Virus record (IMG/VR): IMGVR_UViG_3300036832_000092
Coordinates: 1-52,898 of that record
From: a virus
DNA: 52,898 nucleotides
Reading direction: 5' to 3' (one strand)
Every line of letters begins with the position of its first letter. Within the stretch, counting starts at the first letter, position 1. Positions 1-52,898 of this stretch are shown here, one piece after another. The position numbers were made by a program, and so were the translations under genes. The notes beneath the pieces were generated by a model that worked only from the letters and a program-made list of their open reading frames with translations, made no database searches and was not told the origin of the DNA.

Positions 1-278
1 TTGGTGCTGATATTGCTGAGCATCAGCAACGTGCACAGAATCTGCTTGACGTTGCAACGCCAAAGATTCTTGAGTATGAATTCTGGAATGGCTTGCTAGC
101 ACAACAGGCTGGCTATGAGAATTTGTACTTGAGGCAGAGTAGCGATGTTGATGTCTACACCGCCACATCTGTTGTTGAGGCCATCGCCATCTGTGAGTCA
201 TACCTTGCACAAATGACTTACGGCGGACGCGGGATGATCCACATCCCCGCATGGGTCTCGGCATATCTGCCGGCTGGT
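1..278. repeat. Terminal direct repeat, left copy
   Basis: Bases 1-278 match 52621-52898 at 276 of 278 positions. The differences are C128 versus T52748 and A167 versus C52787; both fall in third codon positions of the same gene and are synonymous. The contig therefore closes into a circle of about 52,620 bp. Two synonymous differences suggest an assembly overlap built from coexisting strains rather than a maintained terminal repeat. Confidence 0.95.
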
Positions 279-581
279 GGAATGCGACGTGAAGGCAATC
301 TGGTGTTGACGATTCGTGACACCATCATTGTCCCTGGTTCTGGGTACACTGATGGCCCTGTTGCACCTGGTAAGCCACCTGCGCCATCTGGGACTTTCTC
401 CATCTACGCCACAGGCATTACGGATGTGCGAGTTGGGTCAGTCGTCCCTTGGCCTGAAGGTGACATGTACCAAGCGGTCAACAGAGCTACAAACACAGCA
501 GAGACGCGAGCATACAGAATGGCATGCGCTTCATTCGATGGAGTGGCATTCGCTCGTGTTGACGCCACGATAACATTGTGA
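3..581 (+). CDS. Head structural protein after the major capsid gene (3' part; gene wraps the contig ends)
   Basis: This is the downstream part of the gene that starts at 52329; reading frame 3 continues it exactly across the repeat. The joined product is about 290 residues. It follows the major capsid gene and precedes the major tail protein candidate, with an 11-nt gap to the next start. The visible part has a small-residue and aromatic segment (YGGRGMIHIPAWV), then beta-rich sequence with GSGYTDG and a C-terminal helix followed by FDGVAFARVDATITL. I recognise the position and general look from actinophage head modules, but not the exact role; a second capsid subunit or a decoration protein would fit. 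Reading it as a separate gene from base 93 would be wrong. Confidence 0.7.
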   Translation, partial: GADIAEHQQRAQNLLDVATPKILEYEFWNGLLAQQAGYENLYLRQSSDVDVYTATSVVEAIAICESYLAQMTYGGRGMIHIPAWVSAYLPAGGMRREGNLVLTIRDTIIVPGSGYTDGPVAPGKPPAPSGTFSIYATGITDVRVGSVVPWPEGDMYQAVNRATNTAETRAYRMACASFDGVAFARVDATITL

Positions 582-591
582 GGAGGAACAG

Positions 592-1440
592 ATGACCAAT
601 CAGGCTGGTGCCTCGCTCCAATGCGTGGCGATCAGAGTTACTGCTCTGGATGCCGGTGGAGTGCCAGCGCCAGGTAATAACATGTACGTGTCTGATCAAT
701 TGGTCAAGATCGACTTCAACCCAGATATGGAAGCTGGTCAAGAGATCAGCAACCGTGGGGCGTCAGGTAACCTCTGTGTGGTCTACCGCACACCTGACCT
801 CATGAAGCGATTGACGATTGAGCTGGAACTGTGCGTGCCTGACCCTGAGCTGGAGGTTTTGCTCAGTGGCGGCAAGGTGTTCTATGACACGACTGATACA
901 ACTGATGTCGTGGGATTCAAGTATCCGCCATTGATGGTGGACCCCACGCCTAACGGAATCTCAGTCGAGGCATGGACACGATATGTTGTGGATGGCTATC
1001 AACCAACAGATCAGCCATTCATGTGGTGGACATTCCCACGGATGTATCTGCGCAAAGGCAACCGCACAATCGACGTCAACGCGATGGCGAATGTGTATGA
1101 TGGCTTTGCGGTTGAGAATCCATCATGGGATGATGGTCCATTGAACGACTGGGATCAGGACAGCGATGCCGTTGTTCAGGCCGTGTTCGCAGATACGGTT
1201 CCACAGGCAACCATCGGTATCCAGAAGGTGCCTGGTAGCGTCAGTGCTACAGGTGCAAACGCAGGAACGCCAGGCACATTCACGCCTAGCGGTGCGACAG
1301 CGCCAGCAGACCTTGCTGCGATGTCCTCTGTAGCGGCTGCACCGACGACTGCGTGGACCACAGGCCAGTACGTTGTGCTGGGTGACTCCAGCGATGCGTT
1401 CTGGGATGGATCGCAATGGCAAGTTGGTAGTGCCCCGTAA
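592..1440 (+). CDS. Probable major tail (tube) protein
   Basis: 282 residues, with AGGAGG just upstream. The N-terminal part has the pattern R-x-T-x-LD-x-GG-x-P (RVTALDAGGVPAPG), then a G-x-E-x-x-NxGASGxLC segment and a Cys-containing LELCVPDPEL stretch, which I associate with major tail proteins of actinophages. The last ~70 residues are Gly/Ala/Thr-rich and end in WTTGQYVVLGDSSDAFWDG, a small add-on module also seen in the fibre genes here. No other tail-tube candidate exists between the capsid and the tape measure. A head decoration protein is the main alternative. Confidence 0.55.
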   Translation: MTNQAGASLQCVAIRVTALDAGGVPAPGNNMYVSDQLVKIDFNPDMEAGQEISNRGASGNLCVVYRTPDLMKRLTIELELCVPDPELEVLLSGGKVFYDTTDTTDVVGFKYPPLMVDPTPNGISVEAWTRYVVDGYQPTDQPFMWWTFPRMYLRKGNRTIDVNAMANVYDGFAVENPSWDDGPLNDWDQDSDAVVQAVFADTVPQATIGIQKVPGSVSATGANAGTPGTFTPSGATAPADLAAMSSVAAAPTTAWTTGQYVVLGDSSDAFWDGSQWQVGSAP

Positions 1441-1464
1441 GCTAGCCAAGTAGGGTTGGTTGAA

Positions 1465-2316
1465 ATGACGTCACTTGTCCAGAGTCAAGACGGTTGGGTC
1501 ACCAAGGAGCAAGTTGTTGCGCGGCTAGGCGCAGAAGCTCCAAAGGATGCCTCTGGGCAAGTGACGCTCGATGATTCAATGCAGGCAGCGGTCGAATTGC
1601 TGTACTCATTGAGTGGGCGTCAATACCCAGGCACAGTGAGCGCTGTTGTTCGTCCGACTTCAAAGCCAGCACAAGTCACAGACATGATGTGGAATCGCAA
1701 TCTTTTGACTGCGGGATTTGGATATGCCTTTGGCTGGAATCCGTCATGGATGTGGGGACTTTGTGCGGGGTGTGGCTATGGCGCTGGGTGCTGTGGGCCC
1801 ACGTCAATTGGCCTTGGCCGTAGTCCAATAATTGGCATCAATGAGGTGATGATTGATGGTGAAGTCATTGACCCCAGTGAGTATCGCATTGACGATGGAA
1901 AGTGGTTGGTCAGGCAAGTATGCTGTGACGGTTGGCCAACATGTCAAGATATGTCATGTCCGCTTGGTGAGCCAAACACATTCGGTGTTGATTTCAAATT
2001 CGGGCAAAACCCACCGGTAGCAGGCCAAATAGCAGCAACAATCCTTGCGTCTGAATTCTACAAGGCCGCAACTCCTGGCCTGGCCTGCTCGCTCCCCACC
2101 CGCATTACCAGCATTACCAGGCAAGGCATTTCATTCGCGATCTTGGATCCACAGACATTCTTGACTGATGGATTGACCGGCAATTACCAAGTCGATTTAT
2201 TCATCAAGGCATACAATCCGAACAAGCAAATCCGCAGGCCGATGGTTTGGTCCCCTGATATCGCCAACATTGCTCGCAGAGATACAACACCAACTGTTCA
2301 ACCAACGGGGCAATGA
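1465..2316 (+). CDS. Head-to-tail adaptor (connector)
   Basis: 283 residues from ATG 1465; a TTG at 1456 is possible, but the AGGG ribosome site at 1452-1455 is better placed for the ATG. The N-terminal half carries AVELLYSLSGRQYPG, the usual helix motif of actinophage head-to-tail adaptors, followed by a Trp-rich segment and a Cys-rich insert (GLCAGCGYGAGCCGP). Then come VMIDGEVIDPSEYRIDDGKWLVR and more cysteines, typical of this family. It probably docks below the portal. The stop lies directly against the start of the next gene. Confidence 0.75.
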   Translation: MTSLVQSQDGWVTKEQVVARLGAEAPKDASGQVTLDDSMQAAVELLYSLSGRQYPGTVSAVVRPTSKPAQVTDMMWNRNLLTAGFGYAFGWNPSWMWGLCAGCGYGAGCCGPTSIGLGRSPIIGINEVMIDGEVIDPSEYRIDDGKWLVRQVCCDGWPTCQDMSCPLGEPNTFGVDFKFGQNPPVAGQIAATILASEFYKAATPGLACSLPTRITSITRQGISFAILDPQTFLTDGLTGNYQVDLFIKAYNPNKQIRRPMVWSPDIANIARRDTTPTVQPTGQ

Positions 2317-2817
2317 ATGATCTACGATCTGGCGACAAAGTTGCTTGGGCTGGTTGATGATCAGCTTACAGAGCTGGGAATTGCGACGCCTGAACGTCAG
2401 TACCTTGCGCCTGGCGCCAATGTGGTATTTGATTGTGAGCAATTGACCATCAGAATTGCTCGCATCATACCTGGCGTACAAGGCGCAGATACTCCATATC
2501 CAGTCGTGACGCATAGCAAGTTGCGTAAGACTGCTGAGCTGTTCGTGACGTTGGTCAGATGCGTGCCTAGCATGAATGATGATGGCTCACCGCCATCAGT
2601 TGCTGATTACACTGCCGCGGCTGAGGTTTCATTCAACGATGCGATGGCGTTGCGTATTGCGTTGGAAAACATCGAGCATCAGCATCTGCTTGTGCCACGG
2701 AATGTGTCTGTAACCGTTGGGCAATTGAATACCATGGGGCCATTGGGTGGGTTTGCCGCAGTTGAGATGATGTATAGCGTTGAGCTTGTCAGCAATCCAA
2801 CTGGGTGGGTGGGATGA
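2317..2817 (+). CDS. Head-tail joining or tail-terminator-like protein
   Basis: 166 residues, starting at the base after the previous stop. Mixed alpha/beta sequence; positions 60-80 (PYPVVTHSKLRKTAELFVTLVRC) and 110-125 look like the strands and helices of neck or tail-completion proteins. No catalytic motif is seen. Its place between the adaptor and the HK97 gp10-like gene supports a neck role. The exact function is inferred from synteny. Confidence 0.5.
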   Translation: MIYDLATKLLGLVDDQLTELGIATPERQYLAPGANVVFDCEQLTIRIARIIPGVQGADTPYPVVTHSKLRKTAELFVTLVRCVPSMNDDGSPPSVADYTAAAEVSFNDAMALRIALENIEHQHLLVPRNVSVTVGQLNTMGPLGGFAAVEMMYSVELVSNPTGWVG

Positions 2818-2818
2818 T

Positions 2819-3268
2819 ATGGCTTCATTCTCTGGCCGTATCAACAATGGCCCTGGTTACAAGATCATCTTGGATAGCAGGGCAATAGATGAAATGCTGC
2901 GTGGCCCCAATGGCTATGTGATGCGTGATCTGATTCGTCGTGCTGAGATGCTACAGACTTTGGCCAAGGAGCAATGCGGATTCGGCTCTGGTAATGATCC
3001 TCATGGACATTTGCGAGACAGCATCGTCAAGCGCATTGTGTCTGGCGGCTCGGGAACGCCATATGTGATGGTTGGTAGCGCGCACCCAATTGCGTTGATT
3101 CATCATGACGGTACTGCACCCCACGTAATTGTACCAAGGAATGCGACAGTGTTGGCATTCCCTTCCGATCGGTCGCCGAGTGGAATGGCGTTCGCAAAGA
3201 GAGTCAACCATCCAGGCACAAAGCCCAACAGGTATCTGACGGACAACCTGCCACGAGTCGCAAACTGA
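2819..3268 (+). CDS. HK97 gp10-like neck/tail completion protein
   Basis: 149 residues from ATG 2819, one base past the previous stop; an in-frame start at 2780 would overlap the preceding gene. It has the features of small gp10-like tail proteins: a helical N-terminal half (RDLIRRAEMLQTLAKEQ), a segment of the form HGHLRDSIVKRI, then VGSAHPIALIHHDGTAPHVIVP, the usual beta core around a His-rich turn. It probably completes the tail or joins it to the head. The next gene follows after 9 nt. Confidence 0.55.
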   Translation: MASFSGRINNGPGYKIILDSRAIDEMLRGPNGYVMRDLIRRAEMLQTLAKEQCGFGSGNDPHGHLRDSIVKRIVSGGSGTPYVMVGSAHPIALIHHDGTAPHVIVPRNATVLAFPSDRSPSGMAFAKRVNHPGTKPNRYLTDNLPRVAN

Positions 3269-3277
3269 GGATTGCCC

Positions 3278-3631
3278 ATGTCTACCAAGCAATTCAGAGC
3301 GCCACGCAACACAAGTCCGCCTCTGGACTTTGAGATCACGTATGAGCAGCTCATTGATGATGAATGGATTGAGCAAACGTCCAAATTCCAGGCTCGACCA
3401 AGATTGCCCGGACATCAATTGATGAAGATCACAACGGCAATGCAAGCTGGAGTTGCGGTTCAGTCAGCTGAAATGATCAGCATGTTACAGGGCGCAATCA
3501 CGCCTGCGTATCATGAGGAATTCATGAAACTCATCGATGATCCAGACATCGCAATTCCAATTGAAACGCTTGCCGACATTCTCATTTGGTTAGCTGAGGA
3601 ATACACTGGCCGCCCTACGCAACTGGCCTAA
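3278..3631 (+). CDS. Tail assembly chaperone, short form (gpG-like)
   Basis: 117 residues from ATG 3278, with GAGG 7 nt upstream; the TTG at 3272 is less likely. Small helical protein directly before the tape measure gene, the classic place of the gpG/gpGT chaperone pair. It ends LIWLAEEYTGRPTQLA just where an overlapping frame opens. The protein probably coats the tape measure during tail assembly and is absent from the finished virion. Confidence 0.7.
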   Translation: MSTKQFRAPRNTSPPLDFEITYEQLIDDEWIEQTSKFQARPRLPGHQLMKITTAMQAGVAVQSAEMISMLQGAITPAYHEEFMKLIDDPDIAIPIETLADILIWLAEEYTGRPTQLA

Positions 3632-3957
3632 CTCTGCTGAGTTGGGTCGAGGAGAATTGGTCTGATTTCAATGGCCGATTGATCAGGAATGGAGTTGATT
3701 GGGAAGAATTAGATGCGGCTGATCTTTGTGATGTTGTCTACACTATGATCATTGATGATATCATGGAGTATGGTGCAGCCAGAGTCGAGGCACGAGAGAT
3801 CATCGACAAACGTTTGAAGGATAACCTGATGCGCATGAATGCCAGGCAAGGCATAAAGCAAGAGCCTGAGCCATTCAAGCTTGATCCATCATTAGCAGCC
3901 AAGATGGGCATCAAACTTCAGACTCTAGCTCAGTCCCCGCAGGAGGTGAAGCCATGA
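3598..3957 (+). CDS. Tail assembly chaperone, frameshift extension (gpT part)
   Basis: Frame 1 is open from 3598 (after a stop at 3595-3597) to 3957 and overlaps the end of the short chaperone in frame 2. Read-through needs a -1 shift (or +2) between 3598 and 3631. The extension reads LLSWVEENWSDFNGRLIRNG and continues with acidic helices, which matches the second half of actinophage chaperone pairs. No ATG or well-placed alternative start with a ribosome site is evident, so frameshifting is preferred over separate initiation. No canonical slippery heptamer is obvious. Its stop overlaps the tape measure start (ATGA). Confidence 0.6.
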   Translation, partial: GIHWPPYATGLTLLSWVEENWSDFNGRLIRNGVDWEELDAADLCDVVYTMIIDDIMEYGAARVEAREIIDKRLKDNLMRMNARQGIKQEPEPFKLDPSLAAKMGIKLQTLAQSPQEVKP

Positions 3958-6524
3958 CAGTTATTGGTGAAGCCTACATCATGATCAAGGGTGTGTCTGA
4001 GGGCGATTCCGGTGTAAGCAAAATTGAAGGACAAATTTCTGGCGTTGGTGCATCTGCCGAGAAATCAAGTGGTCGTGCCAGGGCTGCATTCAAGTCAATG
4101 GGCACAGCGCTTGGCTCTGCGTTTGGTCCGGCATTCCAGCCGATTCAAGAAGTCATGGACAAGTTTGATGAGCTTGATATCCATGGAGGAAAGCTCAAGG
4201 ATAATGTCGGCAAATATGCATTAGGCATTGGTGCTGCAATGACTGGCGCCGGTACACTTTTGACGACTGTGTCTGATAAAGACAAAGTATCAATGGGACA
4301 ACTTGAGCAAGCGGTCAAGAATGCCGGTGGCGATTGGGAGAAGTACAAGGACAAGACTGAAGAGGTAGTCAAATCACAAGAGAAATATGGGCATACTGCC
4401 GTTGAGACATCTGGTGCTTTGAACGATCTTGTGACCAAAACGCACAATGTACATGATTCATATGAGAATATGCAGTTGGTTGCTGACGTTGCCGCTCAGA
4501 AGAATACCAGCTTGTCGTCTGCTGCATCTATTGTAGCCAAGGTGATGAATGGTAATACAAAGACGCTCAAGCAGTATGGCATCACGCAAGACGACATCAA
4601 CAAGAAGCTTGATACTGGCGCAATTCATACCAAGAATCTCCAGATGGCCCAGGCATTACAAGGAGTGGAAGCAAACAAGAATGCGTTGGCTGCGCTGAAG
4701 ACTCGTGATGCTCGTCTCAAGGAGATATTGGCAACAACTCAAGACAAAGGCCAGCAAGAATTATTGCGCAAGGAGATAGCCAAGGATTCAGATACACGTT
4801 CAAAGCTAACAGATGCGATGGGCAAGAACAAGGATAGGGCAAGTGCACTAAAGGCAGAACTCAAGCAATTGACTACTGGCCAAAAGGCAGGGGTGGCCGG
4901 TACTGAGTTGCTTGCGGAGAAGATGAAGGGCCAAGCAGCAATCGCTGCTGATACATTCTCTGGTAAGATGAAGGAAGTCAGAGCTAAGATTGAAGATTTT
5001 ATTGGTACCGTTGGGCAAAAGCTTGGACCAGCGCTCCAAATAGCCGGACCTGCCATGATGGGCTTTGGCGCTATTGTTGAATCTGGAATTGTAGGCAAGA
5101 TCGGCAATGGTATTGGCAAGATCAAAGAATTCATGAGCATGGAGAAGCTTGCTGGCGTTGCGACAAAGGTATGGACTGGTATTCAAGCAGCATTCAACAT
5201 AGTCATGGACGCCAACCCAATTGTGCTTGTGGGAGTAGCAATCACTGCCTTGGTTGGCGTTCTTGTTCTGGCATACCTCAAGTTCAAGCCATTCCATGAT
5301 TTGATCAACGCCATTGCTAGTGACATCAAGAAGTTCTTCATTGGCGCATTTGATGTTGTAATCAACGCATTCCATAGTTTCATCAACGCATTTGAAACAG
5401 TTTGGAAGTTTATACTTGACATCGTCAAGAAGTATTGGCCAATCATCCTTGCCGTGATATTGCCATTCGTTGGCATTCCAGTATTGATCATGCAAAACTG
5501 GAACAAGATCGTTAGCTTCTTTGAGAATCTGTGGGGCACGGTATCACAAATCTTCCAGAATGTCGTTGCGTGGTTTGGTCATTTACCATCAAGGATCATA
5601 ACTGCGCTGGGCAATATCGGCACAAAGGTTTGGTCTGCAATTCAAGCAGGCGTACAACACTTTGCTGATAAATTCATTGCGGTTGGCAAATCGCTCATTT
5701 CATACTTTGGCAAATTCGCCAGTCGCGTAATCAGCGGCATCGGCAATCTTGGTGCAAAAATATGGACCAATGTCTCGACAGGCCTGGGGAATTTGACCAA
5801 TGCCTTCACCAACTGGATTGGCAGAGCAGTTGATTGGTTTGGTACATTGCCAAACAAGGTCGTCAATGCAATTGGTAATATTGGCTCTGCTATCTGGAGT
5901 TCGGTTACATCAGGCTTGAATAACTTCATCAGTCACGTCACAAATTGGACTAGCAATATCGCCAACTATTTCGGCAACCTGCCGAGCAAAATCATTTCAG
6001 CTATTGGCAATCTAGGTTCCAAGATTTGGAATGGAGTCAGGGGTGGCCTTAGCACTATCAAGACTAATATTGTCAACGCATTCTCTGGCGCCGGATCATG
6101 GTTGCTTTCAGCTGGTAGTGATGTGGTCAGTGGCTTCATTCATGGCATCGAGAATATGTTTGGTAGCGTTGTGGATACTGCCAAGAGTTTGATCTCGCAC
6201 CTTGGACATTCTGTGCTGCATGCATTGGGTATCGGATCGCCATCAAAGGTGTATCATGAGATCGGCAAGAATGTCGCTGCTGGTCTCATTCAAGGTCTTG
6301 ATCATAGTCATGGCGATGTTGGAAATGCTGGTCGCCGACTGGTCAATGCTGTGATCCACAAGGATGGTGGCACAATTGGTGTGCCTATGCATGCGAATGC
6401 TGCGGGTGCTGGTGGCGGTCGGGTAATCAACTTGTTCCCCAATGCAATCATTGACTTTGGCAAGGAAAGCCCAGCGTCAATTGTCCAGCGCTTGCAGAGC
6501 GCAATTGTGGCGAGTAGGCTGTGA
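3954..6524 (+). CDS. Tape measure protein
   Basis: 856 residues, the second-longest gene product after the polymerase and primase class and typical of a siphovirus tape measure; at ~0.15 nm per residue it would specify a tail of about 130 nm. The N-terminal 360 residues are helical and Lys/Glu/Ala-rich. A hydrophobic stretch (about residues 405-445, ANPIVLVGVAITALVGVLVLAY) is a likely membrane segment, with another near 490-510. Residues ~540-720 hold at least four diverged repeats around AIGNLGSKIW. The C-terminal part has a GIGSPSKVYHEIG motif common in tape measures. It overlaps the chaperone stop by 4 nt. Confidence 0.92.
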   Translation: MTVIGEAYIMIKGVSEGDSGVSKIEGQISGVGASAEKSSGRARAAFKSMGTALGSAFGPAFQPIQEVMDKFDELDIHGGKLKDNVGKYALGIGAAMTGAGTLLTTVSDKDKVSMGQLEQAVKNAGGDWEKYKDKTEEVVKSQEKYGHTAVETSGALNDLVTKTHNVHDSYENMQLVADVAAQKNTSLSSAASIVAKVMNGNTKTLKQYGITQDDINKKLDTGAIHTKNLQMAQALQGVEANKNALAALKTRDARLKEILATTQDKGQQELLRKEIAKDSDTRSKLTDAMGKNKDRASALKAELKQLTTGQKAGVAGTELLAEKMKGQAAIAADTFSGKMKEVRAKIEDFIGTVGQKLGPALQIAGPAMMGFGAIVESGIVGKIGNGIGKIKEFMSMEKLAGVATKVWTGIQAAFNIVMDANPIVLVGVAITALVGVLVLAYLKFKPFHDLINAIASDIKKFFIGAFDVVINAFHSFINAFETVWKFILDIVKKYWPIILAVILPFVGIPVLIMQNWNKIVSFFENLWGTVSQIFQNVVAWFGHLPSRIITALGNIGTKVWSAIQAGVQHFADKFIAVGKSLISYFGKFASRVISGIGNLGAKIWTNVSTGLGNLTNAFTNWIGRAVDWFGTLPNKVVNAIGNIGSAIWSSVTSGLNNFISHVTNWTSNIANYFGNLPSKIISAIGNLGSKIWNGVRGGLSTIKTNIVNAFSGAGSWLLSAGSDVVSGFIHGIENMFGSVVDTAKSLISHLGHSVLHALGIGSPSKVYHEIGKNVAAGLIQGLDHSHGDVGNAGRRLVNAVIHKDGGTIGVPMHANAAGAGGGRVINLFPNAIIDFGKESPASIVQRLQSAIVASRL

Positions 6525-6525
6525 C

Positions 6526-7428
6526 ATGACAACTACAGCGAGACTTGTGGATGAGATCACTGGCGATGTAATTTGGCTTGAGCTAGATGATGGCGATCCA
6601 CAACACTGTGCTGGCTCTATCATCACTGGAATGATTGACTATGGCTTTGCTGGTCCACGTGTGTCGCAATTCGATATCCCAGATACAAATGGTACAACTG
6701 ATCTCACTGAGTACCATGGTGATAAGACAGTCACCTGGAATGGCTGGATTGTACCGACAGACTCGGACCCATTTCCCGCATTAGTGTGGGATCAAATTCG
6801 CAAATTGTGTGCGCCAAATCGTCGTCCATGGATGTTTGTCCAAGAGGATGGTTGGCCAGAAGAGCGTCGCATGGTAATGCGTTGCGACTCATTGACGTCG
6901 CCACTTGACAGGCAATACGGTCCTGTGATTGTTGCGGCTATTACGTGGAAAGTCCCAAGCGGTGTAATGGAGTCAAGTGACCTTCATCAGCAAGATAGCC
7001 TTATCAGTGGCGGAACGGGTGGAATGTGCATCACCAAAACTGGTTATTGTTTTGACAAATCCGGCTGTAGTAGTTTTGGCCCTGGCAGTTTTGGTGGCGC
7101 TAGCATTATCACTAATGCTGGTACTGTTGTTACATACCCTATCATTGTCTTCACCGGGCCAGCTAAGAATCCCAGAGTATATGACCCAGAGACCAACCTC
7201 GGCATCTATCTCAATACAACACTCAACCCCAATCAGCAAGTCGTCATTGATACCCTTCATCGTACCGTTCAAGAGATAGCTCAGCCAACGCCCATAAACA
7301 GGCTTGCTTGGTATGACTATACAAAGTCATCATGGTTGACACTTGAAGCTGGCGATAATGAGTTCACATACTTGTCTGATGACAAGCGCGGCATTTGTAC
7401 CTTCTATTGGCGAGATAGGTGGACCTGA
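6526..7428 (+). CDS. Distal tail-like minor tail protein
   Basis: 300 residues from ATG 6526, just after the tape measure stop; the longer in-frame reading from 6442 lies inside that gene. First gene after the tape measure, the usual place of the distal tail protein. It is beta-rich, with a WNGWIVPTD segment and a domain ending in RLAWYDYTKSSWLTLEAGDNEFTY, which resembles the C-terminal beta sandwich of Dit-type proteins. A Gly/Ser/Cys-rich linker lies around residues 155-200. Its stop overlaps the next start (TGATG). Confidence 0.6.
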   Translation: MTTTARLVDEITGDVIWLELDDGDPQHCAGSIITGMIDYGFAGPRVSQFDIPDTNGTTDLTEYHGDKTVTWNGWIVPTDSDPFPALVWDQIRKLCAPNRRPWMFVQEDGWPEERRMVMRCDSLTSPLDRQYGPVIVAAITWKVPSGVMESSDLHQQDSLISGGTGGMCITKTGYCFDKSGCSSFGPGSFGGASIITNAGTVVTYPIIVFTGPAKNPRVYDPETNLGIYLNTTLNPNQQVVIDTLHRTVQEIAQPTPINRLAWYDYTKSSWLTLEAGDNEFTYLSDDKRGICTFYWRDRWT

Positions 7429-8387
7429 TGTCAAGTCCAGTCATCGTTGAGGGCGACCTCACACCACTATACATGCAGCCTGGTACAGATGCTGCTGATC
7501 CGGCAACGATTTGCTATGGCGCGTCTGACTATCGACAGCTCATCGCTGCTGTATTCCAATCACCGGGTGTATTGGGTTCTGGTGATTGGCAAATTACCAG
7601 CAGCAATACGGCAGCTGTGAATATTGGTATTGGCTCTGCTGTTGTTGCTGGTACATCTGCTGCTGAACAACGCAGCTATTTGTGCCGCAATGCAGCAATC
7701 AAAGCAATACAGCCGCCTGGACCGCCAAACACCAACAACAGATATGACCTGATTTGCCTTACGGCGCATGATGGTCAAATCCTTGGCGACCATCTGTATG
7801 AATGGCAAATCCAATGTTTGAGCGGGGCCGAGGCTACTTCGCCCACCGTCCCCGCATTACCAAAAGATAGCATTGCTTTGGCTGCGATTCTTCGCAAGCC
7901 AGCAACAGCCAACATCGCCAGTGGTGATATCAGCGATTTGCGAGCATTCGCATTGCTACCAACACAACCGCAGAATCTGCGGTACTGGAAGGTTGAGGCA
8001 ACCAGCGCTGGTACATCTGTATCGGCAGCAGCGCCCAAGATCGACAACTTACCATTCCTCAAGTTGAATGTCACAGATGCGACCAAGATCTATCGCGTGA
8101 TGTTCATCGGCGCATTCTTTGTGGCTGCCAACGGATCTGCTGGTATTGCTGCGATCAAGGATGGTGGCGCAAATAACCCAGTACTAGCAAGCACGAGTAT
8201 TGCGACTGTCTATGGCCCAGGCACAACTGGCACAAACCAGACCAAGACAGTTTCACTCTTTGTAGACATGACGTTCAGCGTTGGTACACATACGCTTGGT
8301 CTTTGGACGAGCATCAATGGTGGCGGCAGTGGCCACTGTGATGGAGCGACGGCCTTCAAGAAGCAATTGGCTGTGTCATTGCTGTGA
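7428..8387 (+). CDS. Minor tail protein
   Basis: 319 residues from ATG 7428, overlapping the previous stop by one base. The N-terminal half (YGASDYRQLIAAVF, then NNRYDLICLTAHDG and SGDISDLRAFALLP) resembles tail baseplate-associated proteins that carry a conserved small domain followed by a receptor-facing region. The C-terminal 130 residues are Gly/Thr/Ala-rich and probably a beta sandwich. It is one of three coupled tail-tip genes. Exact role unknown. Confidence 0.55.
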   Translation: MSSPVIVEGDLTPLYMQPGTDAADPATICYGASDYRQLIAAVFQSPGVLGSGDWQITSSNTAAVNIGIGSAVVAGTSAAEQRSYLCRNAAIKAIQPPGPPNTNNRYDLICLTAHDGQILGDHLYEWQIQCLSGAEATSPTVPALPKDSIALAAILRKPATANIASGDISDLRAFALLPTQPQNLRYWKVEATSAGTSVSAAAPKIDNLPFLKLNVTDATKIYRVMFIGAFFVAANGSAGIAAIKDGGANNPVLASTSIATVYGPGTTGTNQTKTVSLFVDMTFSVGTHTLGLWTSINGGGSGHCDGATAFKKQLAVSLL

Positions 8388-9535
8388 CTCTCGACCTCAG
8401 CGAAGTCATTGACAGGCTTGGTAGGCCTGTAATTGACCCATCTGCTGGGCCAGTACCATCGCCATCACCCATACGAAATTTGCCTGTTACAAGTTGGCAA
8501 ATCGTCATTGGTCCAAATAATGCTGGGCCTCAATATGAATTGACGATGGCTCGACAACGACAATTGGCATTCCATGTTGATGAGTCGGCCACATTGCAAT
8601 TCGCAATTGATGGTAGTGACCCGGCATTACAATACATTACAGAATTGGTCACTGATTGCTGGGTGTATCGAAATGGCGTGCTGCTATTCCGTGGACGCAT
8701 AGGATCAACACAGGATATACTTGACGGTGAGGCTGATACGTATGATGTATCTGTCACCTGTTTTGATTATCGTGAATGGCTCAAGCGACAAGTATTACAT
8801 CTGTCGCACGTTTGGTCATTCCGCAATACAGCGCAATCAGCAATCATCACGGACCTCATCAATTATGCCGTTGTAACTCCATCAGGCATCAAACCAACAA
8901 TCCATTTCGACATGAGCAAAATGCCGACCACCAAGGTCGACTATGATGTAACTGTCGGTTCAAGTACCAATGAAGCCATTGGTAACATGTCTGGTTTTGG
9001 CTGGCAAATATTCCCAGATGCGCCAACGACGTTGATGCTGCGAGCAATCTCTCCATGGTATTACAATATCAATCCAAACTTTGTACTTGAATATGGTAGC
9101 ACAGTCGCCAAGATTACACGCACGCTTGATACTGCTACCTTTGCGAATAGTGTGCTGTATACTGGCGATATGAAGCTCACGCCAATCATGGTCGATGCTC
9201 CAGGCATCGCCACTGCCCCGCAAGGTCGTTTGAGTGTTTGCCTTTCAAATCCATCGATTGTCAAAGCCACCCAATTGCACAATGTAGCAGCAAATGCCGC
9301 AGTTACATTGCAGAATGTAACACCAACGTGGTCATGTGATTTGGCGCCAGGTTCATGGCAATCAAATGTCGATGCCTGGATCGGTGACATTTGTAGGTTT
9401 GTCGTCAAAAAGGGTCGCTTGAATGTCAATGATCAGTACCGCATTACAGATCTGACAATCACCGTTGATGACGATAGTTCGCACGCAGATCAAGTGTCGG
9501 TAATTGTTGCAAAACCCCCATATATCCCAAGCTGA
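8384..9535 (+). CDS. Minor tail protein, tail-hub-like
   Basis: 383 residues, GTG start in a 4-nt GTGA overlap with the previous stop. An early segment (YELTMARQRQLAFHVDESAT) followed by VYRNGVLLFRGRIG and DTYDVSVTCFDYREWL is the pattern of hub proteins that close the tail tube. The C-terminal domain (WIGDICRFVV, YRITDLTITVDDD) is the usual beta barrel of this group. The protein probably lies between the distal tail protein and the fibres. The role rests on pattern and position. Confidence 0.6.
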   Translation: MTLDLSEVIDRLGRPVIDPSAGPVPSPSPIRNLPVTSWQIVIGPNNAGPQYELTMARQRQLAFHVDESATLQFAIDGSDPALQYITELVTDCWVYRNGVLLFRGRIGSTQDILDGEADTYDVSVTCFDYREWLKRQVLHLSHVWSFRNTAQSAIITDLINYAVVTPSGIKPTIHFDMSKMPTTKVDYDVTVGSSTNEAIGNMSGFGWQIFPDAPTTLMLRAISPWYYNINPNFVLEYGSTVAKITRTLDTATFANSVLYTGDMKLTPIMVDAPGIATAPQGRLSVCLSNPSIVKATQLHNVAANAAVTLQNVTPTWSCDLAPGSWQSNVDAWIGDICRFVVKKGRLNVNDQYRITDLTITVDDDSSHADQVSVIVAKPPYIPS

Positions 9536-9546
9536 AGTGAGGCACC

Positions 9547-9759
9547 ATGCCTGATGACCTGAAGAATCGCTTCTCATTCCACCCTGCGACAGACATCACA
9601 GGCCCACAGCATGAAGAAGTGCGTGATCGTTGTTACGCATTGGCGCTATGGCTGTCAGAGAACACACCAGTTGGTCGGCATCAAGCATTGGCATTGACCT
9701 CAATTGAAGAGGCAATGCATTGGGGCAACGCAGCGATTGCGTGTGATACCCAGGAGTAA
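9547..9759 (+). CDS. Acb2/Tad1 hairpin-domain protein, candidate cyclic-nucleotide sponge
   Basis: 70 residues. The sequence follows the signature I know from the Acb2/Tad1 hairpin family: RFSFHP near the N-terminus, a helix with EVRDRCYALALWLSENTP, then HQALALTSIEEAMHWGNAAIA, close to the family form SLALTxLEEAxxWANAAIA. Members bind and sequester cyclic oligonucleotides made by CBASS or related defences. Here the usual WANAAIAR end reads WGNAAIAC. The gene sits inside the tail operon, 11 nt after the hub gene and 3 nt before the fibre gene. Family assignment is fairly secure; sponge activity for this member is inference. Confidence 0.7.
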   Translation: MPDDLKNRFSFHPATDITGPQHEEVRDRCYALALWLSENTPVGRHQALALTSIEEAMHWGNAAIACDTQE

Positions 9760-9762
9760 CAA

Positions 9763-11667
9763 GTGATCAAGTCAGATCCAATTGCTGCACTGAAGAATCT
9801 TGATCAACGTATCGGGATTCTTGAGCGCATCAGTGATGGTGCTGTCGATCCTGACAATGCTGATCTGATCAATACACCATCCCATTTGGGTCGTAATGGC
9901 GGCCCAAATATTCCATCATCAAAATGGACAGAAGTCACTGGCTGGACTGACACTCTTGTAAGTCAAGTGCCAATTCAAGGTGATTACTTTGCGCCTGATA
10001 CAGATGGCTGGTATGAGATCGCTATCAAGGTGCAATTCCCAGGCAACAATACAGGTCGTCGTGCGGCCACGTTGCTCGAACACACAACGGCGCCTGGCCC
10101 AAATGACCTGATGATTGACTCGACTTCAACAGCGGCTATTACGTTGACTGGTGAGATATATCCACAATATCTTTATGCTGGTCATCTATATGCGTTGGCG
10201 CTTTGGCAGACATCTGGAGTCGCTCTTTCACCAACAATTTGCTACGTTGCAATTTGGCCATTTGGCGGCATACAAGGACCACCTGGCCCCGTTGGGCAAA
10301 CTGGCGCAACTGGTGCTGCTGGTCCAACTGGACCAAACGGACCACCTGGACAAACTGGACCGGCTGGACCGCAAGGATCTGCTGGCCCGCCTGGGCAAAT
10401 TGGTCCACAAGGCCCATATGGCTTGACTGGTCCGCCTGGTCCCACTGGTGCCGATGGTGTTGGTGTACCAAGTGGTGGATCTGCGGGGATGTCGCTAGTC
10501 AAGACGAGCAACAATGACTATGACACCATGTGGGAAATGGTATCAGGCGGCGGCCAGATAGGCCCACCAGGCCCGCAAGGACCAACAGGCCCAACTGGAG
10601 CAGATGGTGCAATTGGACCACCTGGACCGACTGGCGATCCTGGACCACAAGGGCCAACTGGTGCAACTGGTTCACAAGGTCCAGTTGGCGATACTGGTCC
10701 GGCGGGTGCCGATGGTCAGCAAGGATCGCCAGGTATACAAGGTGATCCTGGTGCAATAGGTCCAGAGGGCCCACAAGGTGAAACTGGTGCGCCTGGGCCG
10801 CCAATCAATATCAGCGGCACAGTACCGTCGGCGCCAAGCGATCTTCCCACTGGACTTGGCCCATCTGATGCAGGTAGAGGATGGATATCAGAAGATACAG
10901 GGCATTTGTGGGTATGGGATGGGGATTCATGGAATGACGCTGGGCCTGTCCAGGGACCAACAGGACCAATTGGGCCACCCGGTGCGACTGGTCCAGCGGG
11001 TCCAACAGGGCCAACAGGATCAACTGGGCCAGAAGGTCCACCAGGTGCAGGAATCTCCATAGATGGTACAGTAACAACAGCTAATCAATTGCCGTTACTG
11101 GGACCAGCAGATGCGGGGCAAGGATGGGTAACGCAGGATACCGGCCATTTGTATCACTGGGATGGTTCGCAGTGGTTCGATCTTGGGCCAATTCAAGGTC
11201 CGCAAGGCCCACAAGGTCCAGCAGGCCCACAAGGATCATCATACGTACAAACACTTTCTGCGCCAACGCCTAGCGGATCGCCATATACCGTAAGGCATAA
11301 CCTGAATACCATGAGCCCAATGGTGCAGCTATGGGGCGCAAATGGCATATTGCTACAAGCTGAAATAACAATCATTGACTCGAATACGATCACCGTTGGT
11401 TTCAACAACTCGCCGGGACAGAATGTCAATGTAGTTGTTGGCGCCGGTATTCCACAATCTGGTACTGCTGCAGGATCATATCGACATTACCAGACAGCTG
11501 CTGCTACAACGTGGACGATACCGCATAACTTGGGATTCAGACCAAGTGTCATGGTTGTCGATTCTGCATATGACCAAGTATTCCCAGGCAATGTACAGTA
11601 TTCAAATGATAATACTGTCGTGCTAAGTTTCTCGGCTGCTGTTGGCGGAGAAGCATACCTAAGCTGA
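9763..11667 (+). CDS. Collagen-like tail fibre protein
   Basis: 634 residues, GTG start with CAGGAG upstream. After an N-terminal domain (~170 residues) come three blocks of Gly-Pro-X collagen-like repeats (about residues 170-225, 265-345 and 385-430) with a short one near 485. Between them lies a module present twice (about 350-385 and 435-480) of the form GPxDAGxGWxxxDTGHLxxWDGxxW. The C-terminal ~130 residues ([25 protein letters not shown]) are a beta-rich head typical of phage fibres. It likely forms a trimeric fibre that contacts the host. The repeats are prone to length change by recombination. Confidence 0.8.
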
Positions 11668-11677
11668 AGGGGCGGCC

Positions 11678-12907
11678 ATGCCTGTATTCTATGGCGCAAT
11701 TGATTTGGGCAAGAATGAATTGCGCAATGCTGTCGTCCAAAACCTTGGTGCTGCTCCATCATCGCCAATCAAAGGTCAATTGTATTACGATTCCACGGCC
11801 AATATGTTGTATTGGTGGAATGGAACAACTTGGATTGGCGCGGCAGGCTCGGCGCTCACCCCCGCAGCTACAGTTACAACACAGGCTGTTGGCGATGCGC
11901 CAGTTGTTGGCGCTAGTGCGAATTATGCGCGTGAAGATCACAAGCATGGTCGTGAAGCATTTGGCGCAGTCGTCGCACAAATCGCATTCGGCTCAGCTTC
12001 AGCAAATGGCGCTGCCGCAACAATCAGTCGTTCAGATCACGCGCACGGTACTCCAACGCACGACAATGCGGCTCACTCAGCCATCCCGCTAAGCGCATTT
12101 GCACAACCAATTGCAAACGTCAATATGGGTGGCTATCAGCTGATTGGTTTGGTTGCGCCGACGCAATCTGATTCAGCTGCCAGCAAGTCATATGTTGACA
12201 CTACTGCCCAAGGCTTGGATGCAAAGCAATCTGTGAAGGCGGCAAGCACAGGCAACCTTGCATTGAATGCGCCGCAAACAGTCGATGGAATTGCATTGGT
12301 TGCTGGTGATCGTGTGCTTGTAAAGGATCAGACCACACCTGCTAACAATGGGATTTATGTGGTTGCTGCCGCTGCGTGGACTCGTGCGCTTGATATGGAT
12401 GCATGGACAGAAATACCAGGCGCATTCACATTTGTCGAGCAAGGCACTCTGAATGCTGATAATGGTTGGGTATGTACTGCTGATCAAGGTGGTACACTTG
12501 GCACAACCGCAATCACTTGGACGCAATTCAGCGGGGCTGGGCAGGTCAACGCTGGCGCTGGTTTGACCAAGACCGGCAACACAATTGATGCTGTCGCTGG
12601 TGATACAAGCTTGACGGTCAATGCCGATGAGTTGCACGTCAACACGGCGGTTATCGCAACTGTTGCTGCATTGAATGCGGCCATAGCGGGCATGACCAAG
12701 AAGTATGCTACAAACCTTGTTGGTACAGCAAGCCCTGAAGTGATCACCCATAACCTCAATACACGAGACATTCAACTCACAGTGCTCAATGGCGCATCCC
12801 CATATACGGCTGTGGAAGTCGACTGGGATGCGACTACGGCCAACACGGTAACTATCAGATACAATCCAAATCTTGGCGCAGGTTACAGAGTTGTAGTTGT
12901 GGGCTGA
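11678..12907 (+). CDS. Tail fibre protein
   Basis: 409 residues, with AAGGGGCGG before the ATG. It begins VFYGAIDLGKNELRNAVVQNLG and then QLYYDSTANMLYWWNGTTW, a start shared by many phage fibre proteins. A central region carries SASKSYVDTTAQGLDAKQSVKAAS and VAGDRVLVKDQTTPANNGIYVV, a conserved fibre repeat domain, and a C-terminal segment with ITHNLNTRDIQLTVLNGASPY resembles the terminal domain of the preceding fibre. It probably forms part of the adsorption apparatus. Confidence 0.75.
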   Translation: MPVFYGAIDLGKNELRNAVVQNLGAAPSSPIKGQLYYDSTANMLYWWNGTTWIGAAGSALTPAATVTTQAVGDAPVVGASANYAREDHKHGREAFGAVVAQIAFGSASANGAAATISRSDHAHGTPTHDNAAHSAIPLSAFAQPIANVNMGGYQLIGLVAPTQSDSAASKSYVDTTAQGLDAKQSVKAASTGNLALNAPQTVDGIALVAGDRVLVKDQTTPANNGIYVVAAAAWTRALDMDAWTEIPGAFTFVEQGTLNADNGWVCTADQGGTLGTTAITWTQFSGAGQVNAGAGLTKTGNTIDAVAGDTSLTVNADELHVNTAVIATVAALNAAIAGMTKKYATNLVGTASPEVITHNLNTRDIQLTVLNGASPYTAVEVDWDATTANTVTIRYNPNLGAGYRVVVVG

Positions 12908-12912
12908 TCATC

Positions 12913-13716
12913 ATGCCTCGCAGTTATGGAATTACCAATGCGGCGCCATATGCCGCTGCGCCTCCTGTCGGCGCTTCAGGTGATACATATTGGAATACAA
13001 CAAGCAAGATTCTTTTTGTATCTGATGGTTCTGCCTGGAATCCATGGCCATCAGGCGGTAGTGGATATACGCCAACTGCACCGATCATCCATGTATATAC
13101 AGCGAATACAACATGGACCAAACCGGCCAACATTGTAGCAGTGCGCATACGCATTGTTGGTGGCGGAGGTGGTGGGGGCGGCGCAGTCGGCGGCAGTAGC
13201 ACTCGTGCATGTGCTGGCGGTGGTGGCGCTGGAGGCTATGCCGAACAATGGATATCAGCAGCCTCATTGCTAACAAGCGAAGTAGTAACAGTTGGCGCTG
13301 CGGGGACTGCCGGACCGGCTGCCGCTAGTGGGAATGGTGGCCCTGGCGGCACATCAAGTTTTGGCTCGCATGCATCGGCAACAGGTGGTGGTGGAGGCAT
13401 CTGGGCAAATGCCGGTACTGGTCAAAGCCAAGCCAATAGCGGCGCAGGTGGAACAGGAAGTGGCTCTGACCCCAATGGGATATATGCCGATGGTGGCCCA
13501 GGCATGACTGGTAACGCATTCAGCGCATCTAGCGGCACATCAGGCGCTGGTGGTGGCTCTGCCTTTGGTGGCGGTGGAAAGAATCAATTTGCTGCCGGCA
13601 ATGGTAGTACACCAAACACGCCAGGTGGTGGTGGAAGCGGCGCACAAGCAGTGACCACAAGTATGGCCGGTGGCGCTGGCCAAACAGGCATGGTAATTGT
13701 TGAAGAGTTCTACTGA
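12913..13716 (+). CDS. Glycine-rich tail fibre or adhesin protein
   Basis: 267 residues. The first 50 residues again hold a DTYWNTTSKILFVSDGSAW segment like the other fibres. Residues ~60-90 (TTWTKPANIVAVRIRIVGGG) and the following ~170 residues of Gly-rich repeats (VGGGGGGGG, GGGGAGGY) match Gly-rich phage tail adhesins, whose Gly runs are thought to form polyglycine-II layers exposing variable loops. It is the last fibre gene, the common place of a host-range determinant. Confidence 0.65.
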   Translation: MPRSYGITNAAPYAAAPPVGASGDTYWNTTSKILFVSDGSAWNPWPSGGSGYTPTAPIIHVYTANTTWTKPANIVAVRIRIVGGGGGGGGAVGGSSTRACAGGGGAGGYAEQWISAASLLTSEVVTVGAAGTAGPAAASGNGGPGGTSSFGSHASATGGGGGIWANAGTGQSQANSGAGGTGSGSDPNGIYADGGPGMTGNAFSASSGTSGAGGGSAFGGGGKNQFAAGNGSTPNTPGGGGSGAQAVTTSMAGGAGQTGMVIVEEFY

Positions 13717-13733
13717 CCAAAGGGAGCAAATCC

Positions 13734-14006
13734 ATGACCTACAACTCAACTGCTGATATGCATGACGACTTTGACTTGCATCGCAGGCTTGTCGCTTGCG
13801 CGAGTGAACAAGGCAAGGGCAATCCGGATGACGGTGCTGCGCAGCCCGACAATTGGGTTGCCTTGCACAAGTGGCCAATTGTGAACAGCCCTGGTTGGTC
13901 TGCCAAATATGACTCTGCTCGCGCGTCTGGCAATACATCGCCTGGTAGGGATGCGGCAGTCATCACTGACGACGACATCTTGGCGACGATTCAGCCGATG
14001 GCATAG
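13734..14006 (+). CDS. Small conserved phage protein of unknown function
   Basis: 90 residues, AGGGAG upstream. It is polar, with ACASEQGKGNPDD, several Trp, then GWSAKYDSARASGNTSPGRD and a final AVITDDDILATIQPM. I know small proteins of this pattern at the end of actinophage tail operons, but no function. It is the last gene before the 1.1-kb non-coding region. Confidence 0.6.
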   Translation: MTYNSTADMHDDFDLHRRLVACASEQGKGNPDDGAAQPDNWVALHKWPIVNSPGWSAKYDSARASGNTSPGRDAAVITDDDILATIQPMA

Positions 14007-14080
14007 TCATCATCATGTAGAATTGAAGATCGCAAAACATGCCTGGAGTCCATGGGGATTCCGGGCATTTTTGCTGCGCA

Positions 14081-14167
14081 TTCTCTACCATTTCGGTATG
14101 AATCCGCCATTTACAGTTTCTTGGAGCCCATCCCCATCGTGCCTGGTGGTCAGAGTTCTGCTGCGAG
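14081..14167 (+). repeat. Diverged duplicate block, copy 1
   Basis: TTCTCTAC (14081), TCGGTATG (14093), AATCCGCCA (14101) and TCTGCTGCGAG (14157) occur in the same order as in the block at 14331-14436, where the middle is longer and changed. The front part looks like a promoter-type block, but I cannot define -35 and -10 boxes with confidence. Confidence 0.6.
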
Positions 14168-14253
14168 CCTGTACAAGAGCCACTGTCGCGACACCTTTAC
14201 GGCGCATGTTCTCGCTGGCCTTCCGGCGCCTCACCCCGCAGATTCATGGCCCT

Positions 14254-14323
14254 TCATGTAATTCATGACAGCTTCACCAGCTTGGGCGAGAGGGTCAATC
14301 GACGTCTCCATGTAACTCATGGA
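14254..14323 (+). promoter_or_regulatory. CATG-N5-CATG hairpins 1 and 2
   Basis: TCATG/CATGA arms around TAATT (14254-14268) and TCCATG/CATGGA arms around TAACT (14307-14323). Both have a CATG on each arm and a 5-nt loop, the pattern that recurs through 17.1 kb. Confidence 0.6.
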
Positions 14324-14330
14324 ACAGCCT

Positions 14331-14436
14331 TTCTCTACTAAATCGGTATGACATATCTGAATCCGCCAAATCAGTTCTAAGCAGAAGTCGATCTTGCCCA
14401 TGGTATTAGGTCTGATGCCTCACGCTCTGCTGCGAG
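14331..14436 (+). repeat. Diverged duplicate block, copy 2, with AAGTCGATCTT element
   Basis: Repeats TTCTCTAC, TCGGTATG, AATCCGCCA and TCTGCTGCGAG of the block at 14081. In addition, 14363-14395 (CCGCCAAATCAG, then CTAAG, then AGAAGTCGATCTT) matches 31514-31545 with two substitutions and a one-base gap. A shared intergenic element 17 kb apart points to a regulatory site. Confidence 0.65.
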
Positions 14437-14661
14437 GCTGACGTTCGCATGCCGTAGCTGCGATTCTCGTCAGCGCCCCACCCGGCTGGCAGGCCTCGAA
14501 AGTAAGCATCACGTAAGCATTAGTTATGAAAGGCATAAGAAAACCAGCTTTCACACCAGGGTTTACAGTAGATTCAGTGTTGCGGACGTAGCGCAACTGA
14601 AGGTTACGGCCCGCTCGATCCCCCAATAATTTCATGCACGCAAGCGCAACGAGCCGTTCGA

Positions 14662-14682
14662 GCCCCATGAATTTCATGGGGC
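14662..14682 (+). promoter_or_regulatory. CATG-N5-CATG hairpin 3
   Basis: Perfect 8-bp stem GCCCCATG/CATGGGGC with loop AATTT. No T-run follows, so it is not a standard terminator. Weaker relatives with a CATG...TATG stem and a GAAA-type loop lie at 14743-14755 and 14876-14888. Confidence 0.65.
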
Positions 14683-14796
14683 GCGTTACGGACGGACTGT
14701 TGCGTCGCATACTTTCTCCCGAAACGGGTAAGCGAAGGATGTTCATGCGAAATATGGGACTAGCTAGGCGCTCTGCGAAGAGTAGCTCCGAAATTC

Positions 14797-14919
14797 CATG
14801 CGGGACATGCGCGCTACGGGTGGGCACAAGTCGATCTTGTGCAGCAGACCGAACCACCTCCTGACGTAAGGATTCATGAGAAATATGCGAGGAACTCAAA
14901 AGGTACCATGCGGGCCATG
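14797..14919 (+). promoter_or_regulatory. CATG-N5-CATG pair 4 and 5 with an AAGTCGATCTTG stem-loop
   Basis: CATG pairs five bases apart occur at 14797-14809 (loop CGGGA) and 14907-14919 (loop CGGGC). Between them, 14824-14842 forms a 7-bp stem GCACAAG/CTTGTGC with loop TCGAT and contains AAGTCGATCTTG. A partial copy, TCGATCTT, lies at 14921-14928. Confidence 0.55.
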
Positions 14920-14987
14920 ATCGATCTTTGTCAATAAAATAGTGTGATTCTTCTCATTTCCATGAGGTCGATGAGAGTTGCCTCAGG

Positions 14988-15083
14988 TTGGGGTGTTGTG
15001 AGTCCGACTAATAGGCGGATACCCCAATCTCTGGTTGCCTTATCGACAAGGCAGAAAATGCGAACTAGTAAATTGCTAGTCGC
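14988..15083 (+). promoter_or_regulatory. Structured leader of the gene at 15112
   Basis: Three stem-loops in series: TTGGGGT (14988) with ACCCCAA (15021); TGCCTT/AAGGCA (15036-15053), followed by GAAA; and ACTAG/CTAGT extended by GCG/CGC with one bulged A (15060-15083). The GTTGCC...GGCAGAA hairpin recurs in the next two leaders at 15586 and 15885. Confidence 0.6.
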
Positions 15084-15111
15084 AAGCAAAATTACCATGG
15101 AGGTAATGAGA

Positions 15112-15549
15112 ATGTTCGAAATCACTGGCAAGCAGGTCATGGCGTCCGGCGCTGGTCACAACTACCACCTGTTCCGTAGCTGCTACGGTAACAAGTTGGG
15201 GCAGGGTTACCATGTCTCCGTTGGTAATGACATCTACCGTACGCACCGCGTATCGGTCGAAACTGCCATCGAGCAGGGTTACTTCGCATGCCGCGTATGC
15301 TATAAGCGTGCGGGGCTGACGGTCCCGGCTGCGGCCGACCGTGTGAAGGTCCGTGACGCTAAGCGTGCGGAACGTCTTGCGCGTAAGGCTGAGATTGAGG
15401 CTGCCAAGGCTGAGAACGTTGCCGCTCGTGCGGCGACTGACGCTGCGGTCGATGTGATCAAGGCTGCGAACGTTGAGGTTGACGTCAACGCTCTGATTGC
15501 GTCCCTGATCGACATGCTAAAGCTGGAGACTCTGGCCACTACGGTCTGA
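15112..15549 (+). CDS. Cys-containing small protein with Ala/Lys-rich helical tail, unknown function
   Basis: 145 residues from ATG 15112, with GGAGGT 7 nt upstream; the open frame extends back to 14944, but that part lies in the structured leader. The N-terminal ~65 residues contain RSCYGNK and YFACRVCYKRAGL, possibly a metal-binding C...CxxC site. The rest is a long charged Ala/Lys/Glu helix, perhaps a coiled coil. Codon use is noticeably more G+C-rich than in the flanking fibre genes, similar to the capsid gene, which suggests strong expression. No family recognised. Confidence 0.7.
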   Translation: MFEITGKQVMASGAGHNYHLFRSCYGNKLGQGYHVSVGNDIYRTHRVSVETAIEQGYFACRVCYKRAGLTVPAAADRVKVRDAKRAERLARKAEIEAAKAENVAARAATDAAVDVIKAANVEVDVNALIASLIDMLKLETLATTV

Positions 15550-15561
15550 GTGCGTTGCGTT

Positions 15562-15601
15562 TGGCCATGCTAGTCATGGTCATTCGTTGCCTACTCAGGC
15601 A
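15562..15601 (+). promoter_or_regulatory. Two-hairpin leader of the gene at 15631
   Basis: First hairpin: TGGCCATG/CATGGTCA arms (one G-T pair) with loop CTAGT, 15562-15582. Second: TGCCT/AGGCA with loop ACTC, 15588-15601, followed by GAACTACC. The ribosome site lies about 20 nt downstream. Confidence 0.65.
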
Positions 15602-15630
15602 GAACTACCCTACTAGGAATGAGGAATCAA

Positions 15631-15840
15631 ATGGCAAACGTGCTCAGAGGTGTCGTAAAGGCATATCAAGACTGGGACTATCTCGACGTTGACGAGGAAG
15701 TCTCAGGTGAGCAAGTTGACGTTTCGATCTTCGCAGTCGTTGGGGAATTTGCGGGCAAGGAATTTGCCCATGATATCCCTGAGGGTTCCAAGATCGAATG
15801 GGACGCCGACTGGGAGCCTACCTACCAACTCAAGCAGTAA
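15631..15840 (+). CDS. Small acidic protein, unknown function
   Basis: 69 residues from ATG 15631, GAGGA five bases upstream; an ATG at 15619 lacks spacing to a ribosome site. Strongly acidic (YLDVDEEVSGEQVDVS, EWDADWEPT), with Trp and Tyr residues. No family recognised. It has its own two-hairpin leader, as does the next gene. Confidence 0.65.
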   Translation: MANVLRGVVKAYQDWDYLDVDEEVSGEQVDVSIFAVVGEFAGKEFAHDIPEGSKIEWDADWEPTYQLKQ

Positions 15841-15859
15841 ATCCGGTTGCGTTGCGTAA

Positions 15860-15900
15860 TCTACATGCCTAGCATGTAGGTTGCGTTGCCCACCCGGGCA
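15860..15900 (+). promoter_or_regulatory. Two-hairpin leader of the gene at 15927
   Basis: First hairpin: CTACATG/CATGTAG with loop CCTAG (15861-15879; inner C-G can pair to leave loop CTA). Second: TGCCC/GGGCA with loop ACCC (15887-15900), followed by GAATTACC. The order and the GTTGCC...GGCAGAA frame match the preceding leader. Confidence 0.7.
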
Positions 15901-15926
15901 GAATTACCGACTGAAGGAGAATCAGA

Positions 15927-16154
15927 ATGGCCATGGAGCCCAAGCCCAAGCCTGAGAAGTCGTTCAGCATTGACGGCATTGAAGTCAAGGTTGGCATGAT
16001 GTTCTGGGACTATGACTTGCGCCGTTGCCAGGTGCTAGCGGAGGAGCCATACAACCCATACGATGGTGTTGTTTGGTTCCGTACCACCACTGGTATGTTT
16101 GATGGTCAGCGCCTCTGGCGTCGCCACCCATCTACTGGTAAGCCCTGCTACTGA
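15927..16154 (+). CDS. Small basic/aromatic protein, unknown function
   Basis: 75 residues, ATG 15927 with GAAGGAGA upstream. Starts with a Lys/Pro-rich stretch (EPKPKPEKSF), then FSIDGIEVKVGMMFWDYDLRRCQVL and YDGVVWFRTTTGMFDGQRLWRRHP, which look like a small beta barrel. No family recognised. It stands between two structured leaders. Confidence 0.65.
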   Translation: MAMEPKPKPEKSFSIDGIEVKVGMMFWDYDLRRCQVLAEEPYNPYDGVVWFRTTTGMFDGQRLWRRHPSTGKPCY

Positions 16155-16164
16155 ACACTCAACA

Positions 16165-16209
16165 GAATGTACATGCTAGTCATGTACATTCGATTGTCCG
16201 TTCAGGACA
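16165..16209 (+). promoter_or_regulatory. Two-hairpin leader (strongest CATG-N5-CATG hairpin)
   Basis: First hairpin: perfect 11-bp arms GAATGTACATG and CATGTACATTC with loop CTAGT (16165-16191). Second: TGTCC/GGACA with loop GTTCA (16195-16209). The loop CTAGT is identical to the one at 15570. This begins the 174-nt leader of the gene at 16329. Confidence 0.75.
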
Positions 16210-16252
16210 GAAAGGATTCTCAAGCCTGATAGGCCTGAGGATTCGGTCTTGC

Positions 16253-16305
16253 CCTGCCAGTCCGGCAGGAGTAAGGTCAGCGCTAGCAAGGAGATTCCTT
16301 GCTAG
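16253..16305 (+). promoter_or_regulatory. Further leader hairpins before 16329
   Basis: CCTGCC/GGCAGG with loop AGTCC (16253-16269), then a perfect 10-bp stem CTAGCAAGGA/TCCTTGCTAG with loop GAT (16283-16305). The second ends 12 nt before the AGGAGGAA ribosome site, so it could influence initiation. Confidence 0.65.
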
Positions 16306-16328
16306 GCATGCGATCCAGGAGGAACGCA

Positions 16329-16910
16329 ATGACTGAAGTGAATGAGGAGATCAAGGCAACCGCAGAGTCGGATGCCCCAGTCCCCGCAACGTCCGACGGT
16401 GCGGAAGGGGCACCTGCCGACAGCACTCCCGTGGTCAAGACGCCCAAGTCTTGGGCCGACCGTATCAAGACGAGTCTTGAGAACGGACGGCAGAACGCGC
16501 GGTACATCAAGTTCAAGGAGTTCATCGCCGATGAATCCAATGGTGAAACGGTCGCTGACCTGGACACCATCGCTCTGGTGATGACCTTGATCAACGGATG
16601 GCGTGCGACTCCTGAGTACAAGGAGTGGGACGCAGAATACCGTGCGACGACTGGTGGAGGCACGACGCCCAAGGACGTCAAGCCCAAGACCAAGGAGGAA
16701 GCGCAGGCACTGGTCAAGAAGGCAGAAGAGAGTGCTGCCCGACAGGCCAAGGCCAAGGCCACTGCTGAGGCTCGCGCAGAGCGTGCGCGGCTGATGCTGG
16801 CTGAGCTGGAGCAGGAGGCTGCTGGCGAGGGTGTCGAGGCTGATGAATCCGATGAGGACATCACCGACGACACTGGCGACGCTGACGATTCCACGGATGA
16901 AGCGTTCTAG
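16329..16910 (+). CDS. Acidic low-complexity protein, unknown function
   Basis: 193 residues from ATG 16329 (AGGAGGAA upstream). N-terminal acidic/Ala/Pro-rich segment, a middle part with SWADRIKTSLENGRQNARYIKFKEFI and LVMTLINGWRATPEYKEWDAEYR, a Lys/Ala/Glu/Arg-rich helix (~130-165), and a very acidic end (DESDEDITDDTGDADDSTDE). G+C-rich codon use, like its neighbours. The layout suggests a small folded core between disordered acidic arms, perhaps a nucleic-acid mimic or protein-binding factor; no family recognised. Confidence 0.7.
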   Translation: MTEVNEEIKATAESDAPVPATSDGAEGAPADSTPVVKTPKSWADRIKTSLENGRQNARYIKFKEFIADESNGETVADLDTIALVMTLINGWRATPEYKEWDAEYRATTGGGTTPKDVKPKTKEEAQALVKKAEESAARQAKAKATAEARAERARLMLAELEQEAAGEGVEADESDEDITDDTGDADDSTDEAF

Positions 16911-16931
16911 CAGACGCTAATTCCCATGGTG

Positions 16932-16968
16932 CGGATGGGGCCTGGTCGAACTGACCTGGCCCTATCCG
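16932..16968 (+). promoter_or_regulatory. Long stem-loop
   Basis: Arms GGATGGGGCC (16933) and GGCCCTATCC (ends 16967) pair over 10 bp with one G-T; after a T-T mismatch, GGTC/GACC close a GAACT loop, and one outer C-G pair adds to the stem. No T-run follows. It lies in the 184-nt gap between 16910 and 17095. Confidence 0.65.
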
Positions 16969-16997
16969 GGCATGTACCTTGATCTCAACAGGTCGAA

Positions 16998-17041
16998 ACT
17001 CCATGCACGGCATGTGTATGGAGTCCGCATGTAAGGCATGC
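16998..17041 (+). promoter_or_regulatory. CATG-N5-CATG hairpins before 17095
   Basis: CATG pairs with 5-nt spacing at 17002-17014 (loop CACGG) and 17028-17040 (loop TAAGG). The first can also fold as ACTCCAT/ATGGAGT (16998-17024); the second forms GCATG/CATGC (17027-17041). Confidence 0.6.
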
Positions 17042-17094
17042 GCTGATGATGACCAAATGTCTCAGTCAGAACATCGAACCAGGGAGAATCCCCA

Positions 17095-17670
17095 ATGGAA
17101 AGTGAGAAACGTCCCATCACGGACAGTCAGATCAAGTATCTGACTGACCTTGCTGGCTCACGGCAGATGGAAGATGCCGACAGGCTATTCCTACTGGAGC
17201 ACATGAAAGACTTCGACACCAAGTTGGCGTCAAAGTGGATTGATGCGCTCAAGATGCTGCCGCCAAGGCCCAAGCAGTTGCCGAAGCCCAAGTGGTCCGT
17301 GCCTGACGTGATCCCAGATGGTCGTTATGCGATCCTGAATCCCAGTAAGGCATGGGTATTCTTTCGCATTCTGACCAAGGAAGATCGTCAGAACGGACTG
17401 GAGTACAGGATTGTCCAAAAGATCCTTGGGGCGCCTGGTGATTTCAGGTACGTCAGAGTCACCGCAGAGGAGTGGAACCTTGCGATCACAAAGATCGCAG
17501 TGGATCCAGGCCTGTTCTCGCAGATGTTCGGCATCCAAGTCGGTGTCTGCGGGGTGTGTGGCAGTCCGCTGACGGACCCCACTTCAATCAAGTTGGGTAT
17601 CGGCCCAATTTGCGCTGCGAAGTATGGGTTATTCGGCGACGATGAGGCTGACGAGGCTGACGATGAGTGA
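17095..17670 (+). CDS. DUF6011-like zinc-ribbon protein
   Basis: 191 residues, AGGGAGA upstream. N-terminal helical part (RPITDSQIKYLTDLAGSR), a beta-rich middle (DGRYAILNPSKAWVFFRI, EYRIVQKILG) and a C-terminal GVCGVCGSPLTDPTSIKLGIGPICAAKYG, a Cys motif common in phage and actinobacterial proteins of the DUF6011 type, followed by an acidic end. The CxxC...C set may bind zinc. The molecular role is unknown; such proteins sit in early phage regions. The next gene starts within its last codons. Confidence 0.65.
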   Translation: MESEKRPITDSQIKYLTDLAGSRQMEDADRLFLLEHMKDFDTKLASKWIDALKMLPPRPKQLPKPKWSVPDVIPDGRYAILNPSKAWVFFRILTKEDRQNGLEYRIVQKILGAPGDFRYVRVTAEEWNLAITKIAVDPGLFSQMFGIQVGVCGVCGSPLTDPTSIKLGIGPICAAKYGLFGDDEADEADDE

Positions 17671-17920
17671 GCCGCAGAAGTTCCAGTCAATCGAACTGGA
17701 CTGCCCACCTGGCATGGTGCGCCCAAATGATCTGTTCGACGCTGTCGTCAAGGATCTGGGCATCGAGCCCATATCACGTGATGTCCCATGTATGTTTGGA
17801 CATTCTGAGTGGTTCTTCAGAATCGACAGACCTACATGGGAGGCTAAGTATCAGCCAACAATCAAGGAACGTGTGGAGCGCCTGTACAATTCGGGAGTGA
17901 TCAGATACGGCAGCTGGTAA
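17663..17920 (+). CDS. Small protein, unknown function
   Basis: 85 residues from ATG 17663, overlapping the preceding stop by 8 nt. Contains LDCPPGMVRPNDLFDAVVKDLGI and FGHSEWFFRIDRPTWEAKY, then a helix (ERVERLYNSGVIRYGSW). No family recognised. Translational coupling to the zinc-ribbon gene suggests a shared function. Confidence 0.6.
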   Translation: MSEPQKFQSIELDCPPGMVRPNDLFDAVVKDLGIEPISRDVPCMFGHSEWFFRIDRPTWEAKYQPTIKERVERLYNSGVIRYGSW

Positions 17921-17976
17921 CCATGTTTGGCCGCAGACGATAGTGCTGCGGTCATTCATGGCTATCAAGGTGATAG
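17921..17976 (+). promoter_or_regulatory. Two-hairpin leader of the gene at 18001
   Basis: First hairpin: CCATG/CATGG outer arms (17921-17925 and 17957-17961), a TT/TT internal loop, then TGGCCGCAG/CTGCGGTCA (one G-T pair) and a 9-nt loop. Second: CTATCA/TGATAG with loop AGG (17962-17976). The ribosome site follows. Confidence 0.7.
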
Positions 17977-18000
17977 TCAATGGAAATGAGGAAGGGTCAA

Positions 18001-18264
18001 ATGGGACAAGACTCGCTCAGAGTTGAGGGTTTGTCGGTGGGACGACTGTATCGCATTATCTACAGGAATCCTTTGGACAAACTACCACGGCAGATGATTG
18101 CTAAGTACATGGGTCAGGAGGATAGCGCAGACACGCTGTTCTTCAATCTGCGCCCAATTGCCGGCACCCAAGCGATCAAGATCGAATGGATACAACAGCT
18201 ATGGGAGACAGACCAAATCGTCGCTGCACCAACGATCTATCGTGGCGAAACGCGAGTGTTCTGA
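18001..18264 (+). CDS. Small basic protein, unknown function
   Basis: 87 residues from ATG 18001, with GAGGAAGGG upstream; the ATG at 17980 has no ribosome site. Contains VEGLSVGRLYRIIYRNPL and a beta-rich middle (TLFFNLRPIAGTQAIKIEWIQQLW). Not recognised. It lies between two structured leaders. Confidence 0.6.
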   Translation: MGQDSLRVEGLSVGRLYRIIYRNPLDKLPRQMIAKYMGQEDSADTLFFNLRPIAGTQAIKIEWIQQLWETDQIVAAPTIYRGETRVF

Positions 18265-18275
18265 GCAAGGATGTT

Positions 18276-18317
18276 TGGTCATGTTGTGATACATGGCCAT
18301 TCACCCCTGTTCAGGGG
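18276..18317 (+). promoter_or_regulatory. Two-hairpin leader of the helicase gene
   Basis: First hairpin: TGGTCATG/CATGGCCA arms with one G-T pair and an 8-nt loop (18276-18299). Second: CCCCT/AGGGG with loop GTTC (18304-18317). GAGGAGA and the start at 18355 follow about 30 nt later. Confidence 0.65.
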
Positions 18318-18354
18318 AAGTTCCCATCAACCCATGGAGAATTGAGGAGAGTCA

Positions 18355-20295
18355 ATGGAGGAACAGCAGGAACAGAATCACCAGGCTATACCTGGTGGCT
18401 CAATCGCTGCGGCTATAGCGGCCAAGACTGCCGCTGAGAAGCCCATAGATCCCAAGTGTTACTTGGACATCGAGAATGGGTTCATCAGCGTCAAGTCAAG
18501 GTACTCCGCTATGGCCAACGTCGTGTATCGACAGCAAGGTGGTCGTTGGAAGGATGACGACAACGGCAAAAGATGGCTGCTACCTCTGACGATGGAGACA
18601 TGCCAGGCGCTTCGCAAGCATTGGAAGCAAGACTTGGTGATCTCCAAATCCCTCAACCAATGGGCGAGAGGTGAGAAGGTCAGACAAGAGGCTGTTGCAG
18701 CACTTCACAAGGCAGAAAGTGCAACGCTGAATGAAGTCTCGGTCACGCACCCCGCATTAGCGAAAGCCATGGATAGCAGAACTTACCAACAGGTTGGTGC
18801 TGCGTTCATTGCTCATCAAAGGTCTGTGCTCATTGCTGATGAGCCTGGCTTGGGCAAAACGCTTGAAGCTATTGCGGGAATTGTCGAGGCTGGGTGTTGG
18901 CGAGGATTGATCCTTGTCGCTGCGCCGCTCACCAGTCTACGGACTGTGTGGGAACATGAGCTGTCGAAGTGGGCTCCTGAAGCCCATGTAGTGATTGGTG
19001 TTCCCAAGAAGCACGATAATGCTGCTGCGCGCATTGACTTGCAGAACAAGTTCATTGAGCACTACGCAGAGAATCCTCTACAACCGCATATCTTGGTTGT
19101 GAATCCTGAGATGCTTCAGGCTCGCAAGCAAGACAACTTTGTCCTGTTCACAGCAGTTGAGTGGCAGGCAATTGTGGTCGATGAAAGCCATAAATACTTG
19201 GCTGGCATTGAGTCTGCACGCAAGCATACGCAGACTGGTAAAGGATTGCTTGATCTCAAGCTAGCAGAAGATGGGGTCAAGATCGCATTGTCGGGAACAC
19301 CCATGCGCGGCAGGCCGTGGCACTTGTGGGGTACGTTGCACTGGTTGCGTCCCAAGCAGTACACTGCGGCATGGAGATGGTATGAACGATACTTCCTCAT
19401 GACCAAGGGATGGGGCGGCAGTCAAACGATTGGTGCGCTAAACCCATGGCGACAAGAGCAATTCTACAAGTCGCTTGATGACATCATGCTTCGCAGAACA
19501 AAAGCTGAGGTCGTCAAGGAACTACCTGCCAAGCAGCACATCGACATCATGGTCGATATGACCAGTTCCCAAGAGGCCATGTACAAGTCTATGGCAGCCG
19601 ATGCTGCCGCAGAGTTGCTAGGCATGGACTTTGGGGATGATGATGCTGGGAGTATCTCGGCTGTTGGTGTCCTTGCCATCATGACACGCCTCAAGCAGTT
19701 TGCGGACTGCGCATGGAGAGGCGCGAACATTGAGGGCATGGTACCTACAGCAAAGATGCATCCTTTGCATTCTGGCAAGACTGCGGTCATTGAGGATATG
19801 CTCATCGAACGTGGAATTGCTGGACCTATGGATGAGCGGGATGGCAATCACAAGATCGTTATTGCCAGCCAGTTCACCAAGGTCATCGACTCGCTGGAGG
19901 AATACCTTGATGGCATTGGAGTCGATTGCCTCAAGATTACCGGTGGCGTGAATGAGCAACAACGTGTATCGGCTACCCAACGGTTCCAGTCTGAAGGTGG
20001 ACCGCGTGTAATGCTCATGAATACCAAGGCGGGTGGCGTATCGATCACGCTCGATGCGTTCTGCGATGAGCTCATCATTATCGATGAGACATGGACGCCA
20101 GACGATCAGGAGCAGTTGGAAGATCGTATCCACCGGGTGAGTCGTATTCACCAAGTGACGATCTACAGGCTGCTGACCAAGGAGTCCATCGACGAATACA
20201 TTGCGGACATCATTGCTCGCAAGGATTCAATCCAGAAGCAGATTCTGGATGGTCGTCGTGGAGTCGAGAACATAGCTGCTGCGATCGTGCGGTAG
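18355..20295 (+). CDS. SNF2-family helicase with HARP-like N-terminal region
   Basis: 646 residues, GAGGAGA before the ATG. A likely HARP-like segment (about residues 38-92: FISVKSRYSAMANVVYR, GGRWKDDDNGKRWLLPL) precedes an SF2/SNF2 core: Walker A ADEPGLGKT (~161-169), APLTSLRTVWEHEL, DESH box VVDESHKY, motif III LSGTPMRGRPWHLWGTL. The second RecA lobe has IASQFTKVIDSLEEYL and the arginine-finger region QLEDRIHRVSRIHQVTIYRLL. Such proteins translocate on or anneal DNA and may help replication restart or recombination. It is preceded by a two-hairpin leader and followed by an operator-like region. Confidence 0.85.
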   Translation: MEEQQEQNHQAIPGGSIAAAIAAKTAAEKPIDPKCYLDIENGFISVKSRYSAMANVVYRQQGGRWKDDDNGKRWLLPLTMETCQALRKHWKQDLVISKSLNQWARGEKVRQEAVAALHKAESATLNEVSVTHPALAKAMDSRTYQQVGAAFIAHQRSVLIADEPGLGKTLEAIAGIVEAGCWRGLILVAAPLTSLRTVWEHELSKWAPEAHVVIGVPKKHDNAAARIDLQNKFIEHYAENPLQPHILVVNPEMLQARKQDNFVLFTAVEWQAIVVDESHKYLAGIESARKHTQTGKGLLDLKLAEDGVKIALSGTPMRGRPWHLWGTLHWLRPKQYTAAWRWYERYFLMTKGWGGSQTIGALNPWRQEQFYKSLDDIMLRRTKAEVVKELPAKQHIDIMVDMTSSQEAMYKSMAADAAAELLGMDFGDDDAGSISAVGVLAIMTRLKQFADCAWRGANIEGMVPTAKMHPLHSGKTAVIEDMLIERGIAGPMDERDGNHKIVIASQFTKVIDSLEEYLDGIGVDCLKITGGVNEQQRVSATQRFQSEGGPRVMLMNTKAGGVSITLDAFCDELIIIDETWTPDDQEQLEDRIHRVSRIHQVTIYRLLTKESIDEYIADIIARKDSIQKQILDGRRGVENIAAAIVR

Positions 20296-20351
20296 AGCTC
20301 ACATTGACCTCATGGAAATGGGAAGAATCAAAAAGCCAACAGTTACATGTG

Positions 20352-20420
20352 TCGGACAGCGTCCGATTCGTCCTGGAAAGTCGATCTTGTCTTGGAAGTA
20401 AAATCAGAGTAAGATCGACT
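20352..20420 (+). promoter_or_regulatory. Operator-like region before 20450
   Basis: TCGGAC/GTCCGA stem with loop AGC (20352-20366) contains GGACAGCGTCC, whose exact reverse complement GGACGCTGTCC lies at 21691-21701 beyond the next two genes. AAGTCGATCTTGT (20378-20390) is followed by its inverted copy AAGATCGACT (20411-20420). GTCCGATTC at 20361 belongs to the repeats found at 21840. Confidence 0.6.
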
Positions 20421-20449
20421 CATGGAAATTCCACATGAAAGGAATGATG

Positions 20450-21214
20450 ATGGACGAACGAACATGGGAGCAAAACGCTCTTGAATTCGCTGAACTGGAC
20501 AAGGGTGAGGGCTGGCCATTTGCCATCCTTGTCGCTTGCTCAGTTCAACCAGGCAAAGTTGGTGGTCGTCGTTCAAATCTCGATCGAGATTTGAAGGTTG
20601 ACGCAACAACATTTGCAGCTAGGGCAGAAACCAGCAATGATCGCATCCTCAGGTATTACAGGGCATGGCAGAAAGCTGCATTGAATGGCTATGTACCCAA
20701 TGCTGATACGCTGAAGCCAAGTGATGTCGATAACGTCAAGTTGCCGACACTTGCTTGGTCAAAGAGTGATGCTGCGCCTGGTGAGCCTTTTGCCTACTCA
20801 GCATCCGCAGAAGCAGCGGCCACAAAGCCAACTACTGCCAAGCAGGTGCAGAAGGCACTTGATTCATTACCACCTGTTCAACGTGATCAGGTTGTGAATC
20901 ATGCGCTTGGGCAAAGGGCTGCTGAAAGTCGCAAGGCCAATGCAATTATTGCTGAAGAGCAAGAATTGCGGATGATGGCTGAAGATCGCAAGATTCTTAC
21001 CAATGAGGATCTTGGTATCACAGGCAGTAGTTTCCCAGAGTTCGAGGCCATGGCTGTTTACAGTCATAACATGCTGTTGATCAGGAAGCGTTCCAAGGAA
21101 CTGATCAAGATCCTTAGCAACATTGCCGTTGTGAAGGATGAGAAAGCAGTTGCGTTACTTGGTGATCTTGTTGATGCGATTGCGCCTCATTTGGCGGTGA
21201 AGGACGATGCGTGA
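20450..21214 (+). CDS. Putative DNA-binding or replication-accessory protein
   Basis: 254 residues from ATG 20450; ATGs at 20444 and 20447 are alternatives, and AAAGGA at 20438-20443 favours the last two. N-terminal part DATTFAARAETSNDRILRYYRAWQKAALNG, then PNADTLKPSDVDNVKLPTLAW, is a pattern I recall in actinobacterial phage and plasmid proteins thought to bind DNA. Residues ~130-190 are a charged Ala-rich helix; the rest is helical. Operator-like sequences flank this gene and the next, so autoregulation is plausible but unproven. Confidence 0.55.
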   Translation: MDERTWEQNALEFAELDKGEGWPFAILVACSVQPGKVGGRRSNLDRDLKVDATTFAARAETSNDRILRYYRAWQKAALNGYVPNADTLKPSDVDNVKLPTLAWSKSDAAPGEPFAYSASAEAAATKPTTAKQVQKALDSLPPVQRDQVVNHALGQRAAESRKANAIIAEEQELRMMAEDRKILTNEDLGITGSSFPEFEAMAVYSHNMLLIRKRSKELIKILSNIAVVKDEKAVALLGDLVDAIAPHLAVKDDA

Positions 21215-21668
21215 GACAATTCAGCGGCAATGGACTAGACTGGAGTATAAGCTAGCTCATAACATTGTCGACATGGTCAAAGATGCTGGTGTTGCTGGGG
21301 TGATATTCAAGCCAACGCTTGTGTTGCATGATATCATGCCCCTTGCTGTGATGATTGCAAGCAAGGAAAAGCCAGGCTATACATTGATCAATGATGATGG
21401 ATGGTACGTCATCACGAATGATAAGCATCAGATATTCAAGGTGCTGTTCAATCGTCTCAAAAAGGTAGATACCGCAATCAGAAGGATTCAAGCTGAAATG
21501 CAGCCACTGGGCTACAGCATGGAGACTATGGAGGTGATGACTTCAATCAACTCTATGATCCATGCAATCTCATCATCTGAATTGGCGGAATGTATTGCGA
21601 ATCTACTAGATGAATACAAAGCAATAGAAACAGTTTGGGAAACAACCAAGCGCGAAGTGAGTAACTAA
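21207..21668 (+). CDS. Helical protein, unknown function
   Basis: 153 residues, ATG overlapping the previous stop by 8 nt. Contains MIASKEKPGYTLINDDGWYVITNDKHQIFKVLFNRL split by loops, and a long helical second half (DTAIRRIQAEMQPLGYS, ELAECIANLLDEYKAIETVW). No family recognised. It is coupled to the preceding gene, so the two may act together. Confidence 0.6.
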   Translation: MRETIQRQWTRLEYKLAHNIVDMVKDAGVAGVIFKPTLVLHDIMPLAVMIASKEKPGYTLINDDGWYVITNDKHQIFKVLFNRLKKVDTAIRRIQAEMQPLGYSMETMEVMTSINSMIHAISSSELAECIANLLDEYKAIETVWETTKREVSN

Positions 21669-21839
21669 CCTAATCGACATTGGACAAATCGGACGCTGTC
21701 CTGCACGTGTAAACGAATAAGCATGGGGTGTATGGGGATGCCAAATCCTCATGCGCTCCATGTTGTTTTGCCCAATTGTCTACTTTGCCTATAGGCAAAT
21801 AGAGCAAGCGCAGAATGTCCATGCCTACCATGGGTCCAC
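21669..21839 (+). promoter_or_regulatory. Intergenic hairpins and palindromes
   Basis: GGACGCTGTCC at 21691-21701 (inverted copy of 20354-20364); GGGGAT/ATCCTC arms with GCAT/ATGC outside (21721-21757); a perfect 16-bp palindrome, TTTGCC-TATA-GGCAAA (21784-21799); and a CATG-N5-CATG hairpin CCATG/CATGG with loop CCTAC (21819-21833). I see no convincing gene here. Confidence 0.6.
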
Positions 21840-21914
21840 GTCCGATTCACCCTGAATTTAGTCCGATTTCGCCCGATTTCTCCCCTTTACTAAACGCGAT
21901 TGGTACGGTAGAAT
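21840..21914 (+). promoter_or_regulatory. Putative sigma70-type promoter with phased operator repeats
   Basis: TTTACT (21886-21891), 17-bp spacer, TAGAAT (21909-21914). Upstream are GTCCGATTC (21840), GTCCGATTTC (21861) and GCCCGATTTC (21871), spaced 21 and 10 bp, that is on one face of the helix. TTTCGCCCGATT (21867-21878) recurs at 40303-40314. It would drive the operon starting near 21960. Confidence 0.6.
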
Positions 21915-21959
21915 CAGTCTGGAAAGCATGGGAAAATCGAGGCGATTGGATAGAGACAC

Positions 21960-22196
21960 TTGACGTACAGAATTGCTATCAACCATGGCTCGCTTGAGAA
22001 TCCTTTGGATAGGGTAGCAATGCGAGCGGTGCGGAATGCAACTGACCCCTTCTGTACTGCTATGTATGGGATCAATGAAGTGACGACATACTGTATTGCG
22101 GACGGTGGACTGGAGCCTGTGCTCACGGCCATCGCCCGCAATCGTCGCATTTCATGGCTGGTCCAAGTCAACTATCACACCGATGTGGAGGAGTGA
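21960..22196 (+). CDS. Small protein, unknown function
   Basis: 78 residues from TTG 21960; ATG 22020 with ATAGGG upstream (58 residues) is an alternative. Contains IAINHGSLENPLDRVAMRAVRNATDPFC and IARNRRISWLVQVNYHTD. First gene of the operon after the putative promoter. The start is uncertain and no family is recognised. Confidence 0.45.
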   Translation: MTYRIAINHGSLENPLDRVAMRAVRNATDPFCTAMYGINEVTTYCIADGGLEPVLTAIARNRRISWLVQVNYHTDVEE

Positions 22197-22200
22197 GCAC

Positions 22201-22659
22201 GTGGAGTTCCGTACATTCGACTCAATTGAGGACGCCATGGCTGTCATGCGAGAATCCGCTCAAGCCAATGCGGATTCTATGCGTGAGTGGCAGTGGAAGA
22301 TCGACTTTGGAGATTACTTCTTCAAATCTGTGCCCATGGCCCACAAGCAGATTCTGATCTTCGGCAAGGTTCTGTCCATGGCTGAATTGGACATTGAGGA
22401 GCTTGAGACGCTTCGCTCAATCAAGGCAGCCAAGAATGAGGGTCGATATTACGTCAAGGCACATTCTGTGATCGTGCCTGATGGTGAGTACGGATTCACA
22501 GGCGGATCAACCATGTACCCCATCAGTGAACGCGAGTTTGAGATTGCGCGTGAGAACAAATGGAAGCAAGGGAATTGGTTCCCACCTATGCTGACTGACA
22601 TTCTCAATCGCGTGATCACCGCAGAGCAAAATGGCGGATTCGTAGTGTTGCCTGACTGA
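22201..22659 (+). CDS. Conserved-looking protein, unknown function
   Basis: 152 residues from GTG 22201 with GAGGAG upstream; the open frame extends upstream to 22096 but overlaps the previous gene. Contains EDAMAVMRESAQANADSMREWQWKIDFGDYFF, IFGKVLSMAELDIEELETLRS and YGFTGGSTMYPISEREFEIA. Mixed alpha/beta. Not recognised. Its stop overlaps the next start (TGATG). Confidence 0.65.
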   Translation: MEFRTFDSIEDAMAVMRESAQANADSMREWQWKIDFGDYFFKSVPMAHKQILIFGKVLSMAELDIEELETLRSIKAAKNEGRYYVKAHSVIVPDGEYGFTGGSTMYPISEREFEIARENKWKQGNWFPPMLTDILNRVITAEQNGGFVVLPD

Positions 22660-22817
22660 TGGATAATGGATGGCAGTGCGAAGAGTTCATCCAACCAGAG
22701 CAACGATGCTTCAGGCATTGGTCGCATATATGGAAGGGTAAGTTCATCTGTAAGTTACATTACAGTAACAAGCTGTTTTGGGAGAATGGCCCAAGCAGTA
22801 ACGACAACAGAAAGTGA
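22659..22817 (+). CDS. Short Cys/Trp-rich protein, unknown function
   Basis: 52 residues, start in a TGATG overlap with the previous stop and stop in a GTGA overlap with the next start, which makes it a convincing small gene. Sequence begins MDNGWQCEEFIQPEQRCFRH and continues with WSHIWKGKFICKLHYS; three Cys and several aromatics. A competing frame from 22666 is Ser/Thr-rich and fits neither junction. Confidence 0.6.
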   Translation: MDNGWQCEEFIQPEQRCFRHWSHIWKGKFICKLHYSNKLFWENGPSSNDNRK

Positions 22818-23182
22818 ACCCAGTGGCTACAAAGACCAAACGACACCTGAAGGTTGTCGGCAGTAGGGTCCAAATCACCAAGATCGTCGACCAGATGCCG
22901 TTTGAGTATCTGACTTGCCGAGACATGGGACACGCATGGAAGCCATACACAGTTGACCGTGAGCGTCGCATGTGGATGTCTACAATGCTATGCGGTCGAT
23001 GTGGATCATTCAAGGTTCGCACGATAAGCTCACAAGGCAGATTGGTCAAGTCAAACATGCAATACGCAGATGGATACCTCATTGCGGGGTGGGGCGTGAT
23101 GTCGGCAGAAGACAAGGCCAAGATGCGGCTCGCTCTGCTCACTCGACTTGCTGAAGAATATGGAAGTGCCGCAGAGGCATGA
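22814..23182 (+). CDS. Zinc-finger-like small protein
   Basis: 122 residues, GTG in a 4-nt overlap with the previous stop. The pattern YLTCRDMGHAWKPYTVDRE then MLCGRCGSFKVR (C...H...CxxC) is a small zinc-finger type seen in many actinophage genomes. The C-terminal 40 residues (SAEDKAKMRLALLTRLAEEY) are helical. Probably binds DNA or RNA, but no partner is known. Confidence 0.65.
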   Translation: MNPVATKTKRHLKVVGSRVQITKIVDQMPFEYLTCRDMGHAWKPYTVDRERRMWMSTMLCGRCGSFKVRTISSQGRLVKSNMQYADGYLIAGWGVMSAEDKAKMRLALLTRLAEEYGSAAEA

Positions 23183-23403
23183 CAGAGGCAGCCAAGGAAG
23201 CACACATGATACCCAAGTGCAATTGGTGTATCCTCAATGATCTCAGAGATAGGTTTGGTGTTGAGCGCGTTTCGATGGAAGCGCGCCATACCGACCACAA
23301 CAGAATAACCTGGACCAATATCATGGTCGATGGTCATGTGGTGACTGTTGTTGCACAATTGTCGGAAGAATGCATCTGTAATGCGAAAGGGATTTACAAC
23401 TGA
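23179..23403 (+). CDS. Cys-rich small protein, unknown function
   Basis: 74 residues, ATGA overlap with the preceding gene. KCNWCILNDLRDRFG at the start and EECICNAKG at the end place two Cys pairs that could bind a metal. Between them is a beta-like stretch (ITWTNIMVDGHVVTVVAQLS). Not recognised. Confidence 0.6.
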   Translation: MTEAAKEAHMIPKCNWCILNDLRDRFGVERVSMEARHTDHNRITWTNIMVDGHVVTVVAQLSEECICNAKGIYN

Positions 23404-23582
23404 TGGATGGATTGAGTTCAATTTGTAGCATTTGTGGTCATGTTGAGACATGGCCAACGCGTGATCAGGCAGGCTGTGCAGCTTCATGGCACGTCTATGA
23501 AAATCATCGTGATGCATGGATTGCTGTAATTGGTAATGATCGAGAGCCAACTGACCCTGATCCACGACAGAGAATGCTGTAA
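23403..23582 (+). CDS. Short Cys-rich protein, unknown function
   Basis: 59 residues: MDGLSSICSICGHVETWPTR, then DQAGCAASWHVYENHRDAWI and AVIGNDREPTDPDPRQRML. CxxC plus a later C and H suggest a zinc ribbon-like fold. Start overlaps the previous stop (TGATG) and stop overlaps the next start (TAATG), which supports it as real. Confidence 0.6.
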   Translation: MDGLSSICSICGHVETWPTRDQAGCAASWHVYENHRDAWIAVIGNDREPTDPDPRQRML

Positions 23583-23734
23583 TGGGCGCTTTGATAATGG
23601 GGATTCTGCTGCTAGCGTTGAGCATTCTCATCGTTACCCAAATCCAGAAGCATGCTCGTTGGCACCGTGAGGAGCCAGCCGACAATGAATGGATCGCTCA
23701 ACTCAAGCGTTGGAATCGTCATGGATTCAAGTGA
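23582..23734 (+). CDS. Small single-pass membrane protein
   Basis: 50 residues. An N-terminal hydrophobic segment (ALIMGILLLALSILIV, about residues 3-18) is followed by a basic, Trp-rich tail (HARWHREEPADNEW, QLKRWNRHGFK). One transmembrane helix with a cytoplasmic basic tail is likely. TAATG overlap with the preceding gene. Function unknown. Confidence 0.55.
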   Translation: MGALIMGILLLALSILIVTQIQKHARWHREEPADNEWIAQLKRWNRHGFK

Positions 23735-24044
23735 TGAATACAGGCATGAGTTGACCAAGGATCATCGTCGGATGACCGACTTCCAAATCGCTACTTCATT
23801 GCCTGAGGGCTCAGGTTTATCAGTTGCGCAATTCCATCCATATTGGGACCTTGTATTGATATGTATTGATGGACGTCCGAACTACATCGTGACAGATTCA
23901 TCATATCGGCCCAATGGAAAGCCGCTCAAGGTCTATGGGCCTGTTGCCACGCGAGCAGATGCGATTACGTGGACGCGCAATACAGCAAAGTTCTGGCGAG
24001 AAACCCACCTCATGATACCTGAATGGCCTTGGGAGTGCCAATGA
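23721..24044 (+). CDS. Small protein, unknown function
   Basis: 107 residues from ATG 23721, overlapping the membrane-protein gene by 14 nt; a later ATG at 23772 is possible. Contains VAQFHPYWDLVLICIDGRPNYIVTDSSYRPN and ATRADAITWTRNTAKFWRETH. Mixed alpha/beta. Not recognised. Its stop overlaps the next start (ATGA). Confidence 0.55.
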   Translation: MDSSDEYRHELTKDHRRMTDFQIATSLPEGSGLSVAQFHPYWDLVLICIDGRPNYIVTDSSYRPNGKPLKVYGPVATRADAITWTRNTAKFWRETHLMIPEWPWECQ

Positions 24045-24277
24045 CAGCAGAGCAATGGGCACCGCCCAAAGAGGAATATTTCACGGTGGTAACCATGTAC
24101 ATTCCACCAGGCAAAGACTTCACCGCCAGGGAAATGATCGTCCATACCTATGGCCGATTTGAGAGGCGCCAGCAAGCCATTGCGCAAAAGCAGCGGATAT
24201 TGCGATCGCATGAGTCATATGACAATCCTGTACCTGATGGTGGCCGTCTCGTTGTAAGCGTCGTGAGGATGCTGTAA
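24041..24277 (+). CDS. Small protein, unknown function
   Basis: 78 residues from ATG 24041 (ATGA overlap). Strand-rich start (EEYFTVVTMYIPPGKDFTAREMI), then a basic helix (RFERRQQAIAQKQRILRSHESY) and a hydrophobic end (RLVVSVVRML). Not recognised. Its stop overlaps the nuclease start (TAATG). Confidence 0.6.
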   Translation: MTAEQWAPPKEEYFTVVTMYIPPGKDFTAREMIVHTYGRFERRQQAIAQKQRILRSHESYDNPVPDGGRLVVSVVRML

Positions 24278-25257
24278 TGCCGATCATCATACGTAACAGT
24301 GAGCGTGTGACATTCAAGCGATGTCAGGCAAGGTGGGTTTGGTCATTCGTTGATGGCCTTGTACCCAATGTGACCGACACCAAGCTGTGGTTCGGCGGTG
24401 GAATTCACATTGCGCTCGCTGAGTGGTATCAAAAGGGTCTCCAGCGCGGCCCACACCCCGCAAAGACATGGGCCAAATTTGTTGCTGATGAGGAAGTGTA
24501 CATCAAAAGCAGCAATGGTTTGCTTGATGAAGTCAAATGGCTGGACTCTCGTGACCTCGGCATGCAAATGTTGCTCAATTATACTGATACGTATGGTGAT
24601 GATCCTACATGGGATGTAATTGCGACTGAGCAGACATTCCAGGTCAAGAGCAGATTGCCGGATGGGACAGTCTTCTACATTACAGGCACATTTGACGGTG
24701 TGTATAGAGATACCGTTACCAAACAATTGTGGCTAATGGAGCATAAGACTTCAGCAGGTATTCCAGATACAGGCTTCCTTGATATGAGTGATCAAGGCAG
24801 CACATACTTCGCAGTCGCAGAGATTGTATTGCGAAATATGGGAATTATGGGCAAGTATCAGCACCTTGAAGGCATCATGTATAACTTCTTGCGTAAAGCG
24901 ATGCCTGATGATAGACCCAAGAATGAGCAAGGCAAAGCGCTCAACAAGAATGGATCAGTCAGCAAGGTCCAGCCATCACCATTGTTCATGCGATATGAGG
25001 CATGGCGAAGTAAGGGCCATCGTATCAAAACCATTGAGCACATGAAGGATGAAGTTGCTCAGATGATGGCGATACGGAATGGGCAATTCAATCCTACAAA
25101 GACGCCAACAATGGATTGTCGATGGGATTGCGCATTCTATCAGATGTGTCAATTGCATGAGTCTGGTGATGATTGGGAAGACTTCAGAGATGCCATGTTT
25201 ACCAAACAAGATCCTTATGCTGACCATAGAGCAGCAATGAAGGATGCTAGCGTCTGA
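24277..25257 (+). CDS. RecB/Cas4-like PD-(D/E)XK exonuclease
   Basis: 326 residues. PD-(D/E)XK signals: IHIALAEWYQKG near residue 45, GTFDGVYRD (~146) and LMEHKTS (~162), with Q-containing segment DQGSTYFAVAEI; C-terminal DCRWDCAFYQMC supplies cysteines of a Cas4/AddB-type iron-sulfur cluster. Such enzymes resect DNA ends in phage recombination. It is followed by a small gene, a RecA/Sak4-like ATPase and an SSB-like gene, which together make a plausible recombination set. The catalytic assignment is by motif. Confidence 0.8.
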   Translation: MPIIIRNSERVTFKRCQARWVWSFVDGLVPNVTDTKLWFGGGIHIALAEWYQKGLQRGPHPAKTWAKFVADEEVYIKSSNGLLDEVKWLDSRDLGMQMLLNYTDTYGDDPTWDVIATEQTFQVKSRLPDGTVFYITGTFDGVYRDTVTKQLWLMEHKTSAGIPDTGFLDMSDQGSTYFAVAEIVLRNMGIMGKYQHLEGIMYNFLRKAMPDDRPKNEQGKALNKNGSVSKVQPSPLFMRYEAWRSKGHRIKTIEHMKDEVAQMMAIRNGQFNPTKTPTMDCRWDCAFYQMCQLHESGDDWEDFRDAMFTKQDPYADHRAAMKDASV

Positions 25258-25284
25258 TGAGAGTAATTGGAGGTGAAAATTGTC

Positions 25285-25482
25285 ATGTTATCGGTCACCA
25301 CCATTGGATTGCGGGAAGTGGGGAATTTCAGGAACAGACTCGCCCGTGATTATGGACGCCGCAGGATTGACTGGGATGACTTCCAGTTCCTGACAGAGCA
25401 CCTGATGGCCATTGAAGAGAAGCTAGTTGAGATGGCCGCGAATGACCAACGTCGCATTGATGAAGATGAAAGGGTAAGTTGA
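25285..25482 (+). CDS. Small helical protein, unknown function
   Basis: 65 residues from ATG 25285 with GGAGGTG 9 nt upstream; TTG 25267 and GTG 25273 are in-frame alternatives. Basic N-terminal half (REVGNFRNRLARDYGRRR), then an acidic helix (LTEHLMAIEEKLVEMAAND). Stop overlaps the ATPase start. It may assist the flanking recombination proteins; this is inference. Confidence 0.5.
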   Translation: MLSVTTIGLREVGNFRNRLARDYGRRRIDWDDFQFLTEHLMAIEEKLVEMAANDQRRIDEDERVS

Positions 25483-26384
25483 TGCCAATTCCTGAGGCCA
25501 TTATCACGCTTGATGCGTGGGATGAGTCAATCAATTTCCTACTAGTTGCTGAGAGCGGCTATGGCAAAACTGTCTTTGCCGGCATGGTTGATCAGCGCAA
25601 GACAGATGGACCCAAAGCGCTGTTCTTAGCAACTGAGAACGGTACCATTAGCGCCAAGCGAATGGGCAGTACGGCTGATGTTTGGCCAATCAAGTCATGG
25701 CGTGATATTCAGCTCGCATACCGATACCTCAGTATTGGTGGTGGCTGCGATGAATATCAATGGGCGTTGCTTGATAGCATCACAGAGCTACAGAAGCTGT
25801 CGATGGACAACGCACTTGCGACTGGCGTATCTGAGAATCGCAAGAATGCCGATCCAGATGTGCCTCAAATCCAAGATCATCTCAAGGTGCAGCAACAGAC
25901 ACTCAACATGCTCAAGCGCTTCAACGAATTGCCCATCAACTGCTTGTACACAGCATTACCACTGAGATTTGATGATGCTGACGGCAACCCGTACTACCTC
26001 CCCGCACTTGATGGTAAGCAAGGAGGAATTGCTTGGCAAGCCATGGGCTACATGCATGTCGTTGGGCATGGGATCAAGCGACGAATCAAGGACAAAGACG
26101 ACAAGACAGTTGTAGTTCGACGCGTGTACTTCCAGTCAATGGGTCCATACAAGGCCAAAGATCGTTACGGCGTACTGGGCAACTTCATGGACAATCCAAA
26201 GCTATCAGACATTGAGGAGTTGATCAACAAGGACAAGGCAGCAGCAGCGGCAAATGTGCGCGCAATCGCAGCCAAGCATCAAGAATTGGCAGCCGTTGAT
26301 GAAACGACTGGGGAATCACTTGAGGTCACCATTGACGATCCAGACACTGGTGGCGATCTTCCACAACAAGCTGAGGAGTTCTGA
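25482..26384 (+). CDS. RecA-like (Sak4-type) ATPase
   Basis: 300 residues from ATG 25482 (TGATG overlap). Walker A VAESGYGKTVFAG (~22-34) has Ala in place of the first Gly of GxxxxGKT; Walker B ALLDSITELQ (~96-105). The middle contains LNMLKRFNELPINCLYTALPLRF. The C-terminal 60 residues are acidic and Ala-rich. Sak4-like ATPases act with SSB in phage strand annealing or exchange; the next gene is SSB-like. A general AAA ATPase is the alternative. Confidence 0.7.
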   Translation: MPIPEAIITLDAWDESINFLLVAESGYGKTVFAGMVDQRKTDGPKALFLATENGTISAKRMGSTADVWPIKSWRDIQLAYRYLSIGGGCDEYQWALLDSITELQKLSMDNALATGVSENRKNADPDVPQIQDHLKVQQQTLNMLKRFNELPINCLYTALPLRFDDADGNPYYLPALDGKQGGIAWQAMGYMHVVGHGIKRRIKDKDDKTVVVRRVYFQSMGPYKAKDRYGVLGNFMDNPKLSDIEELINKDKAAAAANVRAIAAKHQELAAVDETTGESLEVTIDDPDTGGDLPQQAEEF

Positions 26385-26989
26385 TGGTCAAGGTCGTTGT
26401 AGATGCCAGCAAGGCGCCGGATGCCGGCTTCACCACATATACAGGGCCAATGCCGCCAAATGGCCTGTATAAGTGCGTACTGAAGTCAGCTTGGTGGGGC
26501 AAGAGCAAGAACGATGTTCCAATGCTAACATGTGTGTTGGAATTCAAAGCCAAGAGTGCTGAGAAGGCCAAGTATGACGGATATGCGATCTGGTTGCGAA
26601 TCACCCATCAGGAATCGACATTGTGGCGCATGAAGTTGTTGTTCGCAGCGCTTGGTCAACCATCCAAGGCAAGCTTCAATGTCACAGAAAAGACCGGCCC
26701 ATTCGGCAAGATCGTTTCGCATATTGGTCGTGCCCAAGTCGGCAAGGCTGAATTACTGGTCAAGACCAAGACTGAGAAGTATGAGGGAACCAACAGACTT
26801 GCCGTTGATACCATGACACCATTGCCTGGCGTGACTGTTGAAGACTTTGATGAGGGTGATGAGACTTCATTCGACGAATCCAAGACGTTGACAGATGGAA
26901 TGATCGAATCTGATGATGATTTCGCCAACATAGACCCAAGCGATGACACGTGGGAACAATCTGGCGCAACTGACGATCCTCCATTCTAG
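26384..26989 (+). CDS. SSB-like protein (DUF669 type)
   Basis: 201 residues, TGATG overlap with the ATPase. Beta-rich N-terminal 140 residues (GLYKCVLKSAWWGKSKNDVPMLTCVLEF, GYAIWLRITHQEST) resemble DUF669-type phage single-strand binding proteins, and the acidic tail ending DDPPF is the usual SSB partner-binding tip. It probably coats single-stranded DNA and recruits the recombination ATPase and replication proteins. Confidence 0.7.
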   Translation: MVKVVVDASKAPDAGFTTYTGPMPPNGLYKCVLKSAWWGKSKNDVPMLTCVLEFKAKSAEKAKYDGYAIWLRITHQESTLWRMKLLFAALGQPSKASFNVTEKTGPFGKIVSHIGRAQVGKAELLVKTKTEKYEGTNRLAVDTMTPLPGVTVEDFDEGDETSFDESKTLTDGMIESDDDFANIDPSDDTWEQSGATDDPPF

Positions 26990-27000
26990 GATCAGATGTG

Positions 27001-27732
27001 ATGAAGATATACCTTCCATTTGACAATGTTGACAAGAATGTGTTGGTGTTGTCTGAACATGATCTTGGACACCAACGCAATTGTTGCCTGACGATTCTGG
27101 AGTCTCTCGCGAGTGGCAAAGGATGGACTTGGCATCCAGGCGTCAACATGTGGTATGGTAGCGAGCAATTGCTTGCCCAAATCGCGTACAAGATCAATGA
27201 AGAATGGGCCCAGCAATCCGCCATATCACTTGGTGAAGAGCGTCGCGCATTCAATGGATTGGTCAAGGTATATCATCAAATCTTGACTGACCTTGGATTT
27301 GACATTCGCACCATCATTGCGATCACTCCAGATACGCCATGGTGGTGGGGACATCAGAGGTTCCATCAGGGCGAGAAGTCCATGCTGGTGCGGCATGATC
27401 CTGAATGGTATCGTCAGTTCTTCCCCAAGATGGACAATACGCTCTGTGAGTGGTGGCCCAGATTCTCCAAAGATAAATGGGTGTACGGTCCACACATTGG
27501 CCCCACTGGGGATTGCGCAGAATATGAACTTGACGACAAACCAATACTAAGACCAGTGCGGGGGATGAGTAAGAAAGAGTTTGCCGCTCATGCAAATCGT
27601 TACCACAACCTATTGGGTAGTGGTAACAAGATGCGCATTTCAGACAATGAACCAATCATGGACTCACTTAGGGTGTTACATGATCGCTTCCATCAGAAGC
27701 GCCTCTACCAGACTCATGATCATGTATCATAA
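27001..27732 (+). CDS. Pyrimidine-dimer DNA glycosylase-like (MSMEG_6728-type) protein
   Basis: 243 residues from ATG 27001 (GTG 26998 is possible). The pattern LSEHDLGHQRNCCLTILESL, WHPGVNMWYGSEQLLAQIAYKINEEW and later PWWWGHQRFHQGEKSMLVRHDPEWYRQFF matches the family of pyrimidine-dimer DNA glycosylase-like proteins (R-x-x-K/Q, HP-x-x-x-MW, HxxKSxL). In this copy R/K positions of the catalytic-type motif are partly changed (LGHQR). It may repair or recognise modified bases. Function is inferred from family. Confidence 0.6.
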   Translation: MKIYLPFDNVDKNVLVLSEHDLGHQRNCCLTILESLASGKGWTWHPGVNMWYGSEQLLAQIAYKINEEWAQQSAISLGEERRAFNGLVKVYHQILTDLGFDIRTIIAITPDTPWWWGHQRFHQGEKSMLVRHDPEWYRQFFPKMDNTLCEWWPRFSKDKWVYGPHIGPTGDCAEYELDDKPILRPVRGMSKKEFAAHANRYHNLLGSGNKMRISDNEPIMDSLRVLHDRFHQKRLYQTHDHVS

Positions 27733-27743
27733 GGGATTCGTCA

Positions 27744-28538
27744 ATGGATATTGCCATATTGGGCTGCGGTCCAGCAGGATTGCTTGCCGCGCATGCAGGT
27801 AGGTTACTCGGACATGAGGTGATGATATTCAGCAAGAAGCAACGATCGCAGATGCGTGGGGCTCAATACATGCATCATCACATACCAGGATTACCCACTG
27901 AGGCATCTGTCAAGCTCGCATATGTATTGCATGGGGAAATTGACTCATACCGTACCAAAGTGTATGGCGACAATACATATGATGATATTGCAGTTAGCCC
28001 ACAACTATTCGTTGGTTTCCATGAGGCTTGGAACATCAGGCAGGCATACAATACCTTATGGAAGAAGTACAATGGCCTGATTGTCAATACCAGCATTACG
28101 CAAGACATTTTACATCGCATTGTCGGCGGATTCGACGTCTGTCTCTCAACCATCCCCGCACCTCTGCTGTGCTACCAAAACCATCAATTCCATGACGTCA
28201 AAGTCTGGATTGATAATACGTGGCATGGCCCAGATCCTGTTATGAATCATGAGTATTATGGCACGCCGCATGTAGTGCTGTGTAATGGGTTGCCATATGA
28301 CAAACACCATGTACGACAGACCGGATGGTATCGTACATCACTCATCTACAGTCACGCCAACACCGAATGGATTTCCAAATCCGACGCCATTCCCACTACA
28401 GCAAAGCAAATCACAAAGCCATTGACGACGGATTGTGATTGCTGGCCAACTATCATCAGGGCTGGTAGATATGGGGAATGGCGCAAGGGTGTCCTCACCC
28501 ACAATGCATTTGAGACCGCATTAGAGGCATTCAATTGA
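27744..28538 (+). CDS. FAD-binding oxidoreductase-like protein
   Basis: 264 residues. Rossmann start DIAILGCGPAGLLAAHAG (GxGxxG, residues 2-20), then EVMIFSKKQRSQMRGAQYMHHHIPG, a signature of a small actinophage FAD-dependent family. Further blocks: LFVGFHEAWNIRQAYNTLWKKY and the FDVCLSTIPAPLL segment. Conserved His/Cys around 160-215. The substrate is not known. It lies between a DNA-glycosylase-like gene and a nucleotide phosphatase, so a role in base or nucleotide chemistry is possible. Its stop overlaps the next start (TTGA). Confidence 0.65.
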   Translation: MDIAILGCGPAGLLAAHAGRLLGHEVMIFSKKQRSQMRGAQYMHHHIPGLPTEASVKLAYVLHGEIDSYRTKVYGDNTYDDIAVSPQLFVGFHEAWNIRQAYNTLWKKYNGLIVNTSITQDILHRIVGGFDVCLSTIPAPLLCYQNHQFHDVKVWIDNTWHGPDPVMNHEYYGTPHVVLCNGLPYDKHHVRQTGWYRTSLIYSHANTEWISKSDAIPTTAKQITKPLTTDCDCWPTIIRAGRYGEWRKGVLTHNAFETALEAFN

Positions 28539-29194
28539 ACAAAACGCATCATCGCGTTGATGATTCAATTTACCAAGATGGATTGATTGTAGCCGTTGAT
28601 GTTGATGGCACACTTGGCGATCACTACACCCATCTGATCAATTTCGCTTCAATGTGGCTTGGACGCGACGTCAAATATGACCCTAGTGCGGGATGGCCTG
28701 ATGGCGCGACAAAGTTTCAGTTTGCGCGTGCGCTTGGTGTAAGCAAGGCAACGTATCGCAAGATCAAATTGGCGTATCGTCAAGGAGGCATGAAGCGTTC
28801 AATGCCTGTATATGACGGCGCTGCCGAATTGACTCGTGAGATACGGCGCATGAATGTGCAGTTATGGATATGTACATCAAGGCCATATCTGAAGTTCGAT
28901 GAGATTGACCCGGATACAAGGCATTGGTTGCGTATCAATCGGATTCAATATGACAGCTTGTTGTACGGTGACTTCAAATACCGCGACTTGTCCAAGCGTG
29001 TAGGTGCTGAGAATGTGGTTGTGGCGTTTGATGATTTACCAGAAATGTGCAATCAAGCAATCCATAACAAATTGGAGGTATTGCTCATAGAACGACCTCA
29101 CAATGAGAACAGACCAGCAGTACCAAGCTATCCATCAGTCAGCAATTTGTACCAGGCCCAAGATCGAATCAAGGAGCTCATACGTGGACATTAG
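28535..29194 (+). CDS. HAD-superfamily 5'-nucleotidase-like phosphatase
   Basis: 219 residues, TTG start in a 4-nt overlap. HAD motif I IVAVDVDGTLGDHY (Asp nucleophile), motif II-like ICTSRP, and the motif IV-like DD in VVVAFDDLPEMC. Architecture resembles 5'-deoxynucleotidase/NT5C-like phage enzymes, with a cap region between. Probable substrates are (deoxy)nucleoside monophosphates. Cognate neighbours are other nucleotide-linked genes. Confidence 0.7.
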   Translation: MNKTHHRVDDSIYQDGLIVAVDVDGTLGDHYTHLINFASMWLGRDVKYDPSAGWPDGATKFQFARALGVSKATYRKIKLAYRQGGMKRSMPVYDGAAELTREIRRMNVQLWICTSRPYLKFDEIDPDTRHWLRINRIQYDSLLYGDFKYRDLSKRVGAENVVVAFDDLPEMCNQAIHNKLEVLLIERPHNENRPAVPSYPSVSNLYQAQDRIKELIRGH

Positions 29195-29693
29195 CCCCAA
29201 CATCAGGCAGCCATACAAGCCAGCAGGATTCGCAAGCGATCTTGAATACATCGAGCGCGTCTTGCTACCAGAATGGTTTGATGAATTCAGAATCAAGAAT
29301 GCCGACTATGGAGATGATAGCGGCAAGCTTGGTGTGATGGGTGGCTTTACAGATTTGTGGCGCAAGATTCATAAGCTCAAGCGATCAGTTTGGGATGGCC
29401 AAGAACTCCATGGCGAGCAGACAAGAGAGATTGTCATGGATATGATTGGCCACGCATTTCTGCTGGTAGTCGATCTTGATGGTTTTGATCAAGCGTTGAC
29501 ATACCAGAACACAAGTATTGACGAGGTCAAGCAACAGCCAACGCCGACTGATGATGTGCGTTGTGAGCGAATGGCATTCGGCACAAGATGTAATCTGGAT
29601 GTAGGGCATGATGGCTTCCATGTCTACAAGAATGCCAAGCAGACGGATGGTCCAATTCAGATGGACTTGGTTGAGGACTACGATCACTCATGA
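29184..29693 (+). CDS. DUF1599-like (nucleotide modification-associated) protein
   Basis: 169 residues from GTG 29184 with AAGGAG upstream; the open frame extends back to 29103 inside the phosphatase gene. It contains KNADYGDDSGKLGVMGGFTDLWRKIHKLKR and EIVMDMIGHAFLLVVDL, close to the DUF1599 pattern (K-x-x-DYG...LG...W-K...D...D-x-x-x-Y/H-A). Such domains associate with nucleotide or DNA modification. The C-terminal 50 residues have a small Cys/His-containing part (VRCERMAFGTRCNLDVGHDG) of unknown use. Confidence 0.55.
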   Translation: MDISPNIRQPYKPAGFASDLEYIERVLLPEWFDEFRIKNADYGDDSGKLGVMGGFTDLWRKIHKLKRSVWDGQELHGEQTREIVMDMIGHAFLLVVDLDGFDQALTYQNTSIDEVKQQPTPTDDVRCERMAFGTRCNLDVGHDGFHVYKNAKQTDGPIQMDLVEDYDHS

Positions 29694-30346
29694 CGAATGT
29701 GCTTGTAATTGGCGGCACCACCAGAGGGATTGGCAGAAGTTTCGTCAAGCATAGCAAGTCGTGCAACTACAAGTTGTTCGTGCCAAATCCAGAGATATTC
29801 GACGTTCGCAGCAGCAAGAGTGTTCATCAATGGTTTGATGAACATCCGCAGATGGACTACACTCTGTACTGCGCAGGTGTCAAGATCCTTTCTTGGATCA
29901 AAGACTTGGACATTCACGCCATACGTGAATCGTTTGACGTCAATGTCATAGGATTCACCAATGTGCTGCGTGAGATCATTAGCCAACAAAGCCATGGACG
30001 CATCTGTGCTATTACAAGCAGTGCGGCAGTACATCCCATGCGTACCAGCATTGATTACTGCTCAAGCAAGGCAGCGCTTGAGATGGCCATACACGTCGCA
30101 GCACGAGAGTTGTCAGAATGGCATATCACAGGCATCAGGCCAACCGTTGTTGCGGATACTGAAATGACCCAAATGGACATTGAGACCATCAGCAAATTGC
30201 GGGGATGGACGGAGGGACAGACATTGCTAGAAATGGGAACGATGCTACACTCGGCAGACGTGGCCGATGTCGCACACTGGCTACTATTCTCATCCCCGCA
30301 TTCCATGTCTGGCAGCATTCTTGATATCGGAACGGCACTAGCATGA
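29690..30346 (+). CDS. Short-chain dehydrogenase/reductase (SDR) family protein
   Basis: 218 residues, ATGA overlap with the previous gene. NAD(P)-binding VIGGTTRGIGRSF (TGxxxGxG type), LYCAGV (NNAG-like position), SS in ITSSAAVH and catalytic YxxxK in DYCSSKAALE. A shorter than usual SDR but with the Ser-Tyr-Lys set intact. SDR genes are uncommon in phage genomes; its place among the FAD, HAD and DUF1599 genes suggests a small metabolic or nucleotide-modification set. Substrate unknown. Confidence 0.8.
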   Translation: MTNVLVIGGTTRGIGRSFVKHSKSCNYKLFVPNPEIFDVRSSKSVHQWFDEHPQMDYTLYCAGVKILSWIKDLDIHAIRESFDVNVIGFTNVLREIISQQSHGRICAITSSAAVHPMRTSIDYCSSKAALEMAIHVAARELSEWHITGIRPTVVADTEMTQMDIETISKLRGWTEGQTLLEMGTMLHSADVADVAHWLLFSSPHSMSGSILDIGTALA

Positions 30347-31035
30347 CACTTGAGAGCGTCACATTGTCAATGCCCGATGGCTGGTGGAATGAACTGCCAG
30401 AGAACCCATATGGGCCAGACTTTGGTCAAATGGCGTTGTATTGCCGAACGCCAGAGATTGTAGAGGACATAATTGAGAAGGGTCGTGAGATGGGCTATGA
30501 CGATTGGGTCACAGACATAGCACGGCATCGTGGTGAAATCCTCGACACAGACCATCAGCAATTCGTCATCAAGCCAATTGTAATTGATGCCTTTATGGCA
30601 TTCAATTACGATCTCATCCAAGGTGTTGAGTTTGAGTTGATGTCGTGGAGACATGTCCATGACTCGCCTCTTCATCAGCATTACTTTGAGCAAAATGGCT
30701 ATGTACCTGTCATGACGTATCGTGTTGAATGCGTGTTCACAGAACAAGATCGTTTGTTCAGAGAGTTTGGCATGCGGCCTTGCTATCGGTTCACGACTGT
30801 CTCGCATGAAAATCCAAATGTGTTTGGGCGCGCAAGGTATCGTGATACGATGTATGATACGTATGATGAACTTGGCTACAATTTGCGATGCTGTGCGCGA
30901 ATACCGCATGAGCCGTACTTTGTAGTGCCAAGGGGCAGTGGTGTCGAATTGAACCCACATTATTGGGGACATGAGATCAGCGACTCAGAGCTCATAGACG
31001 GCATATGGTACAGACATGGATGGGAGCCCAAGTGA
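30343..31035 (+). CDS. Unknown protein
   Basis: 230 residues, ATGA overlap. Contains several conserved-looking aromatic blocks: MPDGWWNELPENPYGPD, FMAFNYDLIQGVEFELMSWRHVHDSP, HENPNVFGRARYRDTMYD and WGHEISDSELIDGIWYRHGW. No motif known to me. It is coupled to the SDR gene, so it may belong to the same set. Its stop overlaps the next start (GTGA). Confidence 0.6.
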   Translation: MTLESVTLSMPDGWWNELPENPYGPDFGQMALYCRTPEIVEDIIEKGREMGYDDWVTDIARHRGEILDTDHQQFVIKPIVIDAFMAFNYDLIQGVEFELMSWRHVHDSPLHQHYFEQNGYVPVMTYRVECVFTEQDRLFREFGMRPCYRFTTVSHENPNVFGRARYRDTMYDTYDELGYNLRCCARIPHEPYFVVPRGSGVELNPHYWGHEISDSELIDGIWYRHGWEPK

Positions 31036-31298
31036 CATTACAAGATCGTAAAGAGTTGTTTGTCCAGTTGACAATTATGGAGGCGCTCCATTTGGCGCAA
31101 CATCGAATTGAAGTTGCTGGCTTTGAGCAGAGCTTGACTGACCTAATGACCAGAATTACCAATACATTCGGCAAACAGCGAGAGCCAAAGACAACAATTC
31201 GCGTGGACCTGTACAGTATCATGGATAAATGTGAAGTGCCGCCATGGCGTCAAATGTTGGGCGTTATCAATCCCAATGAGAAAATGGGTGACTACTGA
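31032..31298 (+). CDS. Small helical protein, unknown function
   Basis: 88 residues from GTG 31032, GTGA overlap with the preceding gene; the open frame reaches 31005. Helical N-terminal part (QLTIMEALHLAQHRIEVAGFEQSLTDLM), then IRVDLYSIMDKCEVPPW. Not recognised. Stop overlaps the next start. Confidence 0.55.
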   Translation: MTLQDRKELFVQLTIMEALHLAQHRIEVAGFEQSLTDLMTRITNTFGKQREPKTTIRVDLYSIMDKCEVPPWRQMLGVINPNEKMGDY

Positions 31299-31498
31299 TG
31301 GCCGCATATCAAGTGGTAATCAAGTTGTTGCTACGGCAGAATGACAATCACCCAATCCCTGATGACGATGGTACATTCCTTGACGATCTTGAGGATGCAA
31401 TCTCAGATCATCTTGAGAATCAAGACATCGAGCTACATACTGGGCATTCGTTCACAATGGTAGTATCAGACATTGATATAGATGAAGATTCTGCATAG
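31298..31498 (+). CDS. Small acidic protein, unknown function
   Basis: 66 residues, TGATG overlap. Predicted fold beta-alpha-beta: YQVVIKLLLRQ, DDLEDAISDHLEN, FTMVVSDIDIDEDS. Acidic. Last gene of the coupled block that begins near 21960; a ~170-nt non-coding gap follows. Confidence 0.55.
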   Translation: MAAYQVVIKLLLRQNDNHPIPDDDGTFLDDLEDAISDHLENQDIELHTGHSFTMVVSDIDIDEDSA

Positions 31499-31513
31499 GC
31501 TAAAAGTTGTGAG

Positions 31514-31568
31514 CCGCCAAATCAGCCCTAAGAGAAGTCGATCTTAGTCAGTCCGTTAGGACTGCCAT
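31514..31568 (+). promoter_or_regulatory. AAGTCGATCTT element and hairpin before the polymerase
   Basis: 31514-31545 is the second copy of the element at 14363-14395 (two substitutions and a one-base gap). It is followed by a CAGTCC/GGACTG hairpin with loop GTTA (~31548-31563). The rest of the 31499-31666 gap shows nothing else clear. Confidence 0.6.
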
Positions 31569-31666
31569 TGACTGAAATGCTCTTACGCAGCGATACAAGT
31601 ACCGGCAACAAGGCTTTACGCTCGGCGCCCAGCCGGAGTCTCGCCGATCGGAACTAGTTGGGAAGT

Positions 31667-34600
31667 ATGACGATGAGAACTGACTTTGTGAGCCTACATA
31701 CGCACACGACATATAGTTATGGCGATGGCTATGGGCAGCCAGATGACTATGTTGAGCGGGCAATGGAACTTGGAATGCCCGCAATTGCATTTACAGAGCA
31801 CGGCAATGTCAGTTCACATGTCAAGCTTGAGATTGCTTGCCAAGATACAGGCATCAAGCCGATGTATGGTTGTGAGTTGTACACGCGCGATGAGCCCAGC
31901 AAACACAAATTCCATCTGGGTGTATTGGCAATGGATCTGTCCGGCTATCGCAATCTACTGCGATTGGTCACAGCTTCATGGTCAAACTTCTACTACTTCC
32001 CCACGACAACGTCAAAGATGGTAGACAGGTATGGTGAGGGACTCATCTTCTTGTCTGGTTGCCTGGGCTCGGCAATGGCGTGCAAATCCATGGGCGGCAA
32101 GGACATTCCTGAGCACGACGCATTGGGAATTGAGGCAGCGCTCAAGGTCGCCAAATCTATGCAAGATCGTTTAGGTGATCGGTACTACCTTGAGTTGCAG
32201 GCATTCCCAGAGCTCAAGAAGACACACAAGTACAATCAAATGCTCATAGAGGTCAGTCATAGACTCGGCATCAAATGCGTTGTCACCCTCGACGCGCACT
32301 ATCCCCGCATAGACAAGCAGCGTATGCATGCGATTGTACACGCAATTGCTCGTGGTGGCCAAGAGAAGAAAACAGTTGACCAAATTGAGAGTGAATGGGA
32401 TTACAGCGTCCCAATGACGTTGTTTGGTCGACAAGATGCCGGCAAGCGATTGTTGGCTACAGGCATCGACAAGATTGAAGTTATCAAGGCACTTGATCAC
32501 ACTGTCGAAGTTGCTGATCGTTGTACGGTGATGCTCCCAAAAGGTAGCCCAGTCAAGTACCCATTACCATCCGGAGTCAAATCTGCTGAGGAGTTACTAT
32601 GGAGCAAATTGCGGGAGGGCTGGCGATACCGCCGGTTCAAGCGTGATGATAATGAGGCATTAGAACGACTCAAGCGAGAAATGACTCTCATAGTAGACAA
32701 GGGATTCGCAGATTACTTCTTGATGATGAATGACGTCATCTCATGGGCAAAGGATAATCAAATTGTCGTCGGTCCTGGTCGTGGTAGTGCAGCAGCCTCA
32801 CTGGTGTGTTATCTGTTGCGCATCACTGAAGTCAATCCCATGCAATTCAAACAGATGTACTTTGAGCGATTCCTTGACCCCAACAGATTCGACGCACCAG
32901 ATATTGACCTTGACTTTGATGATGAGCGCAGAGATGAGATCAGGCGGTATTTGGTACGCAAATTCGGGAGCAAGTATGTTGGTAATATAGGCACGTACAC
33001 TACCTGGCGAGGCAAGAATGCGATAGATGACATCGCCAGAGTTACCAGAGTGCCTATGTTTGAGAGCTCAAGGTTGAAGGAATTCATCATTGAGCGATCA
33101 TCTGGTGACTCGCGTGCTGGCAAAACACTCATTGACTCAGTGACGCAATTTCCATTAGCAAACGACATCATTGAGCGCAATCCAAGTCTGCGTGATGCGT
33201 TTCAACTGGAGGGCATGCTCAAGGGTATGGGTGTACACGCTGCTGGTATCGTCGTTGCGGCAGAGCCATTGACTGATACCGTCGCATTGTACAGTCGTGA
33301 ATTATCGGCGCAGAGCTCTGGTGGAGCTAAGCGCAAGGTCAGTGTGCTGAGTGTCGATAAGGATGACATCAAACACTTAGGAATGCTCAAGCTAGATATG
33401 CTTGGTCTGGCAACTCTGGGAATGATCAAGCATTGCCTCAAGATGACAGACATGTCTCTCAACGATTTGTACGCGATTGATATACATGATGAACGTGTAA
33501 TTGATGCGTTCAGACGCGGCGATGTACGCGGCATCTTCCAGTATGAGGGACGCACTACTCGCATGGTCAACTCGCAACTCAAGCCTGACACATTCCAGGA
33601 ATTGGTTGACGTCAATGCGTTATCTCGACCAGGCCCATTCCACTCAGGCTCAACGCTCGACTACATCAACCAGAAGTGGGGTAAGTGGGAACGATCTGAT
33701 GATCGCAATGCGTGGACTTATAATGAAGCAGTTGAGCGCATCTGTGGCTATACCAAATTCCAGATCATCTACCAGGAGCAATTGCTGGCAATTTGTAGGG
33801 AAATTGGTGGCTTCAGTTGGGCTGATACTGCCAAGGTAAGGCACATCATTGCATGGAAATATGGCGATGCGGCATTCAATGCGTACAAAGGCCAATTTGT
33901 TGAAGGCGCAATGAGCAATGGGATGGATCCAAAGCTGGCAGAAACGATCTTCAACAGAATGACTACAGCCGGTAACTATGCATTCAACCTTGCGCATTCA
34001 GTCAGCTATAGCATGCTTGGTCAATGGGCGATGTGGTTCAAGCAATACCATCCTGACGTGTTCTACGCAGCCACACTCCGCAAGACCGCCTCAGACAAAT
34101 GGGCTGCGCTAATGCGAGACGCCATGGACCCCAAATACTTCAGCAAGCGTGGTGTTGATGGATTACACGACGATGGAAAGCCAGTAACCATTGGGAATGT
34201 CGACATTGATCTGTCTGATGTGACTTGGGGTCGTGATGAAACTGGCCATCGACTCATACCAGGCTTCAGTCAGATACCAGGCATAGGTATCAAGCTAGCC
34301 AAGCAAATCTGCGCAGAGCGTACAATCGCATGGGGCGATGGCGATGAATGGTCAATTAGAGATGTAGCCGCAGTGCGAGGCATTGGGCCAAAGAAGCTTG
34401 AGCTCATTGAGGGTTGGGCAAACGCCAAAGATCCTTTCAACGTCAATCGCCTACATGGCTTGCTTGAGGAAGTGCGGGGACTGCTGAGGAACGGGCAGTT
34501 GATTGACGTACATGGGACAATGTTGCCTTCAGCAACGCACAGAGCAGAAGAATTGCCATTCGATCTTGGCGTACAATTCATTGACGGCTCTGGGAATGCG

Positions 34601-34939
34601 ACGTGGGGACAAGATCGCGGAATGCCTGTTGTGTGGATTGGTCGCGTACATGGACGCAACTTGCGTGATCTGTTTGAGGAGCATCGTACAAGAGAAGGTG
34701 AGGAATTAGACCCAACAACAATACGTGACCCTGACAAGAAGCATTCAATGATGCTGTATGCGTATGATGACACAGATGAGGTCAATGTGCGCATCAATCG
34801 CTACAAATTCAGCGGCTTCAAGGATTTGCTCATGAAAGTCAGGCTTGACTATGACTTGCTTGTAGTCAGGGGATACAAGAACAGATCATTTGGTCGCAAG
34901 ATCGAAGTTGACGATATGTGGGTGATTGATCCTGAGTGA
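31667..34939 (+). CDS. dnaE: DNA polymerase III alpha-like (C-family) polymerase with PHP domain
   Basis: 1090 residues from ATG 31667 (ATG 31673 possible; the TTG at 31658 is less likely; GGGAAG precedes). N-terminal PHP domain: FVSLHTHTTYSYGDGYG, IAFTEHGNV and further acidic/His motifs. Polymerase core: GPGRGSAAASLVCYLL, then PDIDLDFDDERRDEIRRY with the catalytic Asp pattern of C-family enzymes. The C-terminal region has HhH-like IPGIGIKLAKQI and VRGIGPKKLELIEGW. It is about the size of host DnaE but likely self-sufficient; no phage clamp is seen. PHP may provide proofreading. Confidence 0.9.
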   Translation: MTMRTDFVSLHTHTTYSYGDGYGQPDDYVERAMELGMPAIAFTEHGNVSSHVKLEIACQDTGIKPMYGCELYTRDEPSKHKFHLGVLAMDLSGYRNLLRLVTASWSNFYYFPTTTSKMVDRYGEGLIFLSGCLGSAMACKSMGGKDIPEHDALGIEAALKVAKSMQDRLGDRYYLELQAFPELKKTHKYNQMLIEVSHRLGIKCVVTLDAHYPRIDKQRMHAIVHAIARGGQEKKTVDQIESEWDYSVPMTLFGRQDAGKRLLATGIDKIEVIKALDHTVEVADRCTVMLPKGSPVKYPLPSGVKSAEELLWSKLREGWRYRRFKRDDNEALERLKREMTLIVDKGFADYFLMMNDVISWAKDNQIVVGPGRGSAAASLVCYLLRITEVNPMQFKQMYFERFLDPNRFDAPDIDLDFDDERRDEIRRYLVRKFGSKYVGNIGTYTTWRGKNAIDDIARVTRVPMFESSRLKEFIIERSSGDSRAGKTLIDSVTQFPLANDIIERNPSLRDAFQLEGMLKGMGVHAAGIVVAAEPLTDTVALYSRELSAQSSGGAKRKVSVLSVDKDDIKHLGMLKLDMLGLATLGMIKHCLKMTDMSLNDLYAIDIHDERVIDAFRRGDVRGIFQYEGRTTRMVNSQLKPDTFQELVDVNALSRPGPFHSGSTLDYINQKWGKWERSDDRNAWTYNEAVERICGYTKFQIIYQEQLLAICREIGGFSWADTAKVRHIIAWKYGDAAFNAYKGQFVEGAMSNGMDPKLAETIFNRMTTAGNYAFNLAHSVSYSMLGQWAMWFKQYHPDVFYAATLRKTASDKWAALMRDAMDPKYFSKRGVDGLHDDGKPVTIGNVDIDLSDVTWGRDETGHRLIPGFSQIPGIGIKLAKQICAERTIAWGDGDEWSIRDVAAVRGIGPKKLELIEGWANAKDPFNVNRLHGLLEEVRGLLRNGQLIDVHGTMLPSATHRAEELPFDLGVQFIDGSGNATWGQDRGMPVVWIGRVHGRNLRDLFEEHRTREGEELDPTTIRDPDKKHSMMLYAYDDTDEVNVRINRYKFSGFKDLLMKVRLDYDLLVVRGYKNRSFGRKIEVDDMWVIDPE

Positions 34940-34940
34940 G

Positions 34941-35120
34941 ATGCCGATGTGTGAGTGTGATTGGGTACCGTTCCATCATGGAGACCCGTGCAAGAATCTG
35001 GCTGCCGATCACAGTCCAGTAGTTGTATCACCTGCGTTGTGCATGCCTTGCTTGTATGTATGCACAAAAGAACAAGAAGATGCAGATGATGCCGAATGGG
35101 AAGAAATGGAGGGCAGATGA
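34941..35120 (+). CDS. Short Cys-rich acidic protein
   Basis: 59 residues from ATG 34941 (ATG 34947 possible). MPMCECDWVPFHHGDPCKNL and ALCMPCLYVCTKEQED hold at least five Cys and an HH pair, consistent with zinc binding; the end is acidic (ADDAEWEEMEG). Starts right after the polymerase stop; its own stop overlaps the next ATG (ATGA). Confidence 0.55.
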   Translation: MPMCECDWVPFHHGDPCKNLAADHSPVVVSPALCMPCLYVCTKEQEDADDAEWEEMEGR

Positions 35121-35302
35121 AGTTTAGAATCACTGTACGCGGTGACGAATGTGAGCTGCGTGGCTACATTGTTGTTGGTGATGACACTGCAGGACTTGAT
35201 AAACTCGCCGAAGCAGTGAAGCCATTTGGGATTGTAATTGCTAGTCTTGCCAAGGATGACTATAATCCATTCACGCCGGAATTTGGAAAGGGTGATGGCT
35301 GA
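35117..35302 (+). CDS. Small conserved actinophage protein, unknown function
   Basis: 61 residues from ATG 35117 (ATGA overlap). MKFRITVRGDECELRGYIVV followed by DKLAEAVKPFGIVIASLAKDDYNPF is a small-protein pattern I have seen in many actinophages. A short beta-alpha-beta fold is likely. No function known. Confidence 0.65.
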   Translation: MKFRITVRGDECELRGYIVVGDDTAGLDKLAEAVKPFGIVIASLAKDDYNPFTPEFGKGDG

Positions 35303-35612
35303 CTCCGGCGTCTCCCCGCAAGTCCATTGTCTGTACTCAAAAGATGGGAGGTGCTTGGATGGGAAATGCCCAAGCAACGCAGAGCGCATCTGCGTGAAGT
35401 ACGCAGCATATGATGCTCAGGTTATGGATGAACTTGAGCGTCAAGGCGCATTTGGTAAAGGCATCATTTCAAAAGAACAATTGCTAGAGGATTTGGGGTG
35501 GTCGCATTTGTATGAAAGACATACATGGCGTGATTGGGTGAATTGGCGCATGGCGTCAGTGGTGGTGACACTCGTTATCATCATTCTGCTATTGACAGGA
35601 GTGCTGCACTAA
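35295..35612 (+). CDS. Small membrane-anchored Cys-containing protein
   Basis: 105 residues from ATG 35295, overlapping the previous gene by 8 nt. An N-terminal Cys-rich part (VHCLYSKDGRCLDGKCPSNAERIC) and a C-terminal membrane segment (MASVVVTLVIIILLLTGVL, about residues 84-103): likely a tail-anchored protein with a cytoplasmic domain. Stop overlaps the next start (TAATG). Function unknown. Confidence 0.55.
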   Translation: MADSGVSPQVHCLYSKDGRCLDGKCPSNAERICVKYAAYDAQVMDELERQGAFGKGIISKEQLLEDLGWSHLYERHTWRDWVNWRMASVVVTLVIIILLLTGVLH

Positions 35613-35797
35613 TGCCAATCAATAGACCAGACGATGGCGATCTTGACGATGGCCCCAAGCTTCGCAGTGCGGTGACGCATGAGAGCAATTGGGAACCAGG
35701 AGATCCATGTCACGTATGTGGATCAACGCAAACCTGGTGGACTGTTGATGATGGTGCGTGTTGTGGGAATTGTGGAGCGACTGATGCCGATGAATGA
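35612..35797 (+). CDS. Zinc-ribbon small protein
   Basis: 61 residues from ATG 35612 (TAATG overlap). CHVCGSTQTWWTVDDGACCGNCG gives a CxxC...CxxC pair separated by ~13 residues, a typical zinc ribbon of the kind found in phage or transcription proteins. The N-terminal 25 residues are acidic. Role unknown. Confidence 0.6.
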   Translation: MPINRPDDGDLDDGPKLRSAVTHESNWEPGDPCHVCGSTQTWWTVDDGACCGNCGATDADE

Positions 35798-36005
35798 AGT
35801 CATACCTGGACCGCCAACAATTGCGGACATTGAGCACGCAATAGATGCGCTTGGATATGGTACACCGGAATACCATGAAGCGCTTGCATTCTATTGTATG
35901 ACTTTGGCACGCGCTCAATGGCGCAGAGCAGATATGGCAAGGAGGATTGAGAAAGCAAGATCGACTCGCACAACTCACAAGCAGAAAGGTACAGATGCCG
36001 AATGA
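35784..36005 (+). CDS. Small helical protein, unknown function
   Basis: 73 residues from ATG 35784, overlapping the previous gene by 14 nt; GGAG lies 6 nt upstream. PTIADIEHAIDALGYGTPEYHEALAFYCMTLARAQWRRADMARRI, read in pieces, is a helical bundle with a basic C-terminus. Not recognised. Its stop overlaps the next ATG. Confidence 0.5.
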   Translation: MPMNEVIPGPPTIADIEHAIDALGYGTPEYHEALAFYCMTLARAQWRRADMARRIEKARSTRTTHKQKGTDAE

Positions 36006-36190
36006 GCTATGTCGCACAACTGTTACCAGATGAGGCGCAGGCAAAGGTATTGAATCAGGCCATGATTGATTGGTTGCGCATACATACCAATGATGAAGTG
36101 ACGCCTGAGGAAGACATGGTAGCAATGCACTCGCTGTATGCCAAGTTCACCAATGACTGGCACCAACACAACATGAGGGAACGCGGATGA
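36002..36190 (+). CDS. Small protein, unknown function
   Basis: 62 residues, ATGA overlap on both sides. Helical: LPDEAQAKVLNQAMIDWLRI and EEDMVAMHSLYAKFTNDWHQ. Not recognised. It directly precedes thyX. Confidence 0.55.
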   Translation: MSYVAQLLPDEAQAKVLNQAMIDWLRIHTNDEVTPEEDMVAMHSLYAKFTNDWHQHNMRERG

Positions 36191-37233
36191 ATCCTGACGA
36201 TGAAATGAAGGTTGCGCCCAGAATGGAAGAATGGCGCAAAGATGAGGGTCAATGGTCTCGCAAACCACACCAATTTGACGACAATCCGTTGTTGCGCGAT
36301 TTTGCATTCAATCGCGACAGCCACAATTATGCCGCAAATGGTGCCAAGATCGTTTCGCCATCGGCACAAAGTCAGAATCAGGTTGGCGTCGATGGGATTC
36401 AGGTCAGACTTATCCAAGGCTTGCCTCCAGAGCGCGAAGTTGCGCGCGTGATATGGAAGGGCAGGGCAGCAACGCGGGGGTTGGCGATAGGGCCAGACTC
36501 TGACGCGTTGATGGAGGATGAGATTGGCAACGACCCAGAGACTTGGCGCGAAATGTTCAAGGGCGGATTGCAAACCGCAATGGAGGCATTTGTCCTTGTC
36601 TTTGAAGTGAGCGGTGTAAGTCGCACAGCGACGCATCAAATGGTGCGGTCACGGCGCGCAGGCTTCCATCAACAATCACAACGCGCTGGCGCATATGTAA
36701 CTGATGATGGCAGAGGCGCCAATGTGCGAGTGCCTGAGTCTGTGTGGGATGTCATGAGTCGCAATCCTGATCTTGAAGATGCCTGGAATGCTGCGATTGC
36801 GCACGCACGACGGGCATATCGACTCGCATGCGACGCAGATGTATCGTATCAGGACGCAAGATTCATACTGCCAGAAGGTACAACCAACTACATCATCTGC
36901 GAATACTCGCTGCGTGAATTCCTTGCGGTATATGCGTATCGCGCATGCTCAATGTTCCAATGGGAAATCTGCCATGTAGTGCGAGCGATGGGCAACAGAT
37001 TGATTGAGCAATCGCCATGGCTCGTTGGTACCGGCGCACAACCCAAGATCTCATGCGAATTGACCGCGCCGCAAACCAGGTCTGTCGTGCTTGGTGATAG
37101 CGACAATGAGGTCGGCATTGAGCACTTTGAGCACGCTTGCACATTCCAGGGCTGGGAGAAAGTCGAAGGGCAATGTAGTCTCCCATGGGCCCATGAGGTC
37201 AATCGCACATTCAGGCCACACAAGAGCATCTGA
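36187..37233 (+). CDS. thyX: Flavin-dependent thymidylate synthase (ThyX)
   Basis: 348 residues, ATGA overlap. ThyX motif RHRx7S appears as RSRRAGFHQQSQR (~154-166), with Ser in place of His; the preceding THQMV and following AGAYV fit the family. ThyX makes dTMP from dUMP using FAD and methylene-tetrahydrofolate. At ~350 residues it is longer than many stand-alone ThyX proteins (~220-260), with extra N-terminal (~100 residues) and C-terminal parts. Probably supplies dTTP, or acts in thymine replacement; the variant motif makes the second possible. Confidence 0.8.
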   Translation: MNPDDEMKVAPRMEEWRKDEGQWSRKPHQFDDNPLLRDFAFNRDSHNYAANGAKIVSPSAQSQNQVGVDGIQVRLIQGLPPEREVARVIWKGRAATRGLAIGPDSDALMEDEIGNDPETWREMFKGGLQTAMEAFVLVFEVSGVSRTATHQMVRSRRAGFHQQSQRAGAYVTDDGRGANVRVPESVWDVMSRNPDLEDAWNAAIAHARRAYRLACDADVSYQDARFILPEGTTNYIICEYSLREFLAVYAYRACSMFQWEICHVVRAMGNRLIEQSPWLVGTGAQPKISCELTAPQTRSVVLGDSDNEVGIEHFEHACTFQGWEKVEGQCSLPWAHEVNRTFRPHKSI

Positions 37234-37238
37234 TTGTT

Positions 37239-37475
37239 ATGGCGTTCGCAATACCAAGAGAGCAATGGAGTAATCCGCCATATGGTGAATGCTTCTATTG
37301 TGAACCAAATCATGGACCATGCCAATCAAGTCACGATGTAGACTTTGAGGTAGACTTTGATTGTTTGGTTGATGGTGAAAGATGGGTTGAGACAGTAACA
37401 CTTTGTCATTGCTGCTTAGCATATGAATTGATAGTATCGCCAGAAGCTATAACAGGATACCGCAGACTAAGATGA
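37239..37475 (+). CDS. Small Cys-rich protein
   Basis: 78 residues. GECFYCEPNHGPCQSSHDV and TVTLCHCCLAYEL hold several Cys and His. A small zinc-binding protein is likely. No family recognised. It lies 5 nt after thyX and 15 nt before the primase. Confidence 0.55.
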   Translation: MAFAIPREQWSNPPYGECFYCEPNHGPCQSSHDVDFEVDFDCLVDGERWVETVTLCHCCLAYELIVSPEAITGYRRLR

Positions 37476-37490
37476 CTAGTTGATGGAGCA

Positions 37491-40244
37491 ATGGTGTCAG
37501 AGCAACGCAAGATCGACTGGACGAACCTTGATATAGATGAGGATTGGTTTGACATACGCTCAAATGCTCTGACACCAGAGCTCATACTTGAACTGGCCCG
37601 ACATCGCGGCCTACCTCCCACCCGCATATTGCCAGCAGTGAATGGTGGTATTGGTTGGGATGCTGATACCAAATCATGGGTGTTACCATTGCGTAATATC
37701 CACGGTACAATTCATATGGCTAAACTGTGGAGACCATCAGGCGGCAAATGGATACATGCGGGGCGTGGGTCCGCGATGCGTCGGCAGAAAGATGGTCCTG
37801 TTGGTCGCATATTCGATCTTGGTTGGGTAACGCATAGAGTCTTTGAAGATGAGTCATGGAATACAAGCATGGGCGGTGGCTACCTTTGGGTTACTGCTGG
37901 TGAATGGGATTGTGTGATGCTGCGATGCTTTGGTTGGCTCGCAACTACATCTGTACTTGGTGAAACATCAAAGCCGCAGACCTCAATGCTATTGCGAGAG
38001 TTTGGCGGGGAGGAAGGTGCTGCTGCTCTGTTTGAACGATTGAAGGGCATCGCAGTCTGCTTTGATGTAGATGGGGCAGGCCATGTTGGTGCTGTGCAAT
38101 TTGTAGATGCCTTCACCAAATTGATTGATTCGATTGGAGTTCAATTACCAGTCAAGCCGATTGATCTGCGTGAATTGCCTGGATGGGACCAAAGTGGCAA
38201 GCCATCAGGCTGGGACATTTCTGATCTGATTCGATGGTCGCGCAAAACCAAGGTCAAGATCGGCGATGCACTGCGATCGCTTGCTATCAATGGTGGAAGT
38301 GGCGTTGATGTAGCGCGTGAAATGTTTGACATTGATGATAGCGTATCATCAGCGGTCAATGTAGATGATGTAGTGCGACCAGCAATGCATATGATTGAGC
38401 TTGATGACATCATAGCATTCGGCATCTCATATGCAACCAACAAGACGCAATCGCGTGGTCAAGGCGCATACCATGCCGGTTTGATTGCTCGCAAGAAGGG
38501 CTGGTTGTTCAAGGAGTTTGTGGCTGTTGAAGGCCATCTCAAGTTTGTAGCTGCTTGTGTTGCTACGTTTGGTGAAAATGGACCGAATGGAACTGGGCCA
38601 TTCACCATTGATGAGGCATACTTACATTTCTCACGCGGGTTTGCGAATGCGTCATCTGCTCAGAATGACCTCATGAACGATACGGCAAACGCGCATAGGT
38701 TTGCCCATACCTTCTCATTCCTCAAGTATGTACCTGAGACTAAGGCTTGGCGTTATTGGGATGGCGTCAGATGGTCTAATGGCGATGCTCAAGCGGTTGA
38801 TCATGCGATGCGATTGCCTGACTACATTGACGAAGAGGCAGCACAAATGTATTCAGACAATGAGACGTTAGCCAAATCCTTATACAAATGGGCCAGACGT
38901 TCGCGTTCAATGGCGAGTGTCTTCAATACCCTGCGGGGTGCGCGTGAGTCTACGCTATGTCGTTTGACGAGCGAACTTGGCGAGCAATGGGACAACAATA
39001 CATTGCATGTAGGTACACCACGCGGCGTCTTTGACCTGATGTCTGGTGAATTGCTAGTCGGCATTGCTGCGCGCGACATGTATTGCTCTATGAGCACTCG
39101 CGGTAACATCATGCGCGACAATGCTGAAGGTGTAGCTCGTTGGGGCGACATGTGGGAGAATGGACGGAAGTTCTGGAGCAGTTTACTTGAGCAATGGCAA
39201 GTCAAGGCCCCAGATAGCGCAAATGTCATTACAATGCTGCAACAAATGGGTGGTATGTGTTTGCGCGGCCAATTAGATGAGCGACTGTTCATTCTCAAAG
39301 GTAGTGGGCGATCAGGTAAGTCAACAATGCTAGATGGCATACAAGAAGCACTTGGTGAATATGCATATGAGGCAGCCGGTGATGTCTTTGTCAAAGACAG
39401 GAAGTCTGCGGGTGGGTCGATGCGGCCGGCAGTAATGGCTCAAATGAATTACAAGCGGATGATCAAAGTGACTGAGGTCGGCGGCAAGCAACTTGACGTT
39501 GATGTGCTCAAGCAAATGACAGGTGAGTCATTGTTCACAGGTAAGTTGTTGTATGTAAACCCTGGTGTATCTGTCAACCATGGGACGTACTTCATGATGA
39601 CCAACCACGACATCGACTTACGCGGAGATCAATCAGAGGCATTGCGTGGTCGCTTGCTCATTGTGCCATTTGAGACTTCATTCATAGACATATCTCGCAT
39701 GGGCGAAGATTCCTACAGTTCTGGTATTGCTGACGGATCTGTCCGTGAGCAGCTTGACATCATCAAGTCTCGCGTGCGTGGTCGTGCTGGTTGGGAAGTA
39801 ATGCATGACGTCATTCTCACATGGATGTATGAAGGCTTTTGTGGTTTGCGGGATAATGGCTGGCGCCTTGCCGTTGCTGAGTCGATTCATCATACTACGA
39901 CTGATATGTGGGAAACAACAGATGTACTAGGCTTGTATTGGACAGAAAGTGGTTATTGGGAACGCGCAGCTGCGGGTGAGGCCGGAACAATCGTCAGGTC
40001 TGCCTGGCTTGCCAATAGCGTGTACTCATGGGCTGAAGTGTGGAGCCCAGATCTGCTTGATAAGATTGGCGGTGATAATGCCACAGAGCGTGAGAAAACC
40101 CAAGCGTTGGGCAATTTGCTGAGAACTGCTGGTGCAAGAGGATATGAGAAGACTAAGAAGAAACAATGTCTTGGCAGTAGAGGTGTTCAAGAGAATTGTT
40201 GGAGAGTTCCATGGAATTATGTAGGTCCGGATGTACGAGCTTGA
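37491..40244 (+). CDS. TOPRIM primase fused to SF3 (D5-like) helicase
   Basis: 917 residues; GATGGAGCA before ATG 37491. The N-terminal part has LPLRNIHGTIHMAKLWRPSG and TOPRIM-type blocks (VTAGEWDCVML, then VCFDVDGAG, ~130-195). After ~400 residues, an SF3/D5-type helicase core: GSGRSGKST (~604), then VTEVGGKQLDVDVLKQMTG, FMMTNHDIDLRG and GRLLIVPFE. It is the main replication initiator/primase candidate and sits just before the iteron array. Confidence 0.8.
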   Translation: MVSEQRKIDWTNLDIDEDWFDIRSNALTPELILELARHRGLPPTRILPAVNGGIGWDADTKSWVLPLRNIHGTIHMAKLWRPSGGKWIHAGRGSAMRRQKDGPVGRIFDLGWVTHRVFEDESWNTSMGGGYLWVTAGEWDCVMLRCFGWLATTSVLGETSKPQTSMLLREFGGEEGAAALFERLKGIAVCFDVDGAGHVGAVQFVDAFTKLIDSIGVQLPVKPIDLRELPGWDQSGKPSGWDISDLIRWSRKTKVKIGDALRSLAINGGSGVDVAREMFDIDDSVSSAVNVDDVVRPAMHMIELDDIIAFGISYATNKTQSRGQGAYHAGLIARKKGWLFKEFVAVEGHLKFVAACVATFGENGPNGTGPFTIDEAYLHFSRGFANASSAQNDLMNDTANAHRFAHTFSFLKYVPETKAWRYWDGVRWSNGDAQAVDHAMRLPDYIDEEAAQMYSDNETLAKSLYKWARRSRSMASVFNTLRGARESTLCRLTSELGEQWDNNTLHVGTPRGVFDLMSGELLVGIAARDMYCSMSTRGNIMRDNAEGVARWGDMWENGRKFWSSLLEQWQVKAPDSANVITMLQQMGGMCLRGQLDERLFILKGSGRSGKSTMLDGIQEALGEYAYEAAGDVFVKDRKSAGGSMRPAVMAQMNYKRMIKVTEVGGKQLDVDVLKQMTGESLFTGKLLYVNPGVSVNHGTYFMMTNHDIDLRGDQSEALRGRLLIVPFETSFIDISRMGEDSYSSGIADGSVREQLDIIKSRVRGRAGWEVMHDVILTWMYEGFCGLRDNGWRLAVAESIHHTTTDMWETTDVLGLYWTESGYWERAAAGEAGTIVRSAWLANSVYSWAEVWSPDLLDKIGGDNATEREKTQALGNLLRTAGARGYEKTKKKQCLGSRGVQENCWRVPWNYVGPDVRA

Positions 40245-40378
40245 TGTGTAGCTTGACTGTGCTTGAACTGCCTGGTTGGCATGCTAAAACACGCAAGATC
40301 CGTTTCGCCCGATTCGAGAGGTAGAGGCGGAAACGTCCATAGAATTGGCGGAAAAGACATATATTCCTGGAGAAAACG

Positions 40379-40614
40379 AAGATACCAGGCCTGTTTGGAA
40401 TTCATGAAAGCGCTGCTATAGATACGTAAGATACGTGCCTCTTACCCGTTAGTAGAGTTACTCTATGAGTAGTTGGGAAGATGACAGTTGGAAGATCGTT
40501 TAGGAAAATAATCCTTCAGAGAAGTAGGATAGAGGTATCTTACGTATCTTTCAATTTGAAAAGCATGCGATTCAACGTATCTTGCCTGGTATCTTCCGGT
40601 ATCTGACGTATCTT
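40379..40614. promoter_or_regulatory. GTATCTT iteron array, candidate replication origin
   Basis: The 388-nt gap 40245-40632 has no gene. GTATCTT occurs forward at 40535, 40544, 40577, 40589, 40608 and as variant GTATCTG at 40599, and reversed as AAGATAC at 40379 and 40428, with TAGATAC at 40419. Forward repeats 40589-40614 are spaced 10 and 9 bp, so they lie on one helix face. The reversed pair GATACGTAAGATAC (40421-40434) is the mirror of GTATCTTACGTATC (40535-40548). A short palindrome TAGAG-TTA-CTCTA lies at 40453-40465. Adjacent to the primase gene, it is a good candidate origin; an operator array is the alternative. Confidence 0.65.
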
Positions 40615-40632
40615 CGCCAAAGGAGCATGTTC

Positions 40633-41157
40633 ATGCGAGCCAATATCTTTGCTATTGACCCTGGTACAACTACTGGTTGGGCCTATGTCAAAGATGCCGA
40701 CCCGTCGATCATCCCCGCAGGATACTGCGATCTTGAGATTGCGGTCGGTCAAATGTCTGGTGAGGAATATCAACAATCATATGACCTATCTCGCTTGATA
40801 GATCGCTGTTGGCCTTGTGCTATCATCATTGAAGACTTCATCCCAAGGCAGATCAACAAAGAGCGTTGGTTCCTATCGCCAGTACGAGTCACCAATCAAT
40901 TGACAATGCTGCTATGGTTGAAGAATCGTCAATGGATGTTGCAACAACCAGCATTGGCAAAGACAACTGTGCCTGATAGTCAACTCAAAGGCGCGATGCT
41001 GTATAATATTGCGCAACCGCATGCCAACGACGCAACTCGACATGCGCTAACATTCATGCGGCGCATAGCTGCTAAGGGCAAGACTGGTCAACTGCTATAT
41101 GAGGCATTGCTTGAACCCATTGGACTCAACACAATGACTCCCAATGTGTCTGAATAA
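40633..41157 (+). CDS. RuvC-like Holliday junction resolvase
   Basis: 174 residues from ATG 40633 (AAAGGAG 7 nt upstream; ATG 40627 also possible; the frame opens at 40582). Starts IFAIDPGTTTGWAYV, the RuvC motif I, followed by IIIEDF (motif II-like) and a late Asp (NDATRHALTFM). Processes branched recombination or replication intermediates before packaging. Confidence 0.7.
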   Translation: MRANIFAIDPGTTTGWAYVKDADPSIIPAGYCDLEIAVGQMSGEEYQQSYDLSRLIDRCWPCAIIIEDFIPRQINKERWFLSPVRVTNQLTMLLWLKNRQWMLQQPALAKTTVPDSQLKGAMLYNIAQPHANDATRHALTFMRRIAAKGKTGQLLYEALLEPIGLNTMTPNVSE

Positions 41158-41179
41158 CCTGACGAAAAGTGACTGAAAT

Positions 41180-41220
41180 TGACACTAGACCCAACCAGTG
41201 TCACGCGAGTATCCTACGTA
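41180..41220. promoter_or_regulatory. Hairpin and iteron-like site before 41225
   Basis: TGACACT/AGTGTCA (41180-41203) forms a 7-bp stem. GTATCCTACGTA (41209-41220) is one base from the GTATCTTACGTA of the array at 40535. It lies between the resolvase and the terminase module. Confidence 0.5.
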
Positions 41221-41224
41221 CCAA

Positions 41225-41794
41225 ATGACGAGCAGCGAAGTTGCCCCAATGGCCCCAAGCAAAGCGCTTGGGACGAACACTTATGGCTGCTTGGATCCAA
41301 TTGAGATCACTGGGCTTGATGCCCTGCTTGATGACATCCGGCGCACATACGCGCACGTCATGTGGCTTGAGCACTACATCGCAGAATACCTTGGGCCGCA
41401 TGACCCATTCTCGCTGATTGACCTAGACATGCAGGCAGAGCGAGAGCGCATGCGAGTCGGCAAGCCAACTGTCGTTGGCTCTGTCAAATGGCAACTTGAG
41501 ATGCAACGTCGCAAGCAGATCAACACAAAGCATCAGCGACTCGGCACTCACCCCGCAATTGCGCAACTCATGAATGAGCGCAGACATCTAGCAGATGTCT
41601 CATACAAGGCGATGATTCTGGGCATCAAGCTTGATAGCATTGACTATTCTCGCAAGCAAGCAGACTTGATCATTACCGCAATGGGCAAGTTCGCAATCAC
41701 ACAAGGACTCAAACCAACTGACCCACTTATCGCGCAGGCAATCGTCGATGCGCTTGAAGCTGTCCTCGCTGAACAAAGAGAGAGCGGAGAATGA
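41225..41794 (+). CDS. Probable terminase small subunit
   Basis: 189 residues from ATG 41225; GTG 41198 is possible. Central helical part: MQAERERMRVGKPTVVGSVK, LEMQRRKQINTKHQRLGTHP and LMNERRHLADVSYKAMILG. Position before the terminase large subunit and helical content suit a small terminase, but no clear helix-turn-helix is visible. Unknown DNA-packaging helper is the alternative. Confidence 0.45.
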   Translation: MTSSEVAPMAPSKALGTNTYGCLDPIEITGLDALLDDIRRTYAHVMWLEHYIAEYLGPHDPFSLIDLDMQAERERMRVGKPTVVGSVKWQLEMQRRKQINTKHQRLGTHPAIAQLMNERRHLADVSYKAMILGIKLDSIDYSRKQADLIITAMGKFAITQGLKPTDPLIAQAIVDALEAVLAEQRESGE

Positions 41795-42108
41795 CCATGA
41801 CCGACGAGACCAAGCCAGCCGACACAACGACAGAGCAAGCAAAGCCAGCCAAGCCAGACAACCCACTGCTGCAAGACAACCCAAAGACGCCATGGGATGT
41901 CGTCAACGAGATTGACTGGGGCGACCGCATCGACGACCTCAAGGCAAGCGCTGGTGAGCAGCCCGCGTCTGTGCCGCCTGCCGAGCCGTCACCGTCAAGT
42001 ACGCCAAGTACGCCAAGCACACCAAGCGACACAAGTACAAGCGCAGACAAGCCAGCATCCACAAGCACATCAAGCACAACGAGCACCAAGGCAACGCCGG
42101 CAAGTTGA
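41791..42108 (+). CDS. Low-complexity Pro/Ser/Thr-rich protein
   Basis: 105 residues, ATGA overlap with the previous gene. N-terminal ~60 residues contain KTPWDVVNEIDWGDRIDDLK; the rest is Pro/Ser/Thr repeats encoded by near-tandem CCAAGTACG units (~41985-42030). Likely disordered. Its role between the two terminase genes is not known. Confidence 0.5.
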   Translation: MTMTDETKPADTTTEQAKPAKPDNPLLQDNPKTPWDVVNEIDWGDRIDDLKASAGEQPASVPPAEPSPSSTPSTPSTPSDTSTSADKPASTSTSSTTSTKATPAS

Positions 42109-42118
42109 GCTTTGAGCC

Positions 42119-43744
42119 ATGACCAAGACGGTCGTCAGTCATGACCCGCTTGCTGCCTTCAGGCAAGCGTCATTTGCTGCCCGCAAGCAAGCGGTCGTTG
42201 ATGATCCTGTTGGTTGGGCCCGACTCACATTGCCGCACATCACCTTCTGGTCCAAGCAAGTTGAGATCATGGAGGCTGTTGATAAGCATGCGCGCGTTGC
42301 GGTTCGTGCGTGCCACGACTCAAGCAAGTCATTCACGGCAAGCGTGATCGCGAGTCGCTGGATTGATAAGCATCCTGCTGGACAAGCCAGAGTCATTACC
42401 ACTGCGCCGACGAATACTCAAGTGCGCGGCATTCTTTGGGTTGAGATCAATCAACTCCATGAGCGAGCGAAGTTGCCCGGTCGCGTCAATCAGACCGAAT
42501 GGTGGATTGGCTCATACCTAGCAGGCATCGGGCGCAAACCTGCCGACTACAACCCTGCTGCGTTCCAGGGCTTGCACGCAAGATATCCACTTATCATTGT
42601 GGATGAGGCAAGCGGCGTGCCGAGATCCATCATGGAAGCGATTGAGACACTCGCGACAAACGTCAACGCCAAGATCCTTTTGATCGGCAACCCTGACGAT
42701 CCGACGTCATTATTCGCAGAGATACATGCTGATCCTGACAAGTTTGGTTATCACACGATCAAGATCAGCGCGTGGGATACGCCAAACTTCACAAATGAAG
42801 AGGTCAGCCAAGAGCTACATGAGGTCTTACTGAGCAAGCAATGGGTTGAGCAACGGCGCAAAGCATGGGGCGTTGATCACCCGTTCTGGCTCAGCAAGGT
42901 TGAGGCCGAGTTCCCATCCATTGACGTCAATTCGATCATCAAGATACACGATGTTATCGCAGCGAGAGTGCCATTCGCTGAGCGCCCAGAGACGCCCAGC
43001 GACATCGGCGCAACTGGCACCTCATCCCATGCAGACCAGGGCTCATGGGACGAGCCAATGTCAGTTGTATGTGGCGTCGATGTTGCTGGGTCTGAGGATG
43101 GCGATGAGACCGTTATCCGACTCGCCCACACCTCCCCGCAGACGAGTGCAGTAAAGCCATTGACTGAATGGAGAATCAGGACAGCAGACCCTGAATTGCT
43201 TGCCAATTTCATAGTCAATTGCATAACGCTAGCAAAGACATCAACACCAATGCGAGTTATCATAGACTCCATTGGTGTTGGCTTTGGTATTATCGGCTCA
43301 GTCAGAGCGCATGCCAAATTGCCGAATGGCGTGGCGATTGAAGGCTTCAATGGCGCACAATCACCAGACGACAAAGAGCAATACGGCAATGCGCGCGCAG
43401 AGTTGTGGTGGGGCGCACGCTTGCTCTTCCAGAATGGCAAGATCGACACCTCTGATGCAGACAACCTTGAGGAACTTGAAGCGCAATTGGTCGAGCCCAG
43501 GTACAAGATCGTCAAGGGCAAGATATATGTCGAATCAAAGGACGAGATCAACAAGCGCTTGGGTCGATCACCAGACAATGCCGATGCATTCATGTACGCG
43601 TTGTATTCAACGTTGAGCAGTGGAATCATCAAGATCGCTTCGCCACCAATGCAACCAATTGCTCAACAGAACCAAGCGCACTTCACTCAGCGTACAAGTC
43701 AAGCAAGTCGTGCTGCGAGATTGCCCATGCGGAGGTCAGCATAA
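42119..43744 (+). CDS. Terminase large subunit
   Basis: 541 residues. ATPase: atypical Walker A ACHDSSKSFTAS (~64-75), Walker B LIIVDEASG (~157-165), then a motif III-like ILLIGNPDDP. Nuclease: CGVDVAGSEDGDE (first Asp), VIIDSIGVG (second) and SPDNADAF (third). It packages DNA through the portal with ATP. The Walker A lacks the usual Gly-x-x-x-x-Gly-Lys, as in many terminases. Confidence 0.92.
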   Translation: MTKTVVSHDPLAAFRQASFAARKQAVVDDPVGWARLTLPHITFWSKQVEIMEAVDKHARVAVRACHDSSKSFTASVIASRWIDKHPAGQARVITTAPTNTQVRGILWVEINQLHERAKLPGRVNQTEWWIGSYLAGIGRKPADYNPAAFQGLHARYPLIIVDEASGVPRSIMEAIETLATNVNAKILLIGNPDDPTSLFAEIHADPDKFGYHTIKISAWDTPNFTNEEVSQELHEVLLSKQWVEQRRKAWGVDHPFWLSKVEAEFPSIDVNSIIKIHDVIAARVPFAERPETPSDIGATGTSSHADQGSWDEPMSVVCGVDVAGSEDGDETVIRLAHTSPQTSAVKPLTEWRIRTADPELLANFIVNCITLAKTSTPMRVIIDSIGVGFGIIGSVRAHAKLPNGVAIEGFNGAQSPDDKEQYGNARAELWWGARLLFQNGKIDTSDADNLEELEAQLVEPRYKIVKGKIYVESKDEINKRLGRSPDNADAFMYALYSTLSSGIIKIASPPMQPIAQQNQAHFTQRTSQASRAARLPMRRSA

Positions 43745-44214
43745 TGACCGACATCACCGACATGACCAACCAAATGCGAGCAAGCGCATTGCTCACAAGG
43801 GACGTCGACATCTTCCCAGCAAAAGCCACATGGTTGGGCGAGAGCGTCGGCAAGGCGCGAGTCAGATTGACGCGCGACAATGTCCTCAAGATATGGGTTG
43901 AGACGACGACATTTCCACATCGGGCCACATTAGTGGTGAGTACATACATTGACCGTGTATTGACCAATACTGTGGGCGACAACTCAATCATACGGCGCAA
44001 GCAAGTGCTAGCAGTTCAGGCCTACAACGATACCATCTACAGCGTTACGCCATCACCAGGTTGTGGCTGTGGATCAGTGCTCAAGTCGCTGTCAATGAGC
44101 GACATTGCGGGGACAATTTCCCAGCCACTACCTCCAGCCCCGCAAAGAGTGTATGATGATATGCAGGCAGTATTGGCTAATCATTGGCCTGGTGTGCGGG
44201 TGAGTGAGCGATGA
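43744..44214 (+). CDS. Unknown protein
   Basis: 156 residues, start overlapping the terminase stop (TAATG). Beta-rich: LGESVGKARVRLTRDNVLKIWVETTTFPHRATLVVS and a Cys cluster PGCGCGSVLKSL. Not recognised. Could be virion-associated given its place. Confidence 0.5.
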   Translation: MTDITDMTNQMRASALLTRDVDIFPAKATWLGESVGKARVRLTRDNVLKIWVETTTFPHRATLVVSTYIDRVLTNTVGDNSIIRRKQVLAVQAYNDTIYSVTPSPGCGCGSVLKSLSMSDIAGTISQPLPPAPQRVYDDMQAVLANHWPGVRVSER

Positions 44215-44217
44215 GCA

Positions 44218-44418
44218 ATGCTGTCTGCATGGCAATGGTTCATAGCAATCAGCCTTGGAGGATTCGGCCTTGGTCTAGGTTTGGTCCTTGGCGCATTCGT
44301 CGCAAGAGGTTTGCGTGGCTACATGACCAATCAACACATGCAGCCGTACTACAAGCGTGAGGAAGATGACGATGACGATGATGACTACAGAGGCCATCAT
44401 AGGCATAGGCACCATTGA
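44218..44418 (+). CDS. Small membrane protein with Asp/His-rich tail
   Basis: 66 residues. One transmembrane helix (about residues 5-30, WFIAISLGGFGLGLGLVLGAF) and a tail of a D7 run followed by HHRHRHH. Could be part of the lysis set (holin-like) or a metal-binding membrane protein. Holin role is inferred only from position before the endolysin. Confidence 0.45.
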   Translation: MLSAWQWFIAISLGGFGLGLGLVLGAFVARGLRGYMTNQHMQPYYKREEDDDDDDDYRGHHRHRHH

Positions 44419-44438
44419 GTAATGGTTGAATTGCTAAC

Positions 44439-44765
44439 ATGCCGACATTACCCGATGTACTCACCACGTCGAATCCTGGCACGGCCACGCTTGTGGTATG
44501 GTTGTTCATCAATGCGTTCGCAGTCGCAAGAATCGCAAGACTCATCGCAATTGATACGATCACTTCTCGACCAAGGCATTTCATCCAACGAAGGTTTGAA
44601 GGTTCCTTGGTGGAATTGGTTACTTGTGTTTGGTGCCTTAGCGTTTGGTTTGCATTGGCGGCTGCGGTACTCACGATTAGTGCGACAACGCGGGGATGGT
44701 GGTTACTTGTGGCCTCAGTACTTGCAATCGCACAATTGGCGGGAATGATCAATGAGGTGGCATAA
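44439..44765 (+). CDS. DUF1360-like membrane protein
   Basis: 108 residues from ATG 44439; an overlapping frame from 44422 is a shadow. Two to three membrane segments (about 15-40, 65-85 and 88-106), with ARIARLIAIDTI, SRPRHFIQRRF and LVTCVWCLSVWFA, the DUF1360 pattern. Placed between a small membrane protein and the endolysin, it may be a holin or accessory. Confidence 0.6.
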   Translation: MPTLPDVLTTSNPGTATLVVWLFINAFAVARIARLIAIDTITSRPRHFIQRRFEGSLVELVTCVWCLSVWFALAAAVLTISATTRGWWLLVASVLAIAQLAGMINEVA

Positions 44766-44942
44766 ATGAGGCATGGCCCAGACGAGCACGAGCAACCAAG
44801 GCATGACGATGACGAGCAAGATCGTCAGCGCAAGAATGATATGTTTGTAGACACTGGAGATTCTGACCTTGAGCGTCCACCAGAATTGCCGGACTTGCCG
44901 GACAACCCGGACAAGATCGACATGCCAGAGGACAACGCCTGA
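44766..44942 (+). CDS. Short acidic protein
   Basis: 58 residues: MRHGPDEHEQPRHDDDEQDR and so on, ending in Pro/Asp repeats (LPDLPDNPDKIDMPEDNA). Starts one base after the previous stop and ends in a TGATG overlap with the endolysin gene. Highly acidic and probably disordered. Confidence 0.5.
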   Translation: MRHGPDEHEQPRHDDDEQDRQRKNDMFVDTGDSDLERPPELPDLPDNPDKIDMPEDNA

Positions 44943-45850
44943 TGGCTTACTCACCTGACTCGATCATGGGCGTCTTCAACACGGTGAAGGACGCAATACC
45001 TGAAGCATTGTTGGGTGGTATCTATGGGAATAAGCCTGGATACCACAATTGCCGCAACCAATTGCCAAGCAGCGACTATTCTGTGCAGAAGCCGGATGAT
45101 CAAGTTGGCGATGGTGAAGCGGCAAGTGCGCTTGACATTACCATGCATACGCCATCAAACATGAAGAGGGTCACGCAGCGACTGATTGATGCCACAAAGG
45201 CTGGCGATCCTCGCTTGCTTGGTTTGCGTGAATTCTTTGGTACCGTTGATGGTTACAATGTCACTGGTATGGACGTGCGTGGTGGGTACTACGTCACATC
45301 TGACGATTCGCATTTGTGGCATGTACATTTGTCATTCTATCGCAAGTACGCGACCAACAACAATGCTTGCCAAGACATTGCCGCAGTTTGCACTGGTACG
45401 TCTGGCGGCACTTCGCCCACACCACCCGCAGGAGAAGATGACGTCATGGATTACAACACATCAACGTGCAATGACGATCAGAGCATCAACACCACGTTCA
45501 AGACGCTCAAGACCGGGCAAGGCGCAAACAATGCCGGATGGTACATCTCAGGACCGGCAAAGTTCATTGCTCAAGCATTGATCAATGCCGACGGACTCAA
45601 CCCAGGTGAGCCGTTGCTGGTGCGCTTCTACAGTCAAGACCACAAGGATGGCCAAGACCCAAAGCGCGTATGGACATGGCAGACGCAAGAGATTGTCGGC
45701 ACAACCGTTGATACCAATGGGATTGCCGTGCTGGTCGGTCAAATCGCTGGTGCAGCAAGCGGCTGGGAACGACAGTTGCGCATTGAGGCGCGAGTCGAGA
45801 ATGGCACCGCCAGAATCAAGCAGATGACCATTGCATCATTGTCTCAGTAA
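44942..45850 (+). CDS. Endolysin, D-Ala-D-Ala carboxypeptidase-like (M15)
   Basis: 302 residues. N-terminal peptidase (1-155): GYHNCRNQLPSSDYS, SALDITM and DSHLWHVHLSFYRKYA give the H-D-HxH pattern of M15/VanY-type metallopeptidases, which cut peptidoglycan stem peptides. After a linker (~150-165), the C-terminal 135 residues form a beta-rich domain, perhaps a cell-wall binding part. No lysin B-type esterase is seen. Confidence 0.75.
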   Translation: MAYSPDSIMGVFNTVKDAIPEALLGGIYGNKPGYHNCRNQLPSSDYSVQKPDDQVGDGEAASALDITMHTPSNMKRVTQRLIDATKAGDPRLLGLREFFGTVDGYNVTGMDVRGGYYVTSDDSHLWHVHLSFYRKYATNNNACQDIAAVCTGTSGGTSPTPPAGEDDVMDYNTSTCNDDQSINTTFKTLKTGQGANNAGWYISGPAKFIAQALINADGLNPGEPLLVRFYSQDHKDGQDPKRVWTWQTQEIVGTTVDTNGIAVLVGQIAGAASGWERQLRIEARVENGTARIKQMTIASLSQ

Positions 45851-45861
45851 GGCATCAAACC

Positions 45862-48408
45862 ATGGCGCTTCTGAGAGTCAAACCAAGACGTGACATTATG
45901 CCATCGTCAAATGGCAATGGCCGTGCGTGGGGTACTGCGCATGATGGCAAGCGGCAACAACGCGCATTGCTGGCAAGTGCAACACAACTCATGTCACCTG
46001 AGGGATTGAATCGACCAGAAGCAAAGCGCCTCAACAAATTGCGTCAGCCTTGGCAAGAAGATGCTTGGGCATATCGAGATGCGATTGGTGAATTGCGATA
46101 TGCGACAACATTCTTGGGCAACTCTTGCCGCAAGATTATGCTTGTCCCATCTGCATATGTGGAGGGTGAGCTCGATCCACTGCCATTGTCTGAGATTCCC
46201 GATTGTCCAGACAATGTCAAAGCAGCTGCGAATGACGCATTGCGTCGCTTGAGTTCTGGCGGCCCATTGGCATTGTCTGGGCTACAACGCGATGTCGCTG
46301 AGAACTTTGAGGTTGCTGGCGAGTGCTTCCTTGTTGGCTGGCCGCCTATGACGATGCTACCTGGTAGTGACAATGCTGATGAGGTATGGGAGATCAGGTC
46401 AGTCAGCGAGATTGTTGGCAACAACAATGGCGATCTTGAGCTGAAGATTGACGGTGGTTCGGCAGAGCCAATCCCCAATGGGGTATTCGTCCAGCGCTTG
46501 TGGTATCCGCATCCACGACGCAAGTCAATTGCCGATAGTCCATTTGCCGCAATGCTCGACATCTGCGAGGAATTGCTCATTCTTAGCAGGGACATTCGGG
46601 CATCAGGGCGCTCGCGATTGGCCAATAGCGGCCTGCTACTTCTGCCCGATAAGCTCACGGTCGTCAAGTCAAGCACCCAGGATGATGCCAACGATAGTGA
46701 GCAAGATGAGTTCATGTCTGAGCTCATTGCTGCGGGAATGGCAGCGATTCAAGATGAGGGAAGCGCAAGCGCGATCTTCCCCATTTTGATTCGTGGACCA
46801 CAAGATGCTTTGGCCGCTGTTCGGCAAGTACAAATTGCACGACCAGAAGCGCAGAAGACACAAGATCGTTTAGAGTTGTTGACTCGCATGGCGACGACAC
46901 TCGACCTCCCCGCAGAAGTCTTGACGGGCAAGGGTGATCTCAATCACTGGACTGCTTGGTCTGTCAGTGAGGACACCTTCAATGACCACATCGAACCATT
47001 GGTGATGGTCATTGATGATGCGCTTACTGCCGGATACATGAGACTTGCGCTCAGAAGCACGCCAGGATTAGCGCCTGAATGGGTCAGCCGCGTTGTGCTT
47101 TGGCATGATGCGACAAGACTTGTGCGACACCCAGACCGTAGTCAAGATGCCCTTCAAGCATATGACCGTTTTGCATTGAGCGATGCGGCATTGCGTGATA
47201 CCATGGGCTTCAGCGATACAGATGCGCCTGGTGAAGTTGAGCTGCTCTCGCGCGTTGTCCTCAAGCAGAGCAGACTTGACCCAACGATTGTTGCGCAAAT
47301 CATCAAGCGCATGGACAGTACAATTGACATCTCACAGGTCAAGCCAGACGCCCAGCAAAAGGCTGATGAATCTGGCGTAGATGAGCCGCCTGGTACCGCA
47401 CCGCCAGGTGGAGACGCGACATCCATTGGGCCGATGGAGAGCGCGCCCCAAGGTGGCCAGCCCAAGCAAAGCCCTCCTACGGCACAACCGCCTGGGCTGG
47501 CCGCTGCGGTCAAGAAGATTGGCCCAACAGAGGCAAGCATTCGCAAAGGTAATCAGCAATTAGCCAAGATCGAACGTGAGCTGAGTGATAAGCTCAGCAC
47601 ATCGACGAATGCGGCAATGTCTCGCGCGCTAGAGAAGGCAGGTGCGAGAATCCGCACGACGGTAGGCAGGACGGCAGCAGGTCGTGCGTGGTGCGCAAGT
47701 CACAGTAATACCCAGCTATGTATGTTGATTAGCAATAGTATGATTGCCGCTGCAGGCTTAGATGAGAGCACGTTGCTCAATGATGCGTGGGAGCAATTGA
47801 GCAAGGAATACGCAAGCTATCTTGAGTATGCTGACAAGAAGACGATAACAAGCATAGCCAATATGCTCAGACAAGACCCAGAGAACTTTCAGCAACTTGC
47901 TGGCAAATTGTCGCAATATGCTGACACAGGTTGGAATTACTTACAGCACCAATTGCAGAGATCTGGAATGGAATACCTCTCAAGTCCAGCGTCGGCAATT
48001 GAGCAAGATGAGACAAAAGAGATTGTTACCACAAGACTCGTATCGCCAAATCTGATCAAGAATACACTTGCGCGCGTTGGTGGTCAACTACAGCACAGCC
48101 TTGACGCAATCAAGTCTGACCCGACAGTGAGTGTAACGGTCCAGCCTGGTCTTACCACAGGCCCCGCAGTCGGCGAAACACTTGATAGTGGTGGACTTGA
48201 GATCGGCAGCTATACATGGGTTCACGGCTTCACGCCAAATCCATTTGAGCCGCATGAAGCTCTCGATGGGACAGAGTTCTCATCATGGACGGATGAGGTA
48301 TTGGTCAATCAGGATGAATGGCCAGACGTTGAATTCTTTGCGCCTGGCGATCATGATGGTTGCTCGTGCGACTTTACCACCAATTGGGGCCAACCAGAAT
48401 CGGCATGA
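45862..48408 (+). CDS. Portal protein fused to a MuF-like domain
   Basis: 848 residues. N-terminal ~480 residues are a portal: WAYRDAIGELRYATTFLGNS, ENFEVAGECFLVGW, RRKSIADSPFAAMLDICEELLIL, PAEVLTGKGDLNHWTAWS. After a Pro/Gly linker (~500-550), the C-terminal part ends with TWVHGFTPNPFEPHEALDG and FFAPGDHDGCSCDF, typical of MuF-type C-terminal domains. In most relatives these are separate genes. Confidence 0.85.
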   Translation: MALLRVKPRRDIMPSSNGNGRAWGTAHDGKRQQRALLASATQLMSPEGLNRPEAKRLNKLRQPWQEDAWAYRDAIGELRYATTFLGNSCRKIMLVPSAYVEGELDPLPLSEIPDCPDNVKAAANDALRRLSSGGPLALSGLQRDVAENFEVAGECFLVGWPPMTMLPGSDNADEVWEIRSVSEIVGNNNGDLELKIDGGSAEPIPNGVFVQRLWYPHPRRKSIADSPFAAMLDICEELLILSRDIRASGRSRLANSGLLLLPDKLTVVKSSTQDDANDSEQDEFMSELIAAGMAAIQDEGSASAIFPILIRGPQDALAAVRQVQIARPEAQKTQDRLELLTRMATTLDLPAEVLTGKGDLNHWTAWSVSEDTFNDHIEPLVMVIDDALTAGYMRLALRSTPGLAPEWVSRVVLWHDATRLVRHPDRSQDALQAYDRFALSDAALRDTMGFSDTDAPGEVELLSRVVLKQSRLDPTIVAQIIKRMDSTIDISQVKPDAQQKADESGVDEPPGTAPPGGDATSIGPMESAPQGGQPKQSPPTAQPPGLAAAVKKIGPTEASIRKGNQQLAKIERELSDKLSTSTNAAMSRALEKAGARIRTTVGRTAAGRAWCASHSNTQLCMLISNSMIAAAGLDESTLLNDAWEQLSKEYASYLEYADKKTITSIANMLRQDPENFQQLAGKLSQYADTGWNYLQHQLQRSGMEYLSSPASAIEQDETKEIVTTRLVSPNLIKNTLARVGGQLQHSLDAIKSDPTVSVTVQPGLTTGPAVGETLDSGGLEIGSYTWVHGFTPNPFEPHEALDGTEFSSWTDEVLVNQDEWPDVEFFAPGDHDGCSCDFTTNWGQPESA

Positions 48409-48617
48409 TGGCAATGGATGATGAAGATCGAGACAAGAGAATTCATGAGCTAATCAGCAGCAGCATACCAGATGGGTATACATATCGCGTTTGTGAAATA
48501 ACTATGGATGAATTCTTGGCCAATCCATATGGATGCCCATTTATAATGGAAGTTTATCCAATTGGTTATGATCCTGACACCCCAAATGTCTACCACGTCG
48601 AGCGAGGACAGCCATGA
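48405..48617 (+). CDS. Small protein, unknown function
   Basis: 70 residues from ATG 48405 (ATGA overlap; ATG 48408 also possible). HELISSSIPDGYTYRVCEITMDEF and NPYGCPFIMEVYPIGYDPD. Its stop overlaps the protease start. No family recognised. Confidence 0.5.
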   Translation: MMAMDDEDRDKRIHELISSSIPDGYTYRVCEITMDEFLANPYGCPFIMEVYPIGYDPDTPNVYHVERGQP

Positions 48618-50500
48618 AGACAAAGCAATTTGGTGCAATCAGGCCACACTCAACCGGCACTGATGATGCTGGTAGTTGGGATGCGTCGGCTGCGACGGCT
48701 GGGGTGAATGCCAATGAGAGCGACTTGCGTGGTCTCCATGCATATCAGGATCCAGAGGGTGATCCTGACGCAAAGGGCAGCTACAGCTTCCCACACCACA
48801 ATGTGGGCGCAGATGGTACACCAGGCGCTGCCAATACTGCCGCTTGCTCATCTGGAATTGCCGCACTCAATGGTGGTCGCGGCGGGCACAGCCTGAGTAC
48901 AGACGACAAGGTTGGTGTACATGACCATCTTGCCAAGCATCTTGATGATGCCGGCAAGGATGTACCTGATCTCAAGGGTGCGGGCGCTGGCGATGCGAAT
49001 GCCTCAATTGATGCTGAGACATTTGAGCTTGCGCCTGACGGTAGTGGCGAAGTTGTGCCGGAGCAAGACAACTCGTTCAGCATGCCTGTAATGGTCATTG
49101 AGGGCGCATGGACTGGCGATGGCCGATACATTGTTCCTGGCGCATTGACGTGGCGCGATCTTCCGCTGCCTGCAATGGCGCTGACAAAGACAACAATGGG
49201 CCATGATGATGCCGATCTGGTCGGCAGAATCGACAGCATGGACAGACGTGGCGCGACGGAAGATGACTTCAACTCACGTCTCGGCCAGCCATATGATGAT
49301 GGTACAAACATCATCTTCGCCAACGGTACATTCGATACCGATGAGCTTGCGGCCAGCATCAAGCACAAGGTCGGTGAGCAATTCCTGCGTGGCGTGAGCG
49401 TTGATATCGGTGACACCATCAGCGAGTTGGTTTACCTTGATATCAATGGGGATGAGTGCCCTGAGTCTGAGTCAGATGACGATGACGATTGGTTCTGGGA
49501 CTTGTTGTTCGGCTTCAGCGCCGCCACATCCACCCCGCAACCAGGTGAGCCATACAGCATTGGCGAGAAGATCACAAGTGGTCGCATCATGGGCGCAACA
49601 ATGTGTCCATTCCAGGCATTTGAAGGCGCATATGTCGTCATTGGTGATTCTGCGATGGTAGCAAGCGCAGATAGGTTGCCACCAGCTGACGATGAGGAAA
49701 AGATCTTCATGCCTGGGCTCAACATCGTTGATAGGCAGGGGGCACGCAAGGTGAAGAATAGCCTTGTAGCATCTGGTGATTTGGCCGCACCGATGGTGCC
49801 TCCAGTCACATGGTTCGATGACCTCAAGCTCGATGGACCCACAGCAATCACCATCGACAAATCTGGTGAAATCTATGGGCATCTTGCCGTGTGGTCGGAA
49901 TGCCACATGAGCTACATCAACCAATGCATCAAGGCGCCGCATAGCGCGACTGATTATGCGTACTACCAGACAGGTGCCGTGTTGTGTGACGATGACACAC
50001 TTGTGCCGACTGGAGTCATCACCATGAATACAGGCCATGCCGAATTGTGGATGAGTGCAGATGAAGCCAAGGCGCACTACGACCATACAGGCATGGTAGT
50101 CGCAGATGTCGCTGCTGGGGAAGACGCATTTGGCATCTGGATTCACGGCTCGATGCGGCCTGATACCGATCAAATGTCCATTCGTCGATTGCGTGGCGCA
50201 GCGCTCAGCGGTGACTGGCGTGATCGCGGTGGTAACCTTGAGTTGGTCGCTGCGTTGGCCGTGAATGTCCCAGGCTTCGCAGTCAAGCGTCCACGCGCCC
50301 GGATTGCTTCAGGCGCACCAACGGCATTGGTTGCTGCCGGACGACTCACGCAGAGAGATGCGCAGCGACTGGCAAACCTTCGCCCACCAACCCCGCATGA
50401 CGATACTTCAAGCGGTGGATATTCACCGCGAGACATGGATGTTATCAGCGGATACATCAAGCGCGATTTGCGCAGCCAAGTGCACAAGGATCGGAGGTGA
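48614..50500 (+). CDS. Capsid maturation protease
   Basis: 628 residues. N-terminal segment with YSFPHHNVGADGTPG and AACSSGIAALNGGRGG is typical of actinophage capsid maturation proteases. Other parts: VMVIEGAWTGDGRYIVPGALTW, EQFLRGVSVDIGD, ATMCPFQAFEGAYVVI, and a second half with GHAELWMSADEAKAHYDHTG. Catalytic residues are not clear to me. Position between portal and capsid supports the call. Confidence 0.75.
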   Translation: MKTKQFGAIRPHSTGTDDAGSWDASAATAGVNANESDLRGLHAYQDPEGDPDAKGSYSFPHHNVGADGTPGAANTAACSSGIAALNGGRGGHSLSTDDKVGVHDHLAKHLDDAGKDVPDLKGAGAGDANASIDAETFELAPDGSGEVVPEQDNSFSMPVMVIEGAWTGDGRYIVPGALTWRDLPLPAMALTKTTMGHDDADLVGRIDSMDRRGATEDDFNSRLGQPYDDGTNIIFANGTFDTDELAASIKHKVGEQFLRGVSVDIGDTISELVYLDINGDECPESESDDDDDWFWDLLFGFSAATSTPQPGEPYSIGEKITSGRIMGATMCPFQAFEGAYVVIGDSAMVASADRLPPADDEEKIFMPGLNIVDRQGARKVKNSLVASGDLAAPMVPPVTWFDDLKLDGPTAITIDKSGEIYGHLAVWSECHMSYINQCIKAPHSATDYAYYQTGAVLCDDDTLVPTGVITMNTGHAELWMSADEAKAHYDHTGMVVADVAAGEDAFGIWIHGSMRPDTDQMSIRRLRGAALSGDWRDRGGNLELVAALAVNVPGFAVKRPRARIASGAPTALVAAGRLTQRDAQRLANLRPPTPHDDTSSGGYSPRDMDVISGYIKRDLRSQVHKDRR

Positions 50501-50514
50501 ATGTAAGCGCAAGT

Positions 50515-50572
50515 GCCACCTAGTGGCCCTTGGCTAGCATGCAAGATCGTGGCTCTCACATAGCTTTGAGCC
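50515..50572 (+). promoter_or_regulatory. Leader hairpins before the major capsid gene
   Basis: GCCAC/GTGGC with loop CTA (50515-50527) and GGCTC/GAGCC with a 12-nt loop (50551-50572) lie in the 121-nt gap 50501-50621, the only sizeable gap in the head module. It may contain a promoter or processing site. Confidence 0.45.
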
Positions 50573-50621
50573 TGATCCCCAATGCTGTAACCAACAGCCC
50601 GTACATGGGAAAGAGGATCAG

Positions 50622-52295
50622 ATGTCCTGGCGCGAGAAGTTCCAAGACAGGCTGGACAATCTGGCGAATCTGTCGCCAGATCAACTGGCTGAGCTTGAGG
50701 CTGATCTGATGTCGGAGTTCGATGACATCGATGAGCAGAATGGCTCACTCGCTGATCTCAGCGAGATCAACGCTGCAATTTCACAAGTGCGTGAGCAGGC
50801 AACGAACAGTGAGAACTCACTGGCCGAAATGCGTGCGAACGTCCATCCGCCTGAGGATGAGACCGATCCTGATGGTGAGGAGTCGGAAGGGGACTCTGAC
50901 ACCAATGAGGATGGGGATGAAGGTGAAACGGATCCAGAGGATGAGCAGCCACCTGCTCCCACCGATGTCGTGCCTGTACCTGTCGCTGCTGCCGGTGGTG
51001 GCGGAGGCGGCAGTCATGGCGTGAGACGTCCAAGTCTCGGTCAGCTGGCGCGTCGTGCGGGTGCGCCTGCGAAGCGCAATGCGAATGCGCCTCGCGTGAC
51101 AACGCGCATGGTTGCCGCTGGTGATATCCCTGGCTTTGGAGTTGGTCAGGAAATCACCACCAGCGAGCAATTGTCCATGGCGCTCATCAGGAAGCTGCAG
51201 GCATTGGGCCGTGGCGGTACGCCTGATGACGTTCTTGTGGCTTCCATGGTGAAGGAGTTCCCAGAAGAGCGCACACTCGGCGCAGACCCATGGGTCAACA
51301 CCCGACGCATCGAGGCACTGACCAAGCCGAAGGCACTTGTCGCGTATGGTGGAATCTGCGCGCCGCTGCCAATCGACTACACGATTGAGACCATCGGCTC
51401 GACAGACAGGCCATTGAAGTCAGGCCTGCCCTCATTCGGCGCAAGTCGTGGTGGCGTTCAGTTCATGACGCCGCCTCAGCTGTCGTCGATCACCCCGCCA
51501 GTCCCGTGGACAGTTGCGATGGACCAGGCAGGCACGGCAACCAAGTCTTGCATGAAGGTTGTGTGCGAGCCATTCACCAGCGCTGAGATCTATGGTATTC
51601 CGGTCTGCATCGAAGTCGGCAACATGATGGGCAAGTACAACCCGGAGCAGGTCACCTCACAGACCGCGCTGCTGGACGTTGCGACTGCTCGTACGGCTGA
51701 GCTGACGTTGCTGAACTTGATGGATGCCGGCAGCACAGCGTTGACCGCGACTGATGTGCTTGGCGCCACACGGACCGTACTTGCGACGCTTGATCGTCTG
51801 ATCTCTGCGTACGAGTACAGGAACCGTTTGGGCATGGGCGCATTGCGTGTCGTGCTTCCTGACTGGGTGCATGACATGATCCGTGCAGACATGACGATGG
51901 AGATGGCCCATGATGCCGATGGGCGCGATCCATTGGCAATCACGGATGCGCAGATCGCGTCTTGGTTCGGCGCCCGCAACTGTTCACCCATCTGGACGCT
52001 GGAGGATTTGGCAGCGTCCTGGAAGGCCCAAGCTGCCGGTCCGCTCAACGAATGGCCGTTGGAATTCGTTGCGTACTTCTTTGCAGAAGGTACATGGCAA
52101 TTCCTCGATGGCGGGCAAATCGACCTTGGGGTTGTGCGTGACTCTACGCTCAACTCAACCAACGATTACCAGATCTGGCGTGAGGATTTTGAAGGACTCG
52201 CCAAGCGTGGTAACATCTCGTACAAGGTCACCATCACCTGTGCACCGACTGGCCTGTCTGCTGGTACGGTCGCTACGGGTGGCGCACCGGCCTGA
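50622..52295 (+). CDS. Major capsid protein with N-terminal acidic (delta/scaffold-like) region
   Basis: 557 residues; AAAGAGGATCAG before ATG 50622. Residues 1-75 are helical (SWREKFQDRLDNLANLS), 75-120 very acidic, ~125-135 poly-Gly: likely an HK97-type scaffolding delta domain cleaved by the protease. The mature part (from ~165) ends with EFVAYFFAEGTWQFLDGG and DLGVVRDSTLNSTNDYQIW, characteristic of actinophage capsids. G+C-rich codon use suggests strong expression. Confidence 0.9.
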   Translation: MSWREKFQDRLDNLANLSPDQLAELEADLMSEFDDIDEQNGSLADLSEINAAISQVREQATNSENSLAEMRANVHPPEDETDPDGEESEGDSDTNEDGDEGETDPEDEQPPAPTDVVPVPVAAAGGGGGGSHGVRRPSLGQLARRAGAPAKRNANAPRVTTRMVAAGDIPGFGVGQEITTSEQLSMALIRKLQALGRGGTPDDVLVASMVKEFPEERTLGADPWVNTRRIEALTKPKALVAYGGICAPLPIDYTIETIGSTDRPLKSGLPSFGASRGGVQFMTPPQLSSITPPVPWTVAMDQAGTATKSCMKVVCEPFTSAEIYGIPVCIEVGNMMGKYNPEQVTSQTALLDVATARTAELTLLNLMDAGSTALTATDVLGATRTVLATLDRLISAYEYRNRLGMGALRVVLPDWVHDMIRADMTMEMAHDADGRDPLAITDAQIASWFGARNCSPIWTLEDLAASWKAQAAGPLNEWPLEFVAYFFAEGTWQFLDGGQIDLGVVRDSTLNSTNDYQIWREDFEGLAKRGNISYKVTITCAPTGLSAGTVATGGAPA

Positions 52296-52328
52296 TCATC
52301 AACCTCCACATGGTAATAGGAGGCCATG

Positions 52329-52898
52329 ATGACAGAAACTGTTGAGTTCTCAATTGGAACATTGACAGCCGCTGCTGGTGTACCGGTGCCTCCACCGCTC
52401 ACCCAATCGCCAGTCAATCTGGTCAGGTCATCGAGAAATCCCAATGATGGCGCTGATGTCCGATGGGAGCAAGGGTTCAGCTATCTGCCATTGAGCAATG
52501 GAGAGTTGAACGTTGATGACGCTTGTGCAGGCGACAATGTGCCTGTACCGGTTGCGAAAGATGCGCCGTCTGTATTCTGGACGCCATATCTTCTGTCATC
52601 AAAGTACACATGTTCAACGCTTGGTGCTGATATTGCTGAGCATCAGCAACGTGCACAGAATCTGCTTGACGTTGCAACGCCAAAGATTCTTGAGTATGAA
52701 TTCTGGAATGGCTTGCTAGCACAACAGGCTGGCTATGAGAATTTGTATTTGAGGCAGAGTAGCGATGTTGATGTCTACACCGCCACCTCTGTTGTTGAGG
52801 CCATCGCCATCTGTGAGTCATACCTTGCACAAATGACTTACGGCGGACGCGGGATGATCCACATCCCCGCATGGGTCTCGGCATATCTGCCGGCTGGT
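52329..52898 (+). CDS. Head structural protein (5' part; continues at base 3)
   Basis: Start ATG 52329 with AGGAGG five bases upstream (ATG 52326 is only two bases away). Translation begins MTETVEFSIGTLTAAAGVPV and reaches TWTPYLLSS-like FWTPYLLSSKYTCST before the repeat; it continues in frame at base 3 of the window. See the entry at 3-581. Confidence 0.7.
   Translation, partial: MTETVEFSIGTLTAAAGVPVPPPLTQSPVNLVRSSRNPNDGADVRWEQGFSYLPLSNGELNVDDACAGDNVPVPVAKDAPSVFWTPYLLSSKYTCSTLGADIAEHQQRAQNLLDVATPKILEYEFWNGLLAQQAGYENLYLRQSSDVDVYTATSVVEAIAICESYLAQMTYGGRGMIHIPAWVSAYLPAG
52621..52898. repeat. Terminal direct repeat, right copy
   Basis: Copy of bases 1-278; see that entry. Differences at 52748 (T) and 52787 (C) are synonymous. 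Confidence 0.95.

Follow-up and report, generated by a model that had tools for sequence, protein, structure and literature searches.

A type II hammerhead ribozyme and predicted irregular RNA hairpins at the early-gene junctions of a phage

The window analysed here is the whole stretch of 52,898 nucleotides of the IMG/VR virus record IMGVR_UViG_3300036832_000092. The part that concerns us starts with a noncoding region at 14007-15111, followed by a gene for a 145-aa protein and by further early genes, among them a gene at 17095, a 94-aa gene at 17980 and a helicase gene at 18355. It is rich in pairs of CATG separated by five bases (CATG-N5-CATG), of which a full count gave 14 in the window. 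All 11 sites listed in an earlier note on this DNA were found where it had placed them, and the additional ones are at 21750, 22236 and 26042. The window holds 403 CATGs, and a start-to-start distance of 9 is the commonest one between them (14 pairs; every other distance up to 40 gives 1-7). The note's estimate that about one pair should occur in the whole genome was too low, as 6.6 pairs are expected from whole-window shuffles. The sites are strongly clustered, with 10 pairs in 14007-17094 versus 0.12 expected from local shuffles. Five pairs lie in 14007-15111 and five in 15550-17094, where local dinucleotide shuffles gave 0.037 and 0.061, respectively; none of 4000 such shuffles matched the clustered-pair counts.

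The description of most sites as perfect stems of 5-11 bp was overstated. Because CATG is its own reverse complement, any two CATGs pair as a 4-bp stem, and the perfect extension beyond CATG is mostly 0-1 bp (0 bp at six sites, 1 bp at three, 2 bp at two, and 3, 4 and 7 bp at one site each). Nor do the sites form one family with a conserved geometry, as they split into at least three unrelated groups, with site 21820 left unassigned.

Two of the sites belong to a type II hammerhead ribozyme at 16991-17055 on the + strand, recognised by a covariance model, by direct reading of the core and by folding. Site 17028 is its stem I hairpin, while site 17002 lies within the stem III hairpin, whose stem pairs in a register other than CATG/CATG (ACUCCAUGCAC/GUGUAUGGAGU). 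The parts follow one another in the order stem II 5' strand GGUC, GAAA, stem III, GUC, stem I, CUGAUGA, an extra U and GACC. The covariance model, built from 25 sequences of relatives with the window copy left out, found this element in a search of the window with 53.7 bits (E 4e-17). The CUGANGA core strand, aligned to the model, reads CUGAUGA, the GAAA strand reads GGUC-GAAA-C, and the NUH cleavage triplet between stems III and I is GUC; the minimum free energy structure has three stems, with I and III closed and II open. By its core, structure and covariation, 16991-17055 is a type II hammerhead, for which self-cleavage is predicted. It shares with Hammerhead_II (RF02276) the CUGAUGA, GAAA and GUC motifs, the closed and open stems and an intergenic position in phage DNA, but differs in the single additional U that separates CUGAUGA from stem II, and in lying below Rfam detection: Rfam did not report the window copy even with matches up to E 5 admitted, and the RF02276 gathering score (37 bits) was not reached. 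It needs to be said that a gathering score is a curation threshold and not a structural feature, and that most hammerheads of the relatives are below it as well. Inspection by eye for a contact between loop I (UAAGG) and the 3' tail gave no clear complement.

Type II hammerheads in bacteria and intergenic hammerheads in phages have been described before (PMC3088659). A further difference from Hammerhead_II is the number of copies in the relatives, as the covariance model search of four related uncultivated phages (L005, L006, L007 and L033) found 12, 6, 8 and 12 hammerheads, versus one in the window. These arrays of 6-12 copies are placed between the early genes, with a hammerhead at nearly every early-gene junction, and no description of such an array was found in the literature searched. 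Gene 17095 follows a hammerhead in all four relatives as well as in the window. In the 25 sequences of the relatives, 99.8% of the cells of 17 pairs are paired, two-sided changes occur in 14 of the 17 pairs (144 cells), and the covariation score is 0.89, compared to 0.20 for shuffled and 0.03-0.13 for slid alignments. Two L033 copies exceed the Rfam gathering score for Hammerhead_II (41.2 and 39.3 bits), and hammerheads were the only plausible Rfam matches in the window and the relatives. A segment of another contig (L035, 5130-5250) was considered as a twister-sister ribozyme on account of a similar loop sequence, and Rfam gave no support for it. Searches for more relatives yielded none with the 145-aa protein and none in a scan of GTDB genomes; the 94-aa protein led only to the L005 contig again, and neighbours found through a tail protein have tail genes in common with the window but not the region at issue here, the one exception being L173, a second finding of L035.

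The compensatory stem variation of these 17 pairs agrees with the earlier proposal that the sites at 15.5-17.1 kb are stem-loops of leader RNA. CATG-N5-CATG does not define the family, however, as the same stem in the relatives reads GTTG-N5-CAAC, ACCC..GGGT or CATG-N5-CATG; what stays fixed is the set of hammerhead core nucleotides and the position at the junction. The start-associated sequences of cluster K mycobacteriophages are DNA repeats, short and asymmetric, that have a fixed sequence and lie in front of gene starts. The elements described here are also located upstream of gene starts, yet they are variable RNA stems, and nothing resembling the suggested mycobacteriophage analogue was found: only the CATG halves are common to the sites, whose spacers and flanks differ.

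Other junctions of the window carry what we call E, an irregular hairpin of 22-28 bp whose own 3' strand is able to form a separate hairpin; this structure is a prediction, and E is apparently an undescribed RNA hairpin. Those of the window are all on the + strand, and E1, E2 and E3 have sites 15566, 15864 and 16172, respectively, as their apical stems. E1 (15544-15601; fold z -6.6 and descriptor scans) lies between the 145-aa gene and the one that follows it, with the apical stem GGCCAUG-CUAGU-CAUGGUC and the alternative 3' hairpin UGCC[UACUCA]GGCA. E2 (15842-15900; fold z -5.8) has the apical stem CUACAUGC-CUA-GCAUGUAG and the alternative hairpin UGCC[CACCCG]GGCA, and E3 (16151-16210; fold z -4.8) has GAAUGUACAUG-CUAGU-CAUGUACAUUC and UGUCC[GUUCA]GGACA. 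The same architecture was found upstream of the 145-aa gene in E0 (14967-15054; fold z -4.8 and a base-pair permutation test), which is devoid of a CATG pair and combines GUCGAU...AUCGAC with UGCCUU[AUCGAC]AAGGCA, and before the helicase gene in E5 (18262-18315; descriptor scans and fold z -3.1), which combines UGAGCA...UGUUCA with CCCC[UGUUCA]GGGG. E4 (17920-17960; fold z -5.6 and sequence), before the 94-aa gene, is a shorter relative of E1 and E5 with the core UUU-GGCC..GGUC-AUU, and has no alternative 3' hairpin flanking the outer strand.

The E elements have little sequence in common. Their outer strands and alternative hairpins are, in the window set, complementary beyond permutation (p 0.008 and 0.017), and their mismatches mostly follow one spacing, in which a first mismatch is separated from a second by 2-3 pairs, and after 1-3 further pairs two mismatches often follow. 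The arms are nearly symmetric, and there are about two turns of double-stranded RNA between genes. A pseudoknot model of E, preferred at first, gave way to a nested form in which the 3' hairpin is an alternative, as this agrees better with E4, with the symmetry of the arms and with the recurrence of the mismatch spacing. In E1, E2 and contig L050, some bases belong to both the outer strand and the 3' hairpin, so that the two may be alternatives to each other.

E takes the place of the hammerhead at orthologous junctions, and it does so in both directions. What follows the 145-aa gene is a hammerhead in all four relatives and, in the window, E1. In L005, hammerheads come before both gene 17980 and gene 18355, where the window has E4 and E5, respectively. 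The reverse case is found in L006, where an E at 4706 precedes a gene; in L007, the counterpart of this gene (55% identical) comes after a hammerhead. E-like elements were also found at gene junctions of unrelated hammerhead-carrying phage contigs (L050, L104 and L124). The E elements outside the window come mostly from descriptors that require the structure and have a substantial random-match rate, and they are suggestive, as the descriptor test restricted to gaps was just moderately above its controls (7 matches of score 19 or more, versus 0.75 in shuffled and 4 in antisense sequence). The E sequence used as a DNA pattern against IMG/VR gave single scattered matches and no related element.

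The sites at 14255-14907 do not belong to the stem-loop family of 15.5-17.1 kb into which they had been put. They lie in a separate regulatory region of 1.1 kb, the noncoding 14007-15111, whose small ORFs had no Pfam match. At 14255-14321 there are two related sites, CATGTAATTCATG and CATGTAACTCATG, which are possibly a DNA operator. Site 14666 is held by a long hairpin at 14644-14703 (+ strand; fold z -6.4 and a descriptor match), which is E-like yet away from any gene junction. The related sites CCATGCGGGACATG (14796) and CCATGCGGGCCATG (14906), at 14796-14919, are inside a diverged local duplication and have no stem extension past CATG. Further downstream, site 21750 is the 3' arm of a 20-bp hairpin at 21720-21765 (+ strand) and forms no hairpin of its own. 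No stem is present at 22236, nor at 26042, which had rightly been taken as coincidental.

What might these repeats be? That they merely reflect chance and a richness in CATG would fit the 6.6 pairs expected in the window and the two stemless sites, but it is highly improbable given ten pairs in 3.1 kb and at least five sites with a functional explanation, and for the cluster as a whole it is excluded. CATG-N5-CATG might also be a dimeric operator in the DNA, present in repeated copies throughout the regulatory region, which would account for the five sites in 14007-15111 (0.04 expected) and for the two pairs of near-identical copies among them. We regard it as rather doubtful, as the spacer is not conserved across groups, the downstream sites are accounted for by RNA elements, and the sites are not common to the equivalent region of the relatives. 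Strong stems between genes might also point to transcription terminators or attenuators. This seems very hard to sustain, since there is no T-run behind either the E elements or the hammerhead, and terminator-like matches are no commoner than in shuffles, with none on these hairpins on the coding strand.

For E itself, the RNase III sites of phage T7 early mRNA offer a comparison, as they are irregular hairpins, about two helical turns in length, that lie between early genes. E shares these features, and by this analogy it may consist of RNase III-type processing hairpins, a tentative reading which is consistent with the irregular 22-28-bp double helix between genes, the recurring mismatch spacing and the near-symmetric arms. 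On the other hand, this symmetry, the mismatch spacing and the ability of the 3' strand to form a second hairpin set E apart from the T7 sites, and RNase III alone leaves the 3' hairpin complementarity unexplained. E might instead be a new class of self-cleaving ribozyme, or a permuted known one, cut between the apical and 3' hairpins, with a pseudoknot between the outer strand and the 3' loop. E does occupy orthologous hammerhead positions in both directions, and two hairpins with a junction between them are the layout of a type II hammerhead. The 3' hairpin loop, moreover, pairs with an upstream strand in five window elements, which recalls the P1 loop of the pistol ribozyme, common near phage genes, where this loop pairs with a distant junction strand as a pseudoknot (PMC4604425). 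We nevertheless find this unlikely: no conserved catalytic core is evident, the outer strand and the 3' hairpin may be alternatives to each other in E1, E2 and L050, and E4 fits the nested form alone. Rfam searches of the E elements (13900-22900, E up to 5) gave chance-level snoRNA matches alone. A hammerhead-like function was considered in view of the permuted SGC and CSG types (PMC10085705), but an unfiltered hammerhead model search of the whole window found no CUGANGA and GAAA blocks with a stem II in E, and E as a degenerate or permuted hammerhead was rejected on the absence of CUGANGA. As for pistol (RF02679), the loop complementarity of E is equally accounted for by the nested long hairpin, the order of its parts would need a circular permutation, and by eye neither P2 nor a core of invariant nucleotides, of which pistol has ten, was seen in about eleven elements, which tells against a permuted pistol.

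The explanation that we favour, and consider reasonably probable as a whole, is that the hammerhead and E cut a polycistronic early RNA at gene junctions. The early-gene stretch at 15.0-18.4 kb would probably be transcribed into such an RNA, with processing elements at its junctions. The hammerhead would cut itself after GUC, before gene 17095, after which the upstream mRNA would carry the stem III hairpin at its 3' end, and the downstream mRNA the stem I hairpin at its 5' end. At five or six other junctions, E stands in place of the relatives' hammerheads and most likely does the same job. The cut would fall within the long hairpin, with RNase III as the simplest candidate by analogy with phage T7, and the released 3' strand could then fold into the small hairpin at the new 5' end and may protect it. 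The extra U of the window hammerhead, its escape from Rfam detection, the missing alternative 3' hairpin of E4, the scant sequence similarity among the E elements and the random-match rate of the descriptors behind most of those outside the window speak against this explanation, as does a search of the region for sigma-70-like promoters, which gave none. A bolder version, which we put forward as speculative, is that E is an undescribed class of structured and possibly self-cleaving RNA, exchanged with type II hammerheads at junctions by unrelated phages, and that early operons are built from two or more interchangeable classes of RNA cutter.

What hammerheads do in bacteria and phages has long been an open question. 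Ribozyme arrays between nearly all early genes would make their role directly testable, and hammerheads would then be junction cutters of polycistronic mRNA. Since a hammerhead in one phage corresponds to E at the orthologous junction of another, E gives a natural replacement test, and the E elements listed here would be specific candidates for a new class of ribozyme or a new RNA-processing element.

The window, a 52.9-kb IMG/VR record, comes from a tailed phage; among named phages, actinophages are closest to it. It holds 14 CATG-N5-CATG matches, among them all 11 sites listed in the earlier note, and nine is the predominant start-to-start distance between its CATGs. The expectation of about one such pair in the whole genome was too low, as whole-window shuffles give 6.6. 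The clustering itself is clear against shuffled DNA, with 10 pairs in 14007-17094 and 0.12 expected. CATG is palindromic, however, so that two copies always form a 4-bp stem, and the proposed longer stems exist only at some sites, the extension past CATG being 0 bp at six. A site-by-site explanation was therefore needed.

Two of the sites belong to a ribozyme. A helicase search found the related phages L005, L006 and L007 (55-58% identical), with L033/L034 and L035 added later, and the inter-gene leaders of the relatives repeat the unit GGNC-GAAAC-hairpin-GUC-hairpin-CUGAUGA-GNCC. These units are type II hammerhead ribozymes, self-cutting RNAs, with stems I and III closed and stem II open; Rfam concurs, its gathering score being exceeded by two in L033. 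With 25 copies from four phages aligned, pairing holds in 99.8% of 425 cells and 14 of 17 pairs show two-sided changes; the covariation score reaches 0.89, whereas shuffles score 0.20 and slid structures no more than 0.13, so that the covariation suggested earlier as a check on relatives is borne out for the hammerhead stems. As copies were chosen via core sequence and stem II, with four stem III pairs also checked for many, stem II and the checked pairs are biased towards success; stem I, outside the selection, is paired in every cell.

Trained on these copies and not on the window sequence, a model found a single window site, 16991-17055 (53.7 bits, E 4e-17; next match 9.9 bits), before gene 17095, and 12, 6, 8 and 12 sites in L005, L006, L007 and L033, respectively. 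CATG site 17002 is stem III of this hammerhead and 17028 its stem I. In relatives the stem III loop may be closed by CATG, by GTTG or by other sequences, so what is conserved is not CATG, contrary to what had been supposed. One extra U separates CUGAUGA from stem II in the window copy; one- or two-base insertions there are known (PMC10085705), and the copy is a fresh member of an already known class. In a scan of viral contigs, at least 120 stretches (loci L045-L164) matched one exact form, so type II hammerheads are common in uncultivated virus contigs; the 406-kb contig L050 is among the matches listed.

The window lacks a hammerhead on both flanks of the 145-aa gene (15112-15549), in the gaps among the next small genes, and upstream of 17980 (94-aa) and 18355 (helicase). 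These junctions hold irregular, near-symmetric hairpins, which we call E0 to E5 (14967-15054, 15544-15601, 15842-15900, 16151-16210, 17920-17960 and 18262-18315); fold z values are -6.6, -5.8 and -4.8 for E1, E2 and E3. Reading inward, about six pairs are followed mostly by one mismatch, then by two to three pairs, another single mismatch, a further one to three pairs, frequently two mismatches, and finally an apical stem of 7-15 bp; CATG sites 15566, 15864 and 16172 are such apical stems. The strands flanking the outer 3' arm are also complementary (UGCC/GGCA, UGUCC/GGACA, CCCC/GGGG, UGCCUU/AAGGCA), so that this side can fold into an alternative 3' hairpin. Across the window set, 29 of 30 outer-strand positions are paired (permutation p 0.008), as are 20 of 20 in the 3' hairpins (p 0.017). 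A little upstream of the 193-aa gene, 16283-16305 reads CTAGCAAGGA-gat-TCCTTGCTAG, a perfect 10-bp hairpin adjoined by two more strong ones.

The remaining CATG sites are of other kinds. The five within 14007-15111, two near-copy pairs and one long hairpin, are statistically real and separate from the hammerhead/E system; diverged local duplications (14081-14351 and 14742-14890) lie in this 1.1-kb noncoding region upstream of early genes. Site 21750 is one arm of a 20-bp hairpin and 21820, in the same gap, a short hairpin, while 22236 and 26042 have no stem, the latter having rightly been called coincidental. In addition, GTCGATCTTG with at most one mismatch occurs 33 times (3.6 expected), at 14387, 14830, 20380, 29469 and dispersed, and CAAGATCG is one of the most frequent 8-mers in the leaders of L005, L007 and L033 and, to a lesser degree, of L035. 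This may represent a repressor or origin site common to the group, with codon use partly responsible.

Elsewhere, L006 has an E (4706, within the hammerhead array, upstream of a 78-aa gene), and there are E-like elements, two each at junctions in L124 and L104, phage contigs retrieved solely for carrying hammerheads, and two in L050, the outer 5' arm mostly overlapping or adjoining the upstream stop codon. Of 41 long hairpins gathered from inter-gene gaps of contigs that carry hammerheads, with no 3' hairpin required, 8 have one on the 3' side versus 3 on the mirror-image 5' side, a suggestive but not decisive excess. Orthologous junctions carry either a hammerhead or an E: after the 145-aa gene, before 17980, before 18355 and, in reverse, in L006, where the L007 counterpart of the 78-aa gene (55% identical) has a hammerhead upstream at 5990. 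At a junction holding hammerheads in relatives, L035 has leader hairpins with the loop GGTGCAAATCC (5147-5260 and 5790-5830) that look twister-sister-like, an assignment unsupported by Rfam.

Given this alternation, the simplest inference is that both elements serve to cut the early transcript between one gene and the next. On cleavage, a type II hammerhead leaves each new end with a closed hairpin, and a cut in E between the apical stem and the 3' hairpin would likewise do so; RNase III is the ordinary candidate for such cleavage, and self-cleavage a putative novel one. Earlier work reports type II hammerheads from bacteria and finds hammerheads between phage genes (PMC3088659); our literature search, covering few subscription papers, returned no comparable hammerhead arrays and no match for E. 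What is new here is the E element, together with the place of the window hammerhead in a set of elements that occupies almost every junction.
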